Below, piece by piece: positions 1 through 64,000 of a stretch of DNA of 64,000 nt (positions are counted from its first letter, which is position 1; every line of letters starts with the position of its first letter). The notes under the pieces are model-generated. The model ran no database searches. It was not told the origin of the DNA and worked only from the letters and a program-made list of their open reading frames with translations. Position numbers and translations under genes: made by a program. Origin of the DNA: Ohtaekwangia koreensis (lineage in GTDB: Bacteria; Bacteroidota; Bacteroidia; Cytophagales; Cyclobacteriaceae); assembly GCF_900167975.1 (NCBI RefSeq), contig NZ_FUZU01000003.1, positions 1 to 64,000 of the forward strand, in the 5' to 3' direction.

Positions 1-3000
1 CATCGCAGCTCGTTTGAGCAACGGTGCCTGTAGTAATTACAGGCAACACCGTATTGTTCAAAATCTGAACCACAGCTTTACTGGAAATACATCTTGTAAC
101 TTTATCAACCGCCACTACAGTATAATATCCTGCAGCAAGCCCAGCGTACGTGGCGCTTGCTTTATAGTTTGCAGCAGTGGTATCAGGGGTTCCAATATTT
201 CCATTGAACCAATAATATCTAAAAGGACCTGTCGAGCCTGACCCCGTTGCAGTAATTGATCCATCGACCGGTGAACATTTAACCTGATGGGTGTTGATGA
301 TTGTGGAGACGGAAGGTGTGGTAAGGTTATCAACCACCGTTACAGTTTCAGTATCAACGCATCCATTGGCATCTGTAGCCTGAACAGTATATATACCGGC
401 AGCGAGTCCAGAAACAGTTGCTGCGGTACCAATCTGGTTTACCGCCAGTGTATTATTTCCTTTAAACCATTTCCATGTATAGCCCGCCGTTACACCTGCT
501 ATATTTGCACTCGCAGTTCCGTTCGGAGTTGGTGTACATGAAGTTTGCTGTGCAGTAACCGTTGCTGTAACAGGCTGTATAGCTTTCGATTTGATCGTTA
601 CCAAAACCGTTGGTGAAACGCATTCACTCGTATTGTTGGTTGCCGTAACCAGGTATGTTCCGGCAGTAAGACTTGCATACGTTATACCGGTGAAATCAGG
701 TGATGGCTTTACACTCGATCCGTTATACCATTGAAAAGTATATCCTGTAGTTACTCCACCAACATTAGCAGAAGCACTACCTGAATTAGGGGGTGTACAT
801 TTTGCATCGACTGTGGTAACAGAAACCGCCGGCTTTATCGTTGCATCGGTGACGTGACCTGATTGAGATGACTGGCATCCGGTTGTCTTCTCAGTAACCA
901 AAACCGAATACGTCAACCCATCTGTATTGGACAACTCATGGCTCACGGATAACACTGTTCCCGTCAGCACAAGGGGACCTGCATACCATGCATAATTAAA
1001 ATTACCAGGGGGTTCACCGCCATTGATAATGGCGTGCAATTTTCCATTGGGATTTTTGCAGTTGGTATAGCTTCTGTCTTCTACGATCTGAACGTTCAGT
1101 GTACGGGACTTCACGCCAACGGCAATGGTTTTAGAAGAAGAGCCGCATAATAAACCTTTATGAACAGCAAAAACAGAATAGGTTCCTTCTGTCAAACCCG
1201 TATAGGTAGATCCTACATAAGCTGCGGAAGCAGTTGTTCCCGTAGTAGCACTGTTGAACCAATAGAATGTATAGTCTGCAGTTTGCTTTACACCACTTAC
1301 CAGCCTGTACGCTTCTACCGCGCCTGAAGGCAATGAGCTGTTACCACATTTTATATTATCGGATATAAGTGCTGTCTCAATTGCAAATGGATTTGGACTC
1401 ACACTGGCAGAGGCCAGGTTGTTTGAGTAATCGCATTCTTTGAAATTGGTACTTGGAAAAGTCAACGGTGTAGTACTGCCGTTATCATTCAACACTACAT
1501 ATAGTGTAAAGGTACTCCCGGTACCTTGTACCGTAAGGTTACTGGCCGAAAAAGTATCACCAATGTTAAGGTTGTTCAGGGTAAGGGTAACCGTATTTAG
1601 TTTTACGGCACCGGCAACACGCGGATCTCCGCTATAAAAAGTTACGGGAAAAGAACCTGAAAGTCCAAGGTTACCAGAGTTCTTTATTCCAAACGAAACT
1701 GTAAAATTCTTATCGGGACATGTAGGCTTGTTAATCGTAATGGCGGTGTTGGGATCAAATATTATATCAGGCGATGCATAGGTTGGACATCCTTTTGAAT
1801 CCAGGAATGGCGACTGATTTAAAAATGAATTTAATGCACGTTGTTGTCCTGCATTACAGGGAGATCCTGTTGAAAAAACAAGATGATGGAGCTGCTGTAC
1901 CTTTGGAATTGTAAGATCGTCATTAACGTTCACATTGAAGTATGCATGTTGATTCCATACTTTACGCGAAGGCACCCATGATTCAAGGCTTGATGAGTAT
2001 GTACGAACCTGTCCGTAGGCTGTGCGTGAGCCGTCATTTATATCATCATTATTATTCGTTGCGCAGGTTACGCATATCTCGGTTGATCCGTCACCATCTA
2101 CGTCCACAACAATGGGATACTCACTGGAGGTACGCGACCGGCAAAGTGTTTGTGTTAATATTGCACCCGTTTTACCATTGATGATATATAGATAGCCTTC
2201 ATCACGATATACTATTTCATTTGACTTGTCATTATTAAAATCAAAAACGGTTGATCCGGTAAAACCAGATGTCATCTCGGAAATATCAGATGACCATAGC
2301 AGTGTCATGTCCTCCTTCAAGGCAAATAACTTCTTTCCTGAAACGAACGTGGTGTTTAGTTTTCCATCACCATCAATGTCAGATATATTAAGGCGTCCCG
2401 TTCCTTCAGGCCAATTGTTGGGCGTGGCATATCTCTTATAGGCGTTGTTCTTAACGTCCCAGAAGAAAGCATGCGTAGCTCCGGTGGTTGATCCGGTAGA
2501 ACCGCTGGTAAGAACATCCAGATAACCATCCTGATTGTAATCCGCCACACTGGACATACTGGTTACATAACCAAAGCTGGATTTCTTAGGAAAATAATTA
2601 GATGCGGCAGGGATTGATTTTACAAGCGTTAAAGATCCTGCATCTGCAGTACGGGCACCAAGGTTAACGGAATATATACTTCCACCCAAAACAAGTTCGA
2701 GTCCGGTGCAGGATGCGCAATCTGTTGTAGTCAACATATCAACGGCTACAGGTCCGCCATCTATATCGGTCCATGATCCACTTCCTTTTACAATTCTTAA
2801 ACCTGTGGCCGCATCCAGAATCTCATTTCTATAATACAATTCAACTTTTCCGTCACTGCCAAAATCGGCAAGCCCTAGTGTTATCGGCAAACCGTATGCT
2901 GCTGTACTCCAAAGCTTAACGCCTTTACAGTCGTACGAGGTTATATAAAAAGTTGTCCCTATTTTTTCCGCTATAAAGATCTCCGCACAACCATCACCCT

Positions 3001-3430
3001 TTACATCGGCAATTACGTGGTCATAGAATTCAGCGGTACCTGTTATCGCAGCAGTATACTTAACGCTTAAGTTCTGTCCGTTTAATATATAGAGCTTTTT
3101 GTCACCGGGGTGTAACGTCACAACTTCTGGTATACCATCACTGTCCAGGTCACCAATCGCCATTCTACCATACGAATAAGTAGACCGGTCCTGAGAAGCT
3201 GACTCCAGTTTCATACCGAAATTGGCAACACCCGTGGGGGGAACCTGACAGAATTTGTCTTGACCTATATAGAAGTCTTTACAAAGTGAATTTTTAGCGC
3301 AGTCACCATCAAAACAGTCAATAAATCCGTCACCGTCATTATCAACTCCATCACCGCAACTTGATTCCTGTGCGAATGATGCGAAGTATAGCACCAGACA
3401 CAGTGCGGTCAGCAGTAGTTTTTTACTCAT
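1..3430 (-). CDS. Secreted FG-GAP/VCBS and SprB-like repeat protein (3' end outside window)
   Basis: The reading frame is open from the ATG at 3430 to the left edge, so at least 1142 residues are present and the C-terminus is missing. It begins with a signal peptide (MSKKLLLTALCLVLYFASFAQ region), then a calcium-binding type segment GVDNDGDGFIDC. Several FG-GAP/VCBS-like units follow (AIGDLDSDGIPEVV, IADVKGDGCAEIF, LADFGSDGKVELY), as in a beta-propeller. The part nearest the left edge is a series of roughly 80-90 residue Ig-like units ending in patterns such as GLAAGIYTVQATDANGC, typical of SprB/PKD-type repeats in Bacteroidota adhesins. Expected at the cell surface. A T9SS tail would be predicted beyond the edge but cannot be seen. 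The role as adhesin is inference. Confidence 0.85.
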   Translation of the reverse strand, partial: MSKKLLLTALCLVLYFASFAQESSCGDGVDNDGDGFIDCFDGDCAKNSLCKDFYIGQDKFCQVPPTGVANFGMKLESASQDRSTYSYGRMAIGDLDSDGIPEVVTLHPGDKKLYILNGQNLSVKYTAAITGTAEFYDHVIADVKGDGCAEIFIAEKIGTTFYITSYDCKGVKLWSTAAYGLPITLGLADFGSDGKVELYYRNEILDAATGLRIVKGSGSWTDIDGGPVAVDMLTTTDCASCTGLELVLGGSIYSVNLGARTADAGSLTLVKSIPAASNYFPKKSSFGYVTSMSSVADYNQDGYLDVLTSGSTGSTTGATHAFFWDVKNNAYKRYATPNNWPEGTGRLNISDIDGDGKLNTTFVSGKKLFALKEDMTLLWSSDISEMTSGFTGSTVFDFNNDKSNEIVYRDEGYLYIINGKTGAILTQTLCRSRTSSEYPIVVDVDGDGSTEICVTCATNNNDDINDGSRTAYGQVRTYSSSLESWVPSRKVWNQHAYFNVNVNDDLTIPKVQQLHHLVFSTGSPCNAGQQRALNSFLNQSPFLDSKGCPTYASPDIIFDPNTAITINKPTCPDKNFTVSFGIKNSGNLGLSGSFPVTFYSGDPRVAGAVKLNTVTLTLNNLNIGDTFSASNLTVQGTGSTFTLYVVLNDNGSTTPLTFPSTNFKECDYSNNLASASVSPNPFAIETALISDNIKCGNSSLPSGAVEAYRLVSGVKQTADYTFYWFNSATTGTTASAAYVGSTYTGLTEGTYSVFAVHKGLLCGSSSKTIAVGVKSRTLNVQIVEDRSYTNCKNPNGKLHAIINGGEPPGNFNYAWYAGPLVLTGTVLSVSHELSNTDGLTYSVLVTEKTTGCQSSQSGHVTDATIKPAVSVTTVDAKCTPPNSGSASANVGGVTTGYTFQWYNGSSVKPSPDFTGITYASLTAGTYLVTATNNTSECVSPTVLVTIKSKAIQPVTATVTAQQTSCTPTPNGTASANIAGVTAGYTWKWFKGNNTLAVNQIGTAATVSGLAAGIYTVQATDANGCVDTETVTVVDNLTTPSVSTIINTHQVKCSPVDGSITATGSGSTGPFRYYWFNGNIGTPDTTAANYKASATYAGLAAGYYTVVAVDKVTRCISSKAVVQILNNTVLPVITTGTVAQTSCD

Positions 3431-3646
3431 AAGCTCAACTATAGACATGAATACAACCTGGAAAGAGAAAGTGAGAGACCGATCTTTAATTCAGGTTCAA
3501 ATACCCCAGAAAGGTATTTTCTTTTAAAATGATAAAAATTGAAAGATCAGAAACATTCAGAGTCACGTAATAATTGGTATGTGTTTTACGATTTTTTACT
3601 AAAAAATAAGGCAAGCTTTATATTAAATTTATCATTAACGCAAACC

Positions 3647-4492
3647 ATGTTAGCGAAAGTTAAACCCATTTCACGACCAAATAGTCAACTGAATACTAAA
3701 TGTATCGTTATTCTTCTCTGCCTCCTTTCAATTGCTGCTATTGAAAATGTCACTGCTCAAGTAGTAAGAGTTGGGGTAAAAATTGGGGGACAATATGACT
3801 TCGTAAAAGTCGATCAAAAACGTTTCAAGGATACTGTAAAATTAGCTCCGGGTATAGGTTTCAACGCGGGACTTGTGCTTTCTTTCAAAGTAAGGAATCG
3901 GTACTTTTTGCATACTGAATACCTATATTCTACAAAAAGCAAAACTATAACGGGTAAATTCGATCCTGATCTAAAGGATAAAGTGACGTATCATTATTTT
4001 GAAGCGCCTATTTTATTCACCATGCACTTCAAAGGGCAGCTCGGAGAGAATAGAAATTTCAAATGGTATCTGGGGGCCGGGCCGAACATTGCCTACTTAT
4101 TAGGAGGGCGCGGTGTTATATCTTCCGGTGAATTAGAAGAGAACGGCATTAGTTCACTATCCTATAAAATCAAATTCACACCGCGCGAGGACCGCGATCA
4201 TATAGACGAGATTCACTACACCAATGTCAACAGAGTTCAATTTGGTATAAATATAGGTGCCGGAGCATTACTGGAGCCCATTCCCAAGCACAAAGTAATG
4301 ATAGACCTGCGCTATACTTTCGATCAGACTTTATTTGGAAAGCAAAAGGCGGATTACCTCGTTCCTCATGACTATGATGATGACCTCCGGTTCAGAAACA
4401 GAGGCGTGCGAATCTCCCTGATGTATCTTCTTGAATATAACATTAGTAAAAAGGCACGAAACACAGGTAAAAGCACTATTAAAAAGTCATGA
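3647..4492 (+). CDS. Outer-membrane beta-barrel protein (PorT/OMP_b-brl_2-like)
   Basis: 281 residues from the ATG at 3647. The frame also opens earlier at a TTG (3539), but the ATG places a hydrophobic signal peptide (IVILLCLLSIAAIENVTAQ) near the N-terminus. After the cleavage site comes RVGVKIGGQYDF, then alternating amphipathic strands, for example GFNAGLVLSFKVRNRYFLHTEY and the terminal strand GVRISLMYLLEY. This is the layout of the small 8-10 strand porin-like barrels of Bacteroidota (PF13568-like). It stands alone on the plus strand, divergent from the FG-GAP protein. Substrate or partner unknown. Confidence 0.75.
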   Translation: MLAKVKPISRPNSQLNTKCIVILLCLLSIAAIENVTAQVVRVGVKIGGQYDFVKVDQKRFKDTVKLAPGIGFNAGLVLSFKVRNRYFLHTEYLYSTKSKTITGKFDPDLKDKVTYHYFEAPILFTMHFKGQLGENRNFKWYLGAGPNIAYLLGGRGVISSGELEENGISSLSYKIKFTPREDRDHIDEIHYTNVNRVQFGINIGAGALLEPIPKHKVMIDLRYTFDQTLFGKQKADYLVPHDYDDDLRFRNRGVRISLMYLLEYNISKKARNTGKSTIKKS

Positions 4493-5054
4493 TCTTACTT
4501 TTCTGGATATTCTTCCGGGTAAGCTTGTTACTCCTGAAATGCAAACTATATATATACTATAGTCAAAAAAAAGACTACGATATATAGAAGCACGGGGAAT
4601 CGTACGTTACTATCAAATTTTCTCTTCAGGACTTATGTTCTGAAGGTCAGCGCTTTTTTTGCCGGGGAACAACGAACGGTATAAGAAGATGCTTGTCAAC
4701 TCCCAACAATCAAAAGAAGCAATAAGAGCATCATTACTATCACCATTGTGGTTTTAGTAGCATAAAGAAGTGTGATCGTTTTCATTCTTGTATCGGATAT
4801 TCTTCTCCTCACTTTTTTACAATAGTCTGTTCCTTCTCAACCTTGATGATCAAAGACCTTGTTTTATTGAGATTCGAAAGTTCTCAAGGCTGGGCGTAGA
4901 GTATAATGACCACCATCACTATACTCACACGCACCAACACATAACAGTGCACACACATTTTTAATCACAACATTTCAGTCTCTTATTAACCTTACCATCT
5001 GCCTAAACATAAACCATACATAATGACACAATATCTAAACATCACCTTGCAATT
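4493..5054. other. Intergenic region with two hairpins
   Basis: No gene is supported here. An imperfect AT-rich hairpin lies at 4546-4587, with the arms separated by an A-run. A 9-bp stem with loop TTAT lies at 4624-4645 and is followed nine bases later by a T7 run at 4654-4660. The second could terminate transcription from the upstream barrel gene, although it sits about 130 bases after the stop. The remainder is AT-rich with no coding signal. Confidence 0.5.
4624..4660 (+). terminator. Possible terminator after the barrel gene
   Basis: The arms CTTCAGGAC and GTTCTGAAG pair (one G-T wobble) around the loop TTAT, with a T7 run shortly downstream. The gap between stem and T-run is longer than usual, so this is a weak call. 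Confidence 0.3.
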
Positions 5055-6194
5055 TTATTGGCAAGTGAATCCGTTTAGTATATAGCTGGTCTTGACTGCT
5101 GTATTCTTTATACTGAGATCGCTATCCAGTATAGTTTCCCGTATCCAACCTTTGGTTGCATCCCCGGCAGGTATAGATAGAATCGATTGATAGGTACCAT
5201 CAGAGGTAATATCGAGTGAAGGACACATCACCGGTGGATTATAGTTATAGTATCCATTGCCTGGCCCCCACTCCCATACATAGTATCCCATGTTATGTTG
5301 ATCAGCTTCTTTCAGCAACGTCTCGTAATCAATCGATCCTTTTGTTGAGCACGACTCATAGTCTGGTTCTTCATCGCCAGGCCAGCCACCGTATGCTGCC
5401 AACTCCCCTATAATAAAGGGAACATTCAGGTCGGCAGCTTTTTGAAGCTGGTCTTTTATAAAAGTAGACTGCACATATTTAATTGCCTCCTTCGACCAAT
5501 AGGTATGCACCGAGAACATCACATTGTGATCGGGATCATGCGCCATTAAATCGGCTGCAGTATTTATGAATATATCCAGATTTTTTCCGCAGCCTGTGGC
5601 ATCAATAATAAGCGGTGGACGAATACCTGCATTGCGCATATTCGTGATGGCGGTTTTGTAAGCACTCAGGAATTGTGACTCGGTCACATTATCATCTCCC
5701 GCCTCATTGGCTATGTTAACCAACAAAGCATGTTCATATTTTTGTACCAAGGCCACTACATCAGAGCGCGTCCAATAGTTAACCACTTTTGTGAGTTGCG
5801 AAAAATCACAGGTGGCGTCATGCATCTCTACCATAGGAATCATCTTCTGTGCGATGCAGTTCTTGATAAGATTTTCGAGTTGATTCAGAGATGTAGTCGT
5901 ACCGTTGTCTGATACGGTTTGCCATACGATACGCACCGAGTTGGCGTTTGTCTTGGCGATCTCCGGAAAGTATCCGTCACCATTGGGATCCCCCTGATCA
6001 AAAACACTCATCTTGTTAACACCCTTTAATACAACAGTATTTCCACAAGGATCGGTAAGATGATCACCACTTACCTTAAATGTTTCCTGAGGCGATGTAC
6101 TACCGGATTCTGAATCATCATCACTTCCACACCCTGAAAGGTATAGCAGGCAAACGAGCGGCAAAAATTTTAAAATTGCAATGGGAATTTTCAT
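5055..6194 (-). CDS. GH5-family glycoside hydrolase, lipoprotein (beta-mannanase/endoglucanase-like)
   Basis: 379 residues from the ATG at 6194. An upstream in-frame start at 6236 exists, but the later ATG puts the lipobox LSGC at residues 19-22, as expected for a lipoprotein. After an Asp/Ser-rich linker the protein shows the GH5 (beta/alpha)8 pattern: GNTVVLKGVN near the start, NSVRIVWQ, an acid/base Glu in VNIANEAGD (about residue 164), VHTYW, and a nucleophile Glu in FIIGELAAYGG (about residue 264), ending with YYVWEWGPGN. Such enzymes cut beta-1,4 mannan or glucan. The exact substrate cannot be told from sequence alone. It lies downstream of, and on the same strand as, a response regulator, kinase and outer-membrane receptor. 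Confidence 0.85.
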   Translation of the reverse strand: MKIPIAILKFLPLVCLLYLSGCGSDDDSESGSTSPQETFKVSGDHLTDPCGNTVVLKGVNKMSVFDQGDPNGDGYFPEIAKTNANSVRIVWQTVSDNGTTTSLNQLENLIKNCIAQKMIPMVEMHDATCDFSQLTKVVNYWTRSDVVALVQKYEHALLVNIANEAGDDNVTESQFLSAYKTAITNMRNAGIRPPLIIDATGCGKNLDIFINTAADLMAHDPDHNVMFSVHTYWSKEAIKYVQSTFIKDQLQKAADLNVPFIIGELAAYGGWPGDEEPDYESCSTKGSIDYETLLKEADQHNMGYYVWEWGPGNGYYNYNPPVMCPSLDITSDGTYQSILSIPAGDATKGWIRETILDSDLSIKNTAVKTSYILNGFTCQ

Positions 6195-6373
6195 GAGAGT
6201 AACGGGTTGTTTGGTAATACAAAGCAATGCGATCATATAGCATAGATCAATTCCCTATTTGGGTAATTATACTATATTAAGAACCGTATAAAAAATAGCG
6301 TTAAAACTCCGGCAGGTTCACCAAGGAATTATAAGAAGGTATTATATACTGGCCGGCTTTTCTTGAAATATTA

Positions 6374-7012
6374 CTAAATGATCTTTGCACGTATGGCCTT
6401 GGCAACAGCCTCAGGGCCACATTGGACGTGGAGCTTCTGGTATATATTTTTCAAATGCTTTTTCACTGTTTCAGGGGAGATCAGGATTTCAAGAGCAATC
6501 ATGCGATACGAGAATCCCCTGGAAAGAAGTTCAAGTACTTGCTGCTCACGCTCAGAGATCCTATACTCATTTTTTGGAGCCGGTATCGTTTCACGAAAAG
6601 CGTTCAACACGCGGTGTGCAATACCGGGTGACATGGGGGCTCCACCCTCGAACACTTCCTTTATTGCCTGTACCAGTTGAGCTGAAGAATCTTTCTTTAG
6701 CAGGTATCCATCGGCCCCGTTGCTCAGGCATCGAAACAATTTATCATCATCATCAAATACGGTATGCATTAACACGCGAATCTCAGCGTGCTTTTCCTTA
6801 ATGAGCCGCACCCCTTCTATACCACTGCGCTCAGGCATATCAATATCCATGATCACAACGTCTGGCCTATCCGTCTCTATTTCACTCACAACAGAACGAC
6901 AATCGGGATGAGAACCTGCCACAGCAAATCCCTCAGTTTTACCAATGAGCAATTCCAGTAAATCACGCAGCTTGGTATTGTCCTCGTAAATAGAAACACG
7001 GATGGTTTGCAT
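6374..7012 (-). CDS. LuxR/NarL-type response regulator
   Basis: 212 residues. The receiver domain (about 1-125) has the acidic pocket YEDN, the phospho-acceptor Asp at about residue 56 in VVIMDIDMPE, and the Lys in LLKKD. The C-terminal LuxR helix-turn-helix (about 148-210) starts SEREQQVLELLSRGFSYRMIA and continues SPETVKKHLKNIYQKL. The gene follows the propeller histidine kinase by 92 bases on the same strand, and that kinase is its probable partner. The likely target is the nearby GH5 and receptor genes (inference). Full length for the family. Confidence 0.95.
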   Translation of the reverse strand: MQTIRVSIYEDNTKLRDLLELLIGKTEGFAVAGSHPDCRSVVSEIETDRPDVVIMDIDMPERSGIEGVRLIKEKHAEIRVLMHTVFDDDDKLFRCLSNGADGYLLKKDSSAQLVQAIKEVFEGGAPMSPGIAHRVLNAFRETIPAPKNEYRISEREQQVLELLSRGFSYRMIALEILISPETVKKHLKNIYQKLHVQCGPEAVAKAIRAKII

Positions 7013-7104
7013 GGTATATAGCTATAAACGGAGTGCGGGTTAATCTTCAGTAGTATACAAAGCAAATTGGTTCATGCTCCATTAGCAATACCCTTTTCGG
7101 GTAG

Positions 7105-10100
7105 TCAGCCAATCGGAAATTCAAGTCGAAGTTTTGTTCCTTTGCCGGTATCGGAAAGGATATTTAGCGTTCCTTTCAGGCTCGCAGCACGAGCTTTAAG
7201 ATTCAAGAGTCCATTCCGGTCACGCGGTATCTCCGGGTTAAACCCTACACCATCATCTTCAATGATCATCAATAACTTTTTGCGCTCCACCACAACTTGA
7301 ACAGATGCATTGCTACAATGTGAATACTTGATGAGATTATTGACGGATTCTTTGAAGATGAGGTAAAAATTCCTGCGTTGCTCCATCGATAATTTGATAT
7401 GTTCAAAATGCTTGGGCATGGCGAAGTTATAGTGGATCTGCTTTGCTTCGAATAGCTCAGACGCATACCGGGTCATGCGCGCAATCAGACTGGAGAGTGC
7501 ATCATTTCTTGGACTGATGTTCCAGACTATATCATCGAGTGAACTGCTGATCTGCTGGGTCTCTTCTACCATTCGTTCTATAAATGAAGCTGACGGATGC
7601 GTTTGTGAGAGCTCCTTTCTGGCCAGTGTTCCCATGATGCTGATACCACTTAGCGAAGAGCCAAGTTCATCATGAAGATCCGCTGATATACGGTTGCGCA
7701 CATGCTGAAGGCGAATAATCTGGTTGATACGATACCGGTAAAATGCATATAGCAACGCAATGATGGTGGCAATGATCAGAAGTTTAAACCACAGTGTCTC
7801 ATAATATGCCGGCATTACTTCGATGCGAATGCTAGAAGCCTCCGGGCTCCAGTTGCCGAGGACATCACCGGTTTTCATGTGAAGTATATATGTGCCAGGG
7901 TTCAGGTTTGTAAAGTATGCCTGGTGATTGGTACCGCTATAATTCCATTCCTTGTCAAAGTCCTCCAGGTAGTATGCATATTCGTTGTCGTGATGCTTCC
8001 TGTAGTTGAGTGCTATAAAATCTACGCTGAAAGCATTCTCGTCAGGAGCAAGTTCAATTGGCTTTGAGAAATCAACGAAGTGCTCCTTACCATGAATTTT
8101 AAAGCTGGATATACCCAGCACAGGATTTTCAACAGGCCCAAGAATGCGGGCTACATTGATGATATTTATACCATTCTGATGACCAACATATAGTTCTTTG
8201 CCATCCTGACTGGTATAGATGCGCCCCATGGTATTGTTGTTGATCAGACCATCATTTACCGTGAAGCGTTTTAATTTCCGGGAAGTTGCATGATAGCAGT
8301 AAAGCCCTTCATAATTACCAGCCCAGACATTGCCGGCATGATCCTCGGCCAATCCCGCGATCTGCCTGTCAACAAATCCATCTTCGCCTGTGAGCACCAA
8401 TGAAATTTTCCCGTCACGATCGGTTTTGGTAAGGCTTCCCCAACGGGCTGCCCACACGTTTTTTTGTTTATCGAGAAGAAGCGAGTTCACCGAACGATCC
8501 TGGATTCTGTCATCTATATCTGCAGGCTCTGCAAGCACAAAATTACCCGCACGTTCATCGCCCCTATATATACCTTGCATCGTGCCTAATAAAATAGTGC
8601 CGTCTGTATCCAGAAGCATATCATTGATCAGGTTGTTATTCTGTATCAGCGAATGCTGCATGGCATCCGGCCAGGGCGTTGCGTTTTTTCCGGTATTGAA
8701 ATCCAGTATACGAATGCCTTCATCAGAGTTACCAATCCACAAGCGATCGTGTTTATCAAACAAACCGTACATAAAAAACGGCACCGAAAAATAACGATTG
8801 GCCTGCTCACTCAGCGGGGTTGAAATAAACCGTTCCTCTTCCGGATCATAAACAAATATACCGGGCCGCTTATAGTTCCAGCGGTTGGTTCCAATCCACA
8901 AAGTCCGATCTGGTCGTTGCGTAATCCACCTTGTATCTCCGCCATCCGGATAGCGGATCAGTGTAAATTCATTGGTGACTTTGTTCCATTGTACAATCCC
9001 CGTATGTGATAATCCGAGATATACTATATTGGGATACTCTATATCTGCAAGAATGACATTTACCGTGACCGGAAAAGATACTATACCTTTAGGGAGCCAC
9101 AGTGCCCGAATTACATTACTGACTGGATTATACTTAATGATACCATCGGAAGTGCAAGCCCACACTATACCATCCTGCTTGTCGCGAACGATAGCATTGA
9201 CTTCATAGGGATTCGGGAGCACGTCACTGAAAAAATAGAAACGTTTTTGCTCGGGCCGGAATACGCCAAGTCCAGAGTTATCACCAACCCATAAAATTGC
9301 ATTCCCGTTTTCATCGACTCCATTTTCAAGAGCATTGATTTGGTTGGCGATGCGCCCGGTACTATAATGCTCATAGGTATTGCTGTGAGTATCGTACCGG
9401 ATCAATCCCATGTTATAACTGCCGATCCAGAGAATTCCATTTTCCCCGGCACGGGCATCCGAAAGCAGTACAGGCTCCTGTGGCGCAACGTCATGGCTAT
9501 CCGCACCAAAAACACAGTATAATGTATCTTTTAGCGGATCATACCGGAATAAACCATTATCCCTTCCAATCACCCACAAGTTTCCATCGGTATCCTCTGT
9601 AAAGGAAGCTTTGGTCCATACATACATGGTCTTCCGGAATGCATAATGTTTTGTCTTGCGGGTTTTTAAGTCCATGCGGTTTACGCCTTCACGATCACTA
9701 TACCAGCCGTTGTTATTTTTATCGATAAAGAAAAATCCGGTAGTCTCTATATCTGGTTCCTGAGTTTTAGGAGAGCACTCCATTTGTAAGGAGATAGCAT
9801 CAATCCTGCATATACCGTTGCGATCGGAAGATATCCACACATTGTTCTCATGGTCCGCAACAACGCCCGTCACAAAATTGGTTTCAGGCGAAGTATAGGG
9901 CTGGAACGTTGCACCATCATAGCGTACCACACACTGACGTGTACCGAACCACATAAAACCTGAATGATCTCGTGTTGCTGACAGCACTGTATTTCCGGGC
10001 AACCCGTCTTTCGAACTGATTACTTCAAAAGTAATTGCAGGCAATTGCGCATATACCGGCTTATATCGGGTAATGAAAATACACAGCAGTGCAATTATAA

Positions 10101-10131
10101 AATGTATCCGGAACGATGAGCGAAGAGTCAT
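7105..10131 (-). CDS. Two-component sensor kinase with periplasmic propeller and Y_Y_Y domain
   Basis: 1008 residues. A signal peptide (IALLCIFITRYKPVYAQ) is followed by about 650 residues of Reg_prop propeller repeats (units such as SGFMWFGTR, NLWVIGRDNGLFRYD, GILWIGSYNMGLIRYD). Next come a Y_Y_Y domain (AYYLEDFDKEWNYSG ... FTNLNPGTYILHMKT), one transmembrane helix (LLIIATIIALLYAFY), and a HisKA_3 dimerisation helix with the phospho-acceptor His at about residue 820 (ADLHDELGSSL). The HATPase ends IEDDGVGFNP and TGKGTKLRLEFP. This is the SusR/NarX-like architecture that senses glycans or other periplasmic ligands. Unlike hybrid two-component systems it has no fused receiver; the LuxR regulator downstream supplies it. 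Confidence 0.95.
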   Translation of the reverse strand: MTLRSSFRIHFIIALLCIFITRYKPVYAQLPAITFEVISSKDGLPGNTVLSATRDHSGFMWFGTRQCVVRYDGATFQPYTSPETNFVTGVVADHENNVWISSDRNGICRIDAISLQMECSPKTQEPDIETTGFFFIDKNNNGWYSDREGVNRMDLKTRKTKHYAFRKTMYVWTKASFTEDTDGNLWVIGRDNGLFRYDPLKDTLYCVFGADSHDVAPQEPVLLSDARAGENGILWIGSYNMGLIRYDTHSNTYEHYSTGRIANQINALENGVDENGNAILWVGDNSGLGVFRPEQKRFYFFSDVLPNPYEVNAIVRDKQDGIVWACTSDGIIKYNPVSNVIRALWLPKGIVSFPVTVNVILADIEYPNIVYLGLSHTGIVQWNKVTNEFTLIRYPDGGDTRWITQRPDRTLWIGTNRWNYKRPGIFVYDPEEERFISTPLSEQANRYFSVPFFMYGLFDKHDRLWIGNSDEGIRILDFNTGKNATPWPDAMQHSLIQNNNLINDMLLDTDGTILLGTMQGIYRGDERAGNFVLAEPADIDDRIQDRSVNSLLLDKQKNVWAARWGSLTKTDRDGKISLVLTGEDGFVDRQIAGLAEDHAGNVWAGNYEGLYCYHATSRKLKRFTVNDGLINNNTMGRIYTSQDGKELYVGHQNGINIINVARILGPVENPVLGISSFKIHGKEHFVDFSKPIELAPDENAFSVDFIALNYRKHHDNEYAYYLEDFDKEWNYSGTNHQAYFTNLNPGTYILHMKTGDVLGNWSPEASSIRIEVMPAYYETLWFKLLIIATIIALLYAFYRYRINQIIRLQHVRNRISADLHDELGSSLSGISIMGTLARKELSQTHPSASFIERMVEETQQISSSLDDIVWNISPRNDALSSLIARMTRYASELFEAKQIHYNFAMPKHFEHIKLSMEQRRNFYLIFKESVNNLIKYSHCSNASVQVVVERKKLLMIIEDDGVGFNPEIPRDRNGLLNLKARAASLKGTLNILSDTGKGTKLRLEFPIG

Positions 10132-10256
10132 TGATTTTTTCCAATCGTGTACTAAGTTACAGCAGAATATTGCAGTATCACTGCGCTTGCACTAAAAATC
10201 ATTTTACAAATATTTCATAAATGACTTAAGCAACGTAAAAAAAACCAACACACCTG

Positions 10257-13031
10257 CTATTTAAAATTACGAATGGTATACGTTAGGGTAAGCATAAAAT
10301 AACGTGTCAACACATTGGTTTGCCGGTCTTCAATATAGGTCTCTGTTACATCGCGGCTGATGCTGTTGTTTTGATTGAGAATATCAAATGCATTCACTTT
10401 GACTTCAAGCGCATCATCTTTGAGGAACTTATAGCCCAGCCCCGCATTCCAGAACCAGATGCTTTGATCATACTCGGCTGATAGACCTTTATATAGGGTG
10501 TTGTTAAGATTGCTTGTGAATACAAATCCTTTCCAGAAGATCCAGTTAAGCCGCAAGGATGAGGTGTGACTAAAGTAATTATTATCGGATTGCTTTTGCA
10601 GCGTATTTTTTACAATGGTATAATTTGCTGTATACGACAATGTGAAATCAATCTTTTCGCTGATGTTGCTGCTCAATACGAGGCCCTGGCTGATACCATA
10701 GTTATTGGCCAGGTTCTTACTGCTGTTGATCATTGCAGGCGTACGATTATAGGTAAATCCAGTATTGAGGTTCATATTTGATTTTAGAAACGCAACGGGA
10801 AGACCATACGTCACCAGCGTTCGGAGTGTACTATATCCACTGATATTAATAGGGTACGACAATTGTGTACCACGCGTGAGTGCGATGTCGTTGACCACCG
10901 TATCTTTTACAGCAATATAGGATGCATTGGTGATATAGTCTTTGGTAAGACTGCCGCTCAGTAAAAACAACAAACTGGTAGATGCCTTCGGATCTGTTTT
11001 ACCATAGCGTATGGTGAGGTTGTGGCTATAGTCTTGTGACAAATCAGGATTACCAGTCTTTAGGAAGAGTGGGTTCCGGTTATCGATTACATTTTGTAGC
11101 TGTGAGATGGAAGGTGCGTTGGTGGAAGTACGGTACATGACGCGCACATTCTCGCTTTGCGTAAACCTGTAATTGAAAGTCGCCTGCGGCAGTACATTCT
11201 GAAATGACCGATTCACCTCGAAGGCAACGGGAAACTCCTGATCACTCGAAAGACTGGCATGCTGAAAATTAAGCCCAGTATTGAAATTCAATTTTTTATT
11301 ATTGAACCTATAACTCACTCCCCCCCGATTCGATATATATTTATTCTCAAATGCATTGGTGAGCAGTGTATCGAGTTCGGTATACCGGCCTGTTTCCGAT
11401 GCGAGATTGTAGGTATTCTTATCGGTTGTGCTTTTGGTAAGCGAAGGCGTATAATTAAATTGTAACTGTCCTCTTTTTCCAATCGGTTCGGTATAGGCCA
11501 GAGTCGATGAAAGCGTATAGCTATTGGTATACTGATCGGATTGCTGATCTATAATGGAAGACTCCCCGGAAGATTCATATTCATTGAGAGAGTATAGATA
11601 TGAATTACCGTCACGGTTATTGACATCGGTATTGACATTCCACGAAAGTGACCTCCCTCTCTTTTTAAACCGGTGCCGGAAGAGAACGCTATTCGAGAAG
11701 ACAAATCCTTCATTATTGGCATTGTTGGTATTGGTAATCTTGCTTTCCAACGCGCTTGATGCTGAAGAATAATCGCCTTTCAAATTTGCCTTTGAATCAT
11801 TCTTCTGAAAACTAAATTTAGGTGTCACCACAATGGAATTGGCCGTGTCAATAGTATACTCCAACCTGAAATTTAGCCGGTGGTTATAATTGGTACTGTT
11901 GGTGCGACTACGCTCATCATATACCAGACCACTGTCCTGTTGGGTGATATACATCCGATTCAGATTGGTGATCTGCTCGTTATCCGCCTGATTAAAAAAG
12001 TAACTTCCCGTAACTTCTGTTTTAGCATTCCATTTATCACTATAGTTTAATCCAACGGAGTGGGTAGTGGAAATACCGTTTTGTTGTCCTACTGAAAAAT
12101 TGTTGCTACTTCCACCCCCGCCACCACGCTGCCCTCTTCCACCGCGGCCACCACCTTGCGGACTACCCGAAGAGCTTGTGACTCCCAATAAATCTTCATT
12201 GCTAAAATTCTGCTGGTTGATATTATTGCTAAGTCCTACCAGCGAAAGTTTACGATCACCTTTAAACGCATTTATATTTCCTCCGGCAGTATATCTTCCA
12301 TCCTCTCCTGCCCCCGCATATACCCTTCCGAATTGTCCATTGTTCTTTCCCTTCTTGGTAACGATGTTCACCGTCTTACGCGTTTGCCCATCATCGAAAC
12401 CCGTGAACTGCGATTGTTCACTCATCCGATCAAACACTTCAATTTTATCGATGATCTCTGCGGGAAGATTTTTCAAGGCAAGTGTTGCATCATCACCGAA
12501 GAATTGCTTTCCGTCCACCAGAATTTGCTGCACCGCCTCTCCTTGCGCTTTCACCCCGGTGTTGTCGGAGGTCATCCCCGGCATCTTGCCGATCAGGTCT
12601 TCGGCTGTTGCATCGCGGTTCGTTTTAAAAGCGTTGGCATTATACTGAATGGTATCACCTTTTTGTTCAACCTGTATAGATGTACCTTTGATCTCAATGC
12701 TCTTCAAGGTTGTTGCCGACTGATTCATTTTGATCTGTCCCAGATCGACTACGTCACTGTCGACACGCACACGAATACGTCTTGGCGTATAGCCTATATA
12801 CGAGATCTTCAATATATACCTTCCGGCAGGTATAGCATTGAAAGTAAATTTCCCGTCAATATCTGTAACAGTACCTTTTTGTTTTGTGGAGTCGTTGAGT
12901 TGCTGCAAGAGCACCGTTACACCAATGAGTGACGTGTTGTCAGTGCTATCGGCCACTACGCCAGAAATGCCCGGCTGCTGAGCAAAACCGGTGTTGTAAA
13001 TCAGACAGAGGAGCGCAATCCAACGTTTCAT
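10257..13031 (-). CDS. Outer-membrane beta-barrel receptor with CarboxypepD_reg domain (TonB-dependent-like)
   Basis: 924 residues. Signal peptide ending NTGFAQ, then a CarboxypepD_reg-like domain (about 20-105: GISGVVADSTDNTSLIGVTV, DIDGKFTFNAIPAGRYILKI), a plug region (LIGKMPGMTSDNTGV, QILVDGKQFFGDD, EIIDKIEVFDRMSEQ), and a long barrel ending in TRYFMLTLTYTIRNFK with an aromatic-rich last strand. This is the OMP_b-brl family found widely in Bacteroidota. About residues 288-308 form a striking Gly/Arg-rich tract (GGGRGGRGQRGGGGG). Located 125 bases upstream of the propeller kinase on the same strand, so it may be part of the same regulon. Ligand unknown. Confidence 0.9.
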   Translation of the reverse strand: MKRWIALLCLIYNTGFAQQPGISGVVADSTDNTSLIGVTVLLQQLNDSTKQKGTVTDIDGKFTFNAIPAGRYILKISYIGYTPRRIRVRVDSDVVDLGQIKMNQSATTLKSIEIKGTSIQVEQKGDTIQYNANAFKTNRDATAEDLIGKMPGMTSDNTGVKAQGEAVQQILVDGKQFFGDDATLALKNLPAEIIDKIEVFDRMSEQSQFTGFDDGQTRKTVNIVTKKGKNNGQFGRVYAGAGEDGRYTAGGNINAFKGDRKLSLVGLSNNINQQNFSNEDLLGVTSSSGSPQGGGRGGRGQRGGGGGSSNNFSVGQQNGISTTHSVGLNYSDKWNAKTEVTGSYFFNQADNEQITNLNRMYITQQDSGLVYDERSRTNSTNYNHRLNFRLEYTIDTANSIVVTPKFSFQKNDSKANLKGDYSSASSALESKITNTNNANNEGFVFSNSVLFRHRFKKRGRSLSWNVNTDVNNRDGNSYLYSLNEYESSGESSIIDQQSDQYTNSYTLSSTLAYTEPIGKRGQLQFNYTPSLTKSTTDKNTYNLASETGRYTELDTLLTNAFENKYISNRGGVSYRFNNKKLNFNTGLNFQHASLSSDQEFPVAFEVNRSFQNVLPQATFNYRFTQSENVRVMYRTSTNAPSISQLQNVIDNRNPLFLKTGNPDLSQDYSHNLTIRYGKTDPKASTSLLFLLSGSLTKDYITNASYIAVKDTVVNDIALTRGTQLSYPINISGYSTLRTLVTYGLPVAFLKSNMNLNTGFTYNRTPAMINSSKNLANNYGISQGLVLSSNISEKIDFTLSYTANYTIVKNTLQKQSDNNYFSHTSSLRLNWIFWKGFVFTSNLNNTLYKGLSAEYDQSIWFWNAGLGYKFLKDDALEVKVNAFDILNQNNSISRDVTETYIEDRQTNVLTRYFMLTLTYTIRNFK

Positions 13032-13407
13032 AAATATCGTAGAGGGATTAAAAAAGGGATATTAATCAACACAAATCAAATGAATAGTTATTCAGCACGG
13101 TTCTGTTTATGTAAGCGGAATAAAATCACCCATTTCGCGCAGGCGATTCCGGCAGAGGTGTAAACGATCTGCGTCTCATTTACAACATCCACAGTGTCAA
13201 CGAAATGAAAGATATCTCATGCGTGCTGTTCGACCGGAACATTCACTCTGTTATATTTGAGGTTGAAAATGAAGGAGATGAAGGAGACAAAGCCGGGACG
13301 CATTCGCGATTTAATTTTTACATCCGACAACTCCTGTTTCATTGATTCTTACTGGCGGAAACGCTTCAAACATTCTGGTCGCACGATACGCTACGAACAA
13401 CTCATCC
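13032..13407. other. Divergent intergenic region between the receptor and helicase genes
   Basis: It holds the promoters of two divergent genes. A 46-codon open frame (13205-13345, ATG start) is present but has no recognisable features. No hairpin or clear -33/-7 pair was seen. Confidence 0.4.
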
Positions 13408-16338
13408 ATGCTTTTTGACCAACCAAAAATTGAGAAAAAAAATACTGCGCGTCCGGTTCTTCCACCGGGCACAGTCATCGATTATAAAATAGCTTTCTTA
13501 TTCAACTTTGTTTCAGGAAAGTCAACGCGATTTGACCTGGAACCTGTTCTTGTATTTGAGAAGAATGGTGTTGTAGAGTATAAACGAATTTCGCTTCAGG
13601 CGGAAAGAGGTCTTGCTTACCTGCAACCTCTGGAAGATTCTTTTTACAAGGACTTGATGGAATTCTCGGACAATCAGTTGTTGGACTGGATGACCCGTAC
13701 CGGCAATCGCTATATACGGAATCACTCCGGCTCGTGGGCACATGTATCTGCAAAGGAATTGATAAACCTGCGGAAGCACTATATCAATCTGCTGCACAAG
13801 CTATGGCCTACCTTGAGTACATGGCCCGCTATATTTATACTGAAAGCCGGGCGATTTCTGAATTATTCACAACTTCCGGTTAAGCTTGGCAAAGAACCTG
13901 CACGATTTAGTTTTACAGCAGATCGCAACGGTGATTTGATTGTATTGAAATTAGTGTTGTGGCTCGATGGTAAAAAAGCAGATCTCCGTTTACTCTCCGG
14001 CTTTATGCTCGAGCACGAAGGTATACTATATCTTCCCCCCGACCCTGCAGCACTGGCATTGATCGATCTCTTTCGCAACGGTCCACTGACATTTCCAATG
14101 TCTCAACGGGCAGATGTGATGCAGCGCTATATAAATCCGTGGCTTGAGAAGTATGAAGTGATCATCTGCGACAAGCTGGGGATTGAATTTGTGAGCCCCG
14201 AGTTGCAGCCACGCGTTATGTTGAGTGAGTTGAATGAAAGCAACCTGATGATCCGTCCACAATTTTCATATGAAGACGTAGTGGTGGATTATAGTGAAGA
14301 GCGTAGTCATGTAGCGGACTCAGCCGAAAAACTACGTGTGATTAAACGTAACGCTGACGAGGAGAAAAAACTATATGAATACCTGCGCACGTTGCATCCG
14401 TCCTTTTCCAGCCAACGCAATAATCAATATTACTATCTTCCGTTCGCAGATGTTATGAAGCATGGCTGGTTCATTGGCATGATGCGCAATGTACAACAGG
14501 AAGGCTATGCAGTGCATGGGTTACAAGAGCTTAAAAAATTCCGCTATACTACACATATACCACGCTTCAACATTACGGCCAGCAGTAACACCGATTGGTT
14601 CGATCTGAAGGTAACGATACAATGGGGCGACCATATGGTATCGCTCAAGGAAATCAGGCGTGCTATCCTCAACAAACAGGATACGATCATGCTGGAAGAC
14701 GGCACTCTCGGTCATATACCCGAAGAATGGATCAGCCAATATAGTTTACTCTTAAGAACAGGAACAGAAGAGAACGGTACATTAAAAGTGAGCAAGCTTC
14801 ACTATACTTTGCTCGAAGAGATCCTGGACAAGATTGATGACAACACAGTACAGCAAGATATAGCAGCACGTAAACGCAAATTGCTGGAATATGACACTAT
14901 ACAAAAAGCATCACTCTCAACGGAAATAAAAGCAAGCCTGCGTCCCTACCAGTTATCCGGATTTCATTGGTTGCAAACACTGGACGAATTGGGATACGGG
15001 GGCTGTCTGGCCGATGACATGGGTCTTGGTAAAACGCTCCAGACTATATCTTTCCTGCAGTATCTGAAAGAAAAATATCCGGGCAGCACGCAACTGGTGG
15101 TTTGTCCTACATCTCTTATTTTTAACTGGGAAAATGAAATTCAAAAGTTCTGTCCTTCGCTGCGGCACTATACTTACTATGGACTGCAGCGTGAATTTAC
15201 AGAAGCACATTTTTCAGAGTATGATATTGTACTCACTACCTACGGTGTGGTGCGAAACGACCTTGAAAATCTAAGCGGTTTTCTATGGCAGTATATAATT
15301 CTGGATGAGAGCCAAGCCATAAAAAATCCGGATGCACGTGTTACCAAAGCTGTACAACAACTACATGCCGTGAACCGCGTTATACTTAGCGGTACTCCTG
15401 TGCAGAACAATACATCTGATCTTTTTGCACAGTTTAATTTTCTGAATCCGGGCTTGCTGGGCACGCGTGAATTCTTTAACCGTGAATTCGCACACCCTAT
15501 AGATAAGCAGGGGAATAAAGAAAAAACACAGTATCTCAAACGACTCATTCATCCATTTACCCTGAGGCGCACCAAAGAGCAGGTAGCCAAAGACCTTCCT
15601 GACAAGACGGTAACCGTGCTGTGGTGTACGATGGATGCTGCGCAACGAAGGATATATAACCAGTATCGCGACAATTACCGTAACCTGCTATTGAAACGAA
15701 TTGATGAAGAAGGTATAGCCAAGTCCGGTATATATGTACTCGAAGGTTTATTACGCCTTCGCCAGATTTGTGATCACCCTGCCATGCTGGATCATATTCC
15801 CGGTGATGATGAAGACGCCGTAAAGAGCTCTGTAAAGATCGAAGAACTTACACGCGAGTTGCAGGAGAACGCGGGCAATCACAAGTTCCTGGTGTTCTCT
15901 CAGTTCACCGAAATGTTACACCTTATCAAAAAGGAATTTGATGAAACGGGTATAAGTTATTGCTACCTGGATGGAAGCACTTCACTTGCAAAACGTAAAA
16001 CTGAAGTTGAGAGATTCCAGGAAGACGAAACCGTTAAGGCTTTCCTCATTTCATTGAAAGCCGGTGGTGTTGGTCTTAACCTTACGGTAGCCGACTATGT
16101 CTACCTGGTAGACCCGTGGTGGAACCCGGCTGCCGAACAACAGGCCATCGACCGTGCACATCGTATAGGCCAGAAGCGAAAAGTATTCGCCTATAAAATG
16201 ATTTGCAAGGATACGGTAGAGGAAAAAATCTTGCAGATGCAGGAGAAAAAGAAAATGCTCGCAGATGAACTGATTCACGAAGATGCTGGATTCGTCAAAA
16301 ATCTATCCCGTGATGATATAGAGTTTCTATTTGGTTAG
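13408..16338 (+). CDS. SNF2/RapA-family DEAD-box-like helicase (Swi2/Snf2 ATPase)
   Basis: 976 residues from the ATG at 13408; a TTG at 13342 would add 22 unconvincing residues. The N-terminal ~500 residues are the bacterial SNF2-associated region. The ATPase core follows: LRPYQLSGFHWLQTLDELG, Walker A DDMGLGKTLQT, motif II ILDESQAIKN, motif III LSGTPVQNN. The second RecA domain carries LVFSQFTEML, YLDGSTSLAKRK, SLKAGGVGLNLTVADYV and the arginine-finger motif AIDRAHRIGQ. Such proteins remodel protein-DNA or RNA polymerase complexes. No defence or restriction genes adjoin it, so a housekeeping role in transcription recycling or repair is likely. It ends 36 bases before a strong terminator. Confidence 0.95.
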   Translation: MLFDQPKIEKKNTARPVLPPGTVIDYKIAFLFNFVSGKSTRFDLEPVLVFEKNGVVEYKRISLQAERGLAYLQPLEDSFYKDLMEFSDNQLLDWMTRTGNRYIRNHSGSWAHVSAKELINLRKHYINLLHKLWPTLSTWPAIFILKAGRFLNYSQLPVKLGKEPARFSFTADRNGDLIVLKLVLWLDGKKADLRLLSGFMLEHEGILYLPPDPAALALIDLFRNGPLTFPMSQRADVMQRYINPWLEKYEVIICDKLGIEFVSPELQPRVMLSELNESNLMIRPQFSYEDVVVDYSEERSHVADSAEKLRVIKRNADEEKKLYEYLRTLHPSFSSQRNNQYYYLPFADVMKHGWFIGMMRNVQQEGYAVHGLQELKKFRYTTHIPRFNITASSNTDWFDLKVTIQWGDHMVSLKEIRRAILNKQDTIMLEDGTLGHIPEEWISQYSLLLRTGTEENGTLKVSKLHYTLLEEILDKIDDNTVQQDIAARKRKLLEYDTIQKASLSTEIKASLRPYQLSGFHWLQTLDELGYGGCLADDMGLGKTLQTISFLQYLKEKYPGSTQLVVCPTSLIFNWENEIQKFCPSLRHYTYYGLQREFTEAHFSEYDIVLTTYGVVRNDLENLSGFLWQYIILDESQAIKNPDARVTKAVQQLHAVNRVILSGTPVQNNTSDLFAQFNFLNPGLLGTREFFNREFAHPIDKQGNKEKTQYLKRLIHPFTLRRTKEQVAKDLPDKTVTVLWCTMDAAQRRIYNQYRDNYRNLLLKRIDEEGIAKSGIYVLEGLLRLRQICDHPAMLDHIPGDDEDAVKSSVKIEELTRELQENAGNHKFLVFSQFTEMLHLIKKEFDETGISYCYLDGSTSLAKRKTEVERFQEDETVKAFLISLKAGGVGLNLTVADYVYLVDPWWNPAAEQQAIDRAHRIGQKRKVFAYKMICKDTVEEKILQMQEKKKMLADELIHEDAGFVKNLSRDDIEFLFG

Positions 16339-16906
16339 GCACACGGCTTTTACAATATTAGTCCCTATACAAGGCCATCTTCCAACGGAGATGGCTTTTG
16401 TCTTTTATCGTTTTACGCCGACTCGCATATATACCTATACCATCTTCATAGCACTGGATAGTTCTGACCCTGCGATTGGGTAGCGGGATGGTCAGAGCCC
16501 CCGCTGGTCTTGCCAGGGATTCTACAATCTGAAAGGCCTCACGCTTTTTTCCTATGACAGGATGAACTACGCTTCGAACAGTCAACGAAAGAACAGACCG
16601 GTAAAATCGCGCTGGTGTAGTCTTGTCATAAATCGGGTAAAGCATTACGAAGTTGGTATGATTATTTATTCCCTTCACCAGCCCGGAAAGCGAAAGGAAA
16701 ATTGATGAGAGTTGGGAAAAGATATTTCCGGAATATATAGAAAGCTTCCGTGTTATACCGGAGACTTCTTGTTTACATCGACACAAATTTCAGTTACATC
16801 TATATAAATAAAGTATTCGTCACATATAGGAAGAAATTCTTTATGGATCAGTTTCGTGTATTTATTTTAGGTAGGTCTATATATCGTGTAAACAGTTTTT
16901 AACTCT
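16339..16906. other. Intergenic region between the helicase and the T9SS esterase
   Basis: Apart from the terminator near its left end, nothing convincing is seen. A 142-codon antisense frame (16358-16786) runs through the terminator and matches no family I recognise. The right end, rich in TATA and T-runs, should contain the promoter of the esterase gene. Confidence 0.4.
16374..16400 (+). terminator. Rho-independent terminator of the SNF2 gene
   Basis: The perfect 7-bp arms GCCATCT and AGATGGC (16374-16380 and 16389-16395) enclose an 8-base loop and are followed by TTTTGTCTTTT. Placement just after the helicase stop codon supports the call. Confidence 0.8.
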
Positions 16907-19900
16907 ATGCATTTTTTTTACAGATCCTTCAAGTATACACTGGCAATATTCTACATCGTTGCCTCAGCCTATTCAACATTTGCTCAAACCGTTATTCACT
17001 ACGACAGTGGGTATACGCTTCGTAACAACCAACTGGGGCACTATTACAAAATGGCAAACTTCAGTAACGAAGCGTTGCTGCGGGAGTTTACATATTGGAA
17101 AACTGTAAACGGTGCTGTTACAGAGTTCCTGAATTTCAGAGTGATGTTTCCGACGGGATTCAACAAGAATAATACTTCCACGAAATATCCACTTATCGTG
17201 ATGATGCATGGTGCCGGTGAATCCGGACGCTCGTGGGAAGGACATTATAATTACGGACCGGAAGATGCGCGCTTCGATAACAACAGTACGAACACTGCAT
17301 ATCCGGGGCCCTCACACGTAGCGGCTGTGCTCCGATCTCCTTCTGATGCGCGTTCATTTCCCGGCATTGTCATTATACCGCAGGTAAGTCACAGCGGCAG
17401 TTGGCAAAATGGTTGGGAAGACGGAGCGCTTGGCGCCAATATGCGCATGACCATTGGTGTGATTGAATATTTCATTCAACAGTATAATGTTGATCGCGAT
17501 CGTATCGCTGTACACGGACTGTCCAATGGAGCGAAGGGTACATGGGATGCGGCAGCCAAACGGCCTGACCTTTTCGCCGCCATGCTGCCGATGTCTGGTG
17601 TAGGAAGTAATTTCGAGGCGATGTCGGATATACTCGTGACTATGCCCATCTGGTTGTTCCAGGGAGGCACGGATACAAACCCGAAACCACAGGCATCACA
17701 AGATTTGGTAGACCTGCTCAAAAGCAAAGGTGGCGATCCCATCTATACTGTATATCCAACCTTAGGTCACAACACATGGACTACCGCCTACGCGGAGCCC
17801 AATTTCTTTTCCTGGATTCTGCAGCAAAATAAAAAGAGTATATATGTATTTGGACGCCAAACGGAGCTTTGTGAAAACGGTGCTATAAAACTTGGCTTCT
17901 CGGATGGCTTCCTTGCATACCAATGGACCTTTAACGGAGCAGATATACCGGGTGCTACATCGCGGTTCTATACCTTGAATCAAACTGGTATATATACCGT
18001 GAAATTTAAAAGAAGCGAAACCGAGTGGGACGAATCATTCCCCGTAGAGATCACACCCAAATCTGCCTCTACCTATTCTCCTGAACTCACCAATAGCGGA
18101 ACACGGATTATACCCATTGATTTCACGGGAACAAAAAATGATACACTTAAACTTATAGCACCCGAAGGCTTTCCTCAATACTACTGGTATAAGAACGGAG
18201 CCCCGTTTGATACCACAACGACCCACACAAAAGTTGCTTACTTCCTGACAGGTTCAGGAACGGTAGGCACAGCCGCGCAGGCCGGTGAATATGCTGTAAG
18301 AGTAAAAGAGAATTCAGGGTGTGAAAGTTTACTATCACCGCCCGTCACTGTAAGCTATACCAGCCCGCATGTTATACCGAATGCTCCAACCCTGGCAGCA
18401 AGTGGTATATCTGCTGTCTCTGAAAAAGAAGTACAACTCCAGTGGACCGACAACTCTGCCAACGAAGAGTACTTTGAAATCTGGAGAAACCGGACCAACA
18501 CGAATGGCTATACCAGTCAACCTTATAAGTTGGTTGCCACGGTACCGGCCAATACAACAAGTTATAACGACACGAACTTGCGTCCGCTGGCCCGCTACTT
18601 TTACCGCGTTCGTGCTGTCGGCTCAGGCGATGGAAAGTTTGCCACCACCGAAGTGAACATTACCTTGCCAAATGATGCAACCAAGCCAACGCCACCTGAA
18701 AATCTTACCGTCACCGATATTGAAGATACCCAGATTTCCATTTCATGGGATGCTTCCTCCGATAACGATCAAATTGCAGGTTATGAAGTATACCTTGGTT
18801 CTACTATTGTAGATACAGTTACCACCACCAGCTATACTTTTACAGACCTCACACCCAGCACAACCTATTTTATTAATGTCCGCGCAATAGATTCCCGCGG
18901 CAATTTTTCAGATTTTCCCGGTGAAGCTATAGACGTTACCACGTTGGCTCCTCAAAATGGATTGCTATACTCCTATTATGAACCGCTGAACGTGCCCACG
19001 ACCTTTACATTGGCGGAATACTTCAGTACGCCACAAACGCCTGTAAAGCAAGGCGTGGTCAGTAACTTTGATATATCTGTGCGAAACCGGGACATAAAAT
19101 TTGCTTTCGTATTTGAAGGGTATATCAAGATCAACACGGCAGGCAACTATATATTTTATTCAAGGTCCGATGACGGAAGCCGGGTATATATAGACGGCGT
19201 TCTTCAAATCGACAACGATGCGCTGCACGATGGTACTGTTGAGAAGAATAAAACGATAAACTTCACCACAACCGGCAAGCACGCCATTCGCGTGGAATAC
19301 TTCTATGCGAACAGCCTTGCACAAACATTAGCCGTTACCTACGATCCGCCTGGCACTGGAACCGGGCTCGGCAAGCAAACCATCCCTGACACCCTGCTAT
19401 ACCGTACCTCTGCCACTCCGGTCTCATACTACTCGAAAGCATCCGGTGATTTGAATGATGTCGCCACCTGGGGAACGGCAAGCAACGGAGGGGGTACTGC
19501 ACCGATAAACTTCACAGACGCCTATCAGTATTTTTACATCAGCAATCGCACAGGAACCACTACACTATCTGCGCCCTGGGCGGTGACAGGTGCTGGCTCC
19601 AAAGTTATCCTTGGATCGAACTTAACTCTTACGCTAAACGAAGCATTGACGGGAACATTGGAAGCTGGTGATAACACGGTGATCAACCTCAATCACGAGA
19701 CTATACCTACACTCGGCACATTGGCGCCAACGTCCACGGTAAACTTCAATGTTACCGGTACTGTGCCGAACAGTGCTTATGGAAATCTAAACCTGACCAC
19801 CGCGACAACAACTAAAACTTTACCGCTTAGTTCCATTGCTGTAAGGGGTAATCTTACCGTTGCTGATGGTGTTACCCTTCAGGGAAGTGAAGCGAATAAA

Positions 19901-22306
19901 TCTATAGTAACCGTAGACGGGGACATGACTTTCCTCGGATCGGCTAGCGGACTTCCATCCGGTCAATTATATTCCCTGGCTTTCAGGGGTGGCAAGAATC
20001 ATACATTAACACTAAGCCCGGAGGAAGGCTTGAATATATACCAGCTTATGCTGGACTATGGTGATGCGTTAACGCTTGAGAAAAGTTCATCCGATCCGGT
20101 CGATATTCAAATTGGTAACAGCAGTGGTGGCGGATTGATACTCAACACGGGCGCTATATTTCAAGTGGATAATAACAATCTATCGCTCACCGGTAATGTA
20201 GCCATGAATCCAAACGGTGAAACCGGGGTGATTGCAATGAAGGGTGGTGACCTTACGATCAACACAACCTCTGCATTATCTTCTACCATTGCCTTTGCTG
20301 AGACTGCCGATAGTATTCACAACCTTACTTTGTCATCGACCAATGCCGGTAAATTTAATTTACAGAATTCTGTTAAGGTCAAGAACCTGGTGACGCTCAC
20401 CAAAGGCGAACTCAACAGCTATAGCGGCAACCTGGTATTGGTGTCCGATAAAAATGGAAGTGCGCGTATAGGTTCTCTTCCCTCCGGAGCAAAAATTATT
20501 GGTGATATTGTTTATCAACGGTATATGGATGGTGAGGGCAAAATATACCGCTATATAGCATCGCCTATAAAAGAGTTTCGCGTTGCCGACATCCAGAACT
20601 ATATACCGGTAACCGGTTTATTCAAAGGACAAAGCTCAGGTCCCGGTATCAATTCAGCAACGCCATCTTTATTCTACTACAACGAGCCTGCTGGTGGATG
20701 GCAGAGTTTCCCTCCTGAAGGCGGCTCCAATGACGATACATTACGCATCGGCAAAGGATACTCGATCTTTGTTCGTGAAGCAACAAATCCTACAACGTGG
20801 GAGGCTACGGGTAATCCGTATCAAGGTAACTTTGTGTTCCCCTTAACCGGAGGAACACTCGGCCAGGACAATGGATGGAATTTACTGGGCAACCCATACC
20901 CTGCTCCTATACAATGGACAGGTGCTGCCGATACAAAATGGAATTCACTCCAGAACGTAAGCAACACGGTACATGTACGCGAAAATTTTGGTACCGAGTA
21001 TAGATGGCGGGTATGGAATGGTACCACTGGAAATCTAGCCAATGGTATTATTGCACCGGGCCAATCGTTCTGGGTACAAACAACATCGAATGCTCCTGCA
21101 TTGAGTATAACTGAAAACGCCAAGGTTACCACAGACGGTTCTTTTTACAGGGATGACAACGCTCCGGAAGCTATCGAAATCAGCATGACCAATGGCACCT
21201 TTACCGATGAAACCTATATCCAGCTTGCGTCCACCGGAAGCAACCGGTATAGCAAAACTGAAGATGCCGTCAAGCAATTGAACACATACTTCAATCTCTC
21301 GTCACGATCAGAAGATAGTGTTGCTCTTGCCATCAACAGAATCTCAACAGATTTCTGCCAGCAGAGTATACCCTTGCAAATCGATAACGCATCCAATGGC
21401 GGCTATGCGTTGAAATTCAAAGGTGTTGATAATACGATCACGAAAGTATATTTGAACGACAAGTATCTCGACAAGAAAGTGGAAATCACCAGCGACCTGG
21501 TATATAGTTTCGCAGTCACCAGCAATGCGCTGTCAAAAGGATCACGGTTTGAAATTATACTGGACAGACCGGCTGTTACATCAGTAACTTCGATGAGCGC
21601 ATCATCAGGTTGTGAAAGTGATCCTCTCATTACACTTGAAGATACACAGCCTGATGTAGGATACCAGGCATTTCTGGGAGATATACCTGTATCGGAGAGA
21701 CGAATATCAAATGGTGGCATAGTTGAACTTCCGCTTAATTATAGCCGAATACACAGCGGTGCTTTTGATATTGTCATTAAGGCCGGATATGGATCCGGAG
21801 ATTGTCCTGCCGTTGCTATGGCTAAGACGGTAAACGTGGTCATCGACTCTTTACCCAAGCCCTATATTACCGTTGCTGGCAACACACTATCTACAACACA
21901 TCGGAATGGACAGCAATATCAATGGTCGCTGGATGGTGAACTTCTGGCAAATGAAACTACTTCGTCCATCACCCCGATTGTCTATGGAGAATATGCAGTC
22001 ACTGTCACCTGGGGAAGTTGTCTGAAAGCATCGGATACGATTCGCTATATGCCAACCGGCAGCGAAGTTTCATTGGAGAAAATGGCAACCGTCTCTCCCA
22101 ATCCGTTTACAGATAAACTAACGATCATGCTGCGGGATCGGTCGGTAAAAACAATATCCATTTCTAACCTGGTAGGAAAAGTGATCACTGAAAAAACGAT
22201 AAGCACGCAGGATGAAAGTGTAACCTTCGACCTGACCGATATAGCGCAAGGCACCTATATATTATCGATTGGTGATGCACGGTATAAAGTCGTTAAGAAA
22301 ACGTAA
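16907..22306 (+). CDS. Giant T9SS-secreted multidomain protein: esterase, FN3 x2, PA14, sorting tail
   Basis: 1799 residues with a signal peptide ending STFAQ. Residues about 45-310 are an alpha/beta-hydrolase of the PHB-depolymerase/feruloyl-esterase type: oxyanion LIVMMHGAGESG, nucleophile Ser206 in HGLSNGAKG, probable Asp near GGTDTNPKP and catalytic His in LGHNTW. Ig-like segments follow, then two fibronectin type III domains (about 490-690), a PA14 carbohydrate-binding-like domain (about 690-820: YSRSDDGSRVYIDGVLQIDN), beta-rich repeats, and a C-terminal T9SS type A tail (SPNPFTDKLTIML ... IAQGTYILSIGDARYKVVKK). Predicted to be exported through the outer membrane and attached or released. 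It probably de-esterifies a polymer; the substrate is unknown. Confidence 0.9.
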   Translation: MHFFYRSFKYTLAIFYIVASAYSTFAQTVIHYDSGYTLRNNQLGHYYKMANFSNEALLREFTYWKTVNGAVTEFLNFRVMFPTGFNKNNTSTKYPLIVMMHGAGESGRSWEGHYNYGPEDARFDNNSTNTAYPGPSHVAAVLRSPSDARSFPGIVIIPQVSHSGSWQNGWEDGALGANMRMTIGVIEYFIQQYNVDRDRIAVHGLSNGAKGTWDAAAKRPDLFAAMLPMSGVGSNFEAMSDILVTMPIWLFQGGTDTNPKPQASQDLVDLLKSKGGDPIYTVYPTLGHNTWTTAYAEPNFFSWILQQNKKSIYVFGRQTELCENGAIKLGFSDGFLAYQWTFNGADIPGATSRFYTLNQTGIYTVKFKRSETEWDESFPVEITPKSASTYSPELTNSGTRIIPIDFTGTKNDTLKLIAPEGFPQYYWYKNGAPFDTTTTHTKVAYFLTGSGTVGTAAQAGEYAVRVKENSGCESLLSPPVTVSYTSPHVIPNAPTLAASGISAVSEKEVQLQWTDNSANEEYFEIWRNRTNTNGYTSQPYKLVATVPANTTSYNDTNLRPLARYFYRVRAVGSGDGKFATTEVNITLPNDATKPTPPENLTVTDIEDTQISISWDASSDNDQIAGYEVYLGSTIVDTVTTTSYTFTDLTPSTTYFINVRAIDSRGNFSDFPGEAIDVTTLAPQNGLLYSYYEPLNVPTTFTLAEYFSTPQTPVKQGVVSNFDISVRNRDIKFAFVFEGYIKINTAGNYIFYSRSDDGSRVYIDGVLQIDNDALHDGTVEKNKTINFTTTGKHAIRVEYFYANSLAQTLAVTYDPPGTGTGLGKQTIPDTLLYRTSATPVSYYSKASGDLNDVATWGTASNGGGTAPINFTDAYQYFYISNRTGTTTLSAPWAVTGAGSKVILGSNLTLTLNEALTGTLEAGDNTVINLNHETIPTLGTLAPTSTVNFNVTGTVPNSAYGNLNLTTATTTKTLPLSSIAVRGNLTVADGVTLQGSEANKSIVTVDGDMTFLGSASGLPSGQLYSLAFRGGKNHTLTLSPEEGLNIYQLMLDYGDALTLEKSSSDPVDIQIGNSSGGGLILNTGAIFQVDNNNLSLTGNVAMNPNGETGVIAMKGGDLTINTTSALSSTIAFAETADSIHNLTLSSTNAGKFNLQNSVKVKNLVTLTKGELNSYSGNLVLVSDKNGSARIGSLPSGAKIIGDIVYQRYMDGEGKIYRYIASPIKEFRVADIQNYIPVTGLFKGQSSGPGINSATPSLFYYNEPAGGWQSFPPEGGSNDDTLRIGKGYSIFVREATNPTTWEATGNPYQGNFVFPLTGGTLGQDNGWNLLGNPYPAPIQWTGAADTKWNSLQNVSNTVHVRENFGTEYRWRVWNGTTGNLANGIIAPGQSFWVQTTSNAPALSITENAKVTTDGSFYRDDNAPEAIEISMTNGTFTDETYIQLASTGSNRYSKTEDAVKQLNTYFNLSSRSEDSVALAINRISTDFCQQSIPLQIDNASNGGYALKFKGVDNTITKVYLNDKYLDKKVEITSDLVYSFAVTSNALSKGSRFEIILDRPAVTSVTSMSASSGCESDPLITLEDTQPDVGYQAFLGDIPVSERRISNGGIVELPLNYSRIHSGAFDIVIKAGYGSGDCPAVAMAKTVNVVIDSLPKPYITVAGNTLSTTHRNGQQYQWSLDGELLANETTSSITPIVYGEYAVTVTWGSCLKASDTIRYMPTGSEVSLEKMATVSPNPFTDKLTIMLRDRSVKTISISNLVGKVITEKTISTQDESVTFDLTDIAQGTYILSIGDARYKVVKKT

Positions 22307-22335
22307 GTCGTCAATCATTCACAAACCTTTATACC

Positions 22336-23160
22336 TTAATGATTAAACTTGATTGCATACACACTGGGCCAGAACTTGCCCGTGACGTAAACATTTCGGC
22401 TGGCAGAATCATATGCGATACCGTTCATCTCCAGTGAATTTTCATTCCTGGAGCGAGCATCCATTGCAAGAGAAGTCAAATCTATACGCCCTGCTATCGT
22501 ACCGGTAGCAGGGTCTATTTTTAAAATATAGTTTGTGGTATAGAGATTGGCATAGATAAAGCCGTGGATATACTCGAGCTCATTTACATTGCGCACAGGG
22601 CCGGTATGATCGTGAACATGAATAGTCTTCACCGGTTTTAACGTGGCCGAATCAAGATAGATAAGTTTATCCGTGCCATCACTCATAATGAGATGTATAC
22701 CATCCGTTGTAAGCCCCCATCCTTCCGGGGTGGTCAATGCAAATTCTCCTGTCTTGCGAAAAGTCGTTGCATCATATATATAGCCCTTCTTTTCCCGATA
22801 GGTTAGCTGGTATAGCTTATGGTTCAGGAACGTGATGCCTTCACCGAAAAGGTTTCGATCAATCTCTACTTTCGGGTCAATCTTCCCGGTCTGCAAATTC
22901 AGGACACCCGCCAGTGATCGCGTGTTCGGCATTTCGAGTGGCGAGCCTGTGCTTTCATATAGCATCCCTTGATGCATAAGCAATCCTTCTGTAAATGAAT
23001 TTGTATCGTGCGGATAGGTCGCCACCACACCATAGTTTATAGCAGGGGGCGCATCCGCTGATGCCGGCTGTGAAGTCTTATCCTTGCGATCTGTATTGCA
23101 TGCAGACAAGAGCGAAAGGAGAGTTACCAGCAATGGAAAGAAAACACGAAGTATGCGCAA
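22336..23160 (-). CDS. Glutaminyl-peptide cyclotransferase (glutamine cyclotransferase), lipoprotein
   Basis: 274 residues, probably starting at a TTG because no ATG precedes the lipobox LLSAC (about residue 20). The mature part is a five-bladed propeller of the plant/bacterial glutamine cyclotransferase family: YPHDTNSFTEGLLMHQG, YESTGSPL, NLFGEGITFLNHKLYQLTY, TPEGWGLTTDG, NVNELEYIHGFIYANLY and the closing GIAYDSASRNVYVTGKFWP. It converts N-terminal Gln of exported proteins to pyroglutamate. This fits Bacteroidota, where signal peptidase cleavage often exposes Gln after Ala (AQ), as seen in several proteins of this window. It is convergent with the esterase gene. Confidence 0.92.
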   Translation of the reverse strand: MRILRVFFPLLVTLLSLLSACNTDRKDKTSQPASADAPPAINYGVVATYPHDTNSFTEGLLMHQGMLYESTGSPLEMPNTRSLAGVLNLQTGKIDPKVEIDRNLFGEGITFLNHKLYQLTYREKKGYIYDATTFRKTGEFALTTPEGWGLTTDGIHLIMSDGTDKLIYLDSATLKPVKTIHVHDHTGPVRNVNELEYIHGFIYANLYTTNYILKIDPATGTIAGRIDLTSLAMDARSRNENSLEMNGIAYDSASRNVYVTGKFWPSVYAIKFNH

Positions 23161-23219
23161 AGGAGTATTGTTTAATGCGCCTCGAAGATACAGATTAAGT
23201 TTAAAATTCCGCCCGTATT

Positions 23220-23921
23220 TCAGGTACCTATATCTTTCATGATATATCCTACACCGCGAATGTTTTCGATCTTTAATGCCGGGTCATTCTTTAAATATTT
23301 CCGGAGCTTTGAAACAAAAACATCCATGCTGCGGGCTACAAAAAAACCATCGTCTTCCCAGATCGCTTTCAGGAATACATCGCGCTCGATAAGCTTTCCG
23401 GTATGCCGGAAAAACATTTGCAATAGTTTACACTCTTTATAGGTCAGGCGTGTATCCTCACCGTTGGCATGGAGTAACAGGTTATGAATGTCAAGCATGG
23501 AGTTACCGGCCTTCAGGATTGAAGACCTGTTCGTGGTAGCCGCAAGCCCGGATGAGCGCTTTAAAATCGCCTCTATTCGATACTTGAATTCCTGTATACT
23601 GAAAGGCTTGCACACATAATCATCCGCGCCAATCTGAAATCCACGGATGCGATCATCAAGTTGATTTTTAGCCGTCAGAAATACAATCGGGATCTGCTGA
23701 TTATACTTCCGTACTTCGATGGCAAGATCAAATCCATCTTTCTCCGGCAACATGATATCAAAGATGCACAAGTCAAATATACCATTGTGAAAGGCCGTTA
23801 ATCCTTTCTCACCACTCGCATACAGATGTACCTTCCAGCCATGCGCATCCAGGGTGTCCTTGATGAGAAAGCCAAGACTTTCATCATCTTCTACGAGCAT
23901 TATTTGAGGACTTTCGCTCAT
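23220..23921 (-). CDS. OmpR-family response regulator (RprY-like)
   Basis: 233 residues. Receiver domain with the acidic pair VEDDE, the phospho-acceptor Asp at about residue 55 (LCIFDIMLPEKDGF), the conserved Thr in IVFLTAKN and Lys in DDYVCKPF. The winged-helix domain (about 135-230) has LTYKECKLLQMFFRHTGKLIERD and SMDVFVSKLRKYL followed by IENIRGVGYIM. Its ATG overlaps the stop of the kinase gene by four bases, so the pair is translationally coupled. Resembles the RprXY system of Bacteroides; targets are not visible here. Confidence 0.95.
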   Translation of the reverse strand: MSESPQIMLVEDDESLGFLIKDTLDAHGWKVHLYASGEKGLTAFHNGIFDLCIFDIMLPEKDGFDLAIEVRKYNQQIPIVFLTAKNQLDDRIRGFQIGADDYVCKPFSIQEFKYRIEAILKRSSGLAATTNRSSILKAGNSMLDIHNLLLHANGEDTRLTYKECKLLQMFFRHTGKLIERDVFLKAIWEDDGFFVARSMDVFVSKLRKYLKNDPALKIENIRGVGYIMKDIGT

Positions 23922-25141
23922 GCCTTCGGAAGTATAATTTTCACTTCTGTCCCCTTATTCAATTCACTAAAAAGATTTACCTCACCGCGATGAGCTTGTA
24001 TAACGCTCTTCACAAAACTTAATCCCAATCCAAAACCTTTTACCGTATATACATTGCCTGATCGCACACGAAAGAATTTTTCGAATACTTTGCTTCGCAT
24101 ATCGGGAGCTATACCGATACCATTATCCGAAATGTCGATTTCAATTTTATCGCCGAGATCTTTTGTGCGCACCAGAATTTTAGGTTGATGTGGAGAATAT
24201 TTCTCCGCATTATCAATGATGTTGGTGATGGCTTGAAGTAGCAGATCTTTATCGCCCAGGATTGTAGCATTACTTGCGTTAAACTCAAGCTGGAGTACAC
24301 CGCTCCGCTCCTGCACCTTGAGCAAAAAAGCCTCGGCACAGTCTTCGATCAACCGGTGTATATCCATTGCTTCCAGCACCGGGCGTTTCATATACTCTAC
24401 GGAGACGCCACTCAGCACCTGGTCTATTTTCTGGCGAAGTCTTTCGTTTTCCTTTAACAGGATATCGATATATACCTGGTCTGCCTGACCAGCAATCTTC
24501 TTCTGCAAAATTTCACCTGCAATACGGATGTTAGTTACAGGGGTTTTGAATTCATGCGTCATGTTGTTGATAAAATCACTCTTTAGCTCTGCGAACTTTC
24601 GTTCGCGTAAGAGCGATGCGATCGCATAGGCGAAGAATCCCATCATCAGCAAAAGAATGATGGTGGAGAAAATCCATACGCCCAACTGTGCGGCGAGGTA
24701 ACTTTGTTTCTTGGGGAAGTATATAGCAAAGTTTTTCTCAGCATGACTGCGTTTATAACCTGCCACTTCAGCTTCCAGCCTGCGTGTTGCCTCTACGTAG
24801 TTCCCGTATACCAGCGTATCGTCAACAGCATTATATACTCCGAGCTCATAATCCACGGAGAGGCTTCTTCTGGCAAATTCCTTTTTCACCAGGCTATCCA
24901 GGAGTTGATCGTTGAGTTCACTGTTGGTGGCAACAAAGAAGAAACTTGATGACATCTTTTTCACCTCGGCATCCTTGGCAACGGAATCGGCCACTTTCTT
25001 TAAAGCCACCTGCACTGTATGATCGAATTGTTTTTCGGCTACATCAAACGCCTTCCGAAACCAGTATACCTGTACAATCATCAGACAAATAAGGACCAGT
25101 GTTCCCGCCAGAATAATTCCCCGGAGATGCTTGCTTTTCAT
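23918..25141 (-). CDS. Sensor histidine kinase (RprX-like)
   Basis: 407 residues. Two membrane helices (about 8-26 and 155-178) flank a ~125-residue periplasmic sensor region. HisKA phospho-acceptor His196 sits in NNMTHEFKTPVTNI. ATP-binding motifs are NIIDNAEKYSP (N box), ISDNGIGIAPDMRSKVFEKFFRV (G1/F boxes, read in two parts) and KGFGLGLSFV (G2). First gene of the kinase-regulator pair, transcribed away from the DUF2723 gene across a 114-base divergent spacer. Confidence 0.95.
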   Translation of the reverse strand: MKSKHLRGIILAGTLVLICLMIVQVYWFRKAFDVAEKQFDHTVQVALKKVADSVAKDAEVKKMSSSFFFVATNSELNDQLLDSLVKKEFARRSLSVDYELGVYNAVDDTLVYGNYVEATRRLEAEVAGYKRSHAEKNFAIYFPKKQSYLAAQLGVWIFSTIILLLMMGFFAYAIASLLRERKFAELKSDFINNMTHEFKTPVTNIRIAGEILQKKIAGQADQVYIDILLKENERLRQKIDQVLSGVSVEYMKRPVLEAMDIHRLIEDCAEAFLLKVQERSGVLQLEFNASNATILGDKDLLLQAITNIIDNAEKYSPHQPKILVRTKDLGDKIEIDISDNGIGIAPDMRSKVFEKFFRVRSGNVYTVKGFGLGLSFVKSVIQAHRGEVNLFSELNKGTEVKIILPKA

Positions 25142-25255
25142 ACACTAAAAATAGCAGATTAAGAGTCTACTTGTAAATCCTTTTCCATTTTTAACACTGC
25201 ATTAACACTTCTTTACACTGCTTAACCCTAAACCAAAGCCCGCTGCGGTAGCATT

Positions 25256-28200
25256 GTGAAAAGTATTTACATGTTCCTTAAAACAGACTACCGATTCTTC
25301 CTGGCAGCGTTGCTGCTCATCCTGACAGCCTATATATGCATGGCGTTCGATCCTGCAGACAATGGCTTTGGCATCCTTACCCTGTGGGTTGCACCACCGT
25401 TGCTCTTAGCCGGACTCCTCCTTCCTATACCCGGTATCATCGGCGTGCAGAATCTTGCCTCTATAGTCTCACGCGCCATCCTGGAAATGAATACGTGGAA
25501 GTTTGCTTTCGGTATACTTGTGTTTCTGATTTCATTTTCAACCTATATCATGACGCTGGAACCCACTGCAAGTCTTTGGGACTGCTCTGAGTTTATAGCC
25601 TCTTCCTACAAGCTCGAGGTTCCCCATACTCCGGGAACGCCATTGTCATTATTGATTGGACGAATATTTACAATGTTCGCGTTCGGAGATGTACATGCAG
25701 TCGCCTGGAATCTCAACATCATGAGTGCCTTTTTCTCGGCCCTTACTGTTTTACTGGTCTATCATATTATATACCTGCTAGCCGCCCGTATACAGATGCA
25801 AGGAACGTATACAACAGCGTTACTCATCATTGCATCAGTATGCGGAAGTTTATGTCTGGCTTTTTCGGACACATTCTGGTTCTCTGCTGTAGAAGCAGAG
25901 ACCTATGGCCTGGCCTGTTTTTTCATGCTGCTGATTCTATGGATGATTCTGAAGGGAACAGATCTATCCGAATCCCTGCGTTCGCGGTGGCTCGTTCTTA
26001 TAGTATATATCGCGGGCCTCTCCTATTGCATCCATCCCATGTGCCTGCTCGCTTTACCGGTGCTTCCTTTTGCCTGGTATACAAGCCAGAAACCATTAAC
26101 GTTCTGGAATGCGGTATTACCCATTGCGCTGGGAGGATTTATAGTTTTGTTTATCAACAGATTTATAGCTGTAGGTATATTTGAACTGGCCTTTTACCTG
26201 GACCTCTTTGCTGTAAATTCATTGCACTTACCTTTTTATACTGGCGCCTTTACACTGCTGATCGCACTGATCGGATTGTTTATATTTTTACTGCGGAAAT
26301 ACGCCATGCATCAGGTATATACCTGGGCGGTGATATTTCTGTTGACCGGTTTTCTGCCTTACGGTATGTTGTTTGTCCGGTCAAATCACAATCCCCCCAT
26401 TGATGAAACAAGCCCTGAAAACTTATCGATGATCAAGGCTTACATGAACCGGGAATCCTATGGCTCACGACCGCTTTTGTACGGCCCTTACTTTGATGCC
26501 CAGGTAGAAGATGTACAGCCCGGAAAAAAGATATACCACAAAGGAGATAATTCGTATGAATTTTCCGGCAAGCTATCGCAGTATATCTATACTCCTGCGC
26601 GACAGACGCTCTTGCCGAGGATCTATAGCAACGAAGCCAATCACATTGAAACGTACAGGCAATGGACAGGATTGCAACCGGGTGAAAAACCGGGCTTCCG
26701 TGAAAATATACTATACCTGCTACGCTACCAGCTTAACCACATGTACCTGCGGTATTTCCTTTGGAATTTTGCCGGCCGCGAAGGCGATATTCAAAACAGC
26801 CGCTGGCTTACACCTTGGGATGGATTGTCCAAGCAAGTTCATCCACAACAGCGAGCCAGAAATCAATATTGGATGATACCGTTGATACTGGGTATAGCGG
26901 GCGGCGTGTTTCAGTATCAAAAAAACCGAAAAGATTTTATTGCGATCAGTATCTTCTTTTTACTAACCGGAATCGTCCTTGTTCTTTATCTCAACTCAAC
27001 TCCCAATGAGCCGCGCGAACGTGACTATATTTATGTAGGTTCTTATATAGCGTTTTGCATCTGGATCGGGCTCGGTGTCCATGCATTTTATTATATACTA
27101 AAGCAATGGCGAGCTGCCCTAATTGTGAGCAGTATTATTACCACGCTCGTTCCGCTCTGGATGCTCTATCAGAACTATGATGACCATAACCGCAGCGGGC
27201 GAACGTTTCAAATCGACAACGCGCGAAATTTACTAAACAGCTGTGCTCCCAACGCAATTCTCTTTACGGGTGGTGACAACGATACATTTCCCTTGTGGTA
27301 TGTGCAGGAAGTAGAAGGGTATCGTACCGATGTGCGCATTATGGTGCTGAGTTATTTCAACACCGACTGGTATATCAGTCAGTTACGAAAAGCATACTAC
27401 GAATCAAAACCATTTGAGTTAACGCTTACGGAGAAAGACTATGAGCAATACGGGCCCAATGATGTACTATACTTACAGGAAAGTATACCCAACGGAATTG
27501 ATGTCACCAAATACCTTGCCCTGTTAAAGGCCGGCCACCCTGCCCTGCGCATGCAAACCCACACCGGAGATGTATACTCGGTTCTTCCATCCAAAACACT
27601 CCACCTAAAAATAGATAAGGATGAATTTCTTAAAAATGATCACGGACATTTTTTATCTGAAGCCGAAATCAGCAATGAGCTGTCGCTACAGGTCACGGAG
27701 CATTATCTTCAGAAAAACGCATTGGCTTTTCTTGACCTGGTAGTTAGTAACGCATGGACAAGACCTATATATTTTAACTTTACCTCACTGAATACTTTTG
27801 GTCTGGATCTCAAGCCATATGTTGTGCAGGAAGGAACGTTGTTTCGTCTCTTCCCGATTAAACCAAGCAAAGACGGCATCGCCATGAACACAACGCTGAT
27901 GTATAAGAACCTGGTAGAGAAATCCGATTACGCTAATCTTTCGAACCCGAAAGTATATTTCAACTACGAAGACTATCACCTGCGAATAATCATGCCCGTT
28001 CAGCAATCTTTTAATATGCTCGCACAAGCACTTTATGAAGAAGGCAATCATGCACTGGCCGAAAAGGTATTAACCGAAGCAGTTGATAAAGTATACCTCG
28101 ACCACCTGACGCCTTCTATTACCAACCTCCAGGCTTCGCGCATGCTGCTCGCCCTGGGTCGAAAAGATCTGGCAGAACATCTTTCACAGAACGTCTTTCA

Positions 28201-28351
28201 ATATTATTATGCTGCCGCGCAGCAAGATGATGCTGATCCGGAAGATCTATACCTGGCCGAAAAATCTGCAGATATACTGAGCCTGTTGGGTGAAGATATA
28301 TACCTGGAAAAAGTGAACAGCCTGAAAGCCTTAGCAGGGTATGTGGAGTAA
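25256..28351 (+). CDS. DUF2723 integral-membrane protein (O-mannosyltransferase-like GT-C glycosyltransferase)
   Basis: 1031 residues if translation starts at the GTG at 25256; the ATG at 25271 is an equally good start. The first ~600 residues contain about a dozen hydrophobic helices. The family signature is clear: ASLWDCSEFIASSYKLEVPH followed by TPGTPLSLLIGRIF, then AVAWNLNIMSAFFSAL, and later YNPNEPRERDY-type context (NSTPNEPRERDYIYVGSY). The segment ILFTGGDNDTFPLWYVQEV with DVRIMVLSYFNTDWY precedes a soluble C-terminal part with helical, TPR-like repeats (about 900-1031). The family is related to lipid-linked-sugar-dependent O-glycosyltransferases of the inner membrane and is a candidate for protein O-glycosylation. 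Donor and acceptor are unproven. Confidence 0.9.
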   Translation: MKSIYMFLKTDYRFFLAALLLILTAYICMAFDPADNGFGILTLWVAPPLLLAGLLLPIPGIIGVQNLASIVSRAILEMNTWKFAFGILVFLISFSTYIMTLEPTASLWDCSEFIASSYKLEVPHTPGTPLSLLIGRIFTMFAFGDVHAVAWNLNIMSAFFSALTVLLVYHIIYLLAARIQMQGTYTTALLIIASVCGSLCLAFSDTFWFSAVEAETYGLACFFMLLILWMILKGTDLSESLRSRWLVLIVYIAGLSYCIHPMCLLALPVLPFAWYTSQKPLTFWNAVLPIALGGFIVLFINRFIAVGIFELAFYLDLFAVNSLHLPFYTGAFTLLIALIGLFIFLLRKYAMHQVYTWAVIFLLTGFLPYGMLFVRSNHNPPIDETSPENLSMIKAYMNRESYGSRPLLYGPYFDAQVEDVQPGKKIYHKGDNSYEFSGKLSQYIYTPARQTLLPRIYSNEANHIETYRQWTGLQPGEKPGFRENILYLLRYQLNHMYLRYFLWNFAGREGDIQNSRWLTPWDGLSKQVHPQQRARNQYWMIPLILGIAGGVFQYQKNRKDFIAISIFFLLTGIVLVLYLNSTPNEPRERDYIYVGSYIAFCIWIGLGVHAFYYILKQWRAALIVSSIITTLVPLWMLYQNYDDHNRSGRTFQIDNARNLLNSCAPNAILFTGGDNDTFPLWYVQEVEGYRTDVRIMVLSYFNTDWYISQLRKAYYESKPFELTLTEKDYEQYGPNDVLYLQESIPNGIDVTKYLALLKAGHPALRMQTHTGDVYSVLPSKTLHLKIDKDEFLKNDHGHFLSEAEISNELSLQVTEHYLQKNALAFLDLVVSNAWTRPIYFNFTSLNTFGLDLKPYVVQEGTLFRLFPIKPSKDGIAMNTTLMYKNLVEKSDYANLSNPKVYFNYEDYHLRIIMPVQQSFNMLAQALYEEGNHALAEKVLTEAVDKVYLDHLTPSITNLQASRMLLALGRKDLAEHLSQNVFQYYYAAAQQDDADPEDLYLAEKSADILSLLGEDIYLEKVNSLKALAGYVE

Positions 28352-28367
28352 ATATGTTTTTATTCTG

Positions 28368-28769
28368 TTAGCGGTTCTTCGGACAAACAATTTCCCAGAG
28401 ATGACCATCGGGGTCTTTGAAGTAGCCGGTATATCCCCAATCTTCATCTTTTGCCTCTCGTGGAATGGAGCCTCCGGTACGTGCTGCCCCTTGCAGGATA
28501 GCATCGAGCTCTTCGCGGCTATCGGCTGTACAGGATAGGATACATTCCACTGCGCTCTGTGAGAGATGGGGCTCGGCTTTTGCCAAAGTAGAGAATGAAG
28601 CAAACTGGTTGCGTTCAATGAGGAACAATGATAATCCACCATCCAGCTCAATGACGATGATACCTTCGTTAATACCGGGTGTCGGCAAGCCAAGTCCATC
28701 GCGATAAAATGCCAGGGATTTCTCCAGGTCGTTTACCGGAAGTGAAATCACATTGATCTTTGGTTTCAT
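28368..28769 (-). CDS. VOC-family (glyoxalase/bleomycin-resistance-like) protein
   Basis: 133 residues with the paired beta-alpha-beta-beta-beta modules of the vicinal-oxygen-chelate fold: VISLPVNDLEKSLAFYRDGL at the start, then the second module ending WGYTGYFKDPDGHLWEIVC, where the DPDGH/E motif provides a metal ligand. Substrate unknown. It is the last gene of the minus-strand pentose-phosphate block, 68 bases after pgl, and may or may not be in the same transcript. It is convergent with the DUF2723 gene. Confidence 0.85.
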   Translation of the reverse strand: MKPKINVISLPVNDLEKSLAFYRDGLGLPTPGINEGIIVIELDGGLSLFLIERNQFASFSTLAKAEPHLSQSAVECILSCTADSREELDAILQGAARTGGSIPREAKDEDWGYTGYFKDPDGHLWEIVCPKNR

Positions 28770-28837
28770 ACTTTGAGTATTAGTCCTTAGAGATGTTTAA
28801 AATATATAGCGTTTGCAAACGCGTGGTATAGTATATA

Positions 28838-29563
28838 TTATTTATTCGTCAGCTTTTGTGTGGCGGCCTGGTCTACGAACCAATGCAACGATCCGCCTTG
28901 CGGGCGAATCAGCTGTGCCGGGTACTCGACTATATTTTGCGCATCTTCATGGATGTGATGCATCGCTTCTGCTTTCGATGCACCGTATACCAGGAAGGCA
29001 ACGTTCGCAGCCTGGTTAATACACGGAGCCGTTAGTGTGATGCGGAACATCTTTACTTTATCGATATATATTTCCTTCACCAGCGATTCTTTTTCGTGCA
29101 ACACCGCGGTGTGCGGAAAAAGAGACGCCGTGTGCGCATCATCACCAAGGCCCAGCAATACCAAATCAAACCGCACAGGTTTATCAGAAAAATATCCCAG
29201 CAGATCTTTCTCGTAGTCTTCCGCTGCTGCTGCCGGCTCAAGTTCTGTTTTCATCCGGAAGATTTGTCCCGGTGAAAGATCCAAAGGATCGAATAAGGCT
29301 TTCTTGGCCATCAGATAGTTACTGTCGGGATGATCAGCAGGTACATATCGCTCATCTCCAAAAAAGAAAAATACCCGTGACCACTCGATCTGCTTGCGAT
29401 ACTTATCGGTGACCAGAAGCTCATATAGCTTTTTGGGAGAACTTCCTCCTGACAACACAAGTGAAAATCTTCCATGCAGATATATAGCTTCCTTCGCCTG
29501 TGCTACCACAAAATCAGCGAGTGCGGGAAGAAGGTCATCCGCGCCATCAAAAACGTGAATCAT
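28838..29563 (-). CDS. pgl: 6-phosphogluconolactonase
   Basis: 241 residues, normal length for the family. Contains SLVLSGGSSPKKLYELL (phosphate-binding region), VFFFGDERYVPADHPDSNY and LGLGDDAHTASLFPH, the hallmarks of SOL/DevB-type lactonases. It hydrolyses 6-phosphogluconolactone made by the zwf product. Only 7 bases separate it from zwf, so the two are surely cotranscribed. Confidence 0.97.
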   Translation of the reverse strand: MIHVFDGADDLLPALADFVVAQAKEAIYLHGRFSLVLSGGSSPKKLYELLVTDKYRKQIEWSRVFFFFGDERYVPADHPDSNYLMAKKALFDPLDLSPGQIFRMKTELEPAAAAEDYEKDLLGYFSDKPVRFDLVLLGLGDDAHTASLFPHTAVLHEKESLVKEIYIDKVKMFRITLTAPCINQAANVAFLVYGASKAEAMHHIHEDAQNIVEYPAQLIRPQGGSLHWFVDQAATQKLTNK

Positions 29564-29570
29564 CTTACTA

Positions 29571-31097
29571 TTACTTTTTAGCGTTTTTCAACGGAAGTGT
29601 AAACCAATGAAAGCCATCTTGCGCGATGAGCGCCTCGGCCGTTTCCGGCCCCCACGAGTCAGCCGAATAATTCGGGAAGCTCAAACTCTTTTTACCAGCC
29701 CAGGCATTCAGGATTGGCATGAGCAGATCCCATGCGGCCTCTACCTGGTCACCCCGCATAAAGAGCGTCTGGTCACCCAGCATCGTATCGAGTAACAACG
29801 TTTCGTATGCCTCCGGAGTATCGCCAGTATAGGTACCGTTGTAATCAAAGATCATATCTACGGGGTTCAACGTCATATCCAATCCAGGACGTTTGGCTTG
29901 CACCTGCAGGCGCACGCTCATCTCTGGTTGAATGCTGATGATTAACCGGTTCTGCTGCCATCCTTCTATAGCTTCTGAAGGAAAAATCATGTGTGGTACA
30001 TCTTTAAACTGGATGGTAATAACGGATGAAGATTGATGCATTCGCTTGCCGGTACGCAAATAGAATGGGACACCGTGCCATCTCCAGTTATCAACAAAAA
30101 ATTTTATAGCGGCAAACGTCTCCGTGTTAGATTGTGGATTTACACCTTGCTCTTCGCGATATCCTACAACTTCTTTTCCTTCAATCCATCCCTTGCTATA
30201 CTGACCGCGCACAGCGTTCTTCTTGATGTCTTCGGGGTTGAACTTGCGCATGGAGTGCAGTACATCTACTTTACAATTCCGCACTTTGTCTGCTTCAAAA
30301 CTTACCGGTGGCTCCATGGCTACCAGGCAAAGCAACTGAAGTATATGATTCTGGATCATATCGCGAAGTGCTCCGGCATCATCGTAATAACCACCACGAC
30401 TTCCCATTCCGAGTTGCTCGGTTACCGAGATCTGTACGTGATCTATATAGTTCCGATTCCACAGGGGTTCAAATATAGAGTTGGCAAAACGGAAGGCGAG
30501 AATATTTTGAACCGTTTCTTTGCCCAGGTAATGATCGATGCGGTATATCTGTTGCTCAGAAAAAACGCTGCCGAGTAATTGATTCAGTTTACGTGCAGAG
30601 TCAAGATCATGACCAAACGGTTTTTCGATTACGATCCGTGACTTGGTGGCGTCAACGGCTAACTTATGTTTTGATATATTTTCGGCAATCGTGCTAAAGA
30701 AGCGTGGCGCTACTGCCAGGTAATAGATTACATTGGGATCTATACCAGCCTCTTTCTTAAATGTAGCAATGCGCTGCGACTGCTCTTCGTATGTTTTGGA
30801 ATCGTTGATATCGGAGACCTGGAAATGAACATGCTTGGCAAAAGCCTCCCATTTTCCCTGATCAGGTTTTCCACTTCGTGAAAACTGGTTGATATCTTTT
30901 AAGAGTACTTCTCTGAACTGGTCGTCTGTGAAACCGGTACGTCCCATCGCGACAATGGAAAAATGATCGGGCATCCATCCATCTACAAATAGATTATAGA
31001 GAGCGGGTACTAGTTTACGCGAAGTAAGATCGCCTGTTCCTCCAAATATAAAGAAGATGGTGGCCTGTGATTTAATAGAGTCTGTTGCTGAGCTCAT
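29571..31097 (-). CDS. zwf: Glucose-6-phosphate 1-dehydrogenase
   Basis: 508 residues, full length. The NADP-binding loop is IFGGTGDLTSRKLVPALY, and the active-site signature is YRIDHYLGKETVQN with the catalytic His. The later WHGVPFYLRTGKRM and MTLNPVDMIFDYN segments are typical. First step of the oxidative pentose phosphate pathway, making NADPH. It sits 37 bases after gnd and 7 bases before pgl on the same strand. Confidence 0.98.
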   Translation of the reverse strand: MSSATDSIKSQATIFFIFGGTGDLTSRKLVPALYNLFVDGWMPDHFSIVAMGRTGFTDDQFREVLLKDINQFSRSGKPDQGKWEAFAKHVHFQVSDINDSKTYEEQSQRIATFKKEAGIDPNVIYYLAVAPRFFSTIAENISKHKLAVDATKSRIVIEKPFGHDLDSARKLNQLLGSVFSEQQIYRIDHYLGKETVQNILAFRFANSIFEPLWNRNYIDHVQISVTEQLGMGSRGGYYDDAGALRDMIQNHILQLLCLVAMEPPVSFEADKVRNCKVDVLHSMRKFNPEDIKKNAVRGQYSKGWIEGKEVVGYREEQGVNPQSNTETFAAIKFFVDNWRWHGVPFYLRTGKRMHQSSSVITIQFKDVPHMIFPSEAIEGWQQNRLIISIQPEMSVRLQVQAKRPGLDMTLNPVDMIFDYNGTYTGDTPEAYETLLLDTMLGDQTLFMRGDQVEAAWDLLMPILNAWAGKKSLSFPNYSADSWGPETAEALIAQDGFHWFTLPLKNAKK

Positions 31098-31134
31098 TCC
31101 TTTGTACGGGTTGATCGTAGATTAGTGAAGCAGT

Positions 31135-32550
31135 TTATTTGGTGAACCATTGTGTATGGAACACACCTTCTTTGCCGATAAGCTCATAGGTATGTGCACC
31201 AAAGTAATCGCGCTGTGCCTGTATAAGGTTCGAAGGCATGCGCTCACTGCGGAATGCATCGAAGTAACTGAGCGAAGCAGTATAGGCTGGTATCGCTATA
31301 CCTGCGGCCGTAGCAGCCGATACAACCTGGCGCATGCCCCCGATCACGCCATTTACTTTTTGTGCTATACCTGCATCCAACAGTAAATGTGGTAACTGAT
31401 TATCTTTTTTATAGGCCTGGTATATATCTTCCAGGAACGTAGAGCGGATAATACATCCTCCGCGCCAGATCAACGCAATGTCGTCCATCTTTAATGCATA
31501 TCCATATTCAGCAGAAGCTTGCGACAGCAAATGCATACCTTGTGCATAGGCGAGCACGGTGCTGAAATATAGCGCCTCTTCCAAAGACTGTATAAATTTA
31601 GTTTGATCAGCAGTGATCTTCAACGCACCATCTTTATAGAGTGCTGATGCTTTGGTTCGAAGCGCTTTATACTTGGAGAGATCGCGCATCGATACAGCAG
31701 TATCAATAGTAGGGATTGGCAATTGTAAATCCATCGCTACCTGCGAAGTCCACTTGCCTGTACCTTTCGAGCGCGCTTCATCTTTGATATCATTGAGTAA
31801 CAGATGCGATGCTCCGGGTGCCTTGAAGCCAAATATATCGCGCGTGATTTCGACGAGGAACGATTGTAAACGTCCTTCGTTCCATTGTTTAAAGATAGAT
31901 TGGATCTGATCGCCTGGTAGGTTCAATCCTTTTTGCATTACCTCGTAGGTCTCAGCAATAAGTTGCATCAAGCCATACTCGATACCATTGTGTACCATCT
32001 TTACAAAATGTCCGGATGACCCGGGGCCTATATATGTAACACAAGGATCGCCTTTTACTTTGGCAGCTATAGCTTCAAAGATGGGTTGTACAACTTTATA
32101 GGCTTGTGGATCACCACCCGGCATCATGCTTGGGCCTTTTCGTGCACCTTCTTCACCGCCTGAAACGCCCATACCAAAAAAGTGAAGTCCTTTATTCTTC
32201 AACTCCTCGGCTCTGCGATTTGTATCTGTAAAGTGTGAGTTCCCTCCGTCAATGATAAGATCTCCTTTGTCAAGTAAAGGAGCGATCTCCGCGATAGCGC
32301 TATCAACAATTTTACCAGCCGGTACAAGTAACATTACCGCGCGTGGCTTCTGCAAGCTGCCGATAAATTCCTGCAGTGAAGTGAATCCTTTAACATCACC
32401 CTTTACTGCTTCCTTGCCTAAAAGTTCTACTTTGGATGCATCTTTATCATGACCTGCCACTTTAAATCCGTGGTCTGCCATGTTCAAAAGAAGATTACGT
32501 CCCATGGTACCAAGACCGACCATGCCGAGAATATAAGAATCACCTTGCAT
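31135..32550 (-). CDS. gnd: 6-phosphogluconate dehydrogenase, decarboxylating
   Basis: 471 residues, the usual size of the dimeric long-chain enzyme. Rossmann motif LGMVGLGTMGRNLLLNMAD, the substrate motif FFGMGVSGGEEGARKGPS, catalytic Lys/His region HFVKMVHNGIEYGLMQL, and the C-terminal helical domain with WRGGCIIRSTFL. Converts 6-phosphogluconate to ribulose-5-phosphate with NADPH. Together with zwf and pgl it completes the oxidative branch in one transcript. Confidence 0.98.
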   Translation of the reverse strand: MQGDSYILGMVGLGTMGRNLLLNMADHGFKVAGHDKDASKVELLGKEAVKGDVKGFTSLQEFIGSLQKPRAVMLLVPAGKIVDSAIAEIAPLLDKGDLIIDGGNSHFTDTNRRAEELKNKGLHFFGMGVSGGEEGARKGPSMMPGGDPQAYKVVQPIFEAIAAKVKGDPCVTYIGPGSSGHFVKMVHNGIEYGLMQLIAETYEVMQKGLNLPGDQIQSIFKQWNEGRLQSFLVEITRDIFGFKAPGASHLLLNDIKDEARSKGTGKWTSQVAMDLQLPIPTIDTAVSMRDLSKYKALRTKASALYKDGALKITADQTKFIQSLEEALYFSTVLAYAQGMHLLSQASAEYGYALKMDDIALIWRGGCIIRSTFLEDIYQAYKKDNQLPHLLLDAGIAQKVNGVIGGMRQVVSAATAAGIAIPAYTASLSYFDAFRSERMPSNLIQAQRDYFGAHTYELIGKEGVFHTQWFTK

Positions 32551-32681
32551 TGTTATATAGATAAGATTTAATGTAATACTAAGCTTTATTTCCTGAACTA
32601 CTTTTATTTTTCGACAGCACTCTTTACGGTCAACTATTTACTTTTATTTTCATGATAACACTAAAGGATTAACTCACGCCT

Positions 32682-33131
32682 TTAGCTTTTACCTTCCAAC
32701 TGTTTGACCTTCTCGAGTCTTCGCTGATGGCGTTCGGCTCCTGTGAACTTTGCTTTCAGAAAAGCAGTGATGAGTTCCTTTGCCATTTCGTCACCGGTAA
32801 CACGTCCGCCAAGACAAAGTAAATTCATGTCGTCATCTTCAACTCCCTGATGAGCAGAAAAATGATCATGGATTAATGCTGCGCGCACACCGGGAATTTT
32901 ATTCACCGCGATGGAAGCTCCTACCCCACTTCCGCATATGGCGATGCCGCGTTCTACTTCTTTTGCAGCCACAGCTTTTGCCAACGGCACAACAAAGTCG
33001 GGGTAATCATCTCCATCATCACGTACGTGGGCACCGAAATCCTTTACTTCGTATTGTTGAGATAAGAGAAAATTCCTGATCACTTCTTTCAAAGCGAAAC
33101 CTCCATGGTCTGCAGCGATTCCTAGTTTCAT
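32682..33131 (-). CDS. rpiB: Ribose-5-phosphate isomerase B
   Basis: 149 residues. LGIAADHGGFALKEVI at the N-terminus, DYPDFVVPLAKAV, the active-site loop AICGSGVGASIAVNKIPG and DDMNLLCLGGRV are all diagnostic of RpiB. Interconverts ribulose-5-phosphate (the gnd product) and ribose-5-phosphate. It lies 131 bases upstream of gnd on the same strand. The spacer could hold a separate promoter, but the functional link is clear. Confidence 0.96.
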   Translation of the reverse strand: MKLGIAADHGGFALKEVIRNFLLSQQYEVKDFGAHVRDDGDDYPDFVVPLAKAVAAKEVERGIAICGSGVGASIAVNKIPGVRAALIHDHFSAHQGVEDDDMNLLCLGGRVTGDEMAKELITAFLKAKFTGAERHQRRLEKVKQLEGKS

Positions 33132-33389
33132 CTTGATTCTACGTATGCGTGTTACTAATCGGGTTTTAAATTAAGCAAAGGATTGGACTCCATCATCAAA
33201 GCGGAGATTTTTATAAAGGATGTTTAATAATCGCCTCCGGAAAAAAACCGATTCCTATACAAATGCACTATTTTTTTGCAAGAATCATTTTAAACGATTC
33301 CATGTTCAGCGAGCCGTTGAATACTGTATTGATGACACTTTCATTATACCGTAAGTATACTATAGCTCTGATAAACTATAGACAGAGAA

Positions 33390-34019
33390 TTAAAGTTTCG
33401 TAAACAGTATAGTAAGAATACGAGGGATTGTATTTCGGTCATCGTCATCAAAGTATTCATCTATATCTGCAATGACGAGTCCATGTTGCCGGGCGGCCTG
33501 TATAAAATCGGAAAGGTTGTGATTGAAACATTCAAGTATATGCCGGCCTTCCGCAGTATCGAACCTGGCCTTGGAACCCGAGTATTGTTTGAACGGATGG
33601 AGTTCGCCAACGTAAACATAACCACCACGTTGCAGTACGCGGGAAGCTTCCCGGAAAATGTGATCGAGGTCCTGTATATGTTCCAGTACCAGACTAAACG
33701 TTATGAGGTTATACGACTCTTGCGCGAATGCCCAATCCGTTGTAATGTCGGTTTGTTGAAACTGAACACAGAGTGCCGTGATCCTTTGTTTTGCTTTGGC
33801 TAACATTTCTTCGGATAGATCAACGGCAGTGATATGCTCTGCCTTCTCAACAAGCCATTGTGTATTCTTGCCCGTGCCACATCCAACTTCGAGTACACGA
33901 CCAAATGGTATATTGGCTAACGTTTTTCGTAATGCGTGGGCTTCAAGATCTCGGGTCTTGTTATCGTTGGTATCATATTGTGTGGCCCAAAGGTTATAGG
34001 CTTGACGCGTATCCATCAT
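33390..34019 (-). CDS. Class I SAM-dependent methyltransferase
   Basis: 209 residues beginning with two adjacent ATG codons (34019 and 34016). Motif I is RVLEVGCGTGKNTQWL, followed by ITAVDLSEEMLAKA (motif II), FQQTDITTDWAF, and ITFSLVLEHIQDLDHIF before LQRGGYVYVGELHP. This matches the UbiE/Methyltransf_11 group. Substrate not predictable. Single gene; the 258 bases to rpiB hold no gene. Confidence 0.9.
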   Translation of the reverse strand: MMDTRQAYNLWATQYDTNDNKTRDLEAHALRKTLANIPFGRVLEVGCGTGKNTQWLVEKAEHITAVDLSEEMLAKAKQRITALCVQFQQTDITTDWAFAQESYNLITFSLVLEHIQDLDHIFREASRVLQRGGYVYVGELHPFKQYSGSKARFDTAEGRHILECFNHNLSDFIQAARQHGLVIADIDEYFDDDDRNTIPRILTILFTKL

Positions 34020-34144
34020 CTATGCAGTATACTTTCTAAAATAATTATATTAACGCCAGATCAATATATTAACGCTGCATTTACAGTATAAGATTCACCG
34101 TCCGTGGAATATACCAGAGCAAATATGTTCCTTCAAACATGCGC

Positions 34145-34357
34145 TCAAATCTCAGATATACTTCTGCCTACATTACCATCCCCTACTCCCTCGTCTTCAT
34201 CTTCGTCCGTATCGCTATACTCCAGCGAATGATCTTCTTCATCGGGCGAGCCTGAAATTTCCTCCTGCTGGAGTGACTTCAAATCCTCTTCTTCTTCGGG
34301 CTTTGAAGTGCTTTTCTTTTCCTGTGTATGCTCCGATTTCTTCTTTAATCCCTTCAT
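34145..34357 (-). CDS. Small highly charged hypothetical protein
   Basis: 70 residues: a Lys-rich N-terminus (MKGLKKKSEHTQEKK) followed by a long Glu/Asp-rich tail (SDTDEDEDEGVGDGN). No domain is recognised. The composition is strongly biased and looks disordered. Such acidic small proteins are common in Bacteroidota annotations, but no function is known to me. The ATG start and codon use are plausible; homologues would decide it. Confidence 0.45.
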   Translation of the reverse strand: MKGLKKKSEHTQEKKSTSKPEEEEDLKSLQQEEISGSPDEEDHSLEYSDTDEDEDEGVGDGNVGRSISEI

Positions 34358-34491
34358 AATTGTATGTGCTCGTTTGCAGCCATACCCGTAAAATTGCGTT
34401 CCAACAAATCCATTGAAGGAGAACCATCGCTACACAATCGTATTCAGAATTCTTGACAGAGATGAAGTTTTAGGGATATACACCTTTGTTA

Positions 34492-35178
34492 TTATCCTTG
34501 CTTTGATTCAAAATGTTTATCCAGAATTTCAATCACTTCGTTCTTGAAGAGTTGTTTACTGCCTTCAATCATATCCATATGATTCACTTCAATGAAGTGT
34601 AGCATCTGGCCATAGTCGGTGCGCTTGGTAAAAAAATAATCGCGAAGCTCATCGATGAGGTAGTGCATCTTCTCACGGTCTTCCAACTCTTCATAATACT
34701 GACCTTTCACAAAATTCTTTAAACCGGTTTCAGTAAGAATTTTACTAATCAACATCTGACGTGTGTTCTGCACCAGGTTGATGTGATCGATGCGGAATGT
34801 TTCCAGCGGATCAAACTCTAATTGTACTTCACGCAGACAAAGTTGAATATGCTGGTCTATCTCTGCAAAGAATATAGCAGAGTCAATGTGGCTGTTCTCT
34901 TTTTCAAGTACAGTCTGGAATGCGGATCTATACCGCTCCAGGTTTATACCCGAATGCTGCAACTCGATCAGTTTACTTTTAATCTGTAATGCTTTCTGCG
35001 GTGCTACTTTAACATTGAAGCGATGCTGAATATACTCTTCAAGTCCCTTGTCGGAGAAGAGTCGCTCAATCAAACTTTTTCTTGCTTCCTGCAAGATCTC
35101 ACGAACCTGGAGCGGTACCAGGTTCATGTCCCAATCCTCAATTTTCCGGATGCCGTTGAATGTTTTTACCGTTCTCAT
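34492..35178 (-). CDS. Helical protein of unknown function with internal duplication
   Basis: 228 residues, rich in Leu, Glu and Lys, with no signal peptide or membrane segment. The unit EARKSLIERLFSDKGLEEYI (about 30-50) recurs as NTRQMLISKILTETGLKNFV (about 138-158). A shorter third copy, GSKQLFKNEVIEILDKHF, lies near the C-terminus, which suggests a repeated helical module. I do not recognise the family. A likely Bacteroidota -7 element lies 22 bases upstream of the ATG, so it is probably monocistronic. Confidence 0.75.
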   Translation of the reverse strand: MRTVKTFNGIRKIEDWDMNLVPLQVREILQEARKSLIERLFSDKGLEEYIQHRFNVKVAPQKALQIKSKLIELQHSGINLERYRSAFQTVLEKENSHIDSAIFFAEIDQHIQLCLREVQLEFDPLETFRIDHINLVQNTRQMLISKILTETGLKNFVKGQYYEELEDREKMHYLIDELRDYFFTKRTDYGQMLHFIEVNHMDMIEGSKQLFKNEVIEILDKHFESKQG

Positions 35179-35199
35179 ACACTAATTATTTTAGATATT

Positions 35200-35207
35200 C
35201 AAAACTA
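35200..35207 (-). promoter_or_regulatory. Candidate -7 promoter element for the helical unknown gene
   Basis: Read on the minus strand the site is TAGTTTTG, an exact match to the Bacteroidota TANNTTTG element, 22 bases before the ATG at 35178. No clean TTTG at -33 is seen, so the assignment is tentative. Confidence 0.4.
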
Positions 35208-35316
35208 CAATAAACTAATATAATTAGTAATAAAATCATTAACTATTTTATTGGCTACTGACTACCAATACTTTATAAGCACATCCGGTTAACCTTAGAA
35301 ATTGTTCTCTGAATAA

Positions 35317-36741
35317 TCAGGCATTCAGCAAGTGCGGTTTTTGCTTGTATACATGCCAGATAAATTCCCCGAAAATAGTATTGGCCCACGCAAACCACTT
35401 GCGTGTAAATTTCTTCGGATCGTCTTTGTGAAAAGATTCATGCATCAATCCCGTGTCGCCATGTGTGGCCTTCAATGTACGAATGCAATCTTTTATCTCT
35501 TCATCACTTGTACTTGTCAATCCGCGCATGATGATACTCAATGGCCAGATCATGTCCATGCCGGCATGAGGTCCACCTATACCAGAGGCGGCCTTCCCTT
35601 TGAAGAAGAATGGATTATCATCCGAGAATAAAAACTTTCGTGTGTTGAGATATACCGGGTCATCCATTTTCACTGCACCCAGGTATGGAAGAGAGAGAAG
35701 GCTCGGTATATTTGCATCGTCCATCAGGTTATGACTGCCCATGCCGTTCACTTCAAACGCATAGATCTTTCCATATACTGCATGATCAACGGTGCTATAG
35801 ATCTTGAGTGCATCCGACACCTCTTGTGCCAATTGTGACAGTTCATCGGCCAACGCTTTGTCATTTGAAATTGCGAGCACCATTTCAGAAGCTTGCTTTA
35901 AACTGACGACAGCAAAAAAGTTAGATGGAATTAAAAACGGAAATATAGTCGCATCATCGCTGGGGCGAAACATCGAGCAGATCAAGCCTACCGGTTTCAC
36001 CGGATAGCCATATCCTGCGAGCGGAACACCATCCGTAGCCCAGGCTGTTGTGCGTTGAAATGTATAGGGCCCCTGGCCATCTTTACGTTGTTGCTCTTTA
36101 AATACTTTCAACGTTGCCTTCACTGCCGATTTCCAGGATGCATTGAACGGAGTTGTATCTTTTGTCAGTGTCCAGTAATTGTAAGCGAGCCTGATTGGGT
36201 AACACAACGAATCGATTTCCCATTTGCGCTCATGTATACCCGGCTGCATGGTAGTAAGGTCATCTTTCCATTCGCTTACTTTAGCGTTGTCGTCATAGAA
36301 AGCATTGGCATATGGATCTTTCAGTATACATTTTGTCTGACGATTGATCACGCCTGCAATTAAATTTTGCAGCGCAGGATCAGATTTCATAAACGGAAGA
36401 TAAGGCCAGATCTGCGCAGTGCTATCGCGAAGCCACATTGCATCAATATCACCGGTGATAATATAGGTATCAGGATTATTACCTTGCGCTTTTAAAAATA
36501 CTGTGGTGTCCAATGTATTGGGAAAACAGTTTTCAAACAGCCATCCAAGTTCTTCATCCTTCACTTTGGATCTGAATTCTTTAATAGCAGCTTCAACCGA
36601 TTTGCTTGAAAAATTTCTCGACCCGACAGCAGGACGCTTCGAAGTATACTTTGATTGATCACTACCGGATACGGGTAATGTATTGATGAGTAAACCCGTA
36701 CTCAGTAACCCGGCACGCTGTAAAAATTCAAGTCTGTTCAT
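35317..36741 (-). CDS. GH125-family exo-alpha-1,6-mannosidase-like glycoside hydrolase
   Basis: 474 residues. An N-terminal export signal (FLQRAGLLSTGLLINTLPVSG) precedes the (alpha/alpha)6 domain. Characteristic segments are TGDIDAMWLRDSTAQIWPYL, CYPIRLAYNYWTLT, RPSDDATIFPFLIPSN, GIGGPHAGMDMIWPLSIIMR and TGLMHESFHKDDPKKFTRKW. The family (formerly DUF1237, metal-independent) removes alpha-1,6-linked mannose from mannans or N-glycans. It is not next to other glycan genes; the GH5 enzyme lies 29 kb away. Confidence 0.92.
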   Translation of the reverse strand: MNRLEFLQRAGLLSTGLLINTLPVSGSDQSKYTSKRPAVGSRNFSSKSVEAAIKEFRSKVKDEELGWLFENCFPNTLDTTVFLKAQGNNPDTYIITGDIDAMWLRDSTAQIWPYLPFMKSDPALQNLIAGVINRQTKCILKDPYANAFYDDNAKVSEWKDDLTTMQPGIHERKWEIDSLCYPIRLAYNYWTLTKDTTPFNASWKSAVKATLKVFKEQQRKDGQGPYTFQRTTAWATDGVPLAGYGYPVKPVGLICSMFRPSDDATIFPFLIPSNFFAVVSLKQASEMVLAISNDKALADELSQLAQEVSDALKIYSTVDHAVYGKIYAFEVNGMGSHNLMDDANIPSLLSLPYLGAVKMDDPVYLNTRKFLFSDDNPFFFKGKAASGIGGPHAGMDMIWPLSIIMRGLTSTSDEEIKDCIRTLKATHGDTGLMHESFHKDDPKKFTRKWFAWANTIFGEFIWHVYKQKPHLLNA

Positions 36742-37006
36742 TTGTTCGGATGAGTTTTCTGTAATCTATATAACCCGATGATTTTCGGGTGGCGGCAAAA
36801 TAGAATATCACGCCAAGAAAACAAAGTTAAAGAATGTCGTTTTTCATTTACAAGTCGTTCGTGTCTTCGTGTGTGTACACACTTCATGTCAACCTTTTAT
36901 TTCGACAAATGAAAATGCAACATGTCCACTGCCTTCCTCACCCGAGAAGCCAGTAAAATGATTTAACACAGGCACAGTTTTATCAGCTCAGTACATAAAA
37001 AATATC

Positions 37007-37366
37007 ATGAAAAGAATAGCAGGATTTTTTATCGGAATGTTTATCATCGGCATTACCGCAGTAAACGCTCAGCAATCAAAAGACTCGACAAGCACGCAAC
37101 CGCGAACATCCACGCGTACCGAGTCCAACCAGTTCAACCAGAAAGACTATACACTTGTACAACCCTCAGAAATACCGTCATCGCTCCGCGAAACACTTAA
37201 AGACAACCGGTATACCGGATGGGAAAATGGCAAAGTATATAAAGATAAAGACAACAACGGTTACTGGGTTCGGATTGCCTCAGGCAGTGACGTTCAGAAT
37301 TTCTTCTTCGATAAAAACGGAAAGGCTGCTGACAAAGGGCCGGGTGTTGGTAAGTCACCTCAATAA
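37007..37366 (+). CDS. Small secreted protein of unknown function
   Basis: 119 residues: signal peptide MKRIAGFFIGMFIIGITAVNAQ, a low-complexity Ser/Thr/Gln/Arg linker, then a compact ~65-residue domain (YTLVQPSEIPSSLRETL, GWENGKVYKDKDNNGYWV, FFFDKNGKAADKGP). This resembles short periplasmic PepSY-like or beta-sheet sensor-type proteins seen in Bacteroidota, but no family is firmly recognised. A strong terminator follows 10 bases after the stop. Confidence 0.75.
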   Translation: MKRIAGFFIGMFIIGITAVNAQQSKDSTSTQPRTSTRTESNQFNQKDYTLVQPSEIPSSLRETLKDNRYTGWENGKVYKDKDNNGYWVRIASGSDVQNFFFDKNGKAADKGPGVGKSPQ

Positions 37367-37376
37367 GCTTCTCACG

Positions 37377-37400
37377 AAAGCCGGTTTGATCACCGGCTTT
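37377..37400 (+). terminator. Terminator hairpin after the small secreted protein
   Basis: Perfect 9-bp arms AAAGCCGGT and ACCGGCTTT separated by TTGATC. The T-tract is short (TTTATATTC), but position and GC-rich stem support termination. Confidence 0.7.
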
Positions 37401-37590
37401 ATATTCACTATATATTTCAACCTTGAAAATTGATGCCGGCTATAGATGATTGCGTTGAAAGCATTTGTAGCAGCCACTGGCAAACAGCGGCATCACCGAA
37501 GACGAAAAGATTTGTTTTATTCGTAAGCGTTATCTGTTATCATTACAGGATCGTACACGATAGGCAGCAGGCATCTGCGCACATGGAAGG

Positions 37591-38856
37591 ATGAGGGCCA
37601 ACGTTTTAAAAGCATTTCAAAGCTGGAATTACAGATTGTATTTTTCAGGTCAATCCATTTCATTAATTGGTACCTGGATGCAACGCACAGCCGTATACTG
37701 GCTGATCTATGAAAAGACGCAATCCTCTTTTATGTTGGGGGTTGCTGTTTTCGCTGCGCAGTTTCCTTCATTTCTTTTTTCAATCCTGGGCGGTGTAATT
37801 GCTGATCGGTATAACCGCTATAAAGTATTACTCTTCACCCAATTGGCCTCACTCATACAAGCAGCACTGCTTACAACGCTTGTCCTATTGGACAACTATA
37901 TGGTTTGGCAGATTCTTGCATTGAGTGTTTTGCTGGGCATCATCAATGCGTTTGATGTACCCGCGCGACAAGCTATGGTATATGATATGGTGGATAACAA
38001 AGAACATTTGCCCAATGCTATAGCGCTTAACTCCTCCATGGTGCATACCGCCAGGCTTATCGGGCCGGCAGTCTCGGGCCTTGTGTTGCAGCAATACGGT
38101 GCAGCAATCTGTTTTCTTGTCAACGCTTTGAGTTTTATAGCCGTAATCACTTCGCTACTGTGTATGAAACTGCCACCGTATAAAAAACGTGAGCATGTTA
38201 ACAACGCTTTCATTGATCTCAAGGAAGGCTTCGGCTATTTAAAAAATACACCTGCCATCAGCACGATCATGTTAATGCTGGCCTGTATAAGCTTGCTGGC
38301 GTTGCCCTATATAACATTGTTGCCGGTATATGCGAAGGAGATATTTTTAGGAGAGGCGTCAACCTTCGGATATCTGAATAGCTTCGTGGGGCTCGGTGCT
38401 GTATGCGGAGCGTTTTTCCTGGCATCGCTCAAGTCAGGAACGAACCTGAAAAAAGTTTTATTCTTCAACACCCTGATCTTCGGCCTGGGACTTATTATAT
38501 TTTCACATCTCACACATTTACCTATAGCGTTACTGGCAATCGCCTTTACCGGTTTTGGTATGATGTCACAAACTACCATTAGTAACACATTGATTCAAAC
38601 TACGGTCGCCCCTGCTATGCGTGGCCGCGTGATCAGTTATTACGCCATGGCTTTTTTTGGCATGCAACCTATCGGCGGTTTATTGGTGGGAACACTATCG
38701 CATTACCTGGGCGCTCCCAATACTATATTGATTGAAGGACTTGCTACCTTACTGATCGCGTTGATCTTCTTTCCTTTTTTGCGCAGAGATTTACTGAAAC
38801 GAAAACATAAGATCAAGATTGACCAGCTCGAAGAACGATCAATCGAGACTACCTAG
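37591..38856 (+). CDS. MFS transporter (MFS_3/EntS-like exporter)
   Basis: 421 residues with about twelve hydrophobic helices. WNYRLYFSGQSISLIGTWMQ at the N-terminus and the cytoplasmic loop GGVIADRYNRYKVLL are typical of the MFS_3 enterobactin-exporter-like group. MRGRVISYYAMAFFGMQPIG is the matching loop in the second half. Inner-membrane, proton-driven export. The substrate cannot be predicted because no biosynthetic genes adjoin it. Confidence 0.92.
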   Translation: MRANVLKAFQSWNYRLYFSGQSISLIGTWMQRTAVYWLIYEKTQSSFMLGVAVFAAQFPSFLFSILGGVIADRYNRYKVLLFTQLASLIQAALLTTLVLLDNYMVWQILALSVLLGIINAFDVPARQAMVYDMVDNKEHLPNAIALNSSMVHTARLIGPAVSGLVLQQYGAAICFLVNALSFIAVITSLLCMKLPPYKKREHVNNAFIDLKEGFGYLKNTPAISTIMLMLACISLLALPYITLLPVYAKEIFLGEASTFGYLNSFVGLGAVCGAFFLASLKSGTNLKKVLFFNTLIFGLGLIIFSHLTHLPIALLAIAFTGFGMMSQTTISNTLIQTTVAPAMRGRVISYYAMAFFGMQPIGGLLVGTLSHYLGAPNTILIEGLATLLIALIFFPFLRRDLLKRKHKIKIDQLEERSIETT

Positions 38857-38891
38857 ATCTATAGCTATAGGTACAAAACATTACTGATACA

Positions 38892-39407
38892 TTATTGCCA
38901 GACCAAATGAAGCCCGCGATCTTTTCCGTATAGCGGATCGTGCGAAGGAAATGGAACAGCAGCGATGTTCTCGAGCACTTGCGGGCGATCTTCCGGTGCA
39001 CCTTTCTTCAGGTCATAGCTGCGTCCATCCGGATAGGCACCAACAACTCCGAAGTTTCCTTCGTCACCCAGGTTCTTATGGCCTACTCCTGCCGGGATCA
39101 CAATAACATCTCCTGCATGTACATCTACTTTCTTTCCATGTTCTCCGCCCAGGTGAAGCAATGCGGATCCGCTATATATACCCAACACTTCATGTGAGGT
39201 ACTATGATAATGATGAAATGAGTATACACCGTTACGCCAGGAGTTTGTCCAGTGGTTGGATGCGAAAGTCTTCTCCAGCCATTCTGCACCAGCATCGCCA
39301 TTCTTTGAAAAAACATTCCGGTATACCAGTAGTGGATATTTACTATTTGGAATTGAGCCATCGTCTGAAAAATAGAGCGCCTCAGGTCGTATAATTGGTG
39401 TTGCCAT
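38892..39407 (-). CDS. Cupin-domain protein
   Basis: 171 residues. The cupin core is visible as SFHHYHSTSHEVLGIYSGSA (metal-binding His and Glu of motif 1) and VHAGDVIVIPAGVGHKNLG (motif 2 with its His), with a glycine-rich turn HLGGEHGKKV between. Likely a small metal-binding single-domain cupin of the cytoplasmic uncharacterised type. Convergent with the MFS gene. Reaction unknown. Confidence 0.88.
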   Translation of the reverse strand: MATPIIRPEALYFSDDGSIPNSKYPLLVYRNVFSKNGDAGAEWLEKTFASNHWTNSWRNGVYSFHHYHSTSHEVLGIYSGSALLHLGGEHGKKVDVHAGDVIVIPAGVGHKNLGDEGNFGVVGAYPDGRSYDLKKGAPEDRPQVLENIAAVPFPSHDPLYGKDRGLHLVWQ

Positions 39408-39607
39408 AGCTTTTACGGTTTCATACCCGTGTGAATAAGCTTGTCAATGATAAAAATCGTTCCTGTTTATATTGATGGCATAACAATATGCTATGGTTAC
39501 AAGACTCCTTGCCACGCAGCAACGTTGGTGGTTTGACACAAAAAATGCTTGTGCTCTCAATTTATAACATGTGCTATATTTTTATGAGCAGCGGGACTGG
39601 TGCTTTT

Positions 39608-40462
39608 TTACTCCGGCTTTATCTCTATAACAGAGCGGTTGGGTGGTATGGCGGCACGACTATATATACATCTCCAGCGTGATCCCTGTTCAACACCTTC
39701 TACTGTATTGCCATCTTCAATAACAGATCCATGATTAAAAATATACTCTGCGTACGAGTATAACAATCCAGCGATTTGGCCCGGGTCATACTGTAAAAAC
39801 TGAATCTGGAAATCCGGAAGCCCCAGAGCCTGAAGGCCTAAACTATCCATGAGCATCCCCTTCCCTTCTACATTGAACAACCGTACATTGATGAGCGCAT
39901 ATAGATTTCTAAATCCATGTTCTTCAATCTGCTTCAAGTACTCTTCCGGTTCGATTAGTTTCTCACTCGCAGGGAAATATATAGCAGTTGGCTTGAGCGC
40001 CTTTACAACAGCGGTCAGGAACTTCTGGTAGTACTCTACCCGGTCCTGATGCGTCAATAACATTGACATGAGGTCTCCCACCATCAAGTCATATTTACAT
40101 GTACCGGCGGTTGCCTCAGCATTGTGCCAATGCCAGGCCTGTCGGTATGCGCTTGCTAATGTCTGCTGACTGAATTCTTTTTCAGGTTTGAATATAGTAC
40201 CCTGTGCGGGCAGGTCACCCTCACCATACCTTACGATATAATCACGGAAAAAATATTGTCGTGAACGCTGATTTTCCTTTGAACCAATGTCAGTTGACGA
40301 AAATAATGGAAAATTCCTGACAATCTCCTGCTCTAAAACGGCATCATCCCATGTCGGTTCAGATGTAAACAAAAGCTTTGCAAAGAGCATCTGCATCTCA
40401 TTGGAAATCATTGGTTTTTCATTCGCCGACTCCTTCTTTTTACTCCAGTTGAACAGGGCCAT
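39608..40462 (-). CDS. DUF4261-like domain protein
   Basis: 284 residues, soluble. The tail region MDSLGLQALGLPDFQIQFLQ resembles the C-terminal motif of DUF4261 proteins. The centre has YDLMVGDLMSMLLTHQDRVEYYQKFLTAVV and AIYFPASEKLIEPEEYL. The function of the family is unknown. No obvious partner; the neighbour upstream (40597) is divergent. Moderate confidence in the family name, high confidence that the gene is real. Confidence 0.75.
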   Translation of the reverse strand: MALFNWSKKKESANEKPMISNEMQMLFAKLLFTSEPTWDDAVLEQEIVRNFPLFSSTDIGSKENQRSRQYFFRDYIVRYGEGDLPAQGTIFKPEKEFSQQTLASAYRQAWHWHNAEATAGTCKYDLMVGDLMSMLLTHQDRVEYYQKFLTAVVKALKPTAIYFPASEKLIEPEEYLKQIEEHGFRNLYALINVRLFNVEGKGMLMDSLGLQALGLPDFQIQFLQYDPGQIAGLLYSYAEYIFNHGSVIEDGNTVEGVEQGSRWRCIYSRAAIPPNRSVIEIKPE

Positions 40463-40596
40463 TCTAGTTTTGATTTATTTGAACATTGCGTTAATTCTTA
40501 CATGTGACAATTATAGCGGTCGAAAAGTTACCAAAGTATAAACAGTTATTACCTAACTTTCAAAAATCAATTTAACCTGAATAACCTTTATCAAGC

Positions 40597-40872
40597 ATGA
40601 GTAAATCTAAAAAAACAGTTGCTGAAAATCACGGGCAGAAAGTTACATCCAAGGAGCTCGCGCTTATCAAAAGACTGATTAAAGAACATACCCCCACTGT
40701 TGAAATTGCAAAAGCTGCAGGGCGTTCTTTAACTGCTTTACGAAAAATTACATTCCGCGCAGGATTATCGTTGCGTAAAAAAGTCGCCAAGGTTAAAGCT
40801 ACCGCACCGAAAAAGGCTGTTAAAAAGTCTGCGAAAAAAACATCGAAGCGCGGTCCTGTACTTATTCACTAG
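40597..40872 (+). CDS. Small basic protein with HTH-like segment and Lys-rich tail
   Basis: 91 residues. The middle (SKELALIKRLIKEHTPTVEI and AKAAGRSLTALRKITFRAG) reads as a helix-turn-helix of the kind found in small resolvase-like or SANT-like DNA-binding modules. The C-terminus is a Lys/Ala-rich tail (KKAVKKSAKKTSKRG) like histone H1. Probably a nucleoid or DNA-binding protein (inference). A long perfect inverted repeat follows the gene. Confidence 0.7.
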   Translation: MSKSKKTVAENHGQKVTSKELALIKRLIKEHTPTVEIAKAAGRSLTALRKITFRAGLSLRKKVAKVKATAPKKAVKKSAKKTSKRGPVLIH

Positions 40873-41547
40873 CATTGCAAGAATCCGGCTATAGATGTAG
40901 TATACTATAGATGGACTTCATCTATAGTACACACGTTTATTATACTATCAAGTATCGATCACCTTCGTGATTGACCGATTAGTGTAATGTAAAAACAGCA
41001 CTTCTTTTTTGTGGCAACCAAACTGAAATGCCACTCCATTAATACTTCCTCCAAACGGCTAGTTTTTCTCCATGGGGGCGGGAATGCTCGGATCCTATGA
41101 AGAAGAGTTGCCGTTGGTCACTACTCTTTACTATTCTGTAATCACCTTTTTAGCTCTGCGTTAATAGTACGTTGCTACATATTCTGTTTGCACACCCACC
41201 TGTAAAAATGCGTGTGGCATCTTCTTCATTCTTATAAGTTGCCCTTATACAGTGATTTCGTTTAAAGGCAGGACACTTTTGAAGTATTTATGCCTGCAAT
41301 GTGGTATACATTGCTATAAAATTAATTCGAACTTCAAACCTTGAGAAAGGTGTTGCACAACACCCGGTATATATAATTTTTCGTATCGATGATACTGTGA
41401 ATCGTTTTTGTATAAACCGGTTGCAACTTTCAATCGTCTTTATCAGAAACTTAACGTTTGGGACATCACGTTCACATATTTCTATCATTTCAATTAGCAA
41501 ACATTTTGTACATTTTGCCCGAAGTTGAAAAGTGAAAGAATCAGGTT
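40873..41547. other. Long intergenic region upstream of the siaC-like gene
   Basis: Apart from the hairpin at its left end, this 675-base stretch holds no supported gene. Short open frames on both strands around 41288-41528 have no family features and biased composition. A TACATTTTG stretch lies close before the siaC-like start and could be part of its promoter. Confidence 0.4.
40905..40930 (+). terminator. Hairpin downstream of the basic protein
   Basis: An 11-bp perfect inverted repeat, TACTATAGATG and CATCTATAGTA, with a 4-5 base loop begins about 30 bases after the stop codon at 40872. It lacks an immediate U-tract, so it could be a terminator, an mRNA-stabilising stem or an operator-like palindrome. 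Confidence 0.45.
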
Positions 41548-41913
41548 ATGGAAAATCTATTCATGGAGGAAACACAAGATACTCCTCGTGTTGCGTTAAG
41601 TAAAAGCAAAGAAATTTTTGAGATAGCCGGCAGATCGTTACCCGAAGACGCAGTTGATTTCTACAATCCTATTTTAGATTGGATCGCAGAATATGCGAAG
41701 GCTCCCAATACGGTTACTAATTTTGCATTCAGGCTGGAATATTTTAATACTGCTTCATCCAAATTAATTCTCGACTTACTTCATGCACTAAAAAGTGTGA
41801 GAGGAATAAAAGTCCTCTGGTATTTTTATGAAGATGATGAGTCTATAGACGATGCCGGGAAAGAATATGCCGAACAAGTAGATATACCTTTTGAATTCAA
41901 AACTATACCTTAA
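41548..41913 (+). CDS. siaC: SiaC-like regulatory phosphoprotein (DUF1987)
   Basis: 121 residues. The family core is clear: ISGRSLPEDAVDFYNPILDW-like context (here AGRSLPEDAVDFYNPILDWI), FRLEYFNTASSKLILDLLHAL and VLWYFYEDDESIDDAGKEYA. In Pseudomonas aeruginosa SiaC is phosphorylated on a threonine at the equivalent FNT motif (Thr68 here as numbered from the first ATG) by SiaB and dephosphorylated by SiaA, and it activates a diguanylate cyclase. Neither partner gene is present nearby, so the gene is an orphan in this window. A second ATG five codons in is also possible. Confidence 0.9.
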   Translation: MENLFMEETQDTPRVALSKSKEIFEIAGRSLPEDAVDFYNPILDWIAEYAKAPNTVTNFAFRLEYFNTASSKLILDLLHALKSVRGIKVLWYFYEDDESIDDAGKEYAEQVDIPFEFKTIP

Positions 41914-41930
41914 CGTAATTCACAAAGGGT

Positions 41931-42239
41931 TTACTTGGGATTATGCCAATCCTGGTTCCAGATGTCAGTATACTTCTCGGGATGTGCTTTGAACTGCGCA
42001 TGTACATACGGGCATAGCGCGATCACTTTCAGATTATGTTCCCTGACATAATCAACCATGGTCGACAATAATTTTGCCGCTGTCCCCTGACCACGCAGTT
42101 TTTCCGACACTTCAGTATGATATACTGTTAAGTTTGATCCTACTATGCTAATCACCATTTCGGCAAGCCGTTCGTCACCTTCCTTTACAAAAAATGATCC
42201 TCGCCCATGGCTGTTTATTTCGAACTGAATTTCGCTCAT
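41931..42239 (-). CDS. Small GNAT-like N-acetyltransferase (Acetyltransf_CG type)
   Basis: 102 residues, the normal size of the short GCN5-related family. Acetyl-CoA loop EVSEKLRGQGTAAKLLSTMV, then VIALCPYVHAQFKAHPEKY with the conserved Cys-Pro-(Tyr/Phe)-V segment. Its stop lies 17 bases from the end of the convergent siaC-like gene. Substrate unknown. Confidence 0.92.
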   Translation of the reverse strand: MSEIQFEINSHGRGSFFVKEGDERLAEMVISIVGSNLTVYHTEVSEKLRGQGTAAKLLSTMVDYVREHNLKVIALCPYVHAQFKAHPEKYTDIWNQDWHNPK

Positions 42240-42470
42240 ACGTTCTGATTACTCCTCGACAATTTAAACACATTTCGTTTAACGAAGGAATACAGTTAAT
42301 CATTAAATTTGATAACGATTCACAAATATGTTAAATGTATGGCCGATGCATCAGTATACAGGCACCATGATAAACTCTTCTGTTGGCGGGATATAGTACG
42401 ATTAGAAGATTTACAACGGAGCTGTTACAAAGCGTCCGATACTTTATACTATATCTATGGCTCAACAGTC

Positions 42471-43016
42471 CTATCCGGAAATAAGATATGCCGGGCTGTA
42501 GGCATTTAATCCTTGTATAATATTTCTAGTATGTCCAGTTAATGTCAAGTTCAGAATATCTTCATCCGAGCTATCTACCCATAGACCGTTAACTTTTTCT
42601 TTGATAAATCTCGAGTGGCCGGGAAATATCTCTATGCCACATTTTTCATAGAATGCGCGGCTTGATAAATCACAAAAGCCGATGGCTTCAATACCTCTTT
42701 CCTGCAAGTAATCGAGTATACTTTCAATAAGCAGTGAGCCGTGACCTGTTCTTGGTTTCTGGGAAACAAATCCAACTAATTCTGCGATCGTATGAACAGA
42801 GTCCGATATGGAGATTTGAAAATTATAGTTGATGCGCGATACCGACAATACCGTTGACGTTTCATCAACAAGCATGTGAAATTCATTATTGTAAAACAGG
42901 TCAACGAATTCAGAATGTGTCAAATGCAACCACTCTTCGATCTGCCACAACTGCAGAATTGCAGCGAATTGAGATAAAGAGAGTTCTGAGGGCTTCTTTA
43001 CAACATACGAAGTCAT
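42471..43016 (-). CDS. GNAT-family N-acetyltransferase-like protein
   Basis: 181 residues. The acetyl-CoA-binding part is recognisable as KPRTGHGSLLIESILDYLQE followed by IGFCDLSSRAFYEKCGIEIF, the usual motif A/B arrangement. The N-terminal half (WQIEEWLHLTHSEFVDLFYN) and C-terminal tail are divergent. Substrate unknown. It is on the same strand as the smaller GNAT 230 bases downstream, but is probably a separate transcript. Confidence 0.75.
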   Translation of the reverse strand: MTSYVVKKPSELSLSQFAAILQLWQIEEWLHLTHSEFVDLFYNNEFHMLVDETSTVLSVSRINYNFQISISDSVHTIAELVGFVSQKPRTGHGSLLIESILDYLQERGIEAIGFCDLSSRAFYEKCGIEIFPGHSRFIKEKVNGLWVDSSDEDILNLTLTGHTRNIIQGLNAYSPAYLISG

Positions 43017-43394
43017 ATCATCTTATTGAGGATCAAAGATGCAACAGAAAATTATATAGCAAATCAAAAAGTGTTAAACATCATTAGGATATATGGGTAA
43101 AAATGCGGCACTTGAAGGCCGAATCCGTTTTTGATTGATGAAGTGCTAGGCCAATTGTATCAGCCTTGTTTCCGGCAGTAGTGAATATGAAGACAGTGAA
43201 TCTTTACCTGCCATTTTTTCTAACCAACGACTAACTTCGACTTATTGGGCATTCGCGTTTTTTAGATCCCAAATTTTTATTCACGGTAAATGAAACGGTA
43301 TATTAGTTAATCTTTAAAAGATCATGCAAAATGAAGAGCTAACTTCCCATACTCCACTTTGTCATTGGTATGTGTAGCCTTGAAATTGTCATTT
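43017..43394. other. Intergenic region upstream of the methyltransferase-like gene
   Basis: No gene supported. A 17-codon frame (ATG at 43324) ends before the next gene and could be a leader peptide, but there is no independent evidence. The stretch is AT-rich. Confidence 0.35.
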
Positions 43395-44198
43395 ATGAAA
43401 ATGAAAAGAATACATCTGTTTGAGTTTGAAGATTTGTCCTGGTTTCCAAACTCGATGAGAGCAAGTCTGACCAGGCTTCTCACGGTGATGCATAATCTTT
43501 TGAATACACAAAAAGATGTGGCAAAACTGATCCTCCGGTTATTTGATCATTCTGCCCCAACCTCGATTATAGATTTATGTTCTGGAAGTGGCGGTCCCAT
43601 GCCCGGGGTTGCAACCCTGTTAAAGAATCATTATTCGATAAAGAATTTAACACTAACCTTAACAGATTTATACCCCGACAAAAATCTGGCGGGTAAATTA
43701 AATAATAACGACATTATATATTTACCTGCTCCGGTTGATGCCACTGACGTACCCGTTACCTTGCAAGGTATCAGAACCATGATATGCAGCTTTCATCACA
43801 TGAAACCTGACACAGCGCGAAACATATTGGAAAATGCCAAAGACAGCAAACAGCCTATATGCATCTTCGAAATAAGCAATAATAGTTTTCCTGCATTCTT
43901 GTGGTGGATCGCTATACCCTTCAACTTTATAACTGCATTTTTCATCACACCTTTAGCCAAAGGTCTAACCTGGCAGCAAATTTTACTTACTTATATATTG
44001 CCGGTAATACCGTTCACTTTTGCCTGGGATGGTGCTGTGTCCAATGCACGCACCTATACACTAACGGATCTGGACATTCTCCTGGAAGGATTGTATTCAA
44101 ATAACTATCGCTGGGAGAAGGGAACGATCAGCGGCAAGTCAACAAAGCTATATTTACTAGGCTTCCCCATTCAAGCCCATGAAAAAGTTGTGGATTGA
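43395..44198 (+). CDS. Class I methyltransferase-like protein with membrane segments
   Basis: 267 residues from the ATG at 43395; an in-frame TTG at 43359 would add 12 residues. Motif I-like SIIDLCSGSGGPMPG, then LTLTDLYPDKNL and MICSFHHMKPDTARNIL (post-motif), and ICIFEISNNSFPAFLWW. Two or three hydrophobic helices follow in the second half (WIAIPFNFITAFFITPL and ILLTYILPVIPFTFAW), so it is probably membrane-attached. It then returns to YTLTDLDILLEGL and a strand-rich end, as in methyltransferase folds. Substrate unknown, possibly a lipid or quinone (inference). Confidence 0.8.
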   Translation: MKMKRIHLFEFEDLSWFPNSMRASLTRLLTVMHNLLNTQKDVAKLILRLFDHSAPTSIIDLCSGSGGPMPGVATLLKNHYSIKNLTLTLTDLYPDKNLAGKLNNNDIIYLPAPVDATDVPVTLQGIRTMICSFHHMKPDTARNILENAKDSKQPICIFEISNNSFPAFLWWIAIPFNFITAFFITPLAKGLTWQQILLTYILPVIPFTFAWDGAVSNARTYTLTDLDILLEGLYSNNYRWEKGTISGKSTKLYLLGFPIQAHEKVVD

Positions 44199-44261
44199 AT
44201 GAAGACGCATTAGATTACAATACAGAAAGCAAACTAAAAATTACGCTTAAGCTAAAGTACC

Positions 44262-44999
44262 ATGACTGATTACTCACATATATATTACCGGATCATTTTA
44301 TTAGTTACCATGTCACTTGCATCCACGAAAGCAATAGCACAAAAAAGCAGTCAACTGGTTCGGCTTGCTATCATTGAGGTTGACACAGCCCACCTTGATG
44401 TATATAATGAATTTTTAAAGGAAGAAATCGAAGCTTCCATTAAAAAAGAACCGGGTGTCATTACCTTGTATGGAGTGGCGGAGAAAGAAAATCCGGAACG
44501 CGTTACGCTTTTCGAAACCTATGCTGATTCAAGTGAGTACAAGTCTCATCTTGCTACTCCACATTTCCAAAAATATAAACAGGGCACTCTTCAAATGGTA
44601 AAGCATCTTGAGCTGCAAGAAACTCAGCCAATTCTTTATATCCGGAAACCTGACCTTGCAAAAGCACCTGCTCATAATCTCTTCATACGGCTTATCAAAA
44701 TGGAAATAGACTCAAAAGAGATTGACAACTTCAAAAGACTAGCACAAAGTGTGATGTTACCCGGGCTCCAAAAAGAGCCGGGTGTTCTGGTAATGTATGC
44801 CGTGGCCAGCAAGAAAGAACCAACCAGTGTCAGTATACTGGAAGTGTATGCAGACTCAGCAGCATACAAATCACATTTGAATACATTGCATTTTCTCAAG
44901 TACAAGAAGGAATCAGAAAAAATGATAAAGTCATTAACGATGATTGATGTAAAGCCCATCGCGCTCGGGTCGAAGCCACAAGAACGCGGAAAACGATGA
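44262..44999 (+). CDS. Secreted tandem ABM (antibiotic-biosynthesis-monooxygenase-like) protein
   Basis: 245 residues. A signal peptide ends at TKAIAQ. The mature protein is a duplication of the ~100-residue ABM/YgiN ferredoxin-like fold. Copy 1 has LVRLAIIEVDTAHLDVYNEF, KEPGVITLYGVAEKENPERV and LFETYADSSEYKSHLATPHF. Copy 2 has LFIRLIKMEIDSKEIDNFKR, KEPGVLVMYAVASKKEPTSV and ILEVYADSAAYKSHLNTLHF. ABM proteins are quinol monooxygenases or heme-degrading/stress proteins in the cytoplasm; an exported tandem form suggests a periplasmic role. It lies 63 bases after the methyltransferase-like gene on the same strand. Confidence 0.88.
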   Translation: MTDYSHIYYRIILLVTMSLASTKAIAQKSSQLVRLAIIEVDTAHLDVYNEFLKEEIEASIKKEPGVITLYGVAEKENPERVTLFETYADSSEYKSHLATPHFQKYKQGTLQMVKHLELQETQPILYIRKPDLAKAPAHNLFIRLIKMEIDSKEIDNFKRLAQSVMLPGLQKEPGVLVMYAVASKKEPTSVSILEVYADSAAYKSHLNTLHFLKYKKESEKMIKSLTMIDVKPIALGSKPQERGKR

Positions 45000-45095
45000 T
45001 CTTATGAATAAAAAAATGCAAACATAAAACATGTGCTATACTATAGGTAATTTTAAAAGTGAGCAAGTAAGTTTACTGCTCAACAACTTGGAATA

Positions 45096-46551
45096 ATGAA
45101 TTATCTTCAACGTCTGCCCTCCTACTTCGCATGGTTTGCCTTTTGCGCTTTGATTGGATGTTCTGGAAAAAAAGATATACCAGGACCAGTCAAAATTTCA
45201 GTCCATGATCCCTACTTGTATAAAACTATACGAGTCTTTGCATATAAGAGTCTGGATCAGGTCGATTTAGCTTATCCGAAAATGGATGCTGGAGGGAACG
45301 TTTCAATGAAATTTACCTTGCGAAAACCAACCTTTGCCTTTATACAGCTAGGCGACAAATACAGTGAAGTATACTTAGCGGCAAAGACCGATATCACTGT
45401 ATCCGGTGATGAAGATGCTCCAGAAAAACCTTTGCATTTTTCAGGTCACGGTGGAGACTTATCCAACTACCTGGCACAGAGTGCGCTCATTACAGAACAA
45501 ATAAAAACGAAAGGCGGTAACTATATAACTCAGTTAGAACCACCTGCTTTTTTACAGCGTTACGACTCATTGAAGACGGCTTTAACACATTTTTGCGATG
45601 CCTACATCGATAGCCTTCATCCGTCACCTGATATCGCAGATTTACTGAAAAAGAAAAATGATCTTAAACTTCTCGCCCTCGCCTTGGAGTATACATATAC
45701 CCTTCAAACAAAAGCGTTATCGGCAGAGAGCGATGTAAAGGAATTTATATTGCCGGATCGACTTCAGCAGGCAATTAGGGATATACCTTTTGATCCGGTT
45801 TTCCTGAAGCTGGGTATATTTGATTATCACATGATACTGCTTATGTATCTGCATACAAAAATTTATAGTCCTATATGCTTCCAGGATGCCTCAGTCAAAC
45901 CGAAGTATATTGAAAACAAAGCGGACCTCGAATTAAAGAACGGTGACTACCCAGCGGAGATAAAAGAATACCTGATCGCTTTAAATGTTAATCACTGGCT
46001 GAGCACAACGGGCATTACACCCTCTATCGATTCAATTCTTACTTCGTTTAGAAATACCTATAGCGATTCAAAACACTTGCCCGCCTTACAGAAGAGTTAT
46101 GAAGAATGGCTGACCATCACGCCTGGCAAAACGGCCCCGGACATTGCAGGCAAAACGATAGAGGGTATGCCGGTTTCATTGCGTGACTTATCCGGAAAGG
46201 TAGTATATATTGATATATGGGCAACGTGGTGCATGCCTTGCCGTGAGGAAATTCCGTACGCCAAAACGGCTTCAGAAAAAATTCGCTGGTAATAGCAACA
46301 TTGTATTTCTGAATATTTCTGTTGATGCCGATCTGCGAGCCTGGATTAAAATGATCGAAGGCGATACGGAATGGGAAGGTATACATATCAACCAGACACA
46401 AGAACAAAGACAAGCGCTTTGGAAGAGCTATAAAATGTATGGCGTGCCGACCTACATCATAATTGATCGGGCCGGAAAAATTGTAAGTGTACAAGCTAAA
46501 AAACCATCCGATCCCGAATTACAAGTTGAATTAAAAGCGTTATTAAAATAA
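45096..46551 (+). pseudogene. TlpA-like thioredoxin lipoprotein, interrupted by a frameshift
   Basis: The frame from 45096 begins with a lipoprotein signal (FCALIGC, Cys at about residue 22), a DUF4369-type N-terminal domain and a TlpA/AhpC thioredoxin domain. The domain starts TPGKTAPDIAGKTIEGMPVS and has the redox motif WATWCMPCREE (Cys379 and Cys382). It stops at 46292 just after TASEK. The rest of the thioredoxin fold (NIVFLNISVDADLRAW, WKSYKMYGVPTYIIIDRAGK) continues in another frame to 46551. Deleting one A from the A6 run 46276-46281 joins both into a 484-residue protein. It is a pseudogene, a slippage-expressed gene, or an assembly error. Confidence 0.85.
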
Positions 46552-46563
46552 GGTTGCTATATT

Positions 46564-47517
46564 TTAATGCTGATGTTTCTTGCCAGTGCTGCCATCTGTT
46601 GCTGCCTCATTACCGGATTTAGGCAACTGCGACACTTTGTAGTCAGCAATCAATGCAGGGTCACCAAATATATAGAATAACTTTTCTTTCATTGTTTGTG
46701 CCTGTATTACATCTTTAATCATGTCAACATATTCGTGGAAGTTGATATGTAGCGGGTTATGCTTGGTTGGGATGTTATGGGTAATGCCATATTGAACTAT
46801 AACTTCTTCCCGTTGGTATGTCCCAAACATTCTATCCCAAAAAATGAAGGTAGCTGCAAAATTTTTGTTGATGTACTGAGACTGTGACCCATGGTGAACA
46901 CGGTGATTGGACGGGGTTGCAAAAATATACTCAATCCAGGGATGAAGTTTTCGGATATACTCTGTGTGTACCCAGAATTGAAATAAAACAGCAACTTGGT
47001 TGGTTAAAAATATAATAACCGGATGAAACCCGATCAACGCCACAGGTAGTATAAATATAATTTTTACGTATTGTACCCAGCTCAAGCGAAAAGATACTGT
47101 CAGGTTATACTGTTCACCGGAATGATGCGGAATGTGAGACGCCCAAAAAAACCGAATATGATGTGAAATGCGATGTGTCCAGTAACTGCAAAAGTCGAAT
47201 ATAATATAACAAGGAATAAAAGTCCACCAGTTTAACTCCATGCGCCATGGCACCAGGTTATAAACTAACACAAACAAGAAGAAGAGAAGGGTTTTAATGC
47301 AAACGCCTATGGCAACATTCCCCAAGCCTACCAGGATGGATCCTATAGTCTCGTTGGTCTTATAATAATTTCTTTTTTGATGCGTCGATACAAGATACTC
47401 GATTAATACAAAAAGAAACATGACCGGTGCTGCATAAACGATAACATTCGGGGAGCTCTTTTCAAGCGTCTCCAAATCTTGCAGCGAAAGCTCGGCTGCT
47501 CCAAACAATTCATCCAT
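46564..47517 (-). CDS. Sterol desaturase/fatty acid hydroxylase-superfamily membrane protein
   Basis: 317 residues with four to six hydrophobic helices and the di-iron histidine clusters in the expected order: WTHRISHHIRFFWASHIPHH (HxxxHH then HxxHH) and later NHRVHHGSQSQYINKN (HxxHH). GTYQREE is also typical. The enzyme inserts oxygen into or desaturates lipid acyl chains or sterol-like substrates in the inner membrane. The Pro/Lys-rich His tail (GKKHQH) is dispensable-looking. A perfect inverted repeat lies just upstream. Confidence 0.92.
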   Translation of the reverse strand: MDELFGAAELSLQDLETLEKSSPNVIVYAAPVMFLFVLIEYLVSTHQKRNYYKTNETIGSILVGLGNVAIGVCIKTLLFFLFVLVYNLVPWRMELNWWTFIPCYIIFDFCSYWTHRISHHIRFFWASHIPHHSGEQYNLTVSFRLSWVQYVKIIFILPVALIGFHPVIIFLTNQVAVLFQFWVHTEYIRKLHPWIEYIFATPSNHRVHHGSQSQYINKNFAATFIFWDRMFGTYQREEVIVQYGITHNIPTKHNPLHINFHEYVDMIKDVIQAQTMKEKLFYIFGDPALIADYKVSQLPKSGNEAATDGSTGKKHQH

Positions 47518-47888
47518 TTATCGGGGTGTTAAGTTCTAGTATTATAATATTCTCTATAATACTATGCCGGTCTATCAATGACTAGCGGTTTCATCTACAG
47601 ATAGGAAGCACTTGAAAATTCATTCCATGACAAACATTACTCATTAGGCTTAACAGGAACAGGTTTGGTTAAGAGGCCATTTATCTACATTACTTGCAGA
47701 CAAAATCTATCATTCATTTTACAAACGAATATGCTTGGTATTTATTAGGCATCTTACAAAGATTATCTACAAATATACACAACTGTATACGTCTTAGGTG
47801 TAATGATACAACATCGTATGAAGCCTTTATACCAAGCTGCATAAACATGCAGCATACTTTTCGGACAGCCATAACGCAAACCTATATA
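47518..47888. other. Intergenic region between desaturase start and MEDS gene end
   Basis: It contains the inverted repeat described separately. No gene is supported in the rest. A 99-codon plus-strand frame that begins here runs into the MEDS gene and has random composition. Confidence 0.4.
47537..47564. promoter_or_regulatory. Perfect 10-bp inverted repeat upstream of the desaturase (possible operator)
   Basis: Arms TAGTATTATA (47537-47546) and TATAATACTA (47555-47564) around an 8-base spacer, 20 bases before the ATG at 47517. On the minus strand the arm nearer the gene provides a TATAATAC sequence, so the repeat overlaps a plausible promoter. Confidence 0.45.
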
Positions 47889-48530
47889 TTAACCAACTGC
47901 TTTCTGCGTAATCGTCCTATACAAAATGTTACCAGTTCCCTCCTCATTGGTTGTAATCATTTTAGAGTGAGTGCCGCAGATATGCATTACTGATTCAGTT
48001 GCATCCTGTGTAAAACCGCTTTGCGGATAGGCACAGAACAAGCAGAATGCTTGTGTTTCGCAGAACTTATTCCAGAGCTGCTCCAATCGTACTGTTGCCC
48101 CTACATGCCCCCTTGCCCATAGAACTGCTACCATCTCCCCGAAGGCGCGAACCGGACGTCCACCAAGTCTTGCTTTGGCGATAATATCGGAAACCAAATG
48201 CACAAAAAGCGTTTCGTCAGGCCAGTCGTTTACCATGAACTTAGAAAGCGTTGCCTCCGCGTCCAACGGAATATACAATTCGTTTTCAGATGTAACATCA
48301 AATCCAGCAAGCTGCAATTTGTAGTTTAAGGCCCGCAAGTGAGACGCCGTGGCAATGACAATTACACATTCTCCGGCATTTATACCACCTGCCACAAACC
48401 CCAGTAACAACTCCAAAAAGCTATCATCTGTTTCATAGATTTGAACCACATGGTCGCAGGGTGCTATCTCAGCCCAAAAGACATCGCTGTTTTCTTTTTG
48501 CCAATCACTATTCACTTGAAGTGCTCCCAT
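47889..48530 (-). CDS. MEDS-domain (DcmR-like sensory) protein
   Basis: 213 residues. The MEDS domain is visible as PCDHVVQIYETDDSFLELLL and GFVAGGINAGECVIVIATAS near the N-terminus, then LYIPLDAEATLSKFMVNDWP, RPVRAFGEMVAVLWARGH and CLFCAYPQSGF. This P-loop-less, RecA-like sensory domain is often paired with histidine kinases. Here it follows the PAS kinase by 30 bases on the same strand, and the pair probably signal together. Lacks a fused HTH or kinase. Confidence 0.9.
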   Translation of the reverse strand: MGALQVNSDWQKENSDVFWAEIAPCDHVVQIYETDDSFLELLLGFVAGGINAGECVIVIATASHLRALNYKLQLAGFDVTSENELYIPLDAEATLSKFMVNDWPDETLFVHLVSDIIAKARLGGRPVRAFGEMVAVLWARGHVGATVRLEQLWNKFCETQAFCLFCAYPQSGFTQDATESVMHICGTHSKMITTNEEGTGNILYRTITQKAVG

Positions 48531-48560
48531 AATTTTTTAGTTTCATTAGATATCAGATGA

Positions 48561-50523
48561 CTATACTGTTGCTTGTGAACATGGAAGATATATATGAAAG
48601 GTGGAGCCCTCGTTTATTTTACCTTCGGCCGTCATCCTTCCATGATGTCCTCCAATGATTTTTTTACAGATCGCAAGACCTATACCTGTTCCTTCAACCT
48701 GAGATTTACTGTGAAGTCTGTTAAATATTTCAAAAATCTTCTCAGCATGCTCAGCATGGAAACCAATTCCATTGTCTGAAACGGTAATGTCGTAGAAGTC
48801 CTGCGAATCGTGCATGCCTGGGAGCTGTGTATTGCGTACTATACTGCATTGAAATACAATTTGAGGAGTAGAGGATTCTTTGGAAAACTTAAGTGCATTA
48901 CTGATCAGGTTTAGAAACACCTGGTGAAACTGAAAACGAATCACCGGTAAGGTTGGCAATCCTTTATTTTCAATGCGGGCACCGGTTTGTTCAATCTTTA
49001 CTTCAAACTCCGTTATTACTTCCTGGAGGAGTTGATTCAAGTCTGTTAATTCAAGGCCACTCTCGATGTTTGTAGTTTTGGAATATAAAAGTATATCCTG
49101 GATAAGCGCGCGCATCCTGTTGGAGGCAGACTGAATCTTATCGATATAATCTTTGCTCCGGGATGAAAGCTTATCTCCATCTGAATACACAACGCGATCA
49201 ATAAATGTTTGAATCTTCCGCAAAGGCTCCTGTAAGTCATGACTGGCTATATGTGCAAAAGACGAAAGCTCATTGTTGATTTTTTCAAGCTCATGATTTT
49301 TCATGATCAGTGCTTTCTCTGCCTTTCTTAATTCCAGGTTTCTTTTCCGCAAGTCATCGGTTCGGTTAAGCACCATTTTTTCAAGAGAAGATTTTATTTC
49401 CTCCTGAACAGATATATCTTGAATAATTCCGGTATACCCGGTGAATCGATTATTAGCATCAAACTGCGGAATGGAGTTAGCATAACAAACGATGGTCCTG
49501 CCAGTGGAACTTTCTATTCTGAATTTAGCTTCAAAAGTCTTTTTTTCAGATAGCGATTTTCTCCACGCAGTTTCTATATTTCTTCTATCGTCCGGATGAA
49601 TAACGTTGAGCCATTGGCTGCCCCAGACCATCTTCATTTTTTTTCCCGGTCAGCTCACTCCATTTACTATTGAGAAAAATACATAACCCATTCTCATCTG
49701 TAGTCCATATAATTACCGGGACCAAATTACTCATCACTTTAAAGCGTTCTTGATTTTCACGCATTGCCTTGGCAGCAAGTTTTTGAGCCGTGATATCAAT
49801 TGTAAAACAACGGGTATGGACAAATTCACCATCCTTCCATAGTACACTTGAATTAATGGTGACAAAGCGAGATGATCCATCTTTACAGAGCAGCTCTGCT
49901 TCGCAGTTTTTAATTATTTCTTTCTTGCGAAGCTTACACAAGATTTCTTGTATTATTTGTTGATTCTTATGAAAGCGTGTTATAGGTTGACCTATATATT
50001 CATCGGGCTCATATCCCAACATCGTTAGTTCTTCGCGATTAGCCCAGATAATGATTCCATCTTCATTTACCCAATGTAAACCTATCGTTGCATTTTCAAA
50101 GTAGTCATGCAGCGACCGTTCAACATCAAGTTCTGAACTAATGTCGGATGCATAAAAAATAAACCCACTAACCTTTTGATTGTAATCAAACTCTGGCCGA
50201 ATGTCTACCTCCATACAACGATATTCTCCATCGTGTTGAAAGGAAATGGTTAGGTGAGCAGGTTCACCAACCAAAGTTTTACCTAAATACCGTTGAATTT
50301 GATTAAAGATTTGTTCACCTATAATTATCGGAAAGGAGTTTCCAGCGGGATCATCGATGCGGGAAAACCATTTTCTAAAACCTTGATTAGCGTATTGCAC
50401 CACCATGTTACAATCAACGCGGGCAATAAGCGCTGGTATAAAATCAATAAGCTTATCGAAAGACACTGATTGTTCCGAGAGATTTTGCTCAGATAAAGAA
50501 ACATTGCTTACTTCTAATCTCAT
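48561..50523 (-). pseudogene. Multi-PAS histidine kinase interrupted by a frameshift
   Basis: The frame from the ATG at 50523 (a TTG further up at 50583 is possible) carries PAS domains starting near IPALIARVDCNMVVQYANQG and ATIGLHWVNEDGIIIWANRE. A third PAS begins IIWTTDENGLCIFLNSKWSELT. It then runs out of frame after an A8 run (49637-49644) and stops at 49585. The other frame picks up as VWGSQWLNVIHPDDRRN, finishing the third PAS, then HisKA (FAHIASHDLQEPLRKIQTF) and HATPase (VSDNGIGFHAEHAEKIFEIF, GTGIGLAICKKIIGGHHG) to 48561. Removing one A gives a single 653-residue kinase. Pseudogene, slippage gene or sequencing error. Confidence 0.85.
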
Positions 50524-51255
50524 CTCACAGGGGTATACCGTTCCCCTATAAAAGTGCTGGACAATCGAGTACTTCAAGGGCAATTGTTATAACTCCTAAT
50601 AAATCATGCCAACAATAAAAAATACTTCTAGAGTCCCGTCAAATACTCAAGAAAAACTTAAGTTCATACTAGTTTGTGGAACTGTTTACTCAATCAAAAG
50701 GCCGGATTCGACCTAGCTTTTACACCGCATCCTTACCGGTGTCTATAGCTAAAACAACAGTATAGTTTACATATATGATGAGTTACTTCAACTCCAAAAA
50801 AAGGTTCGATAATTTCAATAGACTTCCCGGACAGGATATACCAGATAATACCGCGATGGGAACAACCGATTCAAGGTTATACCACCATAAACTGAATATA
50901 CCCCGGCTGCATCACCTTGGAAATGATACACAAAATAAAAGCTGTTGGAACTCACTCTTCCCCTATCGACTATAGGTTTGAACTTCTTGCTTTTAGTCTT
51001 GCGAAAGACACCCATAAATATTAAACTCGAATGTGATAAATATTGGCATTGGGCAATCGATGCGCATCGCTATGGCTATATAGCAGTGATTTATATACCG
51101 TTATTATCTGAGAGAGTAGACCTTATTGATTGTTCATTCCCGTCTACATTCACTGGTAGCGAGCAATAAGATTGGGCAGTCGAACCTGCCAGGAACAAGG
51201 AAACAAGGACGTATTATAAACTATAAAAGTATTATAAACTATAAAATATCTCACC
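50524..51255. other. Large intergenic region between the PAS kinase and the T9SS repeat protein
   Basis: 732 bases with no supported gene. Short frames on both strands between 50775 and 51169 have no recognisable features. The right end has an exact 18-base tandem duplication (see separate entry) directly before the T9SS protein start. Confidence 0.45.
51211..51246. repeat. 18-bp perfect tandem duplication before the T9SS repeat protein
   Basis: The unit GTATTATAAACTATAAAA occurs twice in a row (51211-51228 and 51229-51246), ending 10 bases before the ATG at 51256. It lies in the probable promoter/5' UTR. Confidence 0.7.
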
Positions 51256-54200
51256 ATGAAAATTCGGGCTGGCCTGTTGTCCTTCTTTTTGTTATGCAGC
51301 ACTTATATATATAGTCAACGTTACTGGGTTGCATCTACTTCTTCGAACTGGAATAATACGGCTAATTGGTCTGCAACTTCTGGTGGTATAGGAGGAGCTT
51401 CTGTTCCGGGCGCATCAGACGCCGTTGTATTTAATGGAGCGGGTGGCCTGCAAGGAAATTGTATACTGGACATAGCCCCTACTGTATCCTCGGTTACTGT
51501 AAATGGATATAGCGGCACGATTGATCTGAACGGATTCAACCTGATAAGCTCCGGAACGACAGCAGCTACTTTTACAACGGGTTTAATCACGAATGGAGGC
51601 GCACCAGCAACCATTACCATAAATACTACAGGTATAGCAACTTTTAACGGCACACACTTTGGTATAAGTACCGCTATAGCTCCTCTTGTAACCTGTACGG
51701 CCAGCCAGGTATATCTCAACGGCTCTATATTCTTCGGCACAACATATCTTGAGAAAACGGGTGGCACAAATAATTTAGGATCCGGAGGAAATACATTTCA
51801 TGGCACCACCACCCTTGCAAATTCCGGAAGCGCATACCTGGCAACAGGATTTAGTTCTCCCGATGTTTTTAATGCTGATCTTACCGTAACCAATACAGGT
51901 TCATCCTTCATTGGTCTTGCTGACAACACACTCAATAACATGTTTAATGGCAACATCATCGTTAACTCTTCCGGTAGCGGTTCCGGTTTTTTTTCAGGAA
52001 TATTATTTGCCAACGGTCCTGGCGCAACCGGCACAAAATCCTCTTACCTGGCTAACGGAAAAACAATCAGCGTGGGCACGGGCTACACATCCGGTACACT
52101 TTCATTGGCAGGATTTCATCAGGCAGATGCCGCTACAGCGCTAAGCTTAACGACCACAGGTTCAAGTGTACTATATATTGGTCCTTCTACCGCTTTCGCC
52201 GGCAACGTAATGTTTAAAGCTCCACAGGTATACCTACAGGGATGCACCTATAGTGGCACTGCTTATCTTGAAAAAAGTGGCGGCACCAATAATCTTGGTA
52301 CAGGAGGAAATACATTTCAGTCTGCAGCAACCATTGTCAATTCCGGAAGCGCATTCCTGGCTACCGGATATAACAACGCGGATACTTTCAATGGTGACCT
52401 TATCGTAACCAATACCGGAACAGGATGGGTTGCTATGGCCGATAATGCAAGCGCAAGTATATTCAATGGGAATATCACAGTTAATTCTACCAATGCAGGT
52501 GCCAATGCAGGCATTACATTCGGCAATGGTCCGGGTACGAATGTGGCAGCTACCCTTGCCAGTGGTAAGACTATTACGGTAGGCTCCGGCTTCTCGGCTG
52601 GCAAACTTTTACTGAGGCGATTTGTACAGTCTGGCAGCACTGCACAAAATCTTACCTTCACAGGAACCGCAGCTTTATACCTGGGGCCGTACTCAACATT
52701 TAATGGCGCTGTCACATTTATCACACCACAGGTATACCTGCAAGGTGCCACCTATAACAACACCAGCTATATACAGAAGAATGGCGGCACTAATAACGCA
52801 GGTGCAGGCGGAAACATTTTCAATAGCACTACTACACTGGTAAATTCAGGAAGTGGCTGGCTGGAAACTGCTACAACAACTGCAGATATTTTCAATGGAG
52901 ACGTAACGCTGACCAATACAGGTTCTTCAATTATTTCAATGGCTTCAGCTACTGCCGGAAATATGTTTAATGGAAACATCATTGTAAACAGTACCTCTGG
53001 TATAGGAATCAGATTTGCCAACAACACTACCACCGGAGCGGCAACATTGGCAAGCGGAAAAACCATAACCGTTGGCAGTACTGGTTTTAGTGCGGGAACA
53101 TTAACATTGCAAAAATTCACACAATCCGGTAGTACTGCACAGAATATGGCACTTACTGGAACGGCCACATTAACCTTGGGGCCGTCTTCGGTTTTTAATG
53201 GTAATATTATTTTTACAGGCCCTCGTATTCTTTTGAATGGAAGTATATATAATGGAACCGCTTCGATCACAAAGAATGGAACAACAACCAATACTTGTGA
53301 TGGTGGCAATGTATTCAACGCTACCACGAGCTTGACCAACAGCAGCGATGCAATATGGCTTTTTGCCAATATCACGGGTGATACATTTAACGGCCCGGTT
53401 ACATTCTCACAGACCTCGACTGGTGCATTGCAACCTGCCTATAATGGCACCAATTCTTTTTACGATAATCTCATCGTAAGTAGTGCCAACGTTGTGACAC
53501 TTGGATCAGGTACAGGTGTTGTTCAATTTGCTGGCAGCAACAATCAAACAATTACTTCTGCAAGTTCAATTCCGGTGATCCAGCGATTGACGATGAGTAA
53601 AGCATCGGGCGCCAATACAATTACACTAAACACGCCTATAAATATAGGGTCAACAGCAACACTCACTACGGGTATAATTAACACAACGACTTCCAACTAC
53701 CTTAATTTCTTAGCAGGTAGTACGGTTAACGGAGCGAGCAATGCAAGCTATATCAATGGACCCGTGCGAAAGACGGGCAACACAGCGTTTATATTCCCGA
53801 CCGGCAATGCATCTACATATCGCTCCATTGCTATATCTGCGCCCGCCGTTGGCAGTGATGTTTTCACTGCTCAATATTTTAAAACCAGCCAGGCCTTTGG
53901 TGATCAAAGTACATTCACGGCTCCACTGGTAAGAGTGAGCGGCTGCGAGTATTGGACACTTGACAGAACCGTTGGAACTTCCAATGTAAATGTTACACTT
54001 AGTTGGAACAGTTCGGGCTGTACCGGTCCCTATATAACGGATCTGTCTGCATTGCTTGTAGCGCGGTGGAATGGAAGTGCCTGGGTTACGCAAGGTAATG
54101 GAGGAACGAGTGGAGATGCTACAGCCGGAACGATCGTTACTACTCCGGCAGTAACAACCTTTAGTCCTTTTGCACTGGGTTCAACTTCTCCGAATAATCC

Positions 54201-54759
54201 CCTACCTGTAAAGCTACTCTCCTTTACCGCTGATCAAAAAGGAGACAAAGTATTGCTGGAGTGGAAAACTGTATGGGAGAAGGATAACGATTTCTTTGTC
54301 ATTGAGCGATCTTCTGACGGATTGAATTATCATACCGTAGGTAGACAGCCTGCTTCAGGTAATAGTAGTATCATACAACATTATATCATGGAAGATCATA
54401 CACCTTACCTGGGAAGATCTTACTATCGGATTAAGCAAACCGATGTGAATGGTGCTACTGAATATTTAGACACAAAAACGATTACCATACGGAAAGAAGA
54501 GAACATTTCGGTATTTCCAAACCCGTTTGATGGCGAGAATATAAATTTTCTGGTTACCGGATTTAAAGAAGGTAAATGCAATTATCTAATCCTTGATATC
54601 TCAGGAGTTCAGAGGTTAAGCGGAGAAGTCCTCATTAGCGGAAAAGAGAACGATCCTTACAAAGAAAAATTATCGGAGGCACTCGCTGCAGGTATATATT
54701 ATCTTCAACTATATAAAGATAATTTTTCAAAAACCATAAAACTGATTGTCCGTCCGTAG
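51256..54759 (+). CDS. Repeat-rich T9SS-secreted surface protein
   Basis: 1167 residues. Signal peptide LLSFFLLCSTYIYSQ, then a G8/autotransporter-like beta-helical start (RYWVASTSSNWNNTANWSAT). About four copies of a ~165-170 residue unit follow, each with QVYLQG..Y, GGTNN.G.GGN.F and LASGKTITVG. Copies begin near nt 51708, 52226, 52729 and 53224. After the beta-helix comes a linker with PLPVKLLSFTA and an FN3-like adhesin segment (FVIERSSDGLNYHTVG). A type A T9SS tail ends it (SVFPNPFDGENINF, ILDISGVQRLSGEV, AAGIYYLQLYKDNFSKTIKL). Glycine, Asn and Thr dominate. Probably a cell-surface or secreted filamentous protein; no enzymatic motif is seen. Confidence 0.9.
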   Translation: MKIRAGLLSFFLLCSTYIYSQRYWVASTSSNWNNTANWSATSGGIGGASVPGASDAVVFNGAGGLQGNCILDIAPTVSSVTVNGYSGTIDLNGFNLISSGTTAATFTTGLITNGGAPATITINTTGIATFNGTHFGISTAIAPLVTCTASQVYLNGSIFFGTTYLEKTGGTNNLGSGGNTFHGTTTLANSGSAYLATGFSSPDVFNADLTVTNTGSSFIGLADNTLNNMFNGNIIVNSSGSGSGFFSGILFANGPGATGTKSSYLANGKTISVGTGYTSGTLSLAGFHQADAATALSLTTTGSSVLYIGPSTAFAGNVMFKAPQVYLQGCTYSGTAYLEKSGGTNNLGTGGNTFQSAATIVNSGSAFLATGYNNADTFNGDLIVTNTGTGWVAMADNASASIFNGNITVNSTNAGANAGITFGNGPGTNVAATLASGKTITVGSGFSAGKLLLRRFVQSGSTAQNLTFTGTAALYLGPYSTFNGAVTFITPQVYLQGATYNNTSYIQKNGGTNNAGAGGNIFNSTTTLVNSGSGWLETATTTADIFNGDVTLTNTGSSIISMASATAGNMFNGNIIVNSTSGIGIRFANNTTTGAATLASGKTITVGSTGFSAGTLTLQKFTQSGSTAQNMALTGTATLTLGPSSVFNGNIIFTGPRILLNGSIYNGTASITKNGTTTNTCDGGNVFNATTSLTNSSDAIWLFANITGDTFNGPVTFSQTSTGALQPAYNGTNSFYDNLIVSSANVVTLGSGTGVVQFAGSNNQTITSASSIPVIQRLTMSKASGANTITLNTPINIGSTATLTTGIINTTTSNYLNFLAGSTVNGASNASYINGPVRKTGNTAFIFPTGNASTYRSIAISAPAVGSDVFTAQYFKTSQAFGDQSTFTAPLVRVSGCEYWTLDRTVGTSNVNVTLSWNSSGCTGPYITDLSALLVARWNGSAWVTQGNGGTSGDATAGTIVTTPAVTTFSPFALGSTSPNNPLPVKLLSFTADQKGDKVLLEWKTVWEKDNDFFVIERSSDGLNYHTVGRQPASGNSSIIQHYIMEDHTPYLGRSYYRIKQTDVNGATEYLDTKTITIRKEENISVFPNPFDGENINFLVTGFKEGKCNYLILDISGVQRLSGEVLISGKENDPYKEKLSEALAAGIYYLQLYKDNFSKTIKLIVRP

Positions 54760-55114
54760 CACGGTTTATGGTTATAGAAGACACCGTGCACTCCGTGTCT
54801 TTATACAACGTCTCCCCTAGAGCATACAGCGCGTCAGCATAAGAGTATGTACTTTATTTCATATGTCATTGTATGTGTATTTACCTTGCGCGTCAATTAC
54901 CGTGCTTTGGTATCTTTAATCAAGTCAGGTTAAGTATATCCACAATCTATTCAAAGATAATTCGCTGCATATATAGATTGAATTTCGACATGTCATGAGT
55001 CCGCTGTGTTATCATTGAGTAAAGAAATTTTCATGGATAATAGTAGGAAAATATAGCCACCGATGTTCTTATATTTGGGCAATTGTCTCAATACCAAAGA
55101 CTCGATTATTAAAA
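54760..55114. other. Intergenic region before the SPFH operon
   Basis: A small stem AGACAC/GTGTCT (54779-54800) and an overlapping GCACGGT/ACCGTGC pair follow the T9SS gene and could act as a weak terminator. A candidate -7 element for the SPFH operon lies at 55070. No gene is seen. Confidence 0.4.
55070..55077 (+). promoter_or_regulatory. Candidate -7 promoter element of the SPFH operon
   Basis: TATATTTG matches the Bacteroidota TANNTTTG element 37 bases before the ATG at 55115. A clean TTTG at the -33 position is not evident. Confidence 0.4.
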
Positions 55115-56059
55115 ATGAATATGAATTCACCATTTATTGAAATAATAGAAGCTACCACACCAGATCCAAATCTTTTGATGTGGAAATTTGCAGATGAAGA
55201 TAAAGAAATTAAGAATGGAGCAAAGCTTACTGTTCGAGAATCTCAGATAGCTGTTTTTCTAAATGAAGGTAAACTCGCAGATGTTTTTCAGCCGGGGCTT
55301 CATACGTTAAGCACTGAGAACATTCCTGTCATAACTCGTTTGAAAGGTTGGAAATATGGATTCAGCAGTCCGTTTAAAGCAGATGTATATTTTGTAAATA
55401 CCCGGCAGTTTGTTAACAACAAATGGGGCACACCTGCACCCATTATGATGAGAGACCCGGAGTTTGGTCAAGTTAGGGTTCGTGCCTTCGGTACATTTGA
55501 TATTCAAGTAAAAGACCTTGCTATATTCTTTCGTCAATATGCAGGTTCATACCAGACCTTTAATATTTTCGAATTGCAACATGAACTTCGGGATTTTATT
55601 GCACCAAAATTCGGAGAGGTGCTCGCGCAGCAAAATATATCCGTTAAAGATATAGCAGGAAGTGTGACAGAATTGGGTAAGAAAATAGAACCATTTCTAA
55701 AACCATATTTCGCTCAATTCGGAATTGAGTTGATTTCATTTACCATCACAAGTGTTACACTACCCGATGAAGTTTCAGCTCACTATGACAAGATAACCAA
55801 TATGAATATGGTATCCGACATGGACAAGTTTACCAAATTCAATACTGCGCAAGCTATAGGTGAGAAGGGAACTGCTTTAAATGAAGCCACTACCAATGCT
55901 ATGGCCATGGGAATGATGATGAATAAAATGCAACACGTTAATCAACCTCCGGACGACATTACCGCCAAACTACAAAAATTAAAAACGCTTTTTGAATCTG
56001 GCTTGATAGACGAAGCAGAGTATAAAGCAAAAAAAGCAGACCTGATTGATAAACTATAA
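55115..56059 (+). CDS. SPFH-domain protein with C-terminal SHOCT motif (YdjI-like)
   Basis: 314 residues. The SPFH (virion-core-protein-like) region covers about 20-240: TVRESQIAVFLNEGKLADVF, PGLHTLSTENIPVITRLKGW, VRVRAFGTFDIQVKDLAIFF, LISFTITSVTLPDEVS. The helical C-terminus then leads to a SHOCT motif (ITAKLQKLKTLFESGLIDEA and EYKAKKADLIDKL). No transmembrane helix is seen, so it is probably a membrane-peripheral scaffold. In Bacillus the homologue YdjI works with zinc-ribbon and PspA proteins in envelope stress (established knowledge). Here it heads a tight four-gene unit. Confidence 0.9.
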   Translation: MNMNSPFIEIIEATTPDPNLLMWKFADEDKEIKNGAKLTVRESQIAVFLNEGKLADVFQPGLHTLSTENIPVITRLKGWKYGFSSPFKADVYFVNTRQFVNNKWGTPAPIMMRDPEFGQVRVRAFGTFDIQVKDLAIFFRQYAGSYQTFNIFELQHELRDFIAPKFGEVLAQQNISVKDIAGSVTELGKKIEPFLKPYFAQFGIELISFTITSVTLPDEVSAHYDKITNMNMVSDMDKFTKFNTAQAIGEKGTALNEATTNAMAMGMMMNKMQHVNQPPDDITAKLQKLKTLFESGLIDEAEYKAKKADLIDKL

Positions 56060-56067
56060 AAACTGAG

Positions 56068-56319
56068 ATGGAAGAAAATAAAAAAACTCTTTCACTGCTG
56101 GAACGAATGAAACAAAAGGCCGTGGAGCAGAAATCGTATGGAGGAGAATTTACTGAAGAACCTGCAAAAGTGAATGCAAGGACCTGCCAGAATTGTGGCG
56201 CGGGAAGATCTCAACAAGATGGACTGACACATTGTGCTTACTGTGGATTTGAATTTCTATCGGTAAAGCTTACCGATGGCATCAACATCAAAAAAGAAGA
56301 TAATACTCAAAACATTTAA
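56068..56319 (+). CDS. Small zinc-ribbon protein
   Basis: 83 residues. A Lys/Glu-rich helical N-terminus (LSLLERMKQKAVEQKS) precedes one rubredoxin-like zinc ribbon: Cys40-x2-Cys43 and Cys56-x2-Cys59 (CQNCGAGRSQQDGLTHCAYC). It lies 8 bases after the SPFH gene and 3 bases before the next. Likely a zinc-binding partner or adaptor of the operon. No family name known to me. Confidence 0.85.
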   Translation: MEENKKTLSLLERMKQKAVEQKSYGGEFTEEPAKVNARTCQNCGAGRSQQDGLTHCAYCGFEFLSVKLTDGINIKKEDNTQNI

Positions 56320-56322
56320 ACT

Positions 56323-57249
56323 GTGTCAGTATTTTTTAATAACGAATTTGAAAACAGCCGACTACCAGTTGTAAAAAAAGAAATGCAAGAGACCAAAGAA
56401 CGTTTCTTTGCATTCATCGGCAAATTGGAAGATAAACTAAGAGAATTCACAGCTGCATCTATTCCTGAACTGGTAGCACTGAATGATACTGATACAGATC
56501 AATTCAAGCGGGGGTATCACAGAATGAAATCTGCAGTGCTAGGACAACTGGACAGCATTCAAAAAAAAGCGCTCGATGTCAAAGAAGAAAAAATCACTTG
56601 CTTCCCGTTCCCAAATGACGATCATGAAATTTCAAAGATATACCACCAGTTTAGAAATGAATGTTACGATCGCTTTTTTCAGTTAGACGAATTATATAGC
56701 AAATGCCGTGAGCAAGTAGAGAGTACTCACCAGGAAGACTTTGAATCCAAGTATCAAAAAATTCTAGATGAGTATGAAACTCTCAAGGATAAGTTTCGCT
56801 GTGAGCAATGTGGAAGTCCCGTGACCATTGATAAAATATATTTTACAACAACCTATATTACCTGCCCCTCCTGCCAAACACGAAATACTTTTGAACCGAG
56901 CTCGCAAGCCAAGATGCTGGAGCATATTGGAAGAAGCCTCGCCGAACAACGAACAAGTCATCTTCTCAAAGAGCATGATGAAATTCCTCAAAAAACTCAA
57001 ACCCTATACCTGCAACGACATGAGATTGAATTGAGCCTCATTCACGAAAGTGATAAAAGGATCATCGAACAAAAGAGAGCACAGATGCAGGAGATGGAAA
57101 AACAGAAGCTCGAACTTGAAAGTAAACGTCCGGCTTTATACCAAACGTATTTACGGGCAATGTTTGATGAATGGAATAAAATTAATCCAGCGTTGGCTGA
57201 TGAACACGAAAAATTTTACAACCGATTACTAAACGATTATCATAAATAA
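56323..57249 (+). CDS. Coiled-coil zinc-ribbon protein of unknown function
   Basis: 308 residues from a GTG start 3 bases after the previous gene. It has a long helical, probably coiled-coil N-terminal half (about 10-155), then one zinc ribbon (Cys160-x2-Cys163 and Cys181-x2-Cys184: CEQCGSPVTIDKIYF and CPSC). A second charged coiled-coil follows (about 200-275, KRIIEQKRAQMQEMEKQKLE), then a conserved-looking end NPALADEHEKFYNRLL. No signal peptide or membrane helix. The layout of coil, ribbon, coil suggests a structural or adaptor role with the SPFH scaffold. Family not recognised. Confidence 0.85.
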   Translation: MSVFFNNEFENSRLPVVKKEMQETKERFFAFIGKLEDKLREFTAASIPELVALNDTDTDQFKRGYHRMKSAVLGQLDSIQKKALDVKEEKITCFPFPNDDHEISKIYHQFRNECYDRFFQLDELYSKCREQVESTHQEDFESKYQKILDEYETLKDKFRCEQCGSPVTIDKIYFTTTYITCPSCQTRNTFEPSSQAKMLEHIGRSLAEQRTSHLLKEHDEIPQKTQTLYLQRHEIELSLIHESDKRIIEQKRAQMQEMEKQKLELESKRPALYQTYLRAMFDEWNKINPALADEHEKFYNRLLNDYHK

Positions 57250-57263
57250 ATTAAAATTCAATT

Positions 57264-57842
57264 ATGAGTAATTCTCTATTAGAACCCGTTCACGGAGTAT
57301 CATTGTACGACTATGCAGCCGCGGCCGCAAAAATGGCTACGGGCATTGATCAAAAAGAAATTTGTAAAACATTAGGAATCGAACTTGCTGTATTTGAAGA
57401 GGCATCTGCCTTGTGGGTGGCGCGAATGCAAGAAGACAGTACCTTCGAAGTATCTATACTTTTCGGACAATACTTTGGTGAAGCTGATAAGCATCCAAAA
57501 CTAAGCGGACTTCAAGCTCAGGTGAGTGAAGAAGGAAAAGTCAATCTAGAGAAAATTAAAACCGACCGATATTTTTATGAAGAGTTGAACGGTGCCCGAC
57601 AAGCTGCCTATGATTATGGCTATGATGGCGCGCAATGGATACAAGATAACTTTGGAATTTCGCTTGGCGATTTTCAATCCGTAGCAATGAAATGGTCAGA
57701 AGTACAAAATGAAGAAGTGAGAAATAACAACACCGATAATGTTCATCATTTCATTGATTATCAGCAAAAGAAACAAGAGGAGTATGCTGCAAAATTCGCC
57801 TCTGAACAAGGAGGCAATGTTGCTGATGATGTAGAATTCTAA
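57264..57842 (+). CDS. Conserved-looking unknown protein closing the SPFH operon (DUF6620-like?)
   Basis: 192 residues, soluble and acidic. Two similar helical modules are apparent: VSLYDYAAAAAKMATGID with ALWVARMQEDSTFEVSILFG, then DRYFYEELNGARQAAYDYG with KWSEVQNEEVRNN. It ends in an acidic tail (VADDVEF). I recall a DUF6620 family of this size, but am not certain this belongs to it. It is 14 bases after the coiled-coil gene and 66 bases before the terminator, so it is the last gene of the transcript. Confidence 0.8.
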   Translation: MSNSLLEPVHGVSLYDYAAAAAKMATGIDQKEICKTLGIELAVFEEASALWVARMQEDSTFEVSILFGQYFGEADKHPKLSGLQAQVSEEGKVNLEKIKTDRYFYEELNGARQAAYDYGYDGAQWIQDNFGISLGDFQSVAMKWSEVQNEEVRNNNTDNVHHFIDYQQKKQEEYAAKFASEQGGNVADDVEF

Positions 57843-58244
57843 ACGCGCTATACTCCTATAGTTATATCGGGGCTTCCGGGCTATAAACATGTTAACCCTC
57901 ACAATTTTGAGGACGATGAAAATCGTCCTCTTTTTTTTACTTTACAAAAAGATTCCGTTCGAATCACCTTCTAACTGCCCAGGAAGTAAAAGGACTTGAA
58001 TACGTTGATATATACTATATAGCCATTATGTCTACAATAGAAGTACCCGTGCAATCAGTCAAAGTCAAAGCCAAATCGAAATTGATTCATTCGTTACAGG
58101 CAATCACGCATTCGCTTCCGACCAACCATGACTCAATATCGGACAGCCAATATTTGCTCATCATCAAAATCACGTCAAATAGCCTGCTTTTTTCTGGCAA
58201 GCAATTGGAATGTATACCAGCACTAAACAATCCGGAACCTATAT
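57843..58244. other. Intergenic region between the SPFH operon and the ABC permease
   Basis: It contains the SPFH operon terminator. The remaining ~300 bases before the permease start hold a plus-strand frame from 58028 that runs into the permease gene in another frame and is not convincing. The promoter of the permease should be here. Confidence 0.4.
57909..57938 (+). terminator. Strong rho-independent terminator of the SPFH operon
   Basis: Perfect 9-bp arms GAGGACGAT and ATCGTCCTC with the tetraloop GAAA, followed directly by T8. One of the clearest terminators in the window. Confidence 0.92.
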
Positions 58245-60749
58245 ATGCTCAGGTCATATTTTCTTGTAGCCTGGAGAAATCTCCTGCGCAACAAAGTATT
58301 TTCAGTTATCAATATCACGGGGCTCACCACCGGCATGGCCGCGGTGTCGTTGATTTATTTATATGTATATACCGAACATAGCTTTGATTCTTTTCATTCC
58401 AATAGTGAACGTATCTATCGTCTTCCTATCAGCTATGAACAGAACGGCGTGGCCTATAGAGCCGGTGCGGGAAATCATCCAGCACTGGCACCTGCCCTGA
58501 AGGCGAACTTTCCGGAAATTGAAACGATCGCACGCCTTTCTTCCTCGACTATATCTGTTCCGGCCACTACGGTTTCATATGAACCTGCCGGAGGATCCGC
58601 TATCAACTTTGACGAAACAAAACTCTTCTACGGTGATCCTGAAGTCCTGGATATATTTGACTTTCCATTAGTGGAAGGTGACAAAACCAATTGCCTGAAA
58701 GAACCATTCTCTTTGGTGATGACCCGGAAAACGGCTACTAAGTATTTTGGTGCTGCATCAGGCGTTGGAAAGACTGTGCGCTTAAATGGAGTTGCCTATA
58801 CCGTTACAGGTGTGCTAAAAGATTTGCCTCCCAATACTCATGTAAACTTCGACCTGCTGGCTTCGTATCCGGTGAGAAATTTCGGAGCTGAATTCTGGGC
58901 ATGGCCGGAGTTTCTTACTTATGTGCGACTTGCTCCCGGCGTTGACCCCCGTACACTGGAGAAGAAATTTAATGCGTTCCTAAAGCCTTACTTCGCGCGG
59001 CAAAAGTCCGAATATGGTTATGGAACCGTGATCGATCTTCAGCCCATCACCGAAATTCATTTGAAGTCGAATCTGGAAGATGAAATGGTTGGAAACGGAA
59101 GTGAGCGCACGGTATACTTTGTGGGCCTGCTCGGTATTTTTATTCTTGCTATAGCTTGGATTAACTATATAAATCTCTCCACTGCTAAATCTATAGATCG
59201 GGCCAAGGAAGTTGGGATGAGAAAAGTTTCAGGCGCTACACGCGGTCAGCTAATACTTCAATTCTTGCTCGATGCAGTCCTGATAAATATAGTTGCTGCG
59301 TTGCTCGCTATAGCACTCGTGATGATGTTGCTTCCTGCCTTCGAACAGTTGACCGGCTCTCCTACCGGCAGCATTCTTATTGCTACAAATGAACTGCTCA
59401 ATCCATCCTTCTGGATTTTGCCTGTGGCTGTCTTGTTGACGGGTGTCATGGTCGTGGGACTTTATCCATCACTGTTACTTTCATCCTTCAGGCCGGTGAG
59501 TGTCCTGAAAGGTAAATTCACCAAATCAGCAACAGGGATAATTCTCAGACGAGGTCTAGTAGGATTTCAGTATGCTCTTTCCATTGTACTCATTGCCGGC
59601 ACGCTAACCATCTCACGGCAGATCGACTTTATGCAACAGCAGGATTTAGGATATCACTCTGAAAAGATGCTCATCGTCAAAGGTCCTTCAAATGTTGACT
59701 CTACGCTTGCCGGAAGGTTTATGCATTTCAAAGATCTTCAAAGTAAGTTACCCGCCGTGGTGAAGATGGCGCGCTCCACCAATGTACCCGGTCGCACCTT
59801 GCCGTATGTAAACGCCGTTAGGTTGTTTGGACACGGCATGCTTGACAGGGTTTCGGCCTATACCCAGACGGTGGACGACCAGTTTTTTTCAACCTATGAA
59901 ATTCCGCTTCTGGCCGGTAGGAATTTCACGGAAGACGATAGGTTCTCTTTCCCTAATCTTCCCAATGCCTCGTCTTTAATACCACCTCTCGACCGCACCT
60001 TTAGGCCGGAGAAAAATAAAATCATCATCAACGAGTTGCTTGCTAAAAACCTGGGTTTCGAAAATCCAGAGGATGCTATACATCAGCGTGTTCGTTTTTC
60101 GCTATGGGATGAATTTACAGGTGAGATCATCGGTGTGGTTAAGAATTACCATCAGACTTCATTAAAGGAGAGCTATGACCCGATCTTGTTCTTCTTTGGG
60201 TCCTATGAACAATGGCCCAGCATCTCCTTGCGCATCAGCTCCAATAATCTTCCTGCGACATTAGATAAAATAAAATCCAATTACGCAACAGCCTTCCCCG
60301 GCAATCCATTTGACTATTTCTTTCTCGATGATTATTTCAATCAACAGTATGCACCTGAACATCAATTCCAGCAGGTATTCTCAGTCTTAACAACCTTAGC
60401 CATCATCATCTCCTGCCTGGGTCTCGTTGGTCTGGGTATCTTTTCAGTTTCACAGCGCATAAAAGAAATCGGCATTCGCAAAGTATTGGGTGCATCGCTA
60501 TACTCTATACTCTCGCTTTTTACGCGCGACTCCATGAAGCTGGTGGGGATAGCATACGGCCTGGCGCTTCCTTTAGTATGGCTGGGTGTACGATGGTGGC
60601 TTGAGACGTTTGCGTTTCACATTGATATGGAGTGGATAATCTTTCTTGCTCCCCCAGTATTACTACTGCTTATTTCTCTTGCTGTAATCACGGCAATAAC
60701 TTTAAAAACTGCATTAGCCAATCCCGTTGGCTCTCTGCGAAGTGAGTAA
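58245..60749 (+). CDS. MacB/FtsX-like ABC transporter permease
   Basis: 834 residues. N-terminal helix and MacB_PCD periplasmic domain (MLRSYFLVAWRNLLRNKVFS, TGMAAVSLIYLYVY, RIYRLPISYEQNG). The first FtsX domain of three helices (about 290-420) contains NYINLSTAKSIDRAKEVGMR and KVSGATRGQLILQF. A second periplasmic part follows, then the second FtsX domain with IKEIGIRKVLGASLYSILSL (about 745) and its helices to the C-terminus. This duplicated form is typical of Bacteroidota, where the ATPase is encoded elsewhere. Probably works in lipoprotein/antimicrobial-peptide-type export or signalling; no ATPase gene adjoins it. Confidence 0.93.
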   Translation: MLRSYFLVAWRNLLRNKVFSVINITGLTTGMAAVSLIYLYVYTEHSFDSFHSNSERIYRLPISYEQNGVAYRAGAGNHPALAPALKANFPEIETIARLSSSTISVPATTVSYEPAGGSAINFDETKLFYGDPEVLDIFDFPLVEGDKTNCLKEPFSLVMTRKTATKYFGAASGVGKTVRLNGVAYTVTGVLKDLPPNTHVNFDLLASYPVRNFGAEFWAWPEFLTYVRLAPGVDPRTLEKKFNAFLKPYFARQKSEYGYGTVIDLQPITEIHLKSNLEDEMVGNGSERTVYFVGLLGIFILAIAWINYINLSTAKSIDRAKEVGMRKVSGATRGQLILQFLLDAVLINIVAALLAIALVMMLLPAFEQLTGSPTGSILIATNELLNPSFWILPVAVLLTGVMVVGLYPSLLLSSFRPVSVLKGKFTKSATGIILRRGLVGFQYALSIVLIAGTLTISRQIDFMQQQDLGYHSEKMLIVKGPSNVDSTLAGRFMHFKDLQSKLPAVVKMARSTNVPGRTLPYVNAVRLFGHGMLDRVSAYTQTVDDQFFSTYEIPLLAGRNFTEDDRFSFPNLPNASSLIPPLDRTFRPEKNKIIINELLAKNLGFENPEDAIHQRVRFSLWDEFTGEIIGVVKNYHQTSLKESYDPILFFFGSYEQWPSISLRISSNNLPATLDKIKSNYATAFPGNPFDYFFLDDYFNQQYAPEHQFQQVFSVLTTLAIIISCLGLVGLGIFSVSQRIKEIGIRKVLGASLYSILSLFTRDSMKLVGIAYGLALPLVWLGVRWWLETFAFHIDMEWIIFLAPPVLLLLISLAVITAITLKTALANPVGSLRSE

Positions 60750-60881
60750 AGAAGTATAAACAAATAAATGATTCGAAGTAGTAATACCACCACAGATAGC
60801 ATGCCTATGACAACTTCATTTATCATTTTAGTGTGATAATTGCCGGCCATTTTGCAGATTTGTGTGCTAAAAAATAACGAA

Positions 60882-61061
60882 ATGAAGAAATTTGAAGAAT
60901 TGAAAACGCTGGTATCGTCTTTGGAAGAGGATATGGACAAGTTTTACAATAAGCAAAATGGCGCAGCGGGAACACGCTTAAGAAAGGCCATGCAGGACAT
61001 GAAAAACCTGGCGCAAGAAATTAGAACAGAAGTGCAGGAAACAAAAAACAAAGAAGCTTAG
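60882..61061 (+). CDS. Histone H1-like protein Hc1
   Basis: 59 residues from the ATG at 60882; a longer frame opens at 60840 but the family begins MKKFEEL. The sequence KTLVSSLEEDMDKFYNKQNG and AAGTRLRKAMQDMKNLAQEI is the Bacteroidota Hc1/histone-H1-like signature, ending in a charged tail. It is a small nucleoid-associated protein expected in the cytoplasm. A long perfect terminator follows 22 bases after the stop. Confidence 0.95.
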   Translation: MKKFEELKTLVSSLEEDMDKFYNKQNGAAGTRLRKAMQDMKNLAQEIRTEVQETKNKEA

Positions 61062-61082
61062 TCGTCACTTCATTTCTGACTT

Positions 61083-61125
61083 AAAAAATAGAGAGATAAA
61101 GATTGATTTATCTCTCTATTTTTTT
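61083..61125 (+). terminator. Terminator of the Hc1 gene
   Basis: An 18-bp perfect stem with A-rich left arm (61083-61100) and T-rich right arm (61107-61124) around the loop GATTGA, ending in T7. Its symmetry (A-run then T-run) could work in both directions. Confidence 0.9.
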
Positions 61126-61148
61126 GTCCTTTTTCACCGGGTATAATC

Positions 61149-61286
61149 ATGTTTTATTGTTTGGGCTTCTTCTTGTTGCAGTGTTTATTTTATAATCCAT
61201 TCGTAAGCGAAGAAAGTATAGCACAAACTGAGATCTTATCGGCTCCAGGCAACGATACCCTATATATAGTCGGTACCTCCATTTAA
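61149..61286 (+). CDS. Possible small secreted peptide ORF
   Basis: A 45-codon frame from an ATG preceded by GTATAATC. The peptide starts with a hydrophobic stretch (MFYCLGFFLLQCLFYNPFVS) and continues EESIAQTEILSAPGNDTLYI, which looks like a short signal segment with an AQ site and a polar mature part. It lies between the Hc1 terminator and the terminator of the TonB receptor. Without homologues it is only a candidate. Confidence 0.3.
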   Translation: MFYCLGFFLLQCLFYNPFVSEESIAQTEILSAPGNDTLYIVGTSI

Positions 61287-61297
61287 GAGTAGCAAAA

Positions 61298-61324
61298 AAG
61301 CCGCCTCAATACTTGAGGCGGCTT
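61298..61324 (-). terminator. Terminator of the TonB-dependent receptor gene
   Basis: A 12-bp perfect inverted repeat (AAGCCGCCTCAA / TTGAGGCGGCTT) with a three-base loop. Read on the minus strand it is followed by a T6 run. It lies 36 bases past the receptor stop at 61360. Confidence 0.92.
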
Positions 61325-61359
61325 CCTTCACGCTTGTTATTTATAGTGACATAGTCAAT

Positions 61360-64000
61360 TTAGATTTTAACATTCAACGCCATGCTAAACATAGTACCGA
61401 GTTGACTAAAATGATATCCATCGTATGTCATCCGTGAATATCGCTGATTAAAGGTAATGAGATTTGATTGAACCTTGACGGCAGCAGGATCATTCAAAAT
61501 TGCATCACCTTCTGCGTTAAGTGAAGCAAATTTCCATTCAGGCAAAACATTGAAAATGTTATTTGCATTGAAGGTTGCAGAAATCACCGGATTGAACTGA
61601 TAGCTTATACCCAGATCGGTGATCGCTTTAGTTAAAAACTCTATTTGCAGGTTCTTATTCATGCCTGCATTTCTAAACTTAGTTGGCCCAAATACAGTAT
61701 TTGTCAAGGTGAAATTAAACTTACCAAGGGTATAGTCTGCTCCAAGTATTACCTTGTATTTTGGACGCGATGAAAACATCAATGCTTCCTGTGTAGCATT
61801 CAACACGGTTTGCCCTGCCTCAGCAATTATAGCTGGGTTCTTAACACGGCCTTCCCTTTTGTTTTCCAAAGTATAATTACCTGCAAGATTGAACCTCAAG
61901 GTGCCGCTTCCAATAACAATGTTCTTATAGCTTGCAACCAGATCAATACCAGACGTGCGTGTATCCACCGAGTTGGCGAAGAAACTAAGCCCTACAATAT
62001 TATTACTAGTTAGTACCTTATCTAAACTGGCATCCGGATTACCACTAGGCCCTATATCATTGCCCAGTACAATTCTATCCTTTACTTTAATATTATAATA
62101 GTCAACAGTAAAATTAAAATTCTCACCGGGCTTTGCTCCTATACCGATTGAAATGTTAGCAGACTTTTCTGCATCAAGCTTAGGAACGCCAATGAGTTTT
62201 GCTTGAGGAGATACGTTATTAACAAGACCGGAAACCTGAATTCCCTCTCCAGGCACAAAACCATACTGAGCTTTTTGAACATTTATCTGATGTAAAGATG
62301 GAGCCCTGAAGCCCGTTGAGACAGAACCACGAATCGTAATCTTGTCACCCCAAAATTTATAGCGCGTGCTAAGCTTATATACAAAGGCATCGCCGAAATC
62401 ACTATAATTTTCGTAACGTCCTGTAGCATTGACTAAGAAATTTTCTGTTAAGTCAATACCAAAATCCAGGTAGCCTCCAAAATTGTAGCGATTCGACTTG
62501 AAAGAATTCTCTGCGCTGTTACCCGCGAACGAGTCCGCCCCTCCAGCATCATAGGATGCAAGATCACCCTCTATGATTTCAAAATTTTCGGATCTGAATT
62601 CCGATCCAAAGGCTACACTTACTTTTTCAGAGATCGATCTTGATATATCAATATTGCCTACATTATGAGAAAAACTGTAACCACCTGCTCTGAAAATGAT
62701 CGGGCTCTTTTCCCGATATAGTAAATTTCCCTCCGAGTCGGTGAGCCCGGTTGTATTTCTGTTAAGAGAATTAGATATAGTATATAATTGTCTGTTCCCA
62801 CCGGTCGTGAAACTAACATCAGTCTTCCATCCGTTCTTGTTTGTTTTAAAACCTATAGTGCCATGATAGTCATTCAAGTCACCATCAAATGTAGGAAGGT
62901 AGCCCAAGTACTGTTGCCCCGCCGGAGTTAGTAAACCGTAATCAGTAGGCCGCCAGTATGGAGTTCTATAATTGGCGAAGCTGTTTACTTTTTTATAAAT
63001 ATAGGCTGCATTATAGTATAGCTCTGTATGCTCATCAAGATCAATTCCACCATTAACCAGAAATTTGGAAGCCGTAGTTTCAGGTGATCCGTTGATGTTA
63101 CCGGCATCTGGCTTAATAGCGAGGAAAGCTTTTACTTGATTAATGTCGGCTCCAAAGTCAGACGCTTCACCTTCGGCATCTACTATACCAGGGCGATTTG
63201 CAAGACCGGTTTTTGACAGGTCAATTGTATAGTTGATATACCCTTTGTTAGAAAGGGTTGCTCCATTATTCAGACTTACTCCGATCATTTTGCCATCACC
63301 TTCTGATGTTATTCCTGTTCTCAATGTAACAGAACCGCCCTCTGTATCATCCTTGAGAATTACATTCATTACACCTGCAATTGCATCCGATCCATATTGA
63401 GCAGAGGCGCCATCGCGCAGCACCTCAATTCGCTTAATAGCATCCACGGGTATAGCCGAAATATCGACACCACTTTCTCCACGTCCCGGGGAAGTTTGAG
63501 TATATATCAAGGCACTTGAGTTTTTTCGTTTGCCGTTAATGAGAATCAGCGTGCGACTCGGGCCCATATTCCTGATCTCATAGGGATCTAATAGCGAGGT
63601 CGCATCATTTACGGGAGTTTGCACCGTATTGAAAGAGGGTACTCTATACTGTAACGCTTTGTCAAATGTCAACTGCCCTGTACTTTCAAGATCTTTAACC
63701 GATATATTATCAATGGGGAGAGACGTATCGGTTATTGTGCGTTGGGAAGCACGGCTTCCCACTGAGATAACTACTTCTTCAAGCTGGCTAGTCGCTTCCT
63801 CCATTGCAATTGTCATATCACCGGATTCGGGTATAGCAACATCAACGGTCGCAAAACCGATGAATGAAAAAGATAAATGCTTGGCACTTTTGCGCACAGG
63901 TATAGAGAATTTGCCATCCGAGTCAGTATATGTTCCGACTGGACTATTTTTGAAAGTAACAGCAACACCGGGTAAAGGAATTCCTGCACTGTCTTTTACA
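61360..64000 (-). CDS. TonB-dependent receptor (5' end outside window)
   Basis: The frame is open to the right edge, so about 880 residues are visible and the N-terminus (signal peptide) is missing. Visible from the edge: the end of a CarboxypepD_reg-like domain (GIPLPGVAVTF, GTYTDSDGKFSIPV), a TonB-box-like EEVVISVGSRASQRT, then the plug domain (NISVKDLESTGQLTFDKAL, RNMGPSRTLILINGKRKNSS, IKRIEVLRDGASAQYGSDAI and AGVMNVILKD). The 22-strand barrel includes STGFRAPSLHQINVQ and ends YDGYHFSQLGTMFSMALNVKI. Imports a siderophore, vitamin or glycan fragment across the outer membrane. The substrate is unclear; no SusD partner is seen within the window. Confidence 0.93.
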   Translation of the reverse strand, partial: VKDSAGIPLPGVAVTFKNSPVGTYTDSDGKFSIPVRKSAKHLSFSFIGFATVDVAIPESGDMTIAMEEATSQLEEVVISVGSRASQRTITDTSLPIDNISVKDLESTGQLTFDKALQYRVPSFNTVQTPVNDATSLLDPYEIRNMGPSRTLILINGKRKNSSALIYTQTSPGRGESGVDISAIPVDAIKRIEVLRDGASAQYGSDAIAGVMNVILKDDTEGGSVTLRTGITSEGDGKMIGVSLNNGATLSNKGYINYTIDLSKTGLANRPGIVDAEGEASDFGADINQVKAFLAIKPDAGNINGSPETTASKFLVNGGIDLDEHTELYYNAAYIYKKVNSFANYRTPYWRPTDYGLLTPAGQQYLGYLPTFDGDLNDYHGTIGFKTNKNGWKTDVSFTTGGNRQLYTISNSLNRNTTGLTDSEGNLLYREKSPIIFRAGGYSFSHNVGNIDISRSISEKVSVAFGSEFRSENFEIIEGDLASYDAGGADSFAGNSAENSFKSNRYNFGGYLDFGIDLTENFLVNATGRYENYSDFGDAFVYKLSTRYKFWGDKITIRGSVSTGFRAPSLHQINVQKAQYGFVPGEGIQVSGLVNNVSPQAKLIGVPKLDAEKSANISIGIGAKPGENFNFTVDYYNIKVKDRIVLGNDIGPSGNPDASLDKVLTSNNIVGLSFFANSVDTRTSGIDLVASYKNIVIGSGTLRFNLAGNYTLENKREGRVKNPAIIAEAGQTVLNATQEALMFSSRPKYKVILGADYTLGKFNFTLTNTVFGPTKFRNAGMNKNLQIEFLTKAITDLGISYQFNPVISATFNANNIFNVLPEWKFASLNAEGDAILNDPAAVKVQSNLITFNQRYSRMTYDGYHFSQLGTMFSMALNVKI

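Follow-up and report, generated by a model that had tools for sequence, protein, structure and literature searches.

SPFH proteins are widespread, and we know of no partners for most of the prokaryotic families. The locus described here raises the question of how a protein of this type may act when it is encoded in a compact unit, with neither PspA nor a membrane partner in the operon. The unit lies within a window of 64,000 nucleotides (the whole stretch of DNA analysed) from Ohtaekwangia koreensis, and consists of four genes, the features of which are listed in Table 1. The open reading frames, the perfect terminator, and the intergenic gaps of 8, 3, and 14 nt between genes 1 to 4, as given in a preliminary description of the sequence, were all confirmed from the coordinates, the stem, and the run of eight thymines. 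Estimates of dN/dS range from 0.00 to 0.06 in comparison with one related locus (L008), and from 0.04 to 0.11 with another (L032), which indicates that each of the four is subject to purifying selection.

Table 1. Features of the four-gene unit and its flanking signals, in positions of the window.
Feature	Position	Strand	Remarks
Probable promoter: conserved block AAAATATAGCCACCGATGTTCTTATATTTG, with the candidate -7 element TATATTTG (55070-55077) at its end	55048..55077	+	
Gene 1: SPFH (Band_7_1) protein with C-terminal SHOCT	55115..56059	+	314 aa; Pfam, tree, hydropathy
Gene 2: N-terminal helix-like stretch and single four-Cys zinc ribbon (CxNCGAxR...CxYCGFxF)	56068..56319	+	83 aa
Gene 3: helical protein with central four-Cys ribbon, GTG start	56323..57249	+	308 aa
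Gene 4: all-helical protein, equivalent to the C-terminal part of Pfam DUF6620	57264..57842	+	192 aa
C-terminal tip of gene 4, ADDVEF	57822..57839	+	Alignment, 31 complete members
Intrinsic terminator, 9-bp stem, 4-nt loop, then T8	57909..57930	+	

The use of gene 3 as a query against the genomes of 84,980 species recovered 25 loci, in which the order and orientation of genes 1 to 4 are identical, with two incomplete copies, one on a contig that begins after gene 1 (L013) and the other with a truncated gene 4 (L023). A single foreign gene is inserted between genes 1 and 2 in one locus (L012). Where a locus had no annotation, its genes were predicted by simply taking the longest ORF. When 396 Bacteroidota genomes were sampled evenly (other phyla were reached through plasmid and phage records), genes 3 and 4 marked the same ten genomes, all of which also encode a Band_7_1 SPFH protein, compared with 55 of the 396 overall (Fisher's test, 1.3e-9 by genome, and 1.7e-5 with each genus counted once). 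The retention of gene order across the loci and this co-occurrence across genomes bear out the proposal that the four genes form a single conserved unit.

The preliminary description had looked to partners scattered without the SPFH gene as a sign against the unit, and a mild form of this is seen in three of the ten genomes (G272, G281, and G307), where the SPFH gene lies apart from genes 2 to 4, but Band_7_1 SPFH is still encoded. In G272 and G307, it adjoins zinc-ribbon membrane proteins. The variant in these two genomes begins with a two-helix membrane protein, which we take from a reading of its sequence to be DUF3592-like, followed by two copies of gene 4, a gene 2 of increased size, and gene 3. 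In G281, a likewise enlarged gene 2 stands between gene 4 and gene 3, in that order. In G305, genes 2, 3, and 4 are followed by a YcxB-like two-helix protein, which overlaps gene 4 by 11 nt, and then by the SPFH gene. The core of the distant variants is formed by genes 2 to 4.

The pairwise distances among proteins 1 to 4 correlate at 0.88-0.96 across 27 cassettes, a correlation that derives partly from common descent or block transfer, and that supports joint inheritance rather than contact. In the SPFH tree, Pedobacter helvus is placed beside Terrimonas, Fluviicola, and Flavobacterium, apart from the other Pedobacter, and Pedobacter sp. V48 is paired with Chitinophaga tropicalis (100/98). 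Given these misplaced Pedobacter, the unit seems to be transferred horizontally as a block, and the four genes appear to be an accessory unit that moves in this way among the Bacteroidota. In four loci of Pedobacter and Mucilaginibacter (L026, L027, L030, and L023), gene 1 is preceded at a distance of 31-67 nt by a same-strand gene for a TPR-repeat protein, possibly an optional fifth gene; apart from this, the flanks of the loci contain no recurrent family other than common SusC-like and similar genes.

Gene 1 matches Band_7_1 (PF13421, E 9e-79) and SHOCT (PF09851, E 1.1e-7), in agreement with its initial reading as an SPFH protein with a SHOCT tail. Elsewhere, the Band_7_1 SPFH genes mostly adjoin a gene for a protein that has two ribbons at its N-terminus and a single membrane helix at its C-terminus, as in L110, L112-L115, L045-L047, and L050 (Bacteroidota, Proteobacteria, and Actinobacteria), a partner that is absent beside gene 1 of the window. 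The SPFH proteins of 20 cassettes form a single clade (100/100) on a long branch nested among the SPFH proteins of these pairs, with that of G305 lying outside the clade. On this topology, the cassette SPFH evidently descends from the widespread SPFH/TFIIB-type zinc-ribbon membrane pair (found in Vibrio, Comamonas, Paracoccus, Tsukamurella, and many Bacteroidota), the SPFH gene of which is of clear common descent with its own. Unlike the pair, the cassette has genes 2 to 4 in place of the membrane-anchored two-ribbon partner, and its SPFH protein lacks the amphipathic-looking N-terminal stretch (MGLFDFF.., MSLWKSI..) of its relatives. Many of the gene 3 proteins and long gene 4 proteins begin with MFGLF or MFKKLFG, and contact with the membrane may have shifted from the SPFH protein and its anchored partner to genes 3 and 4.

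Some relatives of gene 1 have distinctive neighbors. An ankyrin-repeat protein with a C-terminal SHOCT (L031:7440-8765) is encoded 37 nt upstream of the SPFH-SHOCT gene of its locus, and TRAFs-binding, TIR, coiled-coil, and WD40-like proteins (L045:688-5084) are divergent from an adjoining Vibrio SPFH/zinc-ribbon pair. A TelA-type toxic anion resistance protein and a DUF2927 protein (L047:3701-8419) lie directly upstream of a pair of this type in Paracoccus.

Genes 2 and 3 fall below every cut-off in Pfam, and each encodes a protein with one four-Cys ribbon, as originally described. The cysteines of the gene 3 ribbon (C160, C163, C181, and C184) are invariant in 32 sequences, and the AlphaFold model (pLDDT 91) consists of long helices around the ribbon, while a helical insert near the C-terminus is missing in around half of the family. 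A comparison of this model with the PDB returned no significant match, the best being with F-BAR proteins and designed bundles. Weak profile matches of gene 3 to Cas10/Cmr2 and of gene 2 to Cas12f, all below the cut-offs, were rejected as coiled-coil and ribbon similarity.

Gene 4 was initially left as an unknown protein, which no longer holds for its family. It matches DUF6620 (PF20325) at 1.4e-14, with 54 bits against a curated cut-off of 27, over positions 271-450 of the 450 of the profile, and thus corresponds to the C-terminal 40% of the full Pfam family, reaching its last position, with the N-terminal part absent. No mention of DUF6620 was found in the literature searched, and no copy of it was found on plasmids; the unit provides this family with a defined gene context. 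The AlphaFold model of gene 4 is all-helical (pLDDT 90), and a Foldseek search of the PDB and viral structures found nothing significant, the HTH-like fragments having E-values of approximately 1 or worse. As neither this model nor that of gene 3 matches a solved fold with confidence, no activity can be read from the predicted structures.

The preliminary description also overlooked the C-terminal tip of gene 4, which provides an easy six-residue handle on how the parts connect. The identity of the body of the protein falls to 24-29% among members, and the tip follows the pattern (D/S)D[VIL]xF or GD[I]xF in each of the 31 complete sequences aligned, a D or S nearly always preceding the D[VIL]xF, with Asp-189 and the terminal Phe-192 being invariant. 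All 31 have features resembling the acidic C-terminal tip of SSB, that is, a C-terminal acidic residue, an aliphatic residue two before the end, and a terminal Phe, while the residue preceding this Phe is E, D, N, Q, T, V, or K, and never proline. The SSB tip likewise combines an acidic run, an aliphatic residue two before the end, and an obligatory C-terminal Phe, but gene 4 lacks its proline, and is a DUF6620 protein rather than an OB-fold. An acidic end of this kind is found among approximately 650 other genes of the loci only in SSB itself (STDDLPF) and in one caspase-like protein (SDDLPF).

On a plasmid of Actinomyces oris, a distant homologue of gene 3 (tblastn 7e-6, profile probability 97.6%) is followed by an annotated low-complexity protein of 163 residues that ends in DIASDIEF. 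A further profile score was set aside as not independent, its profile having probably been built with the Actinomyces protein included. A search within this plasmid found no Band_7_1 gene, so this one case, while not proof, points to the tip as a functional linear motif tied to gene 3 rather than to SPFH. A broader version of this idea, which we consider rather unlikely, is a new linear-motif system in which the ending (D/S)D[VIL]xF is shared by DUF6620 and by low-complexity proteins unrelated to it, and gene 3 is the dedicated reader of the tip. Such a system would operate alongside SPFH scaffolds in the Bacteroidota, and without an adjacent one in the Actinobacteria, and might compete with, or imitate, the SSB tip.

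The closest known system for comparison is PspA-YdjGHI (ydjFGHI) of Bacillus subtilis, in which YdjI requires the membrane proteins YdjG and YdjH, localizes PspA, and fluidizes the membrane (PMC8581546). Band-7 proteins are repeatedly found together with PspA, and a role as assembly chaperones for complexes beneath the membrane has been proposed for them (PMC11237479). In the single reported test, SHOCT did not serve as an oligomerization domain (PMC3581485). In both B. subtilis and the cassette, an SPFH protein of the Band_7_1 type (PF13421 matches in B. subtilis too) is encoded with zinc-ribbon proteins, and a membrane scaffold is the proposed role. The cassette differs in its lack of PspA, either in the operon or in the 7.24-Mb genome, where PF04012 has no match, and in its lack of a membrane partner such as YdjG or YdjH, given that hydropathy predicts no membrane helix in any of the four proteins; the preliminary description had noted both absences for the unit, and both are upheld. 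The cassette ribbons are separate soluble proteins, DUF6620 is added, and the SPFH protein has a SHOCT tail where the YdjGHI type has a C-terminal ribbon. The original analogy with YdjI is sound insofar as the cassette SPFH is nested among pairs laid out like YdjG/YdjI, but falls short in the missing membrane-integral partner. As a whole, the earlier interpretation is partly supported.

Our preferred reading, which we hold tentatively and at somewhat less than even probability, is that the unit encodes a PspA-independent SPFH scaffold complex, held together in part by the gene 4 tip, that acts in envelope stress or in the assembly of membrane proteins. Gene 1 would be a YdjI-type SPFH protein that, judging from its family, oligomerizes to form a scaffold on the inside of the cytoplasmic membrane, and the ancestral partner, with two ribbons and one membrane helix, would have been replaced by the soluble products of genes 2 to 4. 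Gene 2 would be a small ribbon adaptor for the SPFH protein, and the acidic tip of gene 4 would dock on a partner, most likely the ribbon/helix protein encoded by gene 3. Under envelope stress, and in the absence of PspA, the complex may support the membrane, or the assembly or quality control of proteins close to it. The gain of two-membrane-helix proteins in the divergent variants (YcxB in G305, and the DUF3592-like protein in G272 and G307) argues for a membrane scaffold. The points against this reading are the separation of genes 2 to 4 from SPFH in G272, G281, and G307, the Actinomyces plasmid that has no Band_7_1 gene, and the outcome of the SHOCT test. We infer the physical complex, the docking of the tip, the attachment to the membrane, and the stress role, the last of these from the family and from the patchy distribution of an accessory unit.

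A number of other explanations draw on the same observations. The preliminary description placed gene 3 in the structural position of PspA, and a system of the YdjI/PspA type with PspA directly replaced by gene 3 as a membrane-remodeling polymer would fit both the lack of PspA in the genome and the predicted long helices of gene 3, the weak top fold matches of which include F-BAR and CdvB proteins. All of these matches have E-values of 0.17 or worse and poor TM-scores, however, and the C-terminal helical insert is not a constant part of the family. PspA/ESCRT-III proteins are not known to have a central zinc ribbon, which also counts against this substitution, and we regard it as very improbable. 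A mimicry of the SSB tip, through which gene 4 would bind repair or replication proteins that interact with SSB, and the module would link a membrane-side SPFH scaffold to genome maintenance, is unlikely, if less so. Gene 4 tips such as ADDVEF, ADDIEF, HDDIKF, NSDIDF, and HSDLEF resemble the STDDLPF end of SSB in the same genome, as well as the MDFDDDIPF end of Escherichia coli SSB (PMC7913777), and both the rarity of the DDLPF-type end among the other genes and the HTH-trihelix-like, though insignificant, resemblance of the DUF6620 units would agree with mimicry. The consistent lack of the proline speaks against it, as does the failure to find any repair gene beside the cassette, and the pairing in Actinomyces fits docking onto gene 3 equally well. 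The ribbons and HTH-like units might instead act directly on DNA or RNA, with SPFH serving only as a scaffold, and nucleic-acid binding has been suggested for SHOCT (PMC3581485), but the HTH matches in question have E-values of 2.7 or worse, and in the related pairs the ribbons are carried by membrane proteins. We consider a transcription or nucleic-acid module very unlikely.

The patchy distribution of the unit and its transfer as a block are also features that might be expected of an anti-phage or conflict module, a role suggested in the preliminary description, and isolated neighbors include a caspase-like protein in L057, an eCIS-core protein in L025, and, in L059, genes of a possible immunity type, including DUF2625. 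We consider this role quite improbable, given that the flanks are not conserved from locus to locus, the PADLOC matches are merely scattered among 119 flanking genes, the viral contigs contain no relatives of DUF6620 or gene 3, and no effector enzyme is recognizable. The SPFH gene has only weak, partial matches in phage sequences. Neither a phage response nor an association with defense islands finds support in these data, and the tentative scaffold reading is retained.

The caspase-domain protein (PF00656; L057:5019-6428), which has the SSB-like end ESDDLPF, adjoins the cassette in only one genome when three from a single genus are compared. The caspase-like neighbor in G021 was rejected as a fifth part of the unit, being absent from the stretches of G206 and G344, where the cassette is near the same dihydrolipoyl-dehydrogenase-like gene. 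In Chitinophaga niastensis, a single protein that combines eCIS-core, LysM, and amidase domains (L025:6108-8501) is encoded directly upstream of the cassette.

The expression signals of the unit are the final aspect of its layout. The candidate -7 element of the preliminary description is present and lies inside a conserved upstream block, but the motif alone is not above chance, with TANNTTTG occurring 54 times within the window versus 59 in shuffles. A block of approximately 30 nt, AAAATATAGnCAnnGATGTTCTTATATTTG, is kept in front of gene 1 in three loci from related genomes (L008, L009, and L032), and is conserved despite synonymous divergence from the window of approximately 0.2-0.3 (L008) and 0.6-1.2 (L032). 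No obvious copy of the -33 TTTG is seen before the candidate -7 element, and the block is probably the promoter.

The 26-nt core of this block, TATAGnCAnnGATGTTCTTATATTTG (window 55052-55077), recurs with up to three mismatches at four intergenic places elsewhere in the genome, whereas the reversed pattern has no recurrence under the same limit, and no Rfam match was found for the core. These four recurrences (G000, C3:606791, C5:1108469, C6:457922, and C2:201233) lie 35-84 nt before ORFs. A regulon defined by the core, considered over about five other intergenic places, was rejected, as the genes downstream of the recurrences share no common function and several of the similarities extend into a longer repeat. 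The recurring core may represent a promoter family, a repeat, or an element of a cassette array. Several of its copies belong to a longer repeat (..GTTTACAAACG..TATAGG..GAATGTTG). A region of the same genome (G000:C6:456500-468500, L135) contains small, unrelated genes, mostly on one strand, together with what appears to be a REP-associated transposase and with several families of repeats, and resembles a cassette-like or REP-rich array.
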